42,576 bases of DNA from Dorea sp. (GTDB taxonomy: Bacteria; Bacillota; Clostridia; Lachnospirales; Lachnospiraceae): assembly GCA_016295505.1 (NCBI GenBank), contig JAEDLC010000004.1:1-42576 (forward strand), read 5' to 3'. A program made the position numbers and the translations under genes. Each line of letters starts with the position of its first letter. Position 1 is the first letter of the stretch. Positions 1-42,576 of this stretch are shown here, in pieces. Below the pieces are notes generated by a model that saw nothing but the letters and a program-made list of their open reading frames with translations, was not told where the DNA came from and made no database searches.

Positions 1-41
1 GCGAAAGCTTAAAAATATATTTCACAAGGAGGAACATACCA

Positions 42-359
42 ATGTTAGATGTAGATAAGCACACATTTGAAGAAGAAGTGTTAAAAGCAGAAGGTTATGT
101 ATTCGTAGATTTTTACGGTGACGGATGTGTACCATGCCAGGCTCTGATGCCAAAGGTACATGAATTCGCTGACACATACGGAGATAAGTTAAAATTCACA
201 TCTCTGAATACAACAAAGGCTCGTCGTCTTGCAATCGGACAGAAAGTTCTCGGACTTCCTGTTATGGCAATCTATAAAGACGGAGAGAAAGTAGAAGAAC
301 TGGTGAAAGATGATTGTACACCAGAATCTATTGAAGCAATGATTAAGAAGTATATCTAA
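42..359 (+). CDS. trxA: Thioredoxin of the glycine reductase system
   Basis: Thioredoxin-fold protein of 105 residues, the normal length for a single-domain thioredoxin. The active-site motif reads GCVPC (Cys29 and Cys32) instead of the classical WCGPC; this tryptophan-less form is typical of thioredoxins encoded in grd operons. It is expected to pass electrons from a thioredoxin reductase to the selenoprotein component of glycine reductase in the cytoplasm. The cis-proline segment (GLPVMAIYKDG) is visible near residues 72-82. Start chosen because AAGGAGG lies a few bases upstream. The window opens only 41 bases earlier, so the preceding gene (possibly trxB or grdE) is not visible; a TAA at 10-12 may be its stop, but three codons cannot support a call. 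grdA follows after a 169-base structured spacer. Confidence 0.93.
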   Translation: MLDVDKHTFEEEVLKAEGYVFVDFYGDGCVPCQALMPKVHEFADTYGDKLKFTSLNTTKARRLAIGQKVLGLPVMAIYKDGEKVEELVKDDCTPESIEAMIKKYI

Positions 360-365
360 TCGGAG

Positions 366-478
366 CATCGTGAGTGCGTAAACAGCCACAAGGCTTTTAC
401 GGGAATGTAATATCTGCCGCTTTAAGCGTGCACACTCGCCGGAATTCTATTATCGTTTGTCCCGGCGAGTATAAACAT
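366..478 (+). promoter_or_regulatory. Structured trxA-grdA spacer with two hairpins
   Basis: The spacer between trxA and grdA holds two clear hairpins. The first pairs 377-382 with 396-401 and 384-387 with 392-395 (one bulged C at 383, ACAA loop). The second pairs ACTCGCCGG at 434-442 with CCGGCGAGT at 462-470, a perfect 9-bp stem with a 19-base loop. Bases 372-376 (GAGTG) could alternatively pair with CACTC at 433-437, so exclusive structures are possible. Neither stem is followed by a U-tract, so these look more like mRNA-stabilising or processing elements than intrinsic terminators. No glycine riboswitch consensus was recognised. Function is inferred. Confidence 0.5.
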
Positions 479-528
479 TTCTACAATAAATAATAAAATA
501 GAAGGGAAAAGGAAGGAGGAAACACGTC

Positions 529-1002
529 ATGGCAATATTAGAAGGAAAAAAAGTCGTTATCATTGGCGACCGTGATGGTGTTCCAGGACCGGCAATCGCA
601 GAGTGCGTAAAGACTGCTGGTGGAGAAGTTGTATTCTCTTCCACAGAGTGCTTCGTCTGAACGAGCGCTGGTGCAATGGATCTTGAGAATCAGAAGAGGG
701 TTAAAGAATTCGCAGAGGAGTATGGTCCGGAGAACTTAGTAGTAGTTCTTGGAGCAGCTGAAGGCGAAGGTGCTGGTCTTGCAGCAGAGACTGTAACAGC
801 AGGTGACCCGACATTCGCAGGTCCATTGACAGGGGTCCAGCTTGGACTCACGGTATATCACGTATGTGAAGAAGAACTGAAAGAGGAATTTGATCCGGAT
901 GTTTACGATGAGCAGGTAGGCATGATGGAAATGGTTCTTGATCTTGACGACATTGCTGGAGAAATGTCAGCAATTCGTGATGATTTCTGCAAGTTTTTAT
1001 AA
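529..1002 (+). CDS. grdA: Glycine reductase component A, selenoprotein GrdA (TGA = Sec44)
   Basis: Selenoprotein A of the glycine/sarcosine/betaine reductase complex, 157 residues with selenocysteine. The frame starts at ATG 529 behind AAGGAGG and runs through an in-frame TGA at 658-660, codon 44, to a TAA at 1000-1002. The context around the [18 protein letters not shown], is the family signature, and position 44 is where GrdA carries its selenocysteine. GrdA receives the carboxymethyl group from component B as a Se-carboxymethyl selenoether and hands an acetyl (ketene-level) unit to component C; thioredoxin re-reduces it. A conventional gene caller would report only the part after the TGA (from ATG 676) or call it a pseudogene; both would be wrong. 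Decoding needs SelA/B/C/D encoded elsewhere. Confidence 0.95.
658..700 (+). promoter_or_regulatory. Selenocysteine codon and presumed bacterial SECIS
   Basis: TGA at 658-660 is the selenocysteine codon of grdA. Bacterial SECIS elements lie immediately 3' of the UGA, inside the coding sequence. The following bases contain a GC-rich segment (AGCGCTGGTGC, 665-675) that can form a short stem with a loop containing GG, in the right place for SelB binding. I could not derive a convincing full fold by eye, and Gram-positive SECIS elements are loosely conserved, so the codon is certain while the boundaries of the RNA element are not. Confidence 0.5.
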
Positions 1003-1034
1003 GAAGGGTTTGAGATCGTTTCATCCCACATTTT

Positions 1035-1072
1035 ACGAAACGGTGAGGTAAACACTTACCTCGCCGTTTCGT
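1035..1072 (+). terminator. 17-bp hairpin between grdA and grdC
   Basis: Bases 1035-1051 pair with 1056-1072 over 17 positions (16 Watson-Crick pairs and one T-G wobble) around a 4-base ACAC loop. It begins 33 bases after the grdA stop. The 3' flank is TTCTATAAC rather than a proper T-run, so it may act as a leaky terminator, attenuator or 3'-end stabiliser. This would let grdA, whose product is needed in excess, be expressed above grdC and grdD. Confidence 0.7.
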
Positions 1073-1092
1073 TCTATAACAAAGTATGCAGG

Positions 1093-1157
1093 GCAGGCTG
1101 CAGATGATGCAGGCTGTCAGTATTGCACATATCGCTGAGGCATGTCAGATGATGACA
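1093..1157 (+). promoter_or_regulatory. Repeat and dyad in the grdA-grdC spacer
   Basis: The remaining spacer upstream of grdC contains an 8-base direct repeat GCAGGCTG at 1093-1100 and 1109-1116, followed by an inverted repeat TGTCA-GATGA-TGACA at 1143-1157. The dyad lies 66 bases before the grdC start and could be an operator or a small RNA hairpin. A nearly identical dyad occurs upstream of leuB at 31107-31121. No convincing -35/-10 pair was found here. There is no recognisable remnant of grdB in this gap. Confidence 0.35.
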
Positions 1158-1223
1158 CATTCCTGTAAACAACAGTTAGTTATTTTGAAATGATTTAGAA
1201 AAGAAGAAAGGTGGATACTCACA

Positions 1224-2756
1224 ATGAACAGTGTAATCAAAGGCGCAAGCTATGTACTTGCACATACTCCACAGATGGTATTTTATAATGGAACAACACA
1301 GACAACAGAAAAGGTTGTCAATCCTGAGTCTGAATATTTGAAAGCAATCGACAGTCACCTTCGTTCTTACGAAGAGGCTGTAAGTTACTGGCCAAACCAG
1401 GTATATATCGGAAATGCTCATCCGGATGAATTAGCAGAAGTTGCATTCCCTTATTATGATAAGGTAAAAGAGGGTGCAGAGAGATACGGAAAATACGGCG
1501 AGATCATGCCGGAAGAAGAATTCCTGATTCTTGCACAGACGGTAGATGTATTCGAAGTTGTAAAGCTGGACAAGGAATTTGTAGCAGCTCATAAGGATGC
1601 ATTTGCAGCAGATCCGATCATCACAGAAGATATCGTTGCAAAAGTTGAGGAAGGTATCGATGCAGAAGAGATCGCAAGACTGGTAAACGAAGAGCATGCA
1701 GAAGGTCTTTACCATGCAGGAAAACTTGTTGGATGTATCAAAAGAGCACATGATATCGATGTAAACCTGTCCGCACATGTTATGCATGAGAATATCATGA
1801 GTAAGGCTACCAGCGTTCTTGCATTATTATACGGTGTAAGAAATGCAGGAATCGACAAGGCAGACGTAGAGTATGTCATCGACTGTGCAGAAGAGGCATG
1901 TGGTGACATGAACCAGAGAGGCGGCGGAAACTTTGCAAAGGCTGCAGCAGAGATCGCAGGCCTTGTAAATGCAACCGGATCAGATACCCGTGGATTCTGT
2001 GCAGGACCATCTCATGCGCTGATCGAGGCAGCATCCCTGGTAAAAGCCGGAACCTACAAGTGTGTAGCTGTTACAGCCGGAGGATGTACCGCAAAATTAG
2101 GTATGAACGGAAAAGATCATATCAAGAAAGATATGCCGATTTTAGAGGATTGCCTGGGTGGATTCTGTGTGATCCTCGCAGAGAACGACGGAGAGAATCC
2201 GGAGATTAACCTTGATATCGTAGGACGTCATACTGTAGGAACAGGTTCTGCACCGCAGAACGTAATCGGAAGTCTGGTAGCAGATCCGCTGGAGAAAAAC
2301 GGAATGAAGCTGACTGATATCGACAAGTTCTCACCGGAAATGCAGAACCCGGATATCACAAAACCGGCAGGAGCAGGAGATGTACCGCTTGCAAACTACA
2401 AGATGATCGGAGCACTTGCAGTTAAGAGAGGCGAGTTAGACAGAAAAGAACTTGCAAACTTCACGAAAGATCATGGTCTGACCGGATGGGCACCGACGCA
2501 GGGACACATTCCTTCAGGTGTACCATACATCGGATTTGCAAGAGAAGATATCCTTGCAGGAAAGATCAAGAATGCAATGATCATCGGAAAAGGAAGTCTG
2601 TTCCTTGGACGTATGACCAACCTGTTTGACGGATGTTCTTTCGTGATCCAGGCAAACACAGGAGCAGAGGATAACAGCGGAGTATCCGAAGAAGAAGTAA
2701 AAGGACTGATCGCAAAAGCTATGAAAGATTTCGCTGCATCATTGCTGGCAGAATAG
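1224..2756 (+). CDS. grdC: Glycine/sarcosine/betaine reductase component C, subunit GrdC
   Basis: Component C beta subunit, 510 residues, full length for the family. It has a ketoacyl-synthase-III-like fold and, with GrdD, takes the acetyl group from GrdA and releases acetyl phosphate by phosphorolysis, which acetate kinase converts to ATP. Visible family segments include HTPQMVFYNGTTQ near residues 14-26, GGGNFAKAAAEIAGLVN in the middle, and GWAPTQGHIPSGVPYIGFAR toward the C-terminal third. A usable SD (AAAGGTGG) precedes ATG 1224. It is followed after 14 bases by grdD with its own SD, so the two are cotranscribed. Unusually, grdB does not lie between grdA and grdC. Confidence 0.95.
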   Translation: MNSVIKGASYVLAHTPQMVFYNGTTQTTEKVVNPESEYLKAIDSHLRSYEEAVSYWPNQVYIGNAHPDELAEVAFPYYDKVKEGAERYGKYGEIMPEEEFLILAQTVDVFEVVKLDKEFVAAHKDAFAADPIITEDIVAKVEEGIDAEEIARLVNEEHAEGLYHAGKLVGCIKRAHDIDVNLSAHVMHENIMSKATSVLALLYGVRNAGIDKADVEYVIDCAEEACGDMNQRGGGNFAKAAAEIAGLVNATGSDTRGFCAGPSHALIEAASLVKAGTYKCVAVTAGGCTAKLGMNGKDHIKKDMPILEDCLGGFCVILAENDGENPEINLDIVGRHTVGTGSAPQNVIGSLVADPLEKNGMKLTDIDKFSPEMQNPDITKPAGAGDVPLANYKMIGALAVKRGELDRKELANFTKDHGLTGWAPTQGHIPSGVPYIGFAREDILAGKIKNAMIIGKGSLFLGRMTNLFDGCSFVIQANTGAEDNSGVSEEEVKGLIAKAMKDFAASLLAE

Positions 2757-2770
2757 AGAGGTGAACAAAG

Positions 2771-3925
2771 ATGGCAAATGGAATTGAAAAAATGATTGCC
2801 GACACCTTTATGGAAATGGCTCAGGGATTGGAAACAGGAAGCTTCGGGAAGAGACCGAAGATCGCACTTACCGGAATGGGAAGTGAACATGGAGAAGAGA
2901 ACTCCATGGCAGCTGCAGTAGAGGCAGCAAGAGACGGGATCGATGTCTATTATATCGGAACCTTAGAGGCAGAAGGCGTAACGACTGTGAAAGTGGCAAA
3001 TGATGAAGAAGGCCACGACAAGATGGAAGAGATGCTGAAAAACGGGGAAGTAGATGCAGCAGTAACGATGCATTTCCCGTTCCCGATCGGAGTATCAACG
3101 GTAGGACGCTGTGTTACACCTGCCAAGGGAAAAGAAATGTACATCGCCAATACGACGGGAACCTCCAGTACTGATCGTATTGAAGGAATGATCAAGAATG
3201 CCATCTACGGAATCATCACAGCAAAGGCATGCGGAAACGCAGCACCGAGCGTAGGAATTCTGAACGTAGACGGAGCACGTCAGACGGAAAAGGCATTAAA
3301 GCAGTTAAAAGAGCAGGGATATGATATCACATTTGCAGAGTCTGCAAGAGCAGACGGCGGATGCGTCATGAGAGGAAATGACGTACTTCAGGCATCACCG
3401 GATATCATGGTAACAGATTCCCTGACAGGAAATATCCTGGTTAAGATGCTCTCTTCCGCAAATACAGGCGGAAGCTTCGAGGCAACAGGCTATGGCTATG
3501 GTCCCGGAATCGGCGAGGGATATGAGCAGTTAGTTATGATCGTATCCAGAGCAAGCGGAGCACCGGTCATTGCCAATGCGATCCGCTATGCGGCACAGCT
3601 GGTAAGAGGAAAAGTCTTTGAAGTAGCAAAGGCAGAATTTGCAGCAGTGAATAAAGCAGGACTGAAGGATATCCTGGGTGCATTAAAAGCAGCTCAGAAA
3701 CCGGCTGCAGCAGAAGAGGATGTAAAAGAACCACCGAAGGAGATCGTAACAGCTCAGATTCCTGGAATCGAGGTTATGGATCTGGAAGATGCGGTAAAAG
3801 CATTGTGGAAGATCAACATCTACGCAGAGAGCGGAATGGGATGTACAGGCCCGATCATCCGTGTATCGGATGCAAATCTTGCAAAAGCTGAAGAAGAGCT
3901 TAAGAAAGCAGGATATATTCAGTAA
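2771..3925 (+). CDS. grdD: Glycine/sarcosine/betaine reductase component C, subunit GrdD
   Basis: Component C alpha subunit, 384 residues, normal family length, related to phosphate acyltransferases of the PlsX type. GrdD carries the cysteine that forms the acetyl-thioester before phosphorolysis to acetyl phosphate; the C-terminal GMGCTGPIIRV segment places such a cysteine at residue 358, matching the known position in characterised homologues. The PlsX-like motif TDSLTGNILVKML and the glycine-rich GYGYGPGIGEGYEQ lie near residues 218-258. The last gene of the visible grd operon, it ends 41 bases before a strong terminator hairpin. Confidence 0.94.
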   Translation: MANGIEKMIADTFMEMAQGLETGSFGKRPKIALTGMGSEHGEENSMAAAVEAARDGIDVYYIGTLEAEGVTTVKVANDEEGHDKMEEMLKNGEVDAAVTMHFPFPIGVSTVGRCVTPAKGKEMYIANTTGTSSTDRIEGMIKNAIYGIITAKACGNAAPSVGILNVDGARQTEKALKQLKEQGYDITFAESARADGGCVMRGNDVLQASPDIMVTDSLTGNILVKMLSSANTGGSFEATGYGYGPGIGEGYEQLVMIVSRASGAPVIANAIRYAAQLVRGKVFEVAKAEFAAVNKAGLKDILGALKAAQKPAAAEEDVKEPPKEIVTAQIPGIEVMDLEDAVKALWKINIYAESGMGCTGPIIRVSDANLAKAEEELKKAGYIQ

Positions 3926-3965
3926 TTTCAGAGCCTGAGGGCAACGGAAAAAGATCATAATTCAG

Positions 3966-4008
3966 AGGAAGTGGCGTCGAAATGTGTCGAGATGCCACTT
4001 CCTTTTGT
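3966..4008 (+). terminator. Rho-independent terminator of the grd operon
   Basis: AGGAAGTGGC at 3966-3975 pairs perfectly with GCCACTTCCT at 3994-4003. The 18-base interior contains two TCGA copies that can extend the fold. TTTT follows directly at 4003-4006. It sits just after grdD, closing the operon. Confidence 0.85.
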
Positions 4009-4050
4009 ATAATCCTTACTTTATAATGAGAAAAGTAGGGAGGTGCAAAG

Positions 4051-4836
4051 ATGGAAGAAGCGTTGCGTATAGATACAATACAGAAAACGATTTGTCGGAT
4101 GTGTTACATTATCATGTGGATGATGGCAGGAATCTTTTTCTTTTATGAAATCAGTACATTTGCAGCATGTCCGGACTTAAGCCGGCATTTGAGTATGAAA
4201 ATACAGGATGAAGCAACCTGTCGTGGCATTGATATGTCGGTTCTTCATACCACCTCAGATATCAGGAATATATCTGAAAAAGCGAGGAATATGGCTGCTA
4301 TACAGCAGGAAAAGATGAAAAATACTGTGCAGGAAACTCCAGAAGCAGAGAGGATACGAGAAACGACCGAAATGGTGAAAACACTGGAAATACCGGTGAT
4401 TCGGGACGAAGAAATACCGGATGTTTCGGGGAATGAACCGGCTTACATTGAAAGTATACCGGATTTGATTCCGGATGATCTTCCACAGATGGAGATGCCG
4501 GGTGCAGAGATAGAGATCAGAGGATTCCTGATCGATGCAGATGGATATATCACGGGATATACAGATTCTGTTTCTGTAACAGATGGTGTTCTTGTGATCC
4601 CGAGTGATGAAAGATGCACCGGGATTCGAAAATCAGCGTTGGAAGGGCTGGAATCCATGATTTTTGAAATCTATATTCCTGAAAATATTACAGAGATTGA
4701 AGCGGAGACGTTTGAACATCTGCATGAGCTGATGTATATAGAAGTAGCTGCAGATAATCCTGTTTATATCAGTGAACGTGGAGTATTGTATACGAAAAAC
4801 GGTGAGCTGATTACTTTTCCAAAGGGAAGATATTAA
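4051..4836 (+). CDS. Membrane-anchored protein with a C-terminal leucine-rich repeat
   Basis: Hypothetical protein, 261 residues. One hydrophobic helix at about residues 17-36 (YIIMWMMAGIFFFYEIST) follows a short cytoplasmic head, with no convincing cleavage site, so an uncleaved signal anchor is likely. A polar, proline- and glutamate-rich stalk runs to about residue 150. The last 60 residues carry a BspA/LRR_5-type unit (SALEGLESMIFEIYIPENI, then AETFEHLHELMYIEVAADNP) and end on the GVLYTKNGELITFPKG pattern seen in such repeats. Only about two repeat units are present, far fewer than in adhesin-like BspA proteins. SD GGGAGGTG is six bases before ATG 4051, and a TATAAT at 4022-4027 could be its -10. 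Flanked by terminators on both sides, so probably monocistronic. Function unknown. Confidence 0.75.
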   Translation: MEEALRIDTIQKTICRMCYIIMWMMAGIFFFYEISTFAACPDLSRHLSMKIQDEATCRGIDMSVLHTTSDIRNISEKARNMAAIQQEKMKNTVQETPEAERIRETTEMVKTLEIPVIRDEEIPDVSGNEPAYIESIPDLIPDDLPQMEMPGAEIEIRGFLIDADGYITGYTDSVSVTDGVLVIPSDERCTGIRKSALEGLESMIFEIYIPENITEIEAETFEHLHELMYIEVAADNPVYISERGVLYTKNGELITFPKGRY

Positions 4837-4850
4837 GAGAGAGGCAGTAG

Positions 4851-4887
4851 AGACTGTCGCAGCAGATACTGCGGTGGTCTTTGTTTT
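4851..4887 (+). terminator. Terminator after the LRR protein gene
   Basis: AGACTGTCGCAG (4851-4862) pairs with CTGCGGTGGTCT (4869-4880), a 12-bp stem with three G-T wobbles and a 6-base loop, followed by TTTGTTTT. It lies 14 bases after the stop of the LRR gene. Confidence 0.75.
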
Positions 4888-4922
4888 CGTATATAAATAC
4901 AATTTAATTTCCTAAAATTCTC

Positions 4923-4951
4923 TGTTATTCTCCGATTTCTGGTGATATAAT
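4923..4951 (+). promoter_or_regulatory. Extended -10 promoter before the GNAT-ThrE gene
   Basis: TATAAT at 4946-4951 with the TGN extension (TGA) at 4943-4945. The -35 hexamer at 17 bp spacing is a weak TGTTAT (4923-4928), which is usual for extended -10 promoters. It lies 32 bases before the chosen start. Confidence 0.55.
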
Positions 4952-4983
4952 GGATGAAATTGAGCAAAGCAGAGGGAGCAGAC

Positions 4984-6216
4984 ATGAAGATTCGGCAGAT
5001 AACAGATAATAAAAAATTATATATGGACCTGTTGCTGTTGGCTGATCCACAGGAAAATATGATCGATGCATATCTGGATCAGGGAGAAATGTTTCTTCTT
5101 GAAGAAAACGGAGAAGCAAAGACGGTTGCAGTAGTCATGCTTTATAAAAACCGGAAGTGTGAACTGAAGAATATTGCAACTGTCGAGACACAGCAGGGCA
5201 AGGGATATGGAAAGTATATGATACATTTTCTGTGTGAGCACTACAGCAGTCTGTGTGATATGATGTACGTCGGTACGGGAAACACCAGAAAAAACATTGG
5301 ATTTTATGAAAAATGCGGATTCGAAAATTCACATATTGTGATAGATTATTTTGTGAAAAATTACAGGGAACCGATCTATGATGAGGGTGTGCGGCTTACA
5401 GATATGATCTATCTGAAAAAAAGGCTGGAATCGGAGGTGGATGTGAAAAAGGTTGTGGATCTGGCACTGGAGGCAGGAAGGATTCTGTTGAAAAACGGCG
5501 CAGAGATCTTTCGTGTGGAAGAGACGATCACCAGGATCTGCCATCGTTTTCATGTAGAGCATATCGATGTGTTTATGCTCAGTCACGGTATATTTGTCAG
5601 TGCAGAAAATGGAATGGAAGAGACATATACAAAGGTAAAGCCAATTCCGTTATCGGCATCTCATCTTGGAATCGTTGCGGAAGTAAATGCGCTTTCCAGA
5701 GAGATTGAAGCTGGTCATATGGGAATTGATGAGGCATCTGAAAAGTTAAAAGAAATTGATAAGATGCCTTCTAAAAATGGATATTTTCAGATTGTTGCTG
5801 CGGGAATCGCGAGTGGAACGTTTGGATATATGCTGGGTGCAACGGAATCTGAGAGTATGATGGCCTTTTTTATCGGCTGTATTCTGTATGTATGGGTTCT
5901 GTTCAGTAAAAAGCATGGATTGTCCAAGATGCTTGTAAATATAGCAGGAGGTGTTATCATCACCACTCTTGCAATATGCTTCAGGCATCTGGCTCATATG
6001 GAAGAACTGCGGATTGACGGAATGATCATCGGAGGAATCATGCCTCTGGTCCCGGGACTGGCTTTCGTGAATGCAATCCGGGATATTGCGGACAGTGATT
6101 TTTTGTCCGGAACCGTGCGTATGATAGATGCGATTCTGGTATTTGTTTACATTGCGATCGGGGTGGGAGTGACACTCAGCATCTATAATAATATGATAGG
6201 GGGATTATTGCCATGA
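4984..6216 (+). CDS. GNAT acetyltransferase fused in frame to threonine/serine exporter N-terminal domain
   Basis: As read, one 410-residue protein. Residues 1-150 are a GNAT N-acetyltransferase with the acetyl-CoA loop QQGKGYGK and the later FYEKCGF motif. Residues 154-410 are the ThrE/YjjP N-terminal family (PF06738 type): a cytoplasmic segment with KNGAEIFRVEETI, then about five membrane helices. Start 4984 is chosen over 4954 because GAGGGAG lies just upstream. The junction is suspicious. An A7 tract at 5416-5422 precedes an internal SD (GGAGG, 5433-5437) and an in-frame GTG at 5443, exactly where stand-alone ThrE N-domain proteins begin (VKKVVDLALEAGRILLKNGAE). With six A's the acetyltransferase would stop at TGA 5444-5446, overlapping that GTG. 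So this may really be two translationally coupled genes, with an indel, sequencing error or slippage at A7. The 3' end overlaps the next gene by ATGA. Confidence 0.8.
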   Translation: MKIRQITDNKKLYMDLLLLADPQENMIDAYLDQGEMFLLEENGEAKTVAVVMLYKNRKCELKNIATVETQQGKGYGKYMIHFLCEHYSSLCDMMYVGTGNTRKNIGFYEKCGFENSHIVIDYFVKNYREPIYDEGVRLTDMIYLKKRLESEVDVKKVVDLALEAGRILLKNGAEIFRVEETITRICHRFHVEHIDVFMLSHGIFVSAENGMEETYTKVKPIPLSASHLGIVAEVNALSREIEAGHMGIDEASEKLKEIDKMPSKNGYFQIVAAGIASGTFGYMLGATESESMMAFFIGCILYVWVLFSKKHGLSKMLVNIAGGVIITTLAICFRHLAHMEELRIDGMIIGGIMPLVPGLAFVNAIRDIADSDFLSGTVRMIDAILVFVYIAIGVGVTLSIYNNMIGGLLP

Positions 6217-6674
6217 TCCGTGAATTAATCGTGAATGTTCTCTGCTCCTTTTCCGGGACGATTGCGTATTCTGTCTTATATAATGTTCCGAAAAAATACT
6301 ATGTATGCTGCGGAATGACCGGGGCAGCCGGATGGCTGGTCTACAAAGCACTGGTACAGGGAATCTCACCGGCAATTGCATCTTTCTTCGGTACTCTTGT
6401 CGTGGTGTTGATCTCACGTATGCTGACGGTGCGTATGAAATGTCCGATTACTATATTTCTGGTATCCGGTATCTTTCCGCTGGTTCCCGGAGCGGGGGTA
6501 TATTATACTGCATATTATCTGGTCACAAATCAGCTTTCCCTTGCTGCAATGAAGGGAATCGAATCCGTCAAGATTGCCTTTGCAATTGTATTTGGAATCG
6601 TATGTATTGTTTCTATTCCAAGGGAAGTGTTTCAGATGGGATACTGGAAGCAAAGAAGATGGAGAAAAGGTTGA
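6213..6674 (+). CDS. Threonine/serine exporter, C-terminal-type subunit (ThrE_2/DUF3815 family)
   Basis: Small integral membrane protein, 153 residues, matching the YjjB-like half of the ThrE exporter. In many bacteria the exporter is encoded as a YjjP-like and a YjjB-like polypeptide; here the start codon overlaps the upstream stop as ATGA, so synthesis is coupled. About four or five hydrophobic segments are visible, with the family segment FPLVPGAGVYYTAYYLV at about residues 90-106, which mirrors MPLVPGLAFVNAIRDI in the upstream partner. Expected role is proton-driven export of threonine and serine or a related small amino acid; the substrate is inferred from family. Confidence 0.85.
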   Translation: MIRELIVNVLCSFSGTIAYSVLYNVPKKYYVCCGMTGAAGWLVYKALVQGISPAIASFFGTLVVVLISRMLTVRMKCPITIFLVSGIFPLVPGAGVYYTAYYLVTNQLSLAAMKGIESVKIAFAIVFGIVCIVSIPREVFQMGYWKQRRWRKG

Positions 6675-6700
6675 TGCATGTATGGCGATTGTGCTACAAT
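6671..6700 (+). promoter_or_regulatory. Promoter for gltX
   Basis: TTGATG (6671-6676), 18-bp spacer, TACAAT (6695-6700) with an extended TGC at 6692-6694. It overlaps the end of the exporter gene and lies 50 bases before the gltX start. Confidence 0.65.
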
Positions 6701-6750
6701 ATAAGAATCGACGGATAAAATTATAAAAGAATTAGGAGATATTAATTACA

Positions 6751-8214
6751 ATGAGTAAAGTAAGAACAAGATTTGCACCAAGCCCTACAGGAAGAATGCA
6801 TGTAGGAAACTTAAGAACTGCGCTTTATGCGTATTTGATAGCAAAGCATGAAAATGGCGACTTTATGTTAAGAATAGAAGATACGGATCAGGAAAGATTC
6901 GTGGAAGGGGCTCTGGAGATCATCTACCACACACTGGCAGAGACCGGACTGATCCATGATGAGGGTCCGGACAAGGACGGAGGCGTCGGCCCTTATGTAC
7001 AGAGTGAGCGTAATGCTTCCGGATTATATCTGAAGTACGCGAAGCAGCTGATCGAACAGGGGGATGCGTATTATTGTTTCTGTGATAAGGAGCGTCTGGA
7101 ATCCCTGAAGAACAAAGTGTCTGATGAAGACGGCGGAACAGAGATCGTGGTATATGACAAGCATTGTCTGGGACTGAGCAAGGAAGAAGTAGAAGCTAAT
7201 CTTGCGGCAGGAAAACCATATGTTATCCGTTTTAATATGCCGACAGAGGGAACAACGACATTCCATGATGAGATCTATGGAGACATCTCTGTACCGAATG
7301 CAGAACTTGACGACCTGATTCTGATCAAATCTGACGGATATCCGACTTATAATTTTGCCAATGTAATTGACGATCATCTGATGGGAATTACACACGTTGT
7401 ACGTGGCAATGAATATCTGTCTTCAGCACCAAAGTACAATAAGATCTATGAAGCCTTCGGATGGGAAGTTCCGGTATATGTACATTGTCCGTTGATTACA
7501 GACGAAAATCACAAAAAGCTGAGCAAACGCTGCGGCCATTCTTCTTACGAAGATCTGATCGATCAGGGATTCGTGACAGAGGCAGTGGTGAATTATGTTG
7601 CACTTCTTGGCTGGTGTCCGACCGGCAACCAGGAGATCTTCTCTCTGGAAGAACTGGTGAAAGAATTTGATTATCGCCATATGAGCAAGTCTCCGGCTGT
7701 GTTTGATATTGTAAAACTGAAATGGATGAATGGAGAATATCTGAAGAAGATGGATTTTGATCAGTTCTATGAAAGGGCAGAATCCTATATCAGAGAAGTG
7801 GTTACAAAAGATTATGATCTGAAGAAGATCGCAGCACTTGTAAAGACGAGAATTGAGATCTTCCCGGATATCAAAGAACAGATTGACTTCTTCGAAGAGC
7901 TTCCGGAGTATGATACAGCTATGTATTGTCACAAAAAGATGAAGACCAATGAGGAGAATTCTCTGAAAGTGCTTCAGGATGTTCTTCCTCTTCTGGAAGC
8001 GCAGGAGGATTTCAGTAACGATGCTCTGTTTGCACTGTTGAAAGGGTATGTTGATGAAGCTGGTGTTAAGACCGGATTTGTTATGTGGCCGGTCAGAACA
8101 GCTGTTTCCGGAAAACAGAATACACCTGGCGGGGCAACAGAGATTATGGAGATCCTAGGAAAAGAAGAATCCATAAGACGTATTAAAAAAGGTATTGAAT
8201 TATTAAATAAGTAA
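6751..8214 (+). CDS. gltX: Glutamyl-tRNA synthetase
   Basis: Class I aminoacyl-tRNA synthetase charging tRNA-Glu, 487 residues, standard length. The HIGH-type signature reads [12 protein letters not shown] at residues 8-19 and the KMSKS-type loop is KKLSKR at 255-260. The RNA-binding C-terminal helical domain is complete. Whether it is discriminating or also charges tRNA-Gln cannot be settled here; many Firmicutes use GatCAB for tRNA-Gln. SD AGGAGAT precedes ATG 6751. A helicase gene starts 10 bases after the stop, so the two probably share a transcript. Confidence 0.97.
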
Positions 8215-8224
8215 GGGGAATCTG

Positions 8225-10063
8225 ATGAGTCTGAATCAAGCGCAGGCTGAGGCGGTCGCCCACAAAGAAGGACCATGTATGGTCCTTGCCGGTCCCGGTT
8301 CCGGGAAAACTCTTACCATAGCAAAGAGAATTGAATATCTGATTACAAAGTATAAGGTAAGACCAGAAGAAATTCTGGTCATTACCTTTACTAAGTATGC
8401 GGCAAAAGAGATGAAGGAGAGAACCAGAAGAGTATGTGGCAAACCGGCATATTCGGTTACCTTTGGTACTTTTCATGGAATCTATTATGGTATCCTGAAA
8501 TGGGCCTATCGACTGAACCAGACGAATCTTCTGACAGAAGAGGAGAAGTATACGTTGATCCGTCAGCTGATATCTCAGATGGATTGGGAGGAGATTCCGG
8601 CTGCTGATGAAGAAAAAGATTATCTGCAGGATCTGGCCGTGGAGATTGGCAATGTAAAGAATAATTGTCTTAATATTATGGAATATGATTCTTTGAAATA
8701 TGGGAAAGAACGGTTTCGTGAGCTGTATCAGTCTTATGAATATGAAAAACGAAAACAGAAAAAGATTGATTTTGAAGACATGCTGGTAATGTGCCGGGAT
8801 CTGTTCAGGAGCAGACCGGATATTCTGGAAAAATGGCAGAAAAAGTTCCGTTATATCCTGGTGGATGAGTTCCAGGATGTCAATCAGGCACAGTATGATG
8901 TGGTGCGGATGCTGGCGGCACCTGAGAATAATCTGTTTGTGGTGGGGGATGATGATCAGTCGGTATATGGGTTTCGAGGAGCAAAGCCCGGAATCATGAT
9001 GGAATTTGTGAAGGATTATCCGGATGCCAGGCAGATTCTGCTGAATGTGAATTACAGATCTACCGGTTATATTGTCAAAGGAGCTTTGAAGGTAATCGGG
9101 CATAACAAGGCAAGATTTGCGAAAGAGATTATTGCGGAAAAAAAGCCGGATGAAACGGTCCACGTTCAGGAAGTGAAAGATCCGATGGAAGAAAGCAGAT
9201 ATGTGATCGACAAGATCCGGGAATATACAGAAAGGGGAATTTCGTATTCACAGATTGCGGTCCTTTATCGTACAAATCTGGATGCAAGAGCATTGTCGGA
9301 GGTTCTGATGGAATACCAGATTCCATTTACGATGAAAGAATATCTGAACAATATTTATGATCATTTTATCGGAGTGGATATCAGCAGCTACTTTCATCTG
9401 TCACAGGGAGAGTATGACAGAAAATATTTTCTCCAGATTGCTAACAGGCCAAAGAGATATATCAGCAGAGAATGCCTGAACGAGAAAAAGGTGAGTTATG
9501 AATCTATCCGGAACTTCTATTGTGATAAGGAATGGATGATGGATCGTATCGATCAGCTGGAATGGGATATGAAGATGATCCGGAATAAGACTCCGTATGC
9601 GGCGATTCAATATATCAGAAAAAGTATGGGATATGATGAATTTTTGAAGGAATATGCAGCGTACCGGAAGATACCGGAAGAAGATCTGATGGCAGTCATT
9701 CATGAGATTCAGCAGAATTCCAGAGAGTATCAGACCATTTCAGATTGGTTCGCGCATGTGGAGAGATACCGGGAGATGTTAAAACTACAAAATCAGAAAC
9801 GGGAAAGCACAGATGGTGTTGCGCTTATGACGATGCACAGCGCAAAAGGTCTGGAATATGATACGGTTTTTATGATTGAGAGCAATGAAGGAAGTACTCC
9901 GTATCGGAAAGCAAGGTCCGAAGAAGAGATCGAAGAGGAGCGCCGCCTGTTTTATGTGGCGATGACCAGGGCAAAGAGAAAACTGATCATCAGCTATGTA
10001 AAAGAAAAAAACGGGAAAGATATGAATCCCTCCCGTTTTGTTGATGAACTACTCCTCGTCTGA
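8225..10063 (+). CDS. UvrD/PcrA-like superfamily 1 DNA helicase
   Basis: ATP-dependent 3'-5' helicase of the UvrD/Rep group, 612 residues. Motif I (Walker A) is AGPGSGKT at residues 22-29, motif II is DEFQD at 214-218, motif III GDDDQSVYGFRGA follows, motif V reads LMTMHSAKGLEYDTVF, and motif VI is EERRLFYVAMTRAKRKL. It is about 100 residues shorter than typical PcrA/UvrD (around 720-750), ending soon after motif VI, so it lacks the C-terminal RNA polymerase-binding Tudor-like tail. Such short forms are common extra paralogues in Clostridia. The terminal 15 bases overlap the 3' end of the convergent DUF1292 gene. Confidence 0.9.
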   Translation: MSLNQAQAEAVAHKEGPCMVLAGPGSGKTLTIAKRIEYLITKYKVRPEEILVITFTKYAAKEMKERTRRVCGKPAYSVTFGTFHGIYYGILKWAYRLNQTNLLTEEEKYTLIRQLISQMDWEEIPAADEEKDYLQDLAVEIGNVKNNCLNIMEYDSLKYGKERFRELYQSYEYEKRKQKKIDFEDMLVMCRDLFRSRPDILEKWQKKFRYILVDEFQDVNQAQYDVVRMLAAPENNLFVVGDDDQSVYGFRGAKPGIMMEFVKDYPDARQILLNVNYRSTGYIVKGALKVIGHNKARFAKEIIAEKKPDETVHVQEVKDPMEESRYVIDKIREYTERGISYSQIAVLYRTNLDARALSEVLMEYQIPFTMKEYLNNIYDHFIGVDISSYFHLSQGEYDRKYFLQIANRPKRYISRECLNEKKVSYESIRNFYCDKEWMMDRIDQLEWDMKMIRNKTPYAAIQYIRKSMGYDEFLKEYAAYRKIPEEDLMAVIHEIQQNSREYQTISDWFAHVERYREMLKLQNQKRESTDGVALMTMHSAKGLEYDTVFMIESNEGSTPYRKARSEEEIEEERRLFYVAMTRAKRKLIISYVKEKNGKDMNPSRFVDELLLV

Positions 10064-10357
10064 ATCTTCCAGTTCCAGTGTATCCATCCATTCGTCGAAA
10101 GCATCAGCGGCAGCCTCATACTCATCGTCGTCTTCGATGTTGCCGAGTTCCGGTTCGCCGTTTTCATCTTCGCTGTAACGATAGAGGTAGATGTCACTGT
10201 CAGCATCAAATTCCATATTGTCATCCAGTGGAACAAGTGCAATATATTCTTTCCCGCCTGCTTCGAATACAGTGAGGATTGCACACTGGATTACTTCGTC
10301 ATTGTCAAGGGTCAGCTCAATTGTTACATATCCGTCATTATCGATTGTTTCATTCAT
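10049..10357 (-). CDS. DUF1292 family acidic protein
   Basis: Small acidic protein, 102 residues, of the DUF1292 family (YrzB-like in Bacillus). The family core is seen in VTIELTLDNDEVIQCAILTVFEAGGKEYIALVPL near residues 11-44 (split by function-unknown loops), followed by a strongly acidic tail DEYEAAADAFDEWMDTLEL. Reading on the minus strand, AAAGGAGA precedes the ATG. Function is unknown; relatives often sit near ruvX/yqgF and alaS, but not here. Convergent with the helicase, overlapping it tail-to-tail by 15 bases. Confidence 0.85.
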   Translation of the reverse strand: MNETIDNDGYVTIELTLDNDEVIQCAILTVFEAGGKEYIALVPLDDNMEFDADSDIYLYRYSEDENGEPELGNIEDDDEYEAAADAFDEWMDTLELEDSDEE

Positions 10358-10390
10358 AGCCGCATTCTCCTTTTCTATATCACTAGTTTA

Positions 10391-10419
10391 ACTGTAGCAG
10401 AGGTGTGCATAAAAAGCAA
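10391..10419 (-). promoter_or_regulatory. Promoter for the DUF1292 gene
   Basis: On the minus strand: TTGCTT (10419-10414), 17-bp spacer, TACAGT (10396-10391) with an extended TGC. It starts 34 bases upstream of the gene. Confidence 0.55.
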
Positions 10420-10525
10420 GGATGTTTTCAGGAGAATGACTGTAAAACTGAAAACAGTAGCCAAAATGCTAAAAATGTTGTAGAATGAAGCTATGTATAA
10501 TCGCATACATAAGGAGGAACATATA

Positions 10526-11527
10526 ATGCAAAGAAAGAGGATATTAAGTGTGCTGGCAGTTATGCTGGTATGCATTTTCGCATTATCTGCATGCAAGAAG
10601 CAGGCAGGCAAGCCGGTAGATAATGCGATTACAGAAGATACAGAGGAAGAAAAAGAAGAAGAAGACGTACTGGTATTTGGATTTTCGGCAATTGATATGG
10701 AAAATCCATATTTTATAACATTAGAGAAGGCAATTAAGGAAGTATTGGATGAAAGTGAGTATCAGTTGATCACAAAGGATCCTGCATCAGATGTAGAGCT
10801 TCAGGAACAGCAGATTCAGGAGATGATAGATGAAGGAATTGATGCAATCTTTCTGTGTCCGGTTGATTGGGAAGCAATCACTCCGTCCCTGGAGGCTCTG
10901 AAGGAAGCGGGTGTGAAGATTATCAATGTAGACACGCAGGTAAAAGAAATGGATTATGTAGATGCGTACATAGGCTCGGATAATCAGAAAGCCGGAAGAA
11001 TCTGCGGAGAAGACCTGATTGAAAAGTGTCCGGATGGCGGAAAGATCGCTATTCTGGAGGCGACTGCTCAGAATTCAGTCAATGACCGTATCACGGGATT
11101 TGAAGAGGCTATTGCCAAAGCAGAGAATGGCTTTGAAGTGGTAGCAAGAGAGAATACCGACGGAAGTTTTGAAAAGGGGCTGGAAGGTGCGAAAAAGATC
11201 ATAAGTGAGAATCCGGATCTGACTGCGATCATGTGTGGAAATGACCAGACAGCGGTGGCGGCTAAGACAGCACTCAACCTTGCCGGGATGGATAAAGTTC
11301 TGATATACGGTGTGGATGGGTCGCCGGATATCAAGAAGGAACTGAAGAAAACCGGCAGCCAGATTGCAGGGACTGCAGCGCAATCACCGATCAATATTGG
11401 AAAGACCGCTGCTAAAGTGGCAATCTGTATGATGAATGGAAAAGACTATGAAAAAGAAACATATGAAGATGTATTTATGATTGATGAAAATAATGTTGAT
11501 ATGTACGGTGTAGATGGATGGCAATAG
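10526..11527 (+). CDS. Sugar-binding lipoprotein (periplasmic-binding protein, RbsB-like)
   Basis: Extracytoplasmic substrate-binding lipoprotein, 333 residues. The N-terminus has basic residues (MQRKR), a hydrophobic core and the lipobox LSAC with acylated Cys23. The mature part is the Peripla_BP_4/RbsB family: FGFSAIDMENPYFITLEKAI at the start of lobe 1, then AIFLCPVDWEAITPSLEAL, and the lobe-2 segment AIMCGNDQTAVAAKTAL. Relatives bind ribose, galactose or other monosaccharides. Start 10526 is preferred over 10493 because AAGGAGG lies nine bases upstream and it exposes the signal peptide. No ABC permease or ATPase is adjacent; a degenerate GH13 protein follows 67 bases later with no terminator between. 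It may serve as an orphan receptor or share a remote transporter. Confidence 0.88.
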   Translation: MQRKRILSVLAVMLVCIFALSACKKQAGKPVDNAITEDTEEEKEEEDVLVFGFSAIDMENPYFITLEKAIKEVLDESEYQLITKDPASDVELQEQQIQEMIDEGIDAIFLCPVDWEAITPSLEALKEAGVKIINVDTQVKEMDYVDAYIGSDNQKAGRICGEDLIEKCPDGGKIAILEATAQNSVNDRITGFEEAIAKAENGFEVVARENTDGSFEKGLEGAKKIISENPDLTAIMCGNDQTAVAAKTALNLAGMDKVLIYGVDGSPDIKKELKKTGSQIAGTAAQSPINIGKTAAKVAICMMNGKDYEKETYEDVFMIDENNVDMYGVDGWQ

Positions 11528-11594
11528 AACAGGGAAGGCATCACTTCAGGAGGTAGCAGCAGAGCTGATGCGCACTTGAACAGGAGGATATGAC

Positions 11595-13286
11595 ATGAAA
11601 CAGATACAGGGACAACCATTACCAATAGGAGTTACAGTGAACGATAATCAGGTGAACTTTGCAGTAGCGGTTCCGAAAAACAGGGAGTGTCGGCTGCTTT
11701 TGTACCGGAAAGGGGAGCAAAAGCCATGTGATGAATATGAGATGGAGTTGTCCGTGGGAGAAGTGCGTGCGCTTGCGTTGCAGGAGATAGATCCATTGGA
11801 ATATGAATACAATTATGAAGTGGACGGAGAGGTCATGGTCGATCCATATGCCAGAGCCATTGCAGGCAGAGAAGAGTGGCAGAATAAAAGAAATGTGCAG
11901 GAGCATGAAGTAAGAGGCGTTCTGGTAAATGATACTTACGACTGGGAAGAGGACCGGCCGCTTCGGCTCCCATATCATCAGGTGATTGCCTACAGCCTTC
12001 ATGTGCGCGGATTTACCAGACATTCCTCCTCACAGGTGAAGCATAAGGGAACATTTCAGGGACTGATTGAAAAGCTTCCTTATCTCTGTGAGCTTGGAAT
12101 CAATCAGATCCACTGTATGCCGGTCTATGAGTTTGAAGAATGTACGCCAAACTGCAATTACTGGGGATATGGAAGTGCGTATTATTTTGCACCGAAGAGT
12201 GCATATTCCAGTACCGGAGATGGAGTGAATGGTCTTAAAGATATGGTAAAGGCATGTCACAGGTGCGGAATCGAGGTTGTTCTCGAGATGCCGTTTTCAG
12301 ATGATATCTCCAGACAGATGATGATTGAATGTCTGCGATATTATGTAATGCAGTATCATATTGACGGATTTATCGTAAACCCGGTGCTTCTGTCCGTAGA
12401 TGAACTTCGGGAAGATCCGATCCTCAAAGGTACAAAGCTGCTGGTACATCAGCTGGGATTTCAGACAGCCATGCGCCGTTTTTTAAAGGGCGATGAAGGC
12501 ATGATCAATGATGTGATATACTGGCTGAAGCATCATGCTGAAAAACAGGATTCGTTCAACAGTATTTCCGGTCAGAATGGATTTACTCTTAATGACCTGG
12601 TATCATACGACGGAAAGCATAATGAAGCCAATGGAGAAAATAACCGGGATGGTTCGGATTATAATTTCAGCTGGAACTGTGGAGCGGAGGGGCCGACAAG
12701 GAAAAAGGCGGTTCTGGAGCTTCGAAAAAAACAGATTCGCAATGCATATTTTCTGGTGCTTCTGTCTCAGGGTACGCCGTGTATTCTTGCAGGAGACGAG
12801 TTTGCAAATACGCAGAAAGGCAATAATAATGCATATTGTCAGGATAATCCAATTGGCTGGCTGGACTGGAAAAAACTGGAGAAAGAAAAAGAGCTGTATG
12901 AGTTTGTCCGCGACCTGATCCACATCCGCAAGAAGTATCCGATCTTTGCACCGGAAAAAGAACTGTTGGGAATCGACCGTTCATCCTGTGGAGTGCCGGA
13001 TGTGTCTTATCATGGGGAAAATGCATGGCAGGTGCAGTCAGAGGTATCAAGCAGACAGCTTGGTGTATATTACAGTGGCGCATATATGGACAGTGAAGAC
13101 TGGTTTGTTGCTTATAATATGCATTGGCTGGAGCATTCCTTTGCGATCCCGGCATTGCCAAAGGGGAAAAAATGGTATCTGATGGCATCTACAGATGAGG
13201 GTGTTCTTGATGAACCTGTATTGCTGGAGGGTCAGCGTATCATTGATATTAAAGAGAGGACGATTATGGTTATGATCGCCCGGTAG
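11595..13286 (+). CDS. Catalytically degenerate GH13 glycogen-debranching-like protein
   Basis: 563-residue homologue of GlgX/isoamylase/pullulanase. The fold signature is strong: N-terminal CBM48-like beta domain to about residue 125, a barrel starting at YSLHVRGFTRHSSS, and the debranching hallmark KHNEANGENNRDG. Yet the catalytic sites are changed. Where active enzymes have GFRxD, this has GFIVN (Asn262 in place of the nucleophile Asp). The acid/base Glu of the KLIAEPW-type strand is His285 (KLLVH). The HD pair before GFTLNDLVSY is Gln327-Asn328. The DVVxNH region reads EVVLEMPFS. So hydrolytic activity is not expected; a glucan-binding, regulatory or chaperone-like role is more likely, but unproven. 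SD AGGAGG is seven bases before ATG 11595. No signal peptide, so cytoplasmic. The frame is intact, arguing for selection. Confidence 0.85.
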   Translation: MKQIQGQPLPIGVTVNDNQVNFAVAVPKNRECRLLLYRKGEQKPCDEYEMELSVGEVRALALQEIDPLEYEYNYEVDGEVMVDPYARAIAGREEWQNKRNVQEHEVRGVLVNDTYDWEEDRPLRLPYHQVIAYSLHVRGFTRHSSSQVKHKGTFQGLIEKLPYLCELGINQIHCMPVYEFEECTPNCNYWGYGSAYYFAPKSAYSSTGDGVNGLKDMVKACHRCGIEVVLEMPFSDDISRQMMIECLRYYVMQYHIDGFIVNPVLLSVDELREDPILKGTKLLVHQLGFQTAMRRFLKGDEGMINDVIYWLKHHAEKQDSFNSISGQNGFTLNDLVSYDGKHNEANGENNRDGSDYNFSWNCGAEGPTRKKAVLELRKKQIRNAYFLVLLSQGTPCILAGDEFANTQKGNNNAYCQDNPIGWLDWKKLEKEKELYEFVRDLIHIRKKYPIFAPEKELLGIDRSSCGVPDVSYHGENAWQVQSEVSSRQLGVYYSGAYMDSEDWFVAYNMHWLEHSFAIPALPKGKKWYLMASTDEGVLDEPVLLEGQRIIDIKERTIMVMIAR

Positions 13287-13313
13287 AGAATTGGAAAGTG
13301 GAATGAGGCAATT

Positions 13314-13862
13314 ATGAAAGCATGGCAGCATTTGCGTACAATTAATCATCATAAATATCTGGTAATGAAACATTGTTTTAAGGTGGGGTTATACAGACAG
13401 GGACTGCTCCATGATCTGTCCAAATATTCACCGACAGAGTTCTGGGTGGGATGCAGATACTATCAGGGCAACAGAAGTCCGAATAATGCAGAACGGGAGG
13501 CTACCGGATATTCGAAGGCGTGGCTTCATCATAAAGGAAGAAATAAGCATCATTATGAGTATTGGATTGATTACAGTGTGAATCCGGAGGAGGGAATCGT
13601 GGGGCAGAAGATGCCAACCAGATATGTCATTGAGATGTTTATGGACCGGATCGCGGCTTCCAAGACTTATCAGGGAGATCAGTACAGAGATTCTCATCCC
13701 CTGGAATATTATGAGCAGGGTGCGGCAAAGCTGGGCAATATGATCCATCCGGAGACTGCGGCTCTGTTACATAAGCTGCTTAAAATGCTGGCAGAAGAGG
13801 GAGAAGAAAAAACATTTTCCTACATCCGAAAAAAGATTTTGAAAAATAATAAAAAAATGTAA
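13314..13862 (+). CDS. DUF5662 family protein
   Basis: Uncharacterised 182-residue protein that I match to the DUF5662 family. It is rich in histidine and aromatic residues; HDLSKYSPTEFW near residues 33-44 and HHKGRNKHHYEYWID near 71-85 look like a metal-binding set reminiscent of HD-type hydrolases, and MPTRYVIEMFMDRIAASKTYQ follows. No signal peptide or membrane helix. It starts 27 bases after the GH13-like gene with a poor SD (GGAATGAGG), so it is probably cotranscribed with it. Function unknown; nucleotide phosphohydrolase activity is speculation. Confidence 0.75.
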   Translation: MKAWQHLRTINHHKYLVMKHCFKVGLYRQGLLHDLSKYSPTEFWVGCRYYQGNRSPNNAEREATGYSKAWLHHKGRNKHHYEYWIDYSVNPEEGIVGQKMPTRYVIEMFMDRIAASKTYQGDQYRDSHPLEYYEQGAAKLGNMIHPETAALLHKLLKMLAEEGEEKTFSYIRKKILKNNKKM

Positions 13863-13870
13863 AATACTTG

Positions 13871-13899
13871 TTGACATTTTTGAATGAGTGATGTATTAT
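13871..13899 (+). promoter_or_regulatory. Strong promoter of the tRNA-Leu gene
   Basis: Perfect TTGACA (13871-13876), 17-bp spacer, TATTAT (13894-13899), followed within 35 bases by the tRNA. Near-consensus as expected for a stable RNA gene. The GCGCGAGAGC segment just downstream lies around the expected transcript 5' end. Confidence 0.85.
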
Positions 13900-13931
13900 A
13901 TATTTCGTCAGCGCGAGAGCGACAGACAAAT

Positions 13932-14016
13932 GCGGAAGTGTCGGAACTGGCAGACGAGCAAGACTAAGGATCTTGTGATCAATGCGATCGTGTGGGTTCA
14001 AGTCCCATCTTCCGCA
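13932..14016 (+). tRNA. tRNA-Leu (anticodon AAG)
   Basis: 85-base class II tRNA. The acceptor arm pairs GCGGAAG with CTTCCGC and the discriminator base is A. The D-arm contains AACTGGCAGAC. The anticodon stem is CAAGA/TCTTG with loop CTAAGGA, giving anticodon AAG at 13965-13967. A long variable arm (near TGATC-AATGC-GATCG) marks it as Leu or Ser, and the T-loop is TTCAAGT. CCA is not encoded (GTA follows). It reads CUU, and CUC if A34 is deaminated to inosine. It has its own promoter and terminator. Confidence 0.95.
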
Positions 14017-14018
14017 GT

Positions 14019-14047
14019 AAACCCAAGCAATAGCTTGGGTTTTTTTG
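14019..14047 (+). terminator. Terminator of the tRNA-Leu transcript
   Basis: ACCCAAGC (14021-14028) and GCTTGGGT (14033-14040) form a perfect 8-bp stem with an AATA loop, followed by an uninterrupted T7 tract. It begins five bases after the tRNA 3' end. Confidence 0.95.
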
Positions 14048-14158
14048 TGTGATTTTGTATGAATGAAGTATTATATAGTGTATAATAAAGGAAAGGGTTA
14101 CTAAAACGGATTAAGACGGAAATTAAAGGAAGTGTTTCATAGCGAGGAGGAATGGATG

Positions 14159-15715
14159 ATGTTAGAGAAGCTGGATCTTACGAAGTCGATGGGAAAGTCG
14201 GAATATAAGGAGAAGATGGTGGAACTTGAGGCCAGGATCGGAAGACTTCAGAGGGAGTGCAGAAGTCTTGGGATTCCGGTTATGATCGCTTTTGAAGGAT
14301 ATGGTGCCTCCGGGAAGGGACTGCAGATCGGAGAACTGATTCAGGCGCTGGATCCGAGAGGATTTGAAGTATATGCTGTGAAGAATGAGACGAAAGAGGA
14401 GCAGATGCATCCTTTTATGTGGAGATTCTGGACAAAGCTTCCGGAAAAGGGCAGGATTGCAATCTATGACAGCAGCTGGTACCGGAAGGTTCTGGTGGAT
14501 CGGTTTGATAAGAAGACGAAAAAGAAAGATCTTGACAGGGCGTTTCAGTCGATCTGTGCTTTTGAAGAGCAGCTGACAGCAGACGGAATGGTGATCATCA
14601 AGATATTCCTGGCGATTGATCAGGAAGAGCAGAAGCGAAGGTTTGAAAGACTTTCGGAATCTCCGGAAACCGCGTGGAGAGTCAGCAAGGGGGACTGGAA
14701 ACGGAATCAGAAGTTTGAAAAGTATCAGGCAATGAATGAAGAGATGCTGAACCGGACGGATACACAGTATGCACCGTGGCATATTGTGGAGGCAACAGAC
14801 CGAAGATATGCGACCGCCAGAATCTATGCTGTCGTGGCTGACCGGTTGGAAGAACAGGTGAAGCTGGTAAAAGAGAGAATGGAACAGGAAAAGGTACAGC
14901 AAGATCGGGGGACAGAGAATCCGGAAGTAGAACGAGAGGCGTCCGGTCAGGAAGGGCCGGAACAGGAACGGGATCAGAGGGAATCCATTCTTGCAAAAGC
15001 TGATCTGAGTCTGTCCTACTCAAAAGAGGAATATAAGAAGCGGCTGATGGAGCTGCAGAAGCGGATGGAATTGCTCCATGGAGAGCTGTACCGGAAAAGG
15101 ATTCCGGTTGTGATCGGTTTTGAAGGATGGGATGCAGGAGGAAAAGGCGGAGCGATCAAGCGTCTGACGAGAAAGATGGATCCCAGAGGATATGTGGTTC
15201 ATCCGACGGCTTCTCCGACGGAGAGAGAAAAGGCGCACCATTATCTGTGGCGTTTCTGGACCGATATGCCAAAAGCAGGACACGTTACGATATTTGACCG
15301 TACCTGGTACGGACGGGTGATGGTTGAGCGAATTGAAGGTTTCTGTACAAAGCAGGAATGGCAGAGGGCTTATAAAGAGATCAATGATATGGAGAGAGAT
15401 CTTACGGATGCAGGAGCAATTGTTCTGAAGTTCTGGATGCAGATTGACAGGGATGAGCAGGAGCGAAGATTCAAGGCGAGACAGCAGAATCCGGAAAAAC
15501 AATGGAAAATTACGGATGAGGACTGGAGAAACCGGGAGAAGTGGGATCAGTATGAAGAAGCGGTAAATGAGATGCTGATCCGGACATCTACACCGAAAGC
15601 TCCATGGATCGTTGTAGAGGGAAACTGTAAATATTATGCAAGAATTAAAGTGCTTGAAACGGTAGTAGAGGCGATTGAAGCACGTCTGGAACAGGAAAGG
15701 AGCGACCGCGCATGA
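14159..15715 (+). CDS. pap: Tandem PPK2-domain polyphosphate:AMP phosphotransferase
   Basis: Two PPK2 (polyphosphate kinase 2) domains fused in 518 residues, the architecture of polyphosphate:AMP phosphotransferases, which make ADP from AMP and polyphosphate. The C-terminal domain has the intact P-loop GWDAGGKGG (residues 323-331) and Walker B region FDRTWY (379-384). The N-terminal domain is altered: its loop is GYGASGKG (47-54), with Gly49 replacing the conserved Asp, and DSSWY (104-108) replaces D-R-T-W-Y. So probably only the C-terminal half is catalytic, as known for two-domain relatives. A Glu/Gln-rich linker spans about 240-280. SD GAGGAGG supports 14156 or 14159; the upstream ATG 14132 would place the SD inside the gene. 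The stop overlaps dgt as ATGA. Confidence 0.88.
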   Translation: MLEKLDLTKSMGKSEYKEKMVELEARIGRLQRECRSLGIPVMIAFEGYGASGKGLQIGELIQALDPRGFEVYAVKNETKEEQMHPFMWRFWTKLPEKGRIAIYDSSWYRKVLVDRFDKKTKKKDLDRAFQSICAFEEQLTADGMVIIKIFLAIDQEEQKRRFERLSESPETAWRVSKGDWKRNQKFEKYQAMNEEMLNRTDTQYAPWHIVEATDRRYATARIYAVVADRLEEQVKLVKERMEQEKVQQDRGTENPEVEREASGQEGPEQERDQRESILAKADLSLSYSKEEYKKRLMELQKRMELLHGELYRKRIPVVIGFEGWDAGGKGGAIKRLTRKMDPRGYVVHPTASPTEREKAHHYLWRFWTDMPKAGHVTIFDRTWYGRVMVERIEGFCTKQEWQRAYKEINDMERDLTDAGAIVLKFWMQIDRDEQERRFKARQQNPEKQWKITDEDWRNREKWDQYEEAVNEMLIRTSTPKAPWIVVEGNCKYYARIKVLETVVEAIEARLEQERSDRA

Positions 15716-16719
15716 CGATCAGAGAACAGCTGGAGGCAAGAGAACTGGAATATCTGAGTCCTTATGCTTCTCTGAGCAGCAAGTCGATGGGAAGGGAGCG
15801 GAAGGAGGAAGAATGTGATATACGTCCGGTATATCAGAGAGACCGGGACCGTATTCTTCACTGCAAGTCCTTCCGGCGCCTGAAACAGAAGACACAGGTA
15901 TTTCTGCTTCCGAAGGGAGATCACTACAGAACGAGACTCACCCATACGCTTGAAGTGTCTCAGAATGCGAGGACTGTTGCAAAGGCATTGCGTCTGAATG
16001 AAGACCTGGCAGAAGCAATCGCGCTGGGACATGATCTGGGGCACACACCTTTCGGACATGCGGGAGAGCGGGCCCTGAATGCTGTGTGTCCGACCGGATT
16101 CAGGCACAATGAGCAGAGTGTCAGAGTTGTGGAATGCCTGGAAAAGCAGGGAGAGGGCCTGAATCTGACATGGGAGGTCAGAGACGGGATCCGCAATCAT
16201 AAGACCAGCGGCACACCACATACACTGGAGGGACAGATCGTGCAGCTTTCAGACAAGATTGCCTATATCAATCATGACATTGATGATGCGATCAGGGGAG
16301 GAATCCTGAAAGAGGAGGATATTCCCTGGGAGTACCGGAGTATTCTTGGGCCGACGACCAGAGTCAGACTGGATACGATGATACACGATGTGATTATCAG
16401 CAGCATGGATCAGCCGGAGATCAGAATGTCACCCGGGATACGTGAGGCAGTGATGGGGCTTCGCCGATTCCTGTTCGAACACGTCTATGAGAATCCGGTG
16501 GCTAAGGGCGAAGAATCAAAAGCAATCAATATGATCACGAATCTGTATGAATATTATATCCGGCATGAAGAATTGCTGCCGGAGCAGTTCAAAAGTAATA
16601 TGGAAGCCGGAAAGGCTACCCTGGAACAGACGGTGTGTGATTATATCGCGGGAATGACGGATACATATGCTGTGAAAAAGTTTGAAGAATATTTTGTTCC
16701 GGAATCCTGGAAATATTAA
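15712..16719 (+). CDS. dgt: Deoxyguanosinetriphosphate triphosphohydrolase-like protein
   Basis: HD-domain dNTP triphosphohydrolase, 335 residues, of the shorter Dgt-like type common in Firmicutes. It cleaves a dNTP to the deoxynucleoside and triphosphate, shaping dNTP pools. The metal-binding residues are visible: TRLTHTLEVSQ (His of HD), then ALGHDLGHTPFGHAGE with the HD pair and following histidines, and later DKIAYINHDIDDA. The start overlaps the previous stop by four bases (ATGA), so translation is coupled. dnaG follows 47 bases later; dgt beside dnaG is a recurrent arrangement in Clostridia. Confidence 0.94.
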   Translation: MTIREQLEARELEYLSPYASLSSKSMGRERKEEECDIRPVYQRDRDRILHCKSFRRLKQKTQVFLLPKGDHYRTRLTHTLEVSQNARTVAKALRLNEDLAEAIALGHDLGHTPFGHAGERALNAVCPTGFRHNEQSVRVVECLEKQGEGLNLTWEVRDGIRNHKTSGTPHTLEGQIVQLSDKIAYINHDIDDAIRGGILKEEDIPWEYRSILGPTTRVRLDTMIHDVIISSMDQPEIRMSPGIREAVMGLRRFLFEHVYENPVAKGEESKAINMITNLYEYYIRHEELLPEQFKSNMEAGKATLEQTVCDYIAGMTDTYAVKKFEEYFVPESWKY

Positions 16720-16766
16720 AGGAAATCAGATGGTTTTGTCGAATATTATATATGAGGAGATTTTAT

Positions 16767-18542
16767 ATGTATTATTCTGATGAAATAATTGAAGAAGTAA
16801 GATCCAGAAATGATATTGTGGATGTGATATCAAGCTACGTAAAGCTTCAGAAAAAGGGAAATTCTTATTTTGGACTGTGTCCGTTTCACAATGAGAAGTC
16901 CCCGTCCTTTTCTGTCAGCAGGCAGAAGCAGATGTACTATTGTTTTGGCTGCGGAGCCGGAGGAAATGTATTTACATTTCTGATGGAATACGAGAACTAT
17001 ACATTTGTTGAGGCTCTGAAATATCTGGCAGATCGTGCGGGAGTGGAACTTCCGGAAGAGGAATATTCCAAAGAAGCAAAAGAGCGTGCAGATACCAGGG
17101 CGATCCTTCTGGAGATCAACAAGGCTGCCGCACAGTATTATTATGCACAGCTGAAGGGAGCACAGGGAGCACAGGGGCTTGCATACCTCAAAAAACGAGA
17201 GCTCACAGATGATACGATCAAGGCATTCGGGCTGGGATATTCGAACAAATACAGTGACGATCTGTACCGGTATCTCAAGTCGAAGGGATATAAGGATGAT
17301 ATGATCGCAAAAGCGGGGCTGATCACGATTGATGAAAAACAGGGGGTATATGACAAGTTCTGGAACCGGGTGATGTTCCCGATCATGGACGCCAACAGCA
17401 GAGTCATCGGATTTGGTGGACGTGTTATGGGAGACGCAAAACCAAAGTATCTGAATTCGCCGGAGACGATGATATTTGACAAAAGCCGGAATCTGTATGG
17501 TCTCAACCGGGCAAGAAGCACAAAGAAGCCGTATTTTCTTCTGTGTGAAGGATATATGGATGTGATATCGCTTCATCAGGCGGGATTCACCAATGCCGTG
17601 GCATCGCTGGGAACGGCGCTTACTTCCGGACATGCTTCACTGATCAAGCGATATGTGCAGGAGGTATATCTTACCTATGACAGTGATGGGGCCGGAACGA
17701 AAGCAGCCCTCAGAGCACTTCCGATTCTGAAGGAGGCGGGGATTACTGCAAGGATTATTCGAATGGAACCGTATAAAGATCCGGATGAGTTTATCAAAAA
17801 TCTGGGAGCGGAAGCATTTGAAGAAAGAATCCATCAGGCGAGAAATGGTTTTATGTTCAGTCTGGAAATCCTGGAGCGTGACTATGATATGACTTCTCCG
17901 GAAGGCAAGACAGACTTCATGAAGGAAGTTGCAAGGCGGCTTACACAGTTCGATGAGGAGATTGAGCGTAATAATTACATAGAAGCCGTGGCGAAAGCGT
18001 ATCATGTAGGATATGAAGACCTCAGAAAGCTGGTTGGCAGAATGGCAGTTCAGACAGGGCTTGCAACGCCGGCATCCAGACCCAGGCAGACGGTTGGTAA
18101 GGAAAAGAAGAAGGAAGATGGAATTCTGGTATCCCAGAAGATCCTTCTCACCTGGCTGATCGAGAGTGAAGATATCTTCCGGCAGATTGAGAAGTATATT
18201 ACACCGGAGGATTTTACAGAGGGGCTGTATCGGACGGTTGCAGGACTCTTATACGAACAGTACGAAAGACATGAGGTCAATCCGGCACAGATTATGAATC
18301 ATTTTACGGATGAAGAAGAACACCGGGAGGTTGCGGGTCTTTTTCACACCAGGATCAAGGAACTTACGACTGTGCGTGAACAGGAGAAAGCTCTGCAGGA
18401 GACGATTCTTCGGGTAAAGAATCACAGCATCGAAGAAGCAACGAAGCATCTGGATCCGACAGATATGAAAGGACTGCAGAGGCTGATGAACGCCAAAAGA
18501 GAATTGCAGGATCTTAAGGCACTGCATATTTCTATTAATTAA
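16767..18542 (+). CDS. dnaG: DNA primase
   Basis: Replicative primase, 591 residues. N-terminal CHC2 zinc finger: Cys38, His41, Cys59, Cys62 in CPFHNEKSPSFS and YYCFGCGAGG. The TOPRIM catalytic core shows LCEGYMDVISLHQAGF and TYDSDGAGTKAA. The C-terminal third is the helicase-binding domain. Start 16767 (MYYSDEIIEEV) is preferred over the in-frame ATG 16752 because AGGAG at 16755-16759 then serves as SD with seven-base spacing. It precedes rpoD as in the macromolecular synthesis operon of many bacteria. Confidence 0.97.
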   Translation: MYYSDEIIEEVRSRNDIVDVISSYVKLQKKGNSYFGLCPFHNEKSPSFSVSRQKQMYYCFGCGAGGNVFTFLMEYENYTFVEALKYLADRAGVELPEEEYSKEAKERADTRAILLEINKAAAQYYYAQLKGAQGAQGLAYLKKRELTDDTIKAFGLGYSNKYSDDLYRYLKSKGYKDDMIAKAGLITIDEKQGVYDKFWNRVMFPIMDANSRVIGFGGRVMGDAKPKYLNSPETMIFDKSRNLYGLNRARSTKKPYFLLCEGYMDVISLHQAGFTNAVASLGTALTSGHASLIKRYVQEVYLTYDSDGAGTKAALRALPILKEAGITARIIRMEPYKDPDEFIKNLGAEAFEERIHQARNGFMFSLEILERDYDMTSPEGKTDFMKEVARRLTQFDEEIERNNYIEAVAKAYHVGYEDLRKLVGRMAVQTGLATPASRPRQTVGKEKKKEDGILVSQKILLTWLIESEDIFRQIEKYITPEDFTEGLYRTVAGLLYEQYERHEVNPAQIMNHFTDEEEHREVAGLFHTRIKELTTVREQEKALQETILRVKNHSIEEATKHLDPTDMKGLQRLMNAKRELQDLKALHISIN

Positions 18543-18581
18543 GGATAAAATATAAACAAGCAATGAGAGGATGGACAATAC

Positions 18582-19694
18582 ATGGATGAAAATGTAATGA
18601 AATTCCAGGAAAAATTAAGAGAGTTAGTTGCACTTGGAAAGAAGAAAAAGAGTATTCTGGAAATTCAGGAGATTAATGATGTTTTTGCGGATATGGAATT
18701 AGATTCCGAAAAAATGGAAAAGGTATTCGACTATCTTGAGGCAAATAATATTGATGTACTGCGTATCAGTAATGATGACGATGATGATATACCGGATGAC
18801 ATTGTGATATCTGAGGAAGATGATATTGACGTGGAGAAGATTGATCTGTCTGTTCCGGACGGAATCAGCATAGAAGATCCGGTACGTATGTATCTGAAAG
18901 AGATTGGCAAGGTTCCTCTTCTGACGGCAGAAGAAGAAGTAGAACTTGCAAAAAGAATGGCAGACGGAGATGAGGATGCCAAGAAGCGTCTTGCAGAAGC
19001 GAATCTTCGTCTGGTAGTCAGTATAGCAAAACGTTATGTCGGACGCGGAATGCTTTTCCTGGATCTGATTCAGGAAGGAAATCTGGGTCTGATCAAGGCT
19101 GTGGAAAAGTTTGATTATCATAAAGGATTTAAGTTCAGTACTTATGCAACCTGGTGGATCCGCCAGGCGATCACAAGAGCGATCGCAGATCAGGCAAGAA
19201 CCATCCGTATCCCGGTGCATATGGTAGAGACGATCAACAAGCTGATCCGTGTTTCCAGACAGCTTTTACAGGAACTCGGACGGGAACCTACGCCGGAAGA
19301 GATTGCGGCAGAGCTGGACATGCCGGTAGAAAGAGTGCGTGAGATCCTCAAGATTTCTCAGGAACCGGTATCTCTTGAGACTCCGATCGGAGAGGAAGAG
19401 GACAGTCATCTGGGTGACTTCATACAGGATGATAATGTGCCGGTTCCGGCAGAGGCGGCCGCACAGACACTTCTGAAAGAGCAGTTGGATGAGGTTCTGG
19501 ACACACTGACAGAGAGAGAGCAGAAAGTACTCAGACTTCGCTTTGGTATGAATGACGGCCGTGCCCGTACACTGGAAGAGGTTGGAAGAGAATTCGACGT
19601 TACCCGTGAGCGTATTCGTCAGATTGAGGCGAAAGCACTTCGTAAGCTGCGTCATCCGAGCCGCAGCAGAAAATTAAGAGATTATCTGGATTAA
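18582..19694 (+). CDS. rpoD: RNA polymerase primary sigma factor
   Basis: Sigma-A (sigma-70 group 1), 370 residues, the short Gram-positive form. Region 1.1-like N-terminus is followed by an acidic stretch ([17 protein letters not shown]), region 1.2 ([11 protein letters not shown]), region 2 ([18 protein letters not shown], then [17 protein letters not shown] for -10 recognition), region 3, and region 4 ending in [20 protein letters not shown] for -35 recognition. SD GAGAGG precedes ATG 18582. trmK follows after 13 bases. Confidence 0.98.
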
Positions 19695-19707
19695 GAAAGA
19701 GGCGCCT

Positions 19708-20403
19708 ATGGAACTATCAAAAAGACTTTATGCGGTTGCGGGTCTGGTGACAGAGGGCGCCTCTGTTGCCGATATCGGAACCGATCATGGATACATACCG
19801 ATCTATCTGGTACAGCAGGGGATAGCTTCTCATGTGATCGCGATGGACATTAACAAAGGACCGTTGGAGAGAGCGAAGATGCACATCATCGGACACGGAC
19901 TGAAGGAGCAGATTGAAACGAGATTATCCGATGGACTTGCTGCGGTCGCTCCGGGAGAAGTGGATACGATGATCGCGGCCGGTATGGGCGGAGGTCTGGT
20001 CATCCGGATCCTGACGGAGGGAAAAGAAGTGGCGGATACGATTACTTCATTTGTACTGCAGCCACAGTCGGAGATTCAAAGGGTCCGAAGATATCTGAAT
20101 GAACACGGATACCGGATCATACAGGAAGATATGGTGGAAGAGGATGGAAAATATTATCCAATGATGCGTGTTGTTCATGGAGAGGCGGAAGACTACACTG
20201 CCTGCGAATATCTGTATGGACGATGCCTTCTGAGGAATCAGCATCCGGTTCTTGAAAAATATCTGAAGCGTGAGCTTCAGATCAAGGAAAGTGTATTCTG
20301 TCAGCTTATGAAGCATAAGAACAGCGAAAGTGCTTTCAGCCGAATGGAAGAATTGAAAACAGAGATGGAAATGGTAAAGGAAGCTCTGAATTACTATCCA
20401 TAA
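19708..20403 (+). CDS. trmK: tRNA (adenine(22)-N1)-methyltransferase
   Basis: SAM-dependent methyltransferase of the TrmK (YqfN) family, 231 residues, methylating N1 of A22 in tRNAs with long variable arms and others. The SAM-binding motif I is VADIGTDHGYIPIYL near residues 20-34, and the catalytic-site segment is AAGMGGGLVIRIL around 92-104; VLQPQSE follows. TrmK next to a Nif3-family gene and rpoD is the conserved Firmicutes order (rpoD-yqfN-yqfO), seen here. Confidence 0.92.
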   Translation: MELSKRLYAVAGLVTEGASVADIGTDHGYIPIYLVQQGIASHVIAMDINKGPLERAKMHIIGHGLKEQIETRLSDGLAAVAPGEVDTMIAAGMGGGLVIRILTEGKEVADTITSFVLQPQSEIQRVRRYLNEHGYRIIQEDMVEEDGKYYPMMRVVHGEAEDYTACEYLYGRCLLRNQHPVLEKYLKRELQIKESVFCQLMKHKNSESAFSRMEELKTEMEMVKEALNYYP

Positions 20404-20429
20404 CAGACAGACGAAAAGGAGTAGATGTA

Positions 20430-21224
20430 ATGCTTTGTAAAGAGATCATGGAGGTCATAGAACAGACGTATTCCCGCGCGTATGCAATGAGCTGGGACAA
20501 TGTGGGACTTCTTGTGGGAAGGGATGATAAGGAGGTACAGAAGATCTATCTGGCAGTGGATGCAACGGATGAAGTGATTGATGCAGCCGTCAGCTGCCAT
20601 GCGGATATGCTGGTCACACATCATCCGATGATCTTCGGTGCATTGAAGCAGATCAATAACCGTGATTTTATCGGAAAAAGAATTCTCCGACTGATACAGA
20701 ATGATATTTCCTGTTATGCCATGCACACCAATTATGATGTGAAGGGAATGGCAGAATTGTCGGGGAAGATGATGGGATATGAAAACGCACAGGTGCTGGA
20801 GGTTACCTGTACAGAGGAAACCGGTGACGGATCTGTGACGGAAGGTATCGGAAGGGTTGCAGACCTTAAAGAACCGGTCACATTGAAGGAATACTGTGAC
20901 AGGGTGAAGGAGGTGTTTCAGCTTCCGGGTGTGATTGCTTTCGGGGATATGGATGCCCTGATCCGTCGTGCGGCTATCTGTCCGGGATCCGGGAAGAGTG
21001 TGATCTCTGCAGCGATTGAAAAGGGGGCGGATGTTCTGGTTACCGGAGATATCGGACATCATGAAGGAATTGATGCAAAAGCGCAGGGACTTGCCATCAT
21101 CGATGCAGGACATTACGGAATTGAGCATATATTTATAGAGGATATGAAACGATATCTGGAAGCCCATCTGGAAAATGTTCAGATCATCGGAGCACCGGTT
21201 CAGCATCCATATGTAATCTTGTAA
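20430..21224 (+). CDS. Nif3-like dinuclear metal-centre protein
   Basis: Nif3/YqfO/YbgI family, 264 residues. These proteins form hexameric rings with a two-metal centre; biochemical role is still debated (GTP cyclohydrolase-like). Metal ligands are visible in ADMLVTHHPMIFG near residues 60-72 and GDIGHHEGIDAKAQ toward the C-terminus. The insertion domain found in some homologues is absent. SD AAAGGAG precedes ATG 20430. The C-terminus is coupled to a nucleoside kinase 25 bases downstream. Confidence 0.92.
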   Translation: MLCKEIMEVIEQTYSRAYAMSWDNVGLLVGRDDKEVQKIYLAVDATDEVIDAAVSCHADMLVTHHPMIFGALKQINNRDFIGKRILRLIQNDISCYAMHTNYDVKGMAELSGKMMGYENAQVLEVTCTEETGDGSVTEGIGRVADLKEPVTLKEYCDRVKEVFQLPGVIAFGDMDALIRRAAICPGSGKSVISAAIEKGADVLVTGDIGHHEGIDAKAQGLAIIDAGHYGIEHIFIEDMKRYLEAHLENVQIIGAPVQHPYVIL

Positions 21225-21249
21225 TTGTCAGATATAAAGGGGGAATATT

Positions 21250-22917
21250 ATGGCAGGAAATATGTATCATGTTCAGATTGGAAATGAGATCCGACAGTAT
21301 GAGGAGGGGACAACGTACCGTCAGATTGCAGAGGAGTATCAGAAAAACTACGCACACGATATTGTGCTGGTTTTTGTCAATGACAGGCTTCAGGAACTAT
21401 TCAAAACAGTAAATTCTGACTGTACGATCTGCTTCGAGACAACCGGAGATTCTATTGGTCATAAGACTTATAAGCGAAGTATGAATCTGATGCTGGTAAA
21501 AGCGGTATACGATGTAGCAGAACACCGGAATATTGATAAAGTCAGGATTCATTATTCCGTAAGCAAAGGATATTACTGTACCATTGAAGGAAATATTGTT
21601 CTGAATCAGGAATTTCTGGATCGTGTGGAGGCGAGAATGCGTGATATGGTGGAACAGGACCTGCCGATTCAGAAGACATCCATCCATACTGATGATGCGA
21701 TCGCCAGATTTGGACAATATGGAATGTACGATAAGGAGCGTCTGTTCCGTTACCGGAGAGTGTCGAAAGTCAATATCTACAGCATGAATGAATTTGAAGA
21801 TTACTATTACGGATATATGGTGCCAAGTGCAGGTTATCTGAAGTATTTTAAACTATATCTGTATGATGAGGGATTCGTACTTCAGATGCCGACACAAAAC
21901 GAACCGGAGACTGTTCCTCCGTTTGAACCTCAGAATAAGCTGTTCCAGGTATTGAAGGAATCGGTAAAATGGGGTGACATGCAGGGAATTGAAACGGTCG
22001 GAGATCTGAATGACAAGATTACCAGAAGTGATGTGCATGAAGTGGTACTGGTACAGGAGGCATTGCAGGAAAAGAAGATTGCAGAGATTGCAGGACAGAT
22101 TACAGCCCGCAAGGATGTAAAATTTATCTTGATTGCAGGTCCGTCTTCTTCCGGAAAGACGACATTTTCCCACCGGCTCTCTATACAGCTTCGTGCCAAT
22201 GGAATGATTCCGCATCCCATTGCGGTAGATAATTATTTTGTAGAGAGAGAAGATAATCCGAAAGATGAGAACGGTAATCCGGACTTTGAATGTCTGGAGG
22301 CGGTGGATGTGGAGCTGTTCAACCGACAGCTGCAGGAATTACTGGATGGAAAAGAAGTGGTGATCCCAACCTTTAATTTCGTGACAGGGCATAAGGAATA
22401 TGGAAATCAGAAGATGAAGCTGGGAGAAAATGATGTTCTGGTCATCGAAGGAATTCATTGTCTGAATCCCAAATTGACCAGAAGCCTTGCAGATGCCAAT
22501 AAATTTAAAATCTATATCAGTGCGCTCACACAACTAAATATAGATGAACATAACCGGATTCCGACGACTGATGGACGTCTGATCCGCCGAATTGTCCGGG
22601 ATGCCAGAACCAGAGGCGCATCTGCGAAGAAAACGATCCGGATGTGGGAGTCTGTCAGAAACGGAGAAGAAAAAAATATCTTCCCATATCAGGAAGAAGC
22701 GGATGTGATGTTCAATTCGGCTCTGATCTATGAGCTTGCAGTTCTGAAACCATATGTAGAGGCACAACTATTTGGAATTGAGCGTGACTGTCCGGAATAT
22801 CTGGAAGCGAAAAGACTCTTGAAATTTCTGGATTATTTTGTGGGGATTGGCAGCGAGACCGTGCCGGTGAATTCTCTGCTTAGAGAGTTTATCGGAGGAG
22901 GATGCTTCCGCATATAA
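21250..22917 (+). CDS. Nucleoside kinase with TGS domain (uridine kinase-like)
   Basis: 555-residue protein. Residues 1-60 resemble a TGS/ubiquitin-like domain; a middle region shares ThrRS-N2-like features (RIHYSVSKGYYCTIEG); and the C-terminal third is a phosphoribulokinase/uridine kinase-type P-loop kinase with Walker A GPSSSGKTTFSHRLS near residues 297-311. Further kinase segments are AVDNYFVERED, VIEGIHCLN and RLIRRIVRDARTRG. It likely phosphorylates uridine/cytidine or another nucleoside; the exact substrate is inferred. SD GGGGGAA precedes ATG 21250. It ends the dnaG-rpoD run, facing aroC with a palindromic terminator between. Confidence 0.88.
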   Translation: MAGNMYHVQIGNEIRQYEEGTTYRQIAEEYQKNYAHDIVLVFVNDRLQELFKTVNSDCTICFETTGDSIGHKTYKRSMNLMLVKAVYDVAEHRNIDKVRIHYSVSKGYYCTIEGNIVLNQEFLDRVEARMRDMVEQDLPIQKTSIHTDDAIARFGQYGMYDKERLFRYRRVSKVNIYSMNEFEDYYYGYMVPSAGYLKYFKLYLYDEGFVLQMPTQNEPETVPPFEPQNKLFQVLKESVKWGDMQGIETVGDLNDKITRSDVHEVVLVQEALQEKKIAEIAGQITARKDVKFILIAGPSSSGKTTFSHRLSIQLRANGMIPHPIAVDNYFVEREDNPKDENGNPDFECLEAVDVELFNRQLQELLDGKEVVIPTFNFVTGHKEYGNQKMKLGENDVLVIEGIHCLNPKLTRSLADANKFKIYISALTQLNIDEHNRIPTTDGRLIRRIVRDARTRGASAKKTIRMWESVRNGEEKNIFPYQEEADVMFNSALIYELAVLKPYVEAQLFGIERDCPEYLEAKRLLKFLDYFVGIGSETVPVNSLLREFIGGGCFRI

Positions 22918-22931
22918 TAAATGGAATATAT

Positions 22932-22957
22932 AAAGGGATTGTTGCAACAATCCCTTT
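22932..22957. terminator. Bidirectional terminator between the nucleoside kinase gene and aroC
   Basis: A perfect 26-base palindrome: AAAGGGATTGT pairs with ACAATCCCTTT around TGCA. It lies between convergent genes, 15 bases after the kinase gene stop. T-rich flanks are short on both strands. Confidence 0.75.
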
Positions 22958-22974
22958 ATGACTTTGAGCTGTGA

Positions 22975-24072
22975 TTAAGAATAAAAGTCTTTCAGATAAT
23001 CAATTCGGGAAGTCATGTTCTGCATCAGCAGATCCACCAGAGTGACAGCGGCCATAGATTCGACAACGACTACTGCACGGGGAACGATGACTGGATCGTG
23101 CCTTCCGGTAATCTCGATGCTGATGTTATTACCGGAAGAGTCCACGGTACTCTGACTGCGGGCAATAGATGGCGTTGGCTTGATCGCTGCACGCAGAATG
23201 ATCCGGCTTCCGTCGCTCAGACCGCCGAGTACTCCGCCTGAATGATTCGTCACTTTGCTGATTTGACCGTGATCCGCCTGGAATTCATCGTTATTGGTAC
23301 TTCCATTTGCAAGGGAAGCCCGGAATCCGTCACCGATCTCGACTCCTTTTACGGCGCCGATGGACATAATTGCTTTTGCAAGAGAGGCATCGAGCTTCTG
23401 AAATACAGGTTCTCCGATTCCGGCCGGAACTCCGTCTATCACGCACTCAATGATTCCTCCGGCGGAATCTTTTTGTTCCATGCATTGTTTCAAATATGCA
23501 GATGCCTTTTTGGCATAATCGCAGTTTGGCATATACAGATGATTATTGGCGATATCCTGATAGTTGTACTCTGATTCAGGAATGCTAATATCGCCGATGG
23601 ACCTGGTGTATGCGGTAAGGTGTATGCCAAGCTGATCCAGAATCCGGGAAGCAACAGCGCCTGCGGCAACACGCCCGATGGTTTCTCTTCCGGAAGTGCG
23701 GCCGCCTCCGCGGTAATCGCGAAAACCGTATTTGGCATCGAAGGTATAATCGGCATGTCCGGGACGGTAGCAGTTCATGATCTTGCTGTAATCATGAGAA
23801 CGCTGATCGGTATTACGAACGATCAGTGAAATCGGAGTACCTGTTGTACGTCCTTCAAAGACGCCGGAAAGTATCTCGATTTCATCGGCCTCCTTACGTG
23901 CGGTTGTAAAGCTGCTTTGTCCGGGTCTGCGCCGGTTGAGGTATATCTGTATATCGGAGGCTGTAAGAGAAATACCGGCCGGACATCCGTCGATGACAAC
24001 ACCGAGCGCCGGACCGTGGGATTCTCCCCAGGTAGTAATTGTGAATAGAGTTCCATAAGTTGATCCTGCCAT
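22975..24072 (-). CDS. aroC: Chorismate synthase
   Basis: Last step of the shikimate pathway: 5-enolpyruvylshikimate-3-phosphate to chorismate, with reduced FMN. 365 residues, normal length. The family signature GESHGPALGVVIDGCPAG is at residues 15-32; RRRPGQSS, FRDYRGGGRTSGRET and RHDPVIVPRAV are also visible. Start 24072 (MAGSTYG) is chosen because AGAAGGAG lies upstream; the longer form from 24135 would include promoter sequence. A lone aro gene, divergent from an L,D-transpeptidase gene. Confidence 0.97.
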   Translation of the reverse strand: MAGSTYGTLFTITTWGESHGPALGVVIDGCPAGISLTASDIQIYLNRRRPGQSSFTTARKEADEIEILSGVFEGRTTGTPISLIVRNTDQRSHDYSKIMNCYRPGHADYTFDAKYGFRDYRGGGRTSGRETIGRVAAGAVASRILDQLGIHLTAYTRSIGDISIPESEYNYQDIANNHLYMPNCDYAKKASAYLKQCMEQKDSAGGIIECVIDGVPAGIGEPVFQKLDASLAKAIMSIGAVKGVEIGDGFRASLANGSTNNDEFQADHGQISKVTNHSGGVLGGLSDGSRIILRAAIKPTPSIARSQSTVDSSGNNISIEITGRHDPVIVPRAVVVVESMAAVTLVDLLMQNMTSRIDYLKDFYS

Positions 24073-24113
24073 AGTATGTAAATCTCCTTCTTGTAAAGAT
24101 GATTTTATTATAT

Positions 24114-24142
24114 ATAATAGAATAAAAACCTGCAATGATCAA
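24114..24142 (-). promoter_or_regulatory. Promoter for aroC
   Basis: On the minus strand: TTGATC (24142-24137), 17-bp spacer, TATTAT (24119-24114). Lies 42 bases upstream of the aroC start in an AT-rich divergent region. Confidence 0.65.
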
Positions 24143-24265
24143 ATGTGACGGAAATCTTAATGAATTTTTTCGGTTTTTTTCCTGTACTTTTGAATATATG
24201 CATATTATAATGAAAAAGTATAAAAATCTATAGATATGTGTAAGCTTATCAAGAGGAGTATTATA

Positions 24266-25933
24266 ATGGGAGATAAAGAGAAAAATGCTGATGAGATCAT
24301 CGAAGAGACGATGAAAGAGATCTATCGGGATGTTCAGAGTCTGAACGATGATCTGGAGCTTGATGCAGATACGGATATTGACGTTGGAAATTTTGATGAT
24401 GAGGAATTCGAAGGTGTCTCCGAGGATGACTATGAAGAAGAATATGAGGAAGATGAAGCAATGCAGGACGAAGAATATGAGGAAGACGAGGTGACGCCGG
24501 ATGAGGAGGAGATGCCTTCTGAAAAGGTTCCGGTAAAGAAAAGCGGAAAGAAAAAAGCGGCTGTCATTGCAGCAGTCATAATCGGAGTACTGATTCTTGT
24601 CTATGCCGGATTTGCAATATATTTTAATCATCATTTCATGTTTTCAACAAAGATTAACGGAACCGATGTATCAATGAAAAGTGTGGAACAGGTAGAAGCC
24701 TACATGGAAAAGCAGGTTGCGGATTATGAATTGACGTTGAAAGAATCTGATGGAGATCAGGAACAGATTGACGGCACGGACATCTCACTGAAATATGTAC
24801 CCGGAGATCAGCTTAAGAAGCTGGCAAAGCAGCAGAATAATCTTTTCTGGATTCAGTCTTTGTGGAATGAAGAGAATATTGAGGCTGAAGTAGGGGTAGA
24901 ATATGATGAAAGTGCACTGGACCGGCTGATTGAGAATCTGGAGTGCCTTAAAGAAGAGAATCAGACGGCATCTGTGGATGCACATCCGGAATTTCAGACG
25001 GATCAGTTCGTAGTAGTTCCGGAAGTGATCGGAACACAGATTGACCGGGAAATTTTTGATAATGCAGTTAAAGAGGCGATTAATGGATTCCGGTCAGAGC
25101 TTGATCTGACGGAAACCGGGTGTTATTATGCACCGAAGTATGTTTCGGATTCCAAAGAAGTGATTGAGGCGACAGAGGCCATGAACAGTTATCTTGGCGC
25201 CTGTGTTACATATGACTTTAATCCATATACGGAAGTTGTGGATTCGTCTGTAATCTCACAGTGGGTGAAAGTAGATGGCGAGATGCAGGTAACGTTTGAT
25301 GAAGCATCTGTAAGAGCTTATATTCAGTCGCTGGCAGAGAAGTATAATACGAAAGGCAAGGAGAGAACGTTTGTAACAGCTACGGGCAATACGGTTACCG
25401 TTTCCGGAGGAGGATATGGATGGCAGATCGATCAGGAGGCGGAGTACAATGCTTTGATCGCGAATATACAGAATGCAGAGACGGTTACCAGGGAACCGAA
25501 TTATTCCAGCCGTGCAGCCAGCCATGAAGGTAATGATGTTGGAGGCACCTATGCAGAAGTGGATCTGACGAATCAGGTGATGTATTTTGTGCAGAATGGT
25601 CAGGTTGTATTGCAGACAGGTGTAGTTACCGGTAATCCGAACAGGGGAAATGCGACTCCACAGGGTGTATATTCTCTGGCTTATAAAGCGCTGAATCAGA
25701 CTCTGAGGGGAACGAAGAGGCCGGATGGGACTTATGAATATGAGACTCCGGTAAAATACTGGATGCCATTTAATGGAGGAATCGGATTCCACGATGCACC
25801 GTGGCAGGCTTCCTTTGGAGGTTCCAGATATCAGACCAACGGCTCTCACGGATGTGTGAATATGCCAACGGATGCGGCGGCACAGTTGTATAATCTGATA
25901 TCAGCCGGAACACCGGTAGTGGTACATTTTTAA
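24266..25933 (+). CDS. L,D-transpeptidase (YkuD) with acidic cytoplasmic N-terminus
   Basis: 555-residue membrane-anchored cell-wall enzyme. Residues 1-86 hold 42 Asp/Glu, then a lysine patch and one helix at about 98-120 (AAVIAAVIIGVLILVYAGF). The extracellular part has a putative peptidoglycan-binding domain (PF12229 type), then the YkuD catalytic domain: AEVDLTNQVMYFVQNGQVV, with the active-site motif SHGCVNMP (Cys530) near the end. It should form 3-3 cross-links between meso-diaminopimelate residues or attach proteins to peptidoglycan. Start 24266 is supported by AGAGGAG; the ORF opens at 24236. The acidic cytoplasmic tail is unusual in length and could bind a partner. Confidence 0.9.
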   Translation: MGDKEKNADEIIEETMKEIYRDVQSLNDDLELDADTDIDVGNFDDEEFEGVSEDDYEEEYEEDEAMQDEEYEEDEVTPDEEEMPSEKVPVKKSGKKKAAVIAAVIIGVLILVYAGFAIYFNHHFMFSTKINGTDVSMKSVEQVEAYMEKQVADYELTLKESDGDQEQIDGTDISLKYVPGDQLKKLAKQQNNLFWIQSLWNEENIEAEVGVEYDESALDRLIENLECLKEENQTASVDAHPEFQTDQFVVVPEVIGTQIDREIFDNAVKEAINGFRSELDLTETGCYYAPKYVSDSKEVIEATEAMNSYLGACVTYDFNPYTEVVDSSVISQWVKVDGEMQVTFDEASVRAYIQSLAEKYNTKGKERTFVTATGNTVTVSGGGYGWQIDQEAEYNALIANIQNAETVTREPNYSSRAASHEGNDVGGTYAEVDLTNQVMYFVQNGQVVLQTGVVTGNPNRGNATPQGVYSLAYKALNQTLRGTKRPDGTYEYETPVKYWMPFNGGIGFHDAPWQASFGGSRYQTNGSHGCVNMPTDAAAQLYNLISAGTPVVVHF

Positions 25934-25959
25934 TTGAAATTAAAGTTGAGGATAAGATC

Positions 25960-27093
25960 ATGTATGAATTGTTAAAGAAAGATGGTCTTGCGAAAAGAGG
26001 CAGATTGCATACGGTACATGGGGTCATTGAGACCCCTGTATTTATGAATGTCGGAACTGCTGCAGCTATAAAAGGTGCAGTAGCGACGACAGATCTGCAG
26101 GAGATCAAGACGCAGGTGGAACTTTCCAATACATACCATCTTCATGTCCGGCCGGGAGATGAAGTGGTGAAGAAGCTTGGAGGTCTTCATAAGTTTATGA
26201 ACTGGGACAAGCCGATTCTGACGGATTCCGGTGGATTCCAGGTGTTTTCGCTCGCAGGACTTCGAAGGATTAAGGAAGAGGGCGTATATTTTAATTCTCA
26301 CGTGGATGGACGGAAGATCTTTATGGGACCGGAAGAAAGCATGCAGATTCAGTCGAATCTTGCATCGACGATTGCGATGGCATTTGATGAGTGCCCTTCC
26401 AGTGTGGCCGATAAAGAGTATATTGAGAAATCGGTTGATCGGACAACGAGATGGCTTGTACGATGTAAAAATGAGATGGAGAGACTGAACGCTCTACCGG
26501 ATACGATTAACAGGCAACAGATGCTTTTCGGAATCAATCAGGGTGGAATCTATGAGGATATCCGGGTTCGCCATGCGGATGAGATCGCCGGACTGGATCT
26601 GGATGGATATGCAATCGGTGGACTGGCAGTCGGGGAGACTCATGATGAGATGTATCGTATCCTCGATGCCGTTGTACCGCATCTTCCGGAAAACAAGCCG
26701 ACCTATCTGATGGGTGTCGGTACACCTGCCAATATTCTGGAAGCGGTGGACCGGGGAGTTGACTTTTTTGACTGTGTATATCCGAGTCGTAACGGAAGAC
26801 ATGGACACGTGTATACCAACCATGGGAAGCTGAATCTTTTTAATGCGAAATATGAACTGGACGACAGACCGATTGAAGAGGGATGTCAGTGCCCGGCATG
26901 CCGTCATTATTCCAGAGCGTATATCCGTCATTTGCTGAAAGCAAAGGAAATGTTGGGAATGCGTCTTTGTGTACTTCATAATCTGTATTTTTATAACACG
27001 ATGATGGAGGAGATACGGGATGCAATTGAGCAGGGCTGCTACAGAGAGTATAAAGAAAAGAAAATTGCCGGGGTTACGGAGAAAAATCAATAA
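25960..27093 (+). CDS. tgt: Queuine/preQ1 tRNA-guanine transglycosylase
   Basis: Exchanges G34 of tRNA-Asp, -Asn, -His and -Tyr for preQ1 in bacteria. 377 residues, normal length. Active-site segment LTDSGGFQVFSLAGLRRIKE near residues 87-106; GGLAVGE and the second catalytic Asp region GVDFFDCVYPSRNGRHG are present; zinc ligands are in CQCPACRHYSRAYIRHL near the C-terminus. It starts 27 bases after the transpeptidase gene with a modest SD (TTGAGGA). yajC is 106 bases downstream, a classical tgt-yajC order. Confidence 0.97.
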   Translation: MYELLKKDGLAKRGRLHTVHGVIETPVFMNVGTAAAIKGAVATTDLQEIKTQVELSNTYHLHVRPGDEVVKKLGGLHKFMNWDKPILTDSGGFQVFSLAGLRRIKEEGVYFNSHVDGRKIFMGPEESMQIQSNLASTIAMAFDECPSSVADKEYIEKSVDRTTRWLVRCKNEMERLNALPDTINRQQMLFGINQGGIYEDIRVRHADEIAGLDLDGYAIGGLAVGETHDEMYRILDAVVPHLPENKPTYLMGVGTPANILEAVDRGVDFFDCVYPSRNGRHGHVYTNHGKLNLFNAKYELDDRPIEEGCQCPACRHYSRAYIRHLLKAKEMLGMRLCVLHNLYFYNTMMEEIRDAIEQGCYREYKEKKIAGVTEKNQ

Positions 27094-27130
27094 AATTTTT
27101 ATGAATAATCGTCGGAATTAGAAAAATAGC

Positions 27131-27159
27131 TTGATGAAATGTCTATTTTTGTGTATGAT
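27131..27159 (+). promoter_or_regulatory. Promoter for yajC
   Basis: TTGATG (27131-27136), 17-bp spacer, TATGAT (27154-27159). A short AAAAATAG/CTATTTTT inverted repeat (27122-27129 with 27143-27150) overlaps the promoter. yajC thus has its own promoter in addition to any read-through from tgt. Confidence 0.65.
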
Positions 27160-27199
27160 AGCAATAGTGTTTAAAGAAATGTAGGAGGAATTATTAGTT

Positions 27200-27505
27200 A
27201 TGTTTTCATTAGCATCACAGAGTTCAGGCGGCAGTATGGTATTACTGATTGCAGTATATGCGTTAATCTTTGGAGGTTTCTGGTTTATTTTTATCAGACC
27301 ACAGAAAAAAGAGCAGAAGAGAGTTCAGGCAATGATCGCTGAGATGGAAGTAGGCGATACTGTTCTGACAACCAGCGGTTTCTATGGAGTGATCATCGAC
27401 ATCAGTGAAGAAGATGTGATTGTGGAATTCGGAAGTAACAGAAACTGTCGTATCCCAATGCAGAAGGCAGCGATCGCTCAGGTTGAGAAAGCATCTGCAG
27501 AATAA
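27200..27505 (+). CDS. yajC: Preprotein translocase subunit YajC
   Basis: Accessory subunit of the Sec translocon, 101 residues. One N-terminal membrane helix (MVLLIAVYALIFGGFWFIFI, about residues 12-31) is followed by RPQKKEQKRVQ and a small cytoplasmic domain with MEVGDTVLTTSGFYGVI. SD AGGAGG precedes ATG 27200. secD and secF do not follow here; a terminator ends the transcript. Confidence 0.95.
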   Translation: MFSLASQSSGGSMVLLIAVYALIFGGFWFIFIRPQKKEQKRVQAMIAEMEVGDTVLTTSGFYGVIIDISEEDVIVEFGSNRNCRIPMQKAAIAQVEKASAE

Positions 27506-27548
27506 GAGAGATTGTATATTTTGACGAACAAAAGAGCAGAAAAAAGGG

Positions 27549-27577
27549 AAGAGAACCTATAATGGTTCTCTTTTTTT
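27549..27577 (+). terminator. Terminator after yajC
   Basis: AGAGAACC (27550-27557) and GGTTCTCT (27564-27571) form a perfect 8-bp stem with a TATAAT loop, followed by T7. The region before the pfl promoter is otherwise empty. Confidence 0.93.
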
Positions 27578-27637
27578 GATGAAATTGCACAAAATCAGAT
27601 ACATAGACGCTTATGAGAGATATTCTCGCTAATCCGC

Positions 27638-27666
27638 TTGATATTTATTTCACAGGATGCTATACT
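27638..27666 (+). promoter_or_regulatory. Promoter for pflB-pflA
   Basis: TTGATA (27638-27643), exact 17-bp spacer, TATACT (27661-27666). 42 bases before the pflB start. A GAGA-TAT-TCTC near-dyad just upstream (about 27618-27628) might be a regulator site, but it is weak. Confidence 0.75.
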
Positions 27667-27708
27667 GTCGTCGCAAAAGAAAAAGAGAAAGAGGAAGGAG
27701 AAGCTAAA

Positions 27709-29961
27709 ATGGCACAGTTTGAACAGTGGGCTGGTTTCAAAGGAAGAAACTGGACAAATTCTGTAGATGTCCGCAGCTTTATTCAGGACAACTATACACC
27801 TTATGACGGGGACGAATCTTTTTTAGAGGGTCCGACAGAGGCAACGAACACCTTATGGGATGAACTGCAGAAACTGCAAAAGGAGGAGCGCGCAAAGGGC
27901 GGCGTTCTGGATATGGAGACAGAAGTTGTATCCGGACTGACTGCATATGGTGCAGGTTACATCAATGAAGAGTTAAAAGATCTGGAAAAAGTGGTAGGTC
28001 TTCAGACAGATAAACCTCTGAAAAGAGCATTTATGCCATATGGAGGAATCAAGATGGCCGAGCAGGCTTGTATTACTTACGGATATCAACCGAGTGAAAA
28101 GATACATGAGATCTTTACAAAGTATCACAAGACACACAATCAGGGGGTATTTGATGTATACACACCGGAGATGAAAAAAGCCAGACACAATAAAATCATC
28201 ACTGGTCTTCCGGATACCTATGGAAGAGGACGTATTGTTGGTGACTATCGCCGGGTAGCGCTGTACGGTATTGATTTCCTGATTGAGAAGAAGCAGTATG
28301 ACTTCGAACGTTATGCAAGACATGGTATGAAGGGAACAGACTTCCGTCTTCGTGAAGAGGTTGCGGATCAGATTCATGCACTGCAGGATATGAAAGTCAT
28401 GGCGGCTGCTTATGGATATGACATCTCACAGCCTGCAAAGGATGCCCGTGAGGCAGTACAGTGGCTGTATTTCGGATATCTTGCAGCTATTAAGACCCAG
28501 AATGGCGCGGCTATGAGTGTTGGCCGTATCTCGACCTTCCTCGATATATATATTGAAAGAGATTTAAAAGCAGGCAAGATTACAGAAGCCGAGGCTCAGG
28601 AACTGATCGATCACATGGTTATGAAGTTCCGTATGGTGAAGTTCGCAAGAATTCCTTCTTACAATGAGTTGTTCTCCGGTGATCCGGTATGGGCGACTCT
28701 GGAAATGGGCGGACTTGGACAGGATGGACGTTCTATGGTTACAAAGAACGATTATCGTTTCCTGCATACACTGGAGAATATGGGACCAGCACCGGAACCG
28801 AACCTTACTGTTCTGTATTCTTCCAAACTGCCGGATAATTTCAAGAAATACGCCGCATATATTTCTGTGAAGACAAGTTCTGTACAGTATGAAAATGATG
28901 ATGTGATGCGTCCGGTATGGGGGGATGACTATTCAATCTGCTGCTGCGTATCTGCAACGCAGACCGGAAAAGAAATGCAGTTCTTCGGTGCACGTGCCAA
29001 CCTGGCTAAGTGTCTGTTATATGCTATCAACGGTGGTGTGGATGAAAAGAGCAAACAGCAGGTAGCACCGGCATATAAGCCGATTACTTCAGAATATCTG
29101 GATTATGATGAAGTGATGGAGCGTTATGATGAGATGATGGAATGGCTGAGCAAGTTGTATGTAGATACATTGAATATGATTCATTATATGCATGACAAGT
29201 ACAACTATGAAGCAGCAGAGATGGCTCTGATCGATACCAATGTAAGACGTACATTTGCAACGGGTATTGCCGGATTTTCACATGTAATCGATTCTCTGTG
29301 TGCGATCAAGTATGCAAAGGTGAAACCAATCCGTGACGAGGATGGTATCGCAGTAGATTTTGAGATTGAAGGCGACTTCCCAAGATACGGTAACGATGAT
29401 GACCGTGCAGATGATATGGCAATCTGGCTTCTGAAGACATTCATGCATAAACTGAACAAATGCCATACTTACAGAAATTCCGAGCCAACGACATCCATCC
29501 TTACGATTACATCCAACGTTGTATACGGTAAGGCTACCGGATCACTTCCGGACGGAAGAAAAGCAGGAGAACCACTGTCACCTGGTGCAAATCCATCTTA
29601 TGGAGCAGAAAAGAATGGTCTTCTGGCATCACTGAACTCTGTAGCCAAGCTTCCATATGAGCTGGCACTGGATGGAATCTCCAATACACAGACCATCAGC
29701 CCGGGGGCACTTGGACACAATGATGAGGAGAGAAGAGATAATCTGGTAAATGTGATGGATGGTTACTTCGATCAGGGGGCACACCATCTGAATGTCAATG
29801 TATTTGGTACAGAAAAACTGATCGATGCAATGGAACATCCGGAAAAGCCAGAATATGCAAACTTCACGATCCGCGTATCCGGATATGCAGTAAAGTTCAT
29901 TGACCTGACTCGTGAACAGCAGCTGGATGTAATTGCGAGAACCTGCCACGATCATATGTAG
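27709..29961 (+). CDS. pflB: Formate C-acetyltransferase (pyruvate formate-lyase)
   Basis: Glycyl-radical enzyme converting pyruvate and CoA to acetyl-CoA and formate, 750 residues, normal length. The thiyl-site motif is [11 protein letters not shown] with three consecutive cysteines at 411-413; the last two correspond to the catalytic pair. [10 protein letters not shown] follows. The glycyl-radical motif RVSGYAVKF sits near the C-terminus with Gly at about 725. Start 27709 (MAQFEQW) has GGAAGGAG upstream; the in-frame ATG 27613 lies upstream of the promoter and is rejected. The activase gene is 45 bases downstream. Confidence 0.97.
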
Positions 29962-30006
29962 AATGCCAGGAATAATATGAAGTCAAGAATATAAAGGAGC
30001 AAAGAG

Positions 30007-30756
30007 ATGACAAAGGGATATATACATTCCCTGGAAAGCTTTGGCTCTGTTGACGGTCCCGGAGTCCGGTATGTGATATTTACTTCCGGCTGTGCAATGC
30101 GCTGCCAGTTCTGCCACAACCCGGACACCTGGAATATGCAGTCGGGAACACCTTATACAGCGGATGAGCTGATTGCAAAGGCTGTAAAATACCGAACCTA
30201 CTGGGGAAGTAAGGGTGGTATCACCGTCAGCGGAGGAGAACCGCTTCTTCAGATTGATTTTCTGACAGAACTCTTTCAAAAAGCAAAAGAAGAGGGAATT
30301 CATACGACGCTCGATACAAGCGGGCAGCCATTTACAAAAGAAGAACCATATTTTCAAAAGTTTCAGAAACTGATGGAAGTAACAGATCTTGTAATGCTTG
30401 ATCTTAAGCATATGGATGAGGAACAGCACCGAATGCTGACCGGACACACCAACCGCAATATACTGGAGCTTGCCGATTATCTGTCAGACATCGGAAAACC
30501 AGTATGGATCCGGCATGTGCTGGTGCCGCAGAGAAGTGATGAAGATGTGTATCTGAACCGCCTTCGTGACTATATTCGGACACTTCATAATGTTGAGAAA
30601 GTTGAGATCCTTCCATATCATACATTAGGAATATATAAATGGAAGGAACTGGGACTTACGTATTCGCTGGAAGGAATTGAGCCACCGACAAAAGAGCGGA
30701 TTGAGAATGCAAATCAGATACTGGAAACTGAAAAGTATGATAATCAGTTCAAATAA
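30007..30756 (+). CDS. pflA: Pyruvate formate-lyase-activating enzyme
   Basis: Radical SAM enzyme, 249 residues, that installs the glycyl radical on PflB. The 4Fe-4S motif CxxxCxxC is Cys29, Cys33, Cys36 in CAMRCQFCHNPDTW. SGGEPLLQ binds SAM, and DLKHMDEEQHR and PYHTLGIYKW are family segments. SD AAAGGAG precedes ATG 30007. It ends the pfl operon just before a strong hairpin. Confidence 0.97.
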   Translation: MTKGYIHSLESFGSVDGPGVRYVIFTSGCAMRCQFCHNPDTWNMQSGTPYTADELIAKAVKYRTYWGSKGGITVSGGEPLLQIDFLTELFQKAKEEGIHTTLDTSGQPFTKEEPYFQKFQKLMEVTDLVMLDLKHMDEEQHRMLTGHTNRNILELADYLSDIGKPVWIRHVLVPQRSDEDVYLNRLRDYIRTLHNVEKVEILPYHTLGIYKWKELGLTYSLEGIEPPTKERIENANQILETEKYDNQFK

Positions 30757-30766
30757 TAGAAAAAGC

Positions 30767-30815
30767 AACAGGACGATTACGGAGCCGGTATGGTGCTCTG
30801 TAATCGTCCTGTTTT
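30767..30815. terminator. Terminator after pflA, probably bidirectional
   Basis: Bases 30767-30785 pair with 30795-30813: a 19-bp stem with one G-T wobble and a 9-base loop, followed by TTT(T)G. The opposite strand also has A/T-rich flanks (AAAAAG read as CTTTTT), so it can also terminate the convergent small gene. Confidence 0.9.
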
Positions 30816-30823
30816 GCCATCTG

Positions 30824-31021
30824 TTAATTTATATCAGACGATGAATGAAACAGATTCTCTACGTAATTCTGCATCGCTTCGCGGCTTTTCATCTTTCGGG
30901 AACCATCAACAATCTGCTGTTGTTCACCGGCTGACAGGGAAGCAAATTGCCGCAGAACATCCGGGTGTTGAGCCAGAGACATTGTAAAACCGATTGGAAA
31001 TTCTTCATCATGAAAAATCAT
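30824..31021 (-). CDS. Small conserved-looking protein of unknown function
   Basis: 65-residue soluble protein on the minus strand. The SD GAGGTGAT lies five bases before the ATG, which is a strong argument that it is real; the overlapping plus-strand reading frame has no such signal. The middle reads AQHPDVLRQFASLSAGEQQQ, then IVDGSRKMKSREAMQNYVENL, probably two or three amphipathic helices. I recognise similar short proteins in Lachnospiraceae but cannot name a family. It converges on pflA and shares its terminator. No function is proposed. Confidence 0.7.
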   Translation of the reverse strand: MIFHDEEFPIGFTMSLAQHPDVLRQFASLSAGEQQQIVDGSRKMKSREAMQNYVENLFHSSSDIN

Positions 31022-31106
31022 AAAAGATCACCTCAATATCAATATGTACATAGTATGTGCAATTTGAAGAGAATTATAAGTGATATACAAGTAAAAATAT
31101 AATAAC

Positions 31107-31121
31107 TGTCAGAATATGACA
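31107..31121. promoter_or_regulatory. TGTCA-N5-TGACA dyad upstream of leuB
   Basis: TGTCA-GAATA-TGACA, a perfect 5+5 inverted repeat, 18 bases upstream of the leuB -35 hexamer. Thirteen of 15 bases match the dyad upstream of grdC at 1143-1157. A transcription factor site is possible; no regulator is identified. Confidence 0.35.
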
Positions 31122-31139
31122 ATTTACTCAATTAAAGTC

Positions 31140-31168
31140 TTGAAACATGTATGAAAATAGGCTAATAT
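31140..31168 (+). promoter_or_regulatory. Promoter for leuB-ilvD-ilvB-serC-serA
   Basis: TTGAAA (31140-31145), 17-bp spacer, TAATAT (31163-31168), 38 bases before the leuB start. No T-box signature or leader-peptide attenuator was seen in the 185-base spacer, so amino-acid control by a T-box at this site is unlikely. Confidence 0.7.
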
Positions 31169-31206
31169 AAATGCTATAGATTTTTTTCTAAGGAAGGATG
31201 AGAACC

Positions 31207-32289
31207 ATGAATCTGAAAATTGGTGTGATTAAAGGAGATGGAATTGGTCCGGAGATCGTTACGGAAGCAATGAAGGTCCTGGATAAAGTTGCAGAGGTGT
31301 ATGGGCATACCTGTGAATATACACAGCTTTTGCTTGGCGGTGCTTCGATAGATGTTCACGGCGTTCCGCTTACAGATGAGACCATCGCAGAGGCAAAGGC
31401 ATGTGATGCAGTATTGATGGGATCCATCGGAGGAGATGCGAAGACTTCTCCGTGGTATCAGCTGGAACCGTCAAAAAGACCGGAAGCCGGATTGTTAAAG
31501 ATCAGAAAGTCGTTGAATCTGTTCGCAAACCTGAGACCGGCGATTTTGTATGATGAACTGAAGGGAGCATGTCCGCTGAAAGAAGAGATCACGGAAGGCG
31601 GATTTGATCTGATGATCATGCGTGAACTGACAGGTGGTCTGTATTTTGGGGAGAGAAAGACGGTGGAAGAAGATGGGGTACTGACCGCGTATGATTCTCT
31701 TACTTACAATGAAAATGAGATCCGCAGAATTGCAAAGCGGGGATTTGATATCGCGATGAAGCGCAGGAAAAAAGTGACCAGTGTTGATAAGGCAAATGTG
31801 CTGGATTCCTCCAGACTCTGGAGAAAAGTGGTTGAAGAAGTCGCGAAAGATTATCCGGAAGTGACTCTTGAGCATATGCTGGTTGATAACTGTGCGATGC
31901 AGCTTGTAAAGGATCCGAAGCAGTTTGATGTAGTGCTTACTGAGAATATGTTTGGAGATATCCTTTCAGATGAAGCCAGTATGGTGACGGGATCTATCGG
32001 TATGCTTGCCAGCGCAAGTCTGAATGAGACAAAATTCGGGTTATATGAACCAAGCGGTGGTTCAGCACCGGACATCGCAGGACAAGGAATTGCCAATCCG
32101 ATCGCAACGATTCTGTCTGCTGCAATGATGCTTCGTTTCAGCTTTGATCTGGATCAGGAAGCAGATGCAATTGAAAAAGCAGTAGAGAAAGTATTGAAGG
32201 ATGGATACAGAACGATTGATATTATGTCGGACGGAAAGACACAGGTCGGAACTGCCTGCATGGGTGATCTGATTGCTGAGAATATCTGA
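31207..32289 (+). CDS. leuB: 3-Isopropylmalate dehydrogenase
   Basis: NAD-dependent oxidative decarboxylation of 3-isopropylmalate in leucine synthesis, 360 residues. [16 protein letters not shown] is near the N-terminus; substrate/metal segments include [23 protein letters not shown], and [14 protein letters not shown]. Start 31207 is preferred: the SD AGGAAGG (31191-31197) directly abuts the alternative ATG 31198, but gives nine-base spacing for 31207. leuC and leuD, normally partners, are not adjacent. Confidence 0.95.
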
Positions 32290-32336
32290 AGATGTGTTTA
32301 TATATATTGATATAGAAGAGGAAAGGATATAAAAAG

Positions 32337-34010
32337 ATGAGAAGTGATACAGTTACAAAAGGAAAACAGCAGGCACCGCACCGGTCATTGTTTAATGCAC
32401 TGGGGCTTACAGAAGAAGAGATGAACCGTCCGCTGGTCGGTATCGTCAGTTCTTATAATGAGATCGTTCCGGGACATATGAACCTGGATAAAATTGTAAA
32501 TGCGGTAAAGCAGGGGGTTGCCATGGCAGGCGGAACACCGATCATGTTTCCTGCAATTGCGGTATGCGATGGAATTGCAATGGGACATATCGGAATGAAA
32601 TATTCTCTGGTAACCAGAGATCTGATCGCAGATTCTACAGAGGCGATGGCAATGGCACATCAGTTTGATGCCCTCGTTATGGTTCCGAACTGTGATAAGA
32701 ATGTACCGGGACTTTTGATGGCGGCAGCAAGAATAAACGTTCCGACTATATTTGTAAGCGGCGGTCCGATGCTTGCAGGTCATGTCATGGGACAGAAGAG
32801 AAGTCTTTCCAGCATGTTTGAAGCGGTAGGAGCCAATGCGGCAGGGACATTGTCTGATGAAGGATTATGTGAATTTGAGAATAAGGTATGTCCGACCTGC
32901 GGATCCTGCTCCGGTATGTATACAGCAAACAGCATGAACTGTCTGACAGAAGTACTTGGTATGGGACTTCGCGGAAATGGTACGATCCCGGCTGTATATT
33001 CTGAGAGAATACGTCTTGCCAAGAAGGCAGGTATGAAGGTCATGGAACTTCTGGAGAAGAATATCCGTCCGAGAGATATCATGACAGAAGATGCGATTCT
33101 GAACGCATTGACCGTGGATATGGCACTGGGATGTTCTACAAACAGTATGCTTCATCTCCCGGCAATCGCACATGAGATCGGTATGGATTTTGAGATTGAT
33201 TTTGCAAATGGTATCAGTGAAAAGACACCGAATCTCTGTCATCTGGCACCGGCCGGCCCGACTTATATGGAAGACCTGAATGAGGCAGGCGGTGTGTATG
33301 CTGTAATGAATGAGTTGAATAAAAAGGGTCTTCTTCACACAGACTGCATGACAGTAACAGGAAAGACGGTTGGTGAAAATATCAGGGATGCAGTGAACAA
33401 GAATCCGGAAGTTATTCGTCCGATCGACAATCCATACAGCCAGACAGGCGGTCTTGCCGTACTGAAGGGAAATCTTGCGCCGGATGGAAGTGTAGTGAAA
33501 CGTTCTGCAGTTGTTCCGGAGATGCTGGTACATGAAGGACCGGCAAGAGTGTTTGAATGTGAAGAGGATGCAATTGATGCAATCAAGGGCGGCAAGATCG
33601 TTGCCGGAGATGTCGTTGTAATCCGTTATGAAGGACCTAAGGGTGGACCGGGTATGCGTGAAATGCTGAATCCGACCTCTGCGATAGCAGGTATGGGACT
33701 TGGTTCCAGCGTTGCACTGATCACAGACGGACGTTTCAGTGGAGCGTCCAGAGGAGCATCCATCGGACATGTATCACCGGAGGCGGCAGTAGGCGGACCG
33801 ATCGCTCTGGTTGAAGAGGGAGATATCATTAAGATTGATATTCCAAACATGAAACTTGAATTGGATGTATCAGAGGAAGAACTTGCAAGAAGAAAAGAAG
33901 CATGGCAGCCAAGAGAGCCAAAGGTTACAACCGGATATCTTGCAAGATACGCATCCATGGTGACTTCAGGCAACAGAGGAGCAATTCTGGAAATACCAAA
34001 AGTTAAATAA
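32337..34010 (+). CDS. ilvD: Dihydroxy-acid dehydratase
   Basis: Fe-S dehydratase for the third common step of valine and isoleucine synthesis, 557 residues, normal length. Candidate cluster cysteines: Cys119 in NCDKNVPG and Cys185/188/191 in [18 protein letters not shown]-terminal [16 protein letters not shown] is the family signature. SD GAGGAAAGG precedes ATG 32337. Followed at 30 bases by ilvB. Confidence 0.97.
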
Positions 34011-34040
34011 TAGTATAATAGAACAGGGGAACAAGAGAAA

Positions 34041-35720
34041 ATGCAGTTAACAGGAGCAGAAATCGTGATCGAATGCCTGAAAGAACAAGGCGTAGATACT
34101 GTATTTGGGTATCCGGGCGGCGCGATTTTAAATGTATATGATGAGTTATATAAACACAGCGATGAGATCACACATATCCTGACCTCACACGAGCAGGGTG
34201 CATCTCATGCAGCAGACGGTTATGCAAGGGCAACCGGTAAGGTAGGTGTATGTTTCGCGACCAGTGGTCCGGGAGCAACAAATCTGGTTACCGGAATTGC
34301 GACCGCATATATGGATTCCATTCCGATTGTTGCTATCACGTGTAATGTAGGTGTCTCTCTTCTTGGCAAGGACAGTTTTCAGGAGATTGATATTGCCGGA
34401 ATTACGATGCCGATCACGAAGCATAACTTTATTGTAAAAGATGTAAAACAGCTGGCGGACACGATCCGTAAGGCTTTTGTGATTGCAAAAAAGGGAAGAC
34501 CGGGCCCGGTACTGATCGATATTCCAAAGGATGTAACTGCTAATAAGGCAGAGTACCGGAAAGAAGAGATACAGCCGGTATGTCCACGGAAAGATGTATG
34601 TCAGGAGGATATCCAGACGGCACTTCGTATGATTCGCAAAGCAAAAAAACCATACATATTTGTGGGCGGAGGAGCCGTACTTTCCGGTGCAAGTGAAGAA
34701 CTCTATACATTTGTGAAGAAGGTGGATGCACCGGTGACCGATTCCCTGATGGGAAAAGGAGCATTTCCGGGAGATGATCCGCTGTATACAGGTATGCTTG
34801 GCATGCACGGAACCAAGACTTCCAACTACGGAGTCAGTGAATGCGACCTGCTGATCGTAGTCGGTGCGAGATTCAGTGACCGCGTGACCGGCAATGCGAA
34901 GAAATTTGCCAAGAACGCCAAGATCCTTCAGATTGATGTGGATCCGGCAGAGATGAATAAAAATGTGATCATTACAGACGGTGTTGTCGGTGACATCAAA
35001 GTAGTACTGGGCATTCTGAATCAGGAACTGGAGCAGCTGAATCATTCTGAGTGGATCGAAAAGATCATGGAATACAAAGAAAGATATCCGCTGTCTTACC
35101 ATCCGGATGTTCTGACAGGACCATATATTGTAGAGGAGATCTATCGTCAGACAGAAGGTGAGGCGATTATCGTAACTGAGGTTGGACAGCATCAGATGTG
35201 GGCCGCACAGTATTATAAATATACAAAACCAAGAACATTCCTGACATCAGGCGGACTTGGAACCATGGGATACGGACTTGGCGCATCCCTTGGGGCAAAA
35301 GTCGGAAAGCCGGATAAGACGGTTGTAAATATAGCAGGTGACGGATGTTTCCGTATGAATATGAATGAGATTGCTACCGCAGTACGCCATAATATTCCAG
35401 TCATTCAGGTAGTAATCAATAATCATGTACTTGGAATGGTTCGCCAGTGGCAGAATCTTTTCTACGGACAGCGTTACTCGGCAACGGTACTCAATGACGC
35501 GGTGGACTTTGTAAAACTTGCAGAGGCCATGGGAGCAGAGGGTATCCGTGTTACAACACAGGAAGAGTTCAGGGATGCATTTTCCAGAGCACTTACACTG
35601 GGAAGGCCTGTTGTCATTGACTGTCAGATCGACTGTGATGACAAGGTATGGCCGATGGTTGCACCAGGCGCACCAATCAATGAAGCATTTGATGAAAAAG
35701 ACCTGGAAGACAGAAAGTAA
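34041..35720 (+). CDS. ilvB: Acetolactate synthase, large (catalytic) subunit
   Basis: TPP-dependent acetohydroxyacid synthase, 559 residues, normal length. N-terminal VFGYPGGAILNVYDEL and SHEQGASHAADGYARATGK hold the catalytic Glu; the TPP/Mg motif is NIAGDGCFRMNMNEIATA with NNHVLGMVRQWQ after it. The regulatory small subunit (ilvN/ilvH) is not adjacent, so it is either elsewhere or this enzyme acts alone. Anabolic rather than catabolic (AlsS) type is favoured by the ilvD neighbour. Confidence 0.94.
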   Translation: MQLTGAEIVIECLKEQGVDTVFGYPGGAILNVYDELYKHSDEITHILTSHEQGASHAADGYARATGKVGVCFATSGPGATNLVTGIATAYMDSIPIVAITCNVGVSLLGKDSFQEIDIAGITMPITKHNFIVKDVKQLADTIRKAFVIAKKGRPGPVLIDIPKDVTANKAEYRKEEIQPVCPRKDVCQEDIQTALRMIRKAKKPYIFVGGGAVLSGASEELYTFVKKVDAPVTDSLMGKGAFPGDDPLYTGMLGMHGTKTSNYGVSECDLLIVVGARFSDRVTGNAKKFAKNAKILQIDVDPAEMNKNVIITDGVVGDIKVVLGILNQELEQLNHSEWIEKIMEYKERYPLSYHPDVLTGPYIVEEIYRQTEGEAIIVTEVGQHQMWAAQYYKYTKPRTFLTSGGLGTMGYGLGASLGAKVGKPDKTVVNIAGDGCFRMNMNEIATAVRHNIPVIQVVINNHVLGMVRQWQNLFYGQRYSATVLNDAVDFVKLAEAMGAEGIRVTTQEEFRDAFSRALTLGRPVVIDCQIDCDDKVWPMVAPGAPINEAFDEKDLEDRK

Positions 35721-35749
35721 ATACGACGAAGGGAATTGGAGGAACAACT

Positions 35750-36832
35750 ATGAGCAGAGTGTACAATTTTTCAGCAGGACCGGCGGTATTGCCGGAGGAA
35801 GTATTAAGAGAAGCGGCAGAGGAGATGTTAGATTACAACGGAACTGGCATGTCGGTAATGGAAATGAGTCACCGCTCGCAGGCGTTCAAGGAGATTATTG
35901 AGACAGCAGAAGCCGATATCCGTGATCTGATGAATATTCCGGATAATTATAAAGTATTATTCTTACAGGGTGGAGCATCTCAGCAATTTGCTATGATTCC
36001 GATGAACCTTATGAAGAATGGCGTGGCAGACTATATTGTTACAGGACAATGGGCAAAAAAGGCTGCAGCCGAAGCAGAAAAGTATGGAAAAGTAAACATT
36101 CTGGCGTCTTCTGCAGATAAGACATTTTCTTATATTCCGGATTGTTCTGATCTTCCGGTATCTGAAGATGCAGATTATGTTTACATCTGTGAAAATAATA
36201 CAATTTATGGTACGAAGTACAAAGAACTTCCGAATACTAAGGGAAAGACACTGGTGGCAGACGTATCTTCCTGCTTCCTGTCTGAACCGATCGATGTCAG
36301 CAAATATGGTGTTGTATACGGAGGAGTACAGAAAAATGTAGGTCCTGCAGGAACGGTTATCGTGATCATCCGAGAGGATCTGATTACGGACGATGTTCTT
36401 CCGTGTACACCGACCATGTTAAAATATAAGACGCATGCGGATGCCGGATCTTTATATAATACACCGCCGGCATATGGAATCTATATCTGTGGCAAAGTGT
36501 TCAAATGGCTGAAAAAGCAGGGTGGTCTTGCTGTTATGAAAGAAAAAAATGAACAGAAGGCCAAGATTCTTTATGATTTCCTTGATCAGAGCAGGCTGTT
36601 TAAAGGAACTGTGGTTCCAAAGGATCGTTCACTGATGAATGTTCCGTTTGTAACCGGAGATGCAGATCTGGATGCAAAATTTGTAAAAGAAGCAAAAGCA
36701 GCCGGACTGGAAAACCTGAAGGGACATCGCTCTGTAGGCGGTATGCGTGCAAGTATTTATAACGCTATGCCGATCGAAGGTGTGGAAAAGCTGGTTGAAT
36801 TTATGAAGAAGTTTGAAGAGGAGAATTTATAA
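35750..36832 (+). CDS. serC: Phosphoserine aminotransferase
   Basis: PLP enzyme converting 3-phosphohydroxypyruvate and glutamate to phosphoserine, 360 residues. Family segments: YNFSAGPAVLPEEVLREA at the N-terminus, FLQGGASQQFAMIPMNL, and the PLP-lysine region VVYGGVQKNVGPAGTVIVI with the Schiff-base lysine in QKN. SD TTGGAGGA precedes ATG 35750. serA begins two bases after its stop, so the pair is tightly coupled. Confidence 0.97.
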   Translation: MSRVYNFSAGPAVLPEEVLREAAEEMLDYNGTGMSVMEMSHRSQAFKEIIETAEADIRDLMNIPDNYKVLFLQGGASQQFAMIPMNLMKNGVADYIVTGQWAKKAAAEAEKYGKVNILASSADKTFSYIPDCSDLPVSEDADYVYICENNTIYGTKYKELPNTKGKTLVADVSSCFLSEPIDVSKYGVVYGGVQKNVGPAGTVIVIIREDLITDDVLPCTPTMLKYKTHADAGSLYNTPPAYGIYICGKVFKWLKKQGGLAVMKEKNEQKAKILYDFLDQSRLFKGTVVPKDRSLMNVPFVTGDADLDAKFVKEAKAAGLENLKGHRSVGGMRASIYNAMPIEGVEKLVEFMKKFEEENL

Positions 36833-36834
36833 TC

Positions 36835-37998
36835 ATGTATAAGTATCATTGCCTGAATCCAATCTCCGGCGTAGGATTGGAAGAATTTACAGAAAATTAC
36901 GCTCCGGTAAGTACACCGGACACTGCCGATGCAATTCTTGTCAGAAGTGCAGCCATGCATGACATGGAGTTTGCGCCGGAACTGAAGGCTGTTGCAAGAG
37001 CCGGAGCCGGTGTGAATAATATTCCACTGGAAAAATGTGCTGAGCAGGGGATTGTTGTATTTAATACACCAGGCGCCAATGCCAATGGTGTAAAAGAACT
37101 GGTAATTGCCGGTATGCTTCTTGCGTCCAGAGATATCATTGGCGGTATCAGCTGGGTTCAGGAGAATGAAGAAGACGGCAATATTGCCAAGGATGCAGAA
37201 AAAGCTAAAAAAGCGTTTGCAGGATGTGAATTACAGGGAAAGAAGCTGGGAGTTATTGGTCTTGGTGCAATCGGTGTACTGGTTGCCAATGCTGCAGATC
37301 ATCTGGGAATGGATGTCTATGGCTATGATCCGTACGTATCTGTAGATTCTGCATGGAGACTTTCCAGAAATGTTCACCATGCAACGAATGTGGATGAATT
37401 ATATGAGCAGTGTGATTATATTACTGTACATGTTCCTGCACTTGACAGTACAAAAGGTATGATCAGCCGGGATGCCATCGGCCTCATGAAGAAGGGTGTG
37501 GTCGTCCTGAACTTTGCCAGAAATGTACTTGTGGATGAGGAAGCTATGGTTGATGCACTGGTATCCGGACATGTAAAACATTATGTAACGGATTTCCCGA
37601 CACCGGAGATTGCTGGTGTAAAAGGGGCAATCGTAATTCCGCATCTTGGAGCATCAACAGAAGAGTCAGAGGATAACTGTGCGAAGATGGCAGTAAAAGA
37701 GCTGATGAACTATCTGGAGAACGGCAATATTAAGAATTCGGTTAATTATCCGGATTGTGATATGGGACTTCGCGGCAACAATACGAGAATCCTTCTTTTG
37801 CATCATAACGTTCCGAACATGATCGGTCAGTTTACAAAGATCCTTGCAAGAGATAATATGAATATTGCAGACCTTACGAATAAGAGTAAGGGAAAATATG
37901 CTTATACTATGATTGATGTTGACTCAGAAGTACCGGAGGGTGTTGCAGAGGAATTGCGGCAAGTGAACAATGTATTAAGAGTCCGTGTCATTTCTTAA
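36835..37998 (+). CDS. serA: D-3-phosphoglycerate dehydrogenase with ACT domain
   Basis: First step of serine synthesis, 387 residues. Substrate-binding domain includes ARAGAGVNNIPLEKC; the Rossmann motif is LGVIGLGAIGVLVANAA; catalytic Arg lies in LNFARNVLVDEEA (the usual ARG reads ARN) and His in IPHLGASTEESEDN. The C-terminal 70 residues form an ACT domain (HHNVPNMIGQFTKILARDN), suggesting feedback control by serine. The SD lies inside the end of serC (GAGGAG). Last gene of the amino-acid operon; no convincing terminator seen after it. Confidence 0.95.
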   Translation: MYKYHCLNPISGVGLEEFTENYAPVSTPDTADAILVRSAAMHDMEFAPELKAVARAGAGVNNIPLEKCAEQGIVVFNTPGANANGVKELVIAGMLLASRDIIGGISWVQENEEDGNIAKDAEKAKKAFAGCELQGKKLGVIGLGAIGVLVANAADHLGMDVYGYDPYVSVDSAWRLSRNVHHATNVDELYEQCDYITVHVPALDSTKGMISRDAIGLMKKGVVVLNFARNVLVDEEAMVDALVSGHVKHYVTDFPTPEIAGVKGAIVIPHLGASTEESEDNCAKMAVKELMNYLENGNIKNSVNYPDCDMGLRGNNTRILLLHHNVPNMIGQFTKILARDNMNIADLTNKSKGKYAYTMIDVDSEVPEGVAEELRQVNNVLRVRVIS

Positions 37999-38031
37999 TT
38001 CAAAATTAATATATTTGTAAGAATACCTTAA

Positions 38032-38060
38032 TTGCCTAATTAGTTGAAAGAGTGTATGCT
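38032..38060 (+). promoter_or_regulatory. Possible promoter for the polysaccharide deacetylase gene
   Basis: TTGCCT (38032-38037), 17-bp spacer, TATGCT (38055-38060), 55 bases before the deacetylase start. A competing weak match TTGAAA at 38044 has poor spacing. Confidence 0.45.
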
Positions 38061-38114
38061 ATCCTACATAGAAGAATTACATCATGGTGATACGAGTGCA
38101 GGGGTGATATACAT

Positions 38115-39569
38115 ATGACTAATAAGCAAGAGGGGATTGCAAGACATAAAAAAAGCCGGAAAAGAGTAAGAACCGTGAAAAGAGTTCTTGCTCTTTTGCT
38201 TATTTTATGTGCAGTTTTGATTATGAAAAAAGAAATACGTATTTTGATGGATCGTGCTGTTCAACTTACGATCGTGGTTCAGAATCAGGAGATCATTCAG
38301 GGAGAAGATCTTCCGCAGATGCAGATAAAGATCAATGCAGAATCAGGAAGAAAGAAGCCGGATCAGATCTTTCTAAATAAGGAAAAGACGTATTCAGTAC
38401 AGAATCTGATTGAGGAGCTTGAGGGTGGAAAGGGATGTACGATCATATGTAATGCAGATGCCACACAGGAGGGAATATATCCGATCAAAGTAGAGCTGGA
38501 TAAAAAGATTACAGAAAAGCTGGACAATGAATGGAAAAGAAAAGTACGTTTTTATGTGAAAAGCGGCAACCTTACCGTGAAGAATCCAATGGGTAACTGG
38601 GAAGGTAATAAATTCCGCAAATATGATGGCACATACATGAAAAATGGTTTTGTAAATTCCAAAGGAAAACAATATTATCTGAATGAAGAAGGAATCAAAG
38701 CTACCGGATGGCAGATGATCGGTGAGAAGAAATATCTGTTTGATGAGAATGGAGTGCTTCAGACATCAAAATGGGTACAGGATGATAATAACAGTTACTA
38801 TCTGAATGAGTCCGGAGCTGCAGTCACGGGATGGATGACAATGGATGACTCGGAGTATTTCTTCCATCAAGACGGAAGAATGTCGACAGGTAAGGTGCAG
38901 ATTGGCCTTGCTGAATGTGTATTTGATGAAAATGGAAAACTGCTGTCCAGAGGAGAAAAACGGGTGGATCCGTCAAGACCTATGGTTGCACTGACTTTTG
39001 ATGACGGACCGGGATCCAGAACGGGGGATCTTCTGGAGGCATTAAAACAGTATAATGCGCATGCAACATTTTTTATGCTGGGAAAAAATGTTGCGTCTTA
39101 TCCGGATACTGTAAGGAGAATGAAAGAATATGGATGTGAGACTGGCAACCATTCTTATGAACATGCGAATCTTTCTAAAATGAGTGGAGATGATATCCGA
39201 AAAGATCTTGCACAGGCAGATCAGAACATAAAAAATGTAACGGGAATCAAGGCGCCAGTGATGCGTCCGCCGTATGGTGCAGTCAGTGATGCCCTGCGTG
39301 AAAATGCGGAAAAACCAATGATCCTGTGGAATATTGACACACTTGACTGGAAGACCAGAAATGTGCAGCAGACGGTAGATAACGTGATGAATGATGTGAA
39401 AGATGGTGATATCATCCTGATGCATGATATCTATACAGAGACGATTGATGCGGCACTGGAACTGATCCCGAAGCTTGAACAGGAAGGATATCAGCTGGTA
39501 ACTGTATCTGAGCTTGCACAGGCAAAAGGGCAGATACTGGAAAATGGAAAGGTATATACAGATTTTTAA
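38115..39569 (+). CDS. Polysaccharide deacetylase with cell-wall-binding repeats
   Basis: Secreted or wall-anchored enzyme, 484 residues. One N-terminal hydrophobic helix (VLALLLILCAVLIM, about residues 24-37) after many lysines/arginines serves as signal/anchor. Residues about 160-280 hold four choline-binding-type repeats with GW/Y spacing (KGKQYYLNEEGIKATGWQM, then similar). The NodB deacetylase domain follows: TFDDGPGSRTGDLLEAL (metal Asp-Asp), GNHSYEHANLS (metal His), MRPPYGAVSDAL and ILMHDIYTETIDAALEL. It likely de-N-acetylates peptidoglycan or another surface glycan. SD GGGGTGAT precedes ATG 38115. Confidence 0.93.
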   Translation: MTNKQEGIARHKKSRKRVRTVKRVLALLLILCAVLIMKKEIRILMDRAVQLTIVVQNQEIIQGEDLPQMQIKINAESGRKKPDQIFLNKEKTYSVQNLIEELEGGKGCTIICNADATQEGIYPIKVELDKKITEKLDNEWKRKVRFYVKSGNLTVKNPMGNWEGNKFRKYDGTYMKNGFVNSKGKQYYLNEEGIKATGWQMIGEKKYLFDENGVLQTSKWVQDDNNSYYLNESGAAVTGWMTMDDSEYFFHQDGRMSTGKVQIGLAECVFDENGKLLSRGEKRVDPSRPMVALTFDDGPGSRTGDLLEALKQYNAHATFFMLGKNVASYPDTVRRMKEYGCETGNHSYEHANLSKMSGDDIRKDLAQADQNIKNVTGIKAPVMRPPYGAVSDALRENAEKPMILWNIDTLDWKTRNVQQTVDNVMNDVKDGDIILMHDIYTETIDAALELIPKLEQEGYQLVTVSELAQAKGQILENGKVYTDF

Positions 39570-39597
39570 AACAGAATATGATTATCCTGCTATATGC

Positions 39598-39656
39598 AAT
39601 TGCCACAAGAATGCTTCGATGCTTACTCGCTTATCTCAGCTTTTCTTGTGGCAATT
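39598..39656. terminator. Bidirectional terminator between the deacetylase and PRPP synthetase genes
   Basis: AATTGCCACAAGAA (39598-39611) pairs perfectly with TTCTTGTGGCAATT (39643-39656), a 14-bp stem enclosing a 31-base loop. It lies between convergent genes. No long T-run follows on either strand, so it may rely on other elements. Confidence 0.6.
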
Positions 39657-39717
39657 ATAAAATTACGGATCATATGTGATTTTGTTTCGGCAGATCATTT
39701 CTGTCATAAGCTGTAAG

Positions 39718-40887
39718 TTATGCTTTGTGTGATTCCAGTAACTGATGGATCTTTTTGGTCGGGTCAAGAACCTGTCCAATGGTAATATCATGGTTAAATG
39801 AATCGATGATCAGAGCGATAAATTTACTCATATCTGCAACAACAAAATATGGTTTTTCCTTTGTTACCGGCGGCAGATAGGTCAGATTCGTCGTAATGAC
39901 ACGATCGATGTAACCCTTATTATAAAAGTCATCAAATTTTTCGAAGCCTTCTGTAAATAATCCGAAGCAGGTGCAGACAAATACACGGTTTGCACCACGT
40001 TCTTTGATCTGTTTTGCGACATCCAGCATACTTTCACCGGAAGAGATCATGTCATCTACGATGATGACATCTTTTCCGTCAATACGATCTCCCAGAAATT
40101 CGTGTGCTACGATCGGATTCTTGCCATTTACTACGGTTGAGTAATCTCTGCGTTTGTAGAACATACCCATATTAACCCCAAGCACATTTGAAAAGTATAC
40201 AGCTCGATGCATAGCGCCTTCATCAGGACTTACGATCATCAGATGATCTTTGTCAACTTTAAGATCCGGCTCAGCCCGCAACAGAGCTTTCATGAACTGA
40301 TAAGGCGGATTAAAATTGTCGAATCCATGCAATGGAATGGAATTCTGAACACGTGGATCATGAGCATCGAAAGTAATAATATTGCTGACACCCATTTCTA
40401 CGAGTTCCTGAAGTGCCAGTGCTGAGTCAAGGGACTCTCTCTTCGTACGTTTGTGCTGGCGGCTCTCATACAGGAATGGCATAATTACATTCAGACGGTG
40501 CGGTTTTCCGTTTGCCGCTGATATGATACGTTTCAGATCCTGGAAGTGGTCGTCCGGAGACATGTGATTCAGGTGGCCGTTGACAGTGTAAGTCAGGCTG
40601 TAGTTGCATACATCAACCATAACAAAGAGGTCGGTTCCCCGGATCGATTCCTTCAGTAGTCCTTTGGCTTCCCCGGAGCCAAAACGTGGACAGGGACATT
40701 CGATCAGATAGTTGTCTCGCTGATAGTTGTAGTAAAGCGGGGAATCCAGGGATTCTTTCAATGTATCTTGTCTGAACCGGACAATATAATCATTTACTTT
40801 TTCCCCAAGCTCCCGGCAGGATTCCAGTGCCGCAATCTTAAGCGGAGCTACCGGAAGCGCTGATTCCATTAATTTGATATTTGGCAT
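39718..40887 (-). CDS. Ribose-phosphate pyrophosphokinase homologue, long form
   Basis: PRPP synthetase-like protein, 389 residues, about 70 longer than the usual 310-320. The PRPP-binding loop is VIIVDDMISSGESM at residues 274-287; the ATP-loop region RQHKRTKRES is at 143-152 (usually RQDRK); FDAHDPRVQ and VSPDEGAMHRA match family positions. The extra length is an N-terminal segment and an insertion around 50-80. This divergent clade is common in Clostridia beside a standard prs; whether it makes PRPP as its main role is not certain. Start 40887 (MPNIKLMES) is backed by CAGGAGA upstream. Confidence 0.85.
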   Translation of the reverse strand: MPNIKLMESALPVAPLKIAALESCRELGEKVNDYIVRFRQDTLKESLDSPLYYNYQRDNYLIECPCPRFGSGEAKGLLKESIRGTDLFVMVDVCNYSLTYTVNGHLNHMSPDDHFQDLKRIISAANGKPHRLNVIMPFLYESRQHKRTKRESLDSALALQELVEMGVSNIITFDAHDPRVQNSIPLHGFDNFNPPYQFMKALLRAEPDLKVDKDHLMIVSPDEGAMHRAVYFSNVLGVNMGMFYKRRDYSTVVNGKNPIVAHEFLGDRIDGKDVIIVDDMISSGESMLDVAKQIKERGANRVFVCTCFGLFTEGFEKFDDFYNKGYIDRVITTNLTYLPPVTKEKPYFVVADMSKFIALIIDSFNHDITIGQVLDPTKKIHQLLESHKA

Positions 40888-40931
40888 GATACAATCTCCT
40901 GTTTCGTTCGTATTTATAACATCCATAATTA

Positions 40932-40961
40932 TTTATATCACTTTTTCTATAAAAAGGTCAA
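40932..40961 (-). promoter_or_regulatory. Promoter for the PRPP synthetase homologue
   Basis: On the minus strand: TTGACC (40961-40956), 18-bp spacer, TATAAA (40937-40932). Its -35 lies seven bases from the -35 of the divergent der promoter. Confidence 0.65.
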
Positions 40962-40968
40962 CTACTGA

Positions 40969-40998
40969 TTGAACTATTTGGGAAAGGTAATGTATAAT
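40969..40998 (+). promoter_or_regulatory. Promoter for der
   Basis: TTGAAC (40969-40974), 18-bp spacer, perfect TATAAT (40993-40998), 48 bases before the der start. Confidence 0.75.
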
Positions 40999-41045
40999 AA
41001 GAGAGTTGAAGGAAAAAGAAACAGTAGAAATAGAGGAGAGTTAAA

Positions 41046-42374
41046 ATGAGTAAACCAGTAGTTGCTATTGTGGGCAGACCAAATGTAGGAAAGTCTACCC
41101 TTTTTAATGTACTGGCCGGTGAGATGATATCCATAGTGAAAGATACTCCGGGCGTGACCAGAGATCGTATCTATGCAGATGTTTCCTGGCTGGATAAAGA
41201 ATTTACCCTGATTGACACAGGAGGTATTGAACCGGAGAGTAATGATATCATCCTGTCACAGATGAGGGAGCAGGCACAGATCGCGATCGATACTGCGGAT
41301 GTCATTATCTTTATTACAGATGTGAGACAGGGAATGGTGGATGCAGATTCCAAGGTAGCGGACATGCTCAGACGTTCCGGAAAACCGGTTGTTCTTACTG
41401 TGAATAAAGTAGATAATTTTGATAAATTTATGCCGGATGTATATGAATTCTATAATCTCGGAATCGGTGATCCTTCACCGATCTCAGCTTCTTCAAGACT
41501 TGGAATCGGTGATATGCTCGACCGCGTGATCGAGTATTTTCCGGAGCACACAGGTGAGGGTGAAGAAGATGAGCGTCCGCGTGTTGCAATCGTAGGAAAA
41601 CCGAATGTAGGAAAATCTTCTATTATCAATAAGCTTCTGGGTGAGCAGAGAGTCATCGTGTCTGATATTGCCGGAACGACAAGAGATGCGATCGATACAG
41701 ATATCGTACACGATGGAAAAGAATATGTATTTATCGATACGGCAGGACTCAGAAGAAAGAACAAGATCAAGGAAGAACTGGAGCGTTACAGTATCATACG
41801 TACGGTGACGGCTGTGGAACGTGCAGACGTAGTTCTTGTGGTGATTGATGCGACGCAGGGTGTGACCGAACAGGATGCAAAGATTGCCGGAATTGCCCAT
41901 GAACGTGGAAAGGGCATCATTGTTGTGGTGAATAAATGGGATGCCATTGAGAAGAACGATAAGACGATGCGTGAATATGAGAATGAGGTTCGTCGTGTAC
42001 TTTCGTTTATGCCGTATGCGGAGATTATGTATGTTTCTGCCGAAACAGGACAGCGTCTGAACAGATTATATGATATGATAGATATGGTGATTGAGAATCA
42101 GACGATGCGGGTGGCGACCGGTGTACTGAATGAGATCATGACAGAGGCTGTGGCTATGCAGCAGCCGCCTTCAGACAAGGGAAAGAGACTGAAACTGTTC
42201 TACATTACGCAGGTAGCGGTTAAGCCGCCTTCATTTGTAATATTTGTAAATGATAAAGAACTGATGCATTTTTCATACACCAGATATCTGGAAAATAAGA
42301 TCCGTGAGGCATTTGGGTTCAGAGGAACAGCGCTGAAGTTCTTTATACGGGAGAGAAAGGAAAAGGATAGCTAG
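41046..42374 (+). CDS. der: Ribosome biogenesis GTPase Der (EngA)
   Basis: Double-GTPase protein for 50S subunit maturation, 442 residues, normal length. The first G domain has GRPNVGKST (residues 8-16), DTPG and NKVD; the second has [13 protein letters not shown] and NKWD; a C-terminal KH-like domain follows ([21 protein letters not shown] split across the fold). SD GAGGAG precedes ATG 41046. plsY starts two bases after the stop, the conserved Firmicutes der-plsY order. Confidence 0.97.
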
Positions 42375-42376
42375 AT

Positions 42377-42576
42377 ATGGAACGTCTGATATGTGTGATA
42401 ATTGGATATGCATTTGGACTGATACAGACCGGTTATATCTATGGAAAAAGACAGGGAGTCGATATTCGAAAAACAGGAAGCGGAAATGCGGGAACTACGA
42501 ATGCGCTTCGAACGATGGGGTGGAAGGCCGGACTGGTCACATTTCTCGGTGACTGTTTTAAGTGCGTATTTGCTGT
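42377..42576 (+). CDS. plsY: Glycerol-3-phosphate acyltransferase PlsY (5' part only)
   Basis: Truncated by the window end; 66 codons visible. Membrane acyltransferase using acyl phosphate to make lysophosphatidic acid. The N-terminal helix LICVIIGYAFGLIQTGYI is followed by the family motif DIRKTGSGNAGTTNALRTMG and then GLVTFLGDCFK, where PlsY proteins usually have DxxKG. Start at ATG 42377, two bases after the der stop. Confidence 0.92.
   Translation, partial: MERLICVIIGYAFGLIQTGYIYGKRQGVDIRKTGSGNAGTTNALRTMGWKAGLVTFLGDCFKCVFA

Follow-up and report, generated by a model that had tools for sequence, protein, structure and literature searches.

Genomic Context and Predicted Fold

The window analyzed here, a stretch of 42,576 nucleotides from a Dorea sp. 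genome (contig JAEDLC010000004.1), carries on its forward strand a gene for a putative pseudo-debranching protein of the GlgX/isoamylase fold (11595..13286; 563 amino acids). The reading frame is open over 563 codons from ATG to stop, and the protein contains the debranching hallmark KHNEANGENNRDG; both features had been described in a first-pass annotation and are borne out. GlgX, TreX, and isoamylase debranching enzymes belong to NCBIfam TIGR02100 and, as described in PMC12510319, to CAZy family GH13_11. The window protein has the isoamylase fold of this class, and its TIGR02100 score of 338.1 bits lies below the curated cut-off of 640.9. Its predicted model aligns with GlgX/isoamylase chains starting at residue 1, and its nearest structural matches are chains of isoamylase 1, several of them out of ISA1-ISA2 complexes. 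These alignments support the fold within the CBM48-plus-barrel architecture proposed earlier, whereas Pfam gave no CBM48 match in the protein at E values up to 1; the N-terminal domain can be called CBM48-like only in that the model aligns with GlgX/isoamylase chains.

The gene is flanked by two others on the same strand. A sugar-binding lipoprotein of the Peripla_BP_4 type is encoded 67 bp upstream (10493..11527), its likelier start being an inner ATG at 10526 behind AAGGAGG, and a DUF5662 gene lies downstream (13314..13862). Three further features of the window were recorded: a single frame at 4954-6216 that places a GNAT acetyltransferase domain ahead of a ThrE exporter domain, the window's only tRNA gene (tRNA-Leu with anticodon AAG, 13931-14017), and a PPK2 protein at 14132-15715 whose two matched stretches correspond to a tandem polyphosphate kinase 2.

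Loss of the Catalytic Site in the Window Protein

Compared with GlgX, TreX, and isoamylase, the window protein lacks the catalytic acids and the His and Arg of the -1 site. In alignments to solved enzymes, N262 (codon AAC, 12378..12380, forward strand) aligns with TreX chain residue 363, the nucleophile Asp, and Q327-N328 (12573..12578, forward) falls on the His-Asp pair (transition-state stabilizer). The acid/base Glu position is occupied by H285 (CAT, 12447..12449, forward) in alignments to TreX, GlgX, ISA1, and ten same-family GlgX sequences; the Chlamydomonas ISA1 alignment stops one residue short of H285, at the catalytic Glu. I260 takes the position of the Arg two residues before the nucleophile, and D236 (12300..12302, forward) that of the active-site His after the third strand (His271 in S. 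venezuelae GlgX). Relative to the ten same-family GlgX proteins, a loop of 40-odd residues behind this His is missing as well, and four motifs have shifted: GFRFD to GFIVN, the TKLIAEAWD type to TKLLVHQLG, CHDGFTL to GQNGFTL, and LDVV[FL]NH to LEMPFSD.

The catalytic Asp-Glu-Asp and His that mark the GlgX class are absent from the protein. The first-pass annotation had read Asn262, His285, and Gln327-Asn328 as replacements of the catalytic Asp, Glu, and His-Asp and had described the DVVxNH strand as lost. The alignment with debranching structures agrees on both points and places non-acids on all three catalytic positions. No Asp or Glu lies within two residues of position 262, 285, or 328, and the same is true of L001, which is 94% identical.

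Distribution and Descent

The family surveyed was that of the nearest genome, G001, which carries the locus of Faecalicatena contorta ET51; its group code, f1, is read as Lachnospiraceae. Used alone as query, the window protein matches 86 of 299 genomes of this group at 1e-100. A family profile at 1e-120 extends the matches to 233 of the 299 Lachnospiraceae genomes, corresponding to 232 of 298 genera, and to 193 of 246 good-quality genomes. Four best candidates were scored per genome, and each carrier has one match except G257, which has two. No internal stops occur among the matches listed in this search. The pseudo form is present in most sampled Lachnospiraceae genera and is not a local oddity. 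A survey of the class (293 genomes, 1e-60) gave 17 matches, of which 11 are pseudo forms, all from Lachnospiraceae, and six are true GlgX from other families with all catalytic acids present. At this depth, from which more distant forms would escape, the pseudo form is seen only in Lachnospiraceae.

Conservation was followed in 130 members, namely L002 and one protein from each of 129 genomes. These include 126 of the 233 carriers, leaving 107 carriers outside the set; a further four members came from other searches, and some members are partial (e.g., L156 and L160). Pseudo forms and GlgX were separated by the [VI]V[FL]NH strand, which builds the absence of the active-site His into the set; neither the tree nor any other column depends on this split. 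A quick, unrooted tree of 43 pseudo rows (the window protein and 42 of the 130 members, rows of 560 amino acids or fewer having been dropped beforehand) and 20 GlgX rows shows one dividing branch, with an SH-aLRT support of 100 and a length of 0.78. In an unrooted tree, this single branch is consistent with a single loss. One member, L175 of G284, carries the only long C-terminal extension in the set, 66 residues past the reference, which may be a fusion or a run-on frame; we take it to resemble the start of a methylguanine-DNA methyltransferase.

Conservation of Catalytic and Glucan-Contact Positions

None of the 130 members holds all three catalytic acids. Two acids are present in one member (L200), one acid in 36, and none in 93. 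The nucleophile Asp (Asp342 in S. venezuelae GlgX) is kept in a single member (L025), the acid/base Glu (Glu378) in 13, and the second Asp (Asp450) in 24, while His449 has an equivalent in 58 and His271, by construction of the split, in none. All 20 control GlgX proteins have intact Asp, Glu, and His-Asp columns, including one whose nucleophile was missed by the motif expression and whose aligned column reads Asp. Because 0 of 130 relatives and 20 of 20 GlgX hold the three acids, the loss is more than chance. L025 (from G006), which has Arg at the acid/base position and Thr in place of the second Asp, is broken at this site despite its nucleophile Asp, as judged from its residues. L199 (from G162) is the sole member in which each catalytic position has an acid no more than two residues away.

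The residues that replaced the catalytic ones are not fixed across the family. Sixteen different residues occur at position 262, 17 at 285, and nine at 328. Ranked by entropy, columns 236, 260, 262, 285, 327, and 328 are more variable than 82, 54, 71, 96, 60, and 47% of 559 columns, respectively; the same six columns show zero variation in the GlgX controls. In variability, the dead-site columns roughly match or exceed ordinary ones. In the alignment of the 17 nearest relatives, N262 and H285 do not vary; of the three positions (N262, H285, and N328) that the earlier annotation had proposed to test for conservation, the first two are thus conserved locally, but all three vary over the 130 members. 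The earlier suggestion that Asp-to-Asn changes preserve the shape of the pocket fails for the family as a whole, and this explanation was rejected at that scale.

Positions that contact glucan present a different picture. The contact residues listed in PMC9530166 for S. venezuelae GlgX in complex with acarbose were mapped through the alignment to solved enzymes, in which the chain number equals the number in that paper plus 3. Trp222 and Tyr224 correspond to W190 and Y192 (codons 190-192, 12162..12170, forward strand), with Trp in 129 of 130 members and Tyr in 119, the remaining 11 having Phe. Glu470 corresponds to E348 (12636..12638, forward; 129/130), and Asn534 and Tyr536 to N412 (129/130) and Y414 (125/130; codons 412-414, 12828..12836, forward). 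These five columns are more variable than just 0 to 11% of the 559 columns. Of the other contacts given in PMC9530166, Trp380 has been replaced by Leu in the window protein, and 31 of the 130 members have Trp and 36 have Phe at this position; Arg212 falls within an unaligned stretch. W190, Y192, and N412 are invariant in the active GlgX controls too, and the fold itself may hold them. The E348 column contains Glu in only one of the 20 control GlgX proteins and Trp in 17, so its role as a contact derives solely from the Streptomyces enzyme; E348 also lies within a low-confidence stretch of the predicted model. Since contact residues are retained, glucan binding is plausible, and the pattern fits a cleft that would no longer hydrolyze and would keep part of the glucan platform. 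The Streptomyces GlgX is regulated by c-di-GMP, which, according to PMC9530166, is bound through ExR(X)6R and other residues.

The gene as a whole is under purifying selection, as the first-pass annotation had proposed to check. Comparison with the F. contorta copy yields a dN of 0.026, a dS of 0.269, and an omega of 0.098, and seven other genes of the locus have omega values of 0.012-0.070. The pseudo gene is constrained, though least so of the eight compared. Decaying frames in orthologues, which would have counted against a retained pseudoenzyme, do not occur among the matches listed; these intact frames and the low omega led to the rejection of an artefact or frameshift.

Proposed Function and Competing Explanations

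We read the protein as a GlgX/isoamylase-fold pseudoenzyme, predicted to be inactive, with a likely role in binding alpha-glucan and in regulating or scaffolding the turnover of glycogen, and we put the probability of this reading at roughly one half. Inactive in debranching, the protein would hold glycogen chains in its remaining cleft and could either recruit other glycogen enzymes or shield branches. Phosphorylase, branching enzyme, and pullulanase are candidate partners. Since GlgX is missing from the majority of the carriers tested, it cannot be the partner in every case. In the window's clade, the pseudo gene probably shares a transcript with the co-directional lipoprotein gene, whose product may link sugar outside the cell to the glycogen process; this coupling is the weakest step of the explanation and a clade-specific addition to it. 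The near-universal presence of GlgA and GlgD in Lachnospiraceae (78 and 76 of 80 genomes; 40/40 carriers for both, and 38/40 and 36/40 non-carriers, respectively) makes co-occurrence with glycogen synthesis uninformative as a clue.

The best-surviving alternative, which we nevertheless regard as unlikely, is that the protein is the non-catalytic subunit of a hetero-oligomer with active GlgX, as ISA2 is with ISA1. The closeness of the predicted model to isoamylase 1 chains, including those of ISA1-ISA2 complexes, agrees with it, as does the distribution of GlgX. A GlgX of the Lachnospiraceae type occurs in 48 of 120 carriers versus 3 of 40 non-carriers (Fisher 6.6e-5, and 0.0015 for the second carrier sample alone, with kinship between genomes ignored). 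The first 40 carriers were chosen from among those that match the window protein best, and 21 of them have GlgX; the next 80 were drawn from the remaining carriers, and 27 have it, one as a partial gene (G043). The non-carriers tested were 40 of 66, several of them incomplete genomes, and one GlgX (G049) is split over two contigs. Gene order provides further support. In G127 (L215, 5807-11738), GlgX, an ABC-F-like gene, and the pseudo gene form one same-strand run, with a 4 bp overlap followed by a spacing of 98 bp; this is the clearest genomic link between the active and the dead paralogue. In G134, GlgX lies 1.6 kb from the pseudo gene in convergent orientation. At least 2 of the 48 genomes thus have GlgX within 5 kb of the pseudo gene, versus 0.15 expected, although the P value of 0.010 is post hoc. 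Against a fixed partnership, 72 of the 120 carriers have no same-family GlgX at the thresholds used. An obligate GlgX partner was rejected on this count, and, because GlgX is found in just 48 of 120 carriers, the protein cannot simply be a GlgX subunit.

A sugar-responsive regulator acting with the upstream lipoprotein, for example in transport control and not in glycogen metabolism, is less probable still. The first-pass annotation had suggested a pairing with the lipoprotein, and in the near clade this stands: 28 of the 32 nearest loci have a same-strand Peripla_BP_4 lipoprotein gene 11-119 bp upstream, and the DUF5662 gene is syntenic downstream in 29 of 32. L003 lies inside L001, and counting the two as one place gives 27/31 and 28/31, respectively. 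A TraX-like gene sometimes stands between the pseudo gene and the DUF5662 gene. A Pfam scan of 20 window genes found no ABC permease, and the lipoprotein looks like an orphan, which agrees with this alternative. The pairing is missing from most of Lachnospiraceae, however: the lipoprotein family occurs in only 3 of 22 wider loci, the nearest relative being among these three, and a family-wide link was rejected. The lipoprotein, with a signal peptide and lipobox recognizable by eye, should moreover be outside the cell, whereas the pseudo protein has no signal peptide by eye. In five distant loci (L065, L068, L069, L070, and L077), the gene directly upstream of the pseudo gene is ABC-F-like, and other distant loci have TraX-, LuxS-, or exonuclease-like genes nearby, all of these being names that we presume from likeness. 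Most of the 22 wider neighborhoods are without any glycogen gene, which tells against the main, glycogen-related reading.

It is quite improbable that the protein works as an enzyme through a rebuilt active site, in the manner of the GH13 amylase BmaN1. The two share a GH13 barrel with altered catalytic positions, and BmaN1 is active despite its aberrant triad (PMC5347038); among the 130 family members, L199 alone has acids close enough to all three positions to recall such an arrangement. In BmaN1, as described in PMC5347038, Lys and His replace two Asp, and the acid/base Glu and a shifted, neighboring Asp are kept, whereas the window protein has neither the acid/base Glu nor an Asp beside the nucleophile position, nor acids near any catalytic position. 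The replacements also change from clade to clade, unlike a conserved rebuilt site. A decaying, functionless relic, as the lost catalytic site and the highest omega of the eight genes might suggest, is hardly credible given an omega of 0.098, intact frames among the matches listed over very divergent genera, and sharply conserved non-catalytic motifs.

Relation to Known Systems and Significance

The reading of a glycogen-binding pseudoenzyme has its closest working analogue, in a different lineage, in plant ISA2. According to PMC12510319, ISA2 is non-catalytic through changed catalytic residues, acts as a partner of ISA1 in glucan binding, and is thought to retain its glucan-binding site. ISA2 further has a pair of Trp at a secondary site for glucan, SBS1. 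Like ISA2 as presented there, the window protein is a long-retained paralogue of debranching fold that has lost the nucleophile, kept in 1 of 130 members, together with other catalytic residues. In contrast to the situation of ISA2, an active GlgX as a potential partner is lacking in most carriers tested. The window sequence is also nearer to ISA1 (4.3e-73) than to ISA2 (5.3e-40), as is the family profile (7.6e-122 versus 5.5e-65). Common descent with ISA2 is not indicated by these similarities, on which, with no plant rows in the tree, the judgment was made; because the sequence is nearer ISA1, the two losses appear to be separate. A bolder proposal, which we hold tentatively and consider somewhat short of even odds, is that Lachnospiraceae evolved, a single time, a counterpart of ISA2, a dedicated non-catalytic glycogen-binding protein that outnumbers true GlgX in the family, would shape or guard glycogen by holding chains without cutting them, and in one clade would be wired to an extracellular sugar-binding lipoprotein.

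GlgD, the GlgC partner described for Firmicutes as non-catalytic, offers a second comparison within the same bacteria. Both would be duplicated, presumably non-catalytic proteins of the glycogen pathway. They differ in that GlgD has an unrelated fold, serves another step, and adjoins GlgC, whereas the pseudo gene stands alone.

A description of a pseudo-debranching family was not found in the open-licence literature. The family bears on annotation, as the name "alpha-amylase family glycosyl hydrolase" or counts of glgX homologues in gut bacteria would over-credit debranching activity for a protein predicted to be inactive. For Blautia obeum, two glgX homologues are given in a review (PMC10395257), and the pseudo protein may be one of the two, since P0033, a relative that is 69% identical to the window protein, bears this species name. 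Why plants retain a non-catalytic isoamylase is, according to PMC12510319, not understood. Lachnospiraceae would provide a culturable system in which the role of a non-catalytic debranching fold may be studied alone, across hundreds of genera and often without GlgX.
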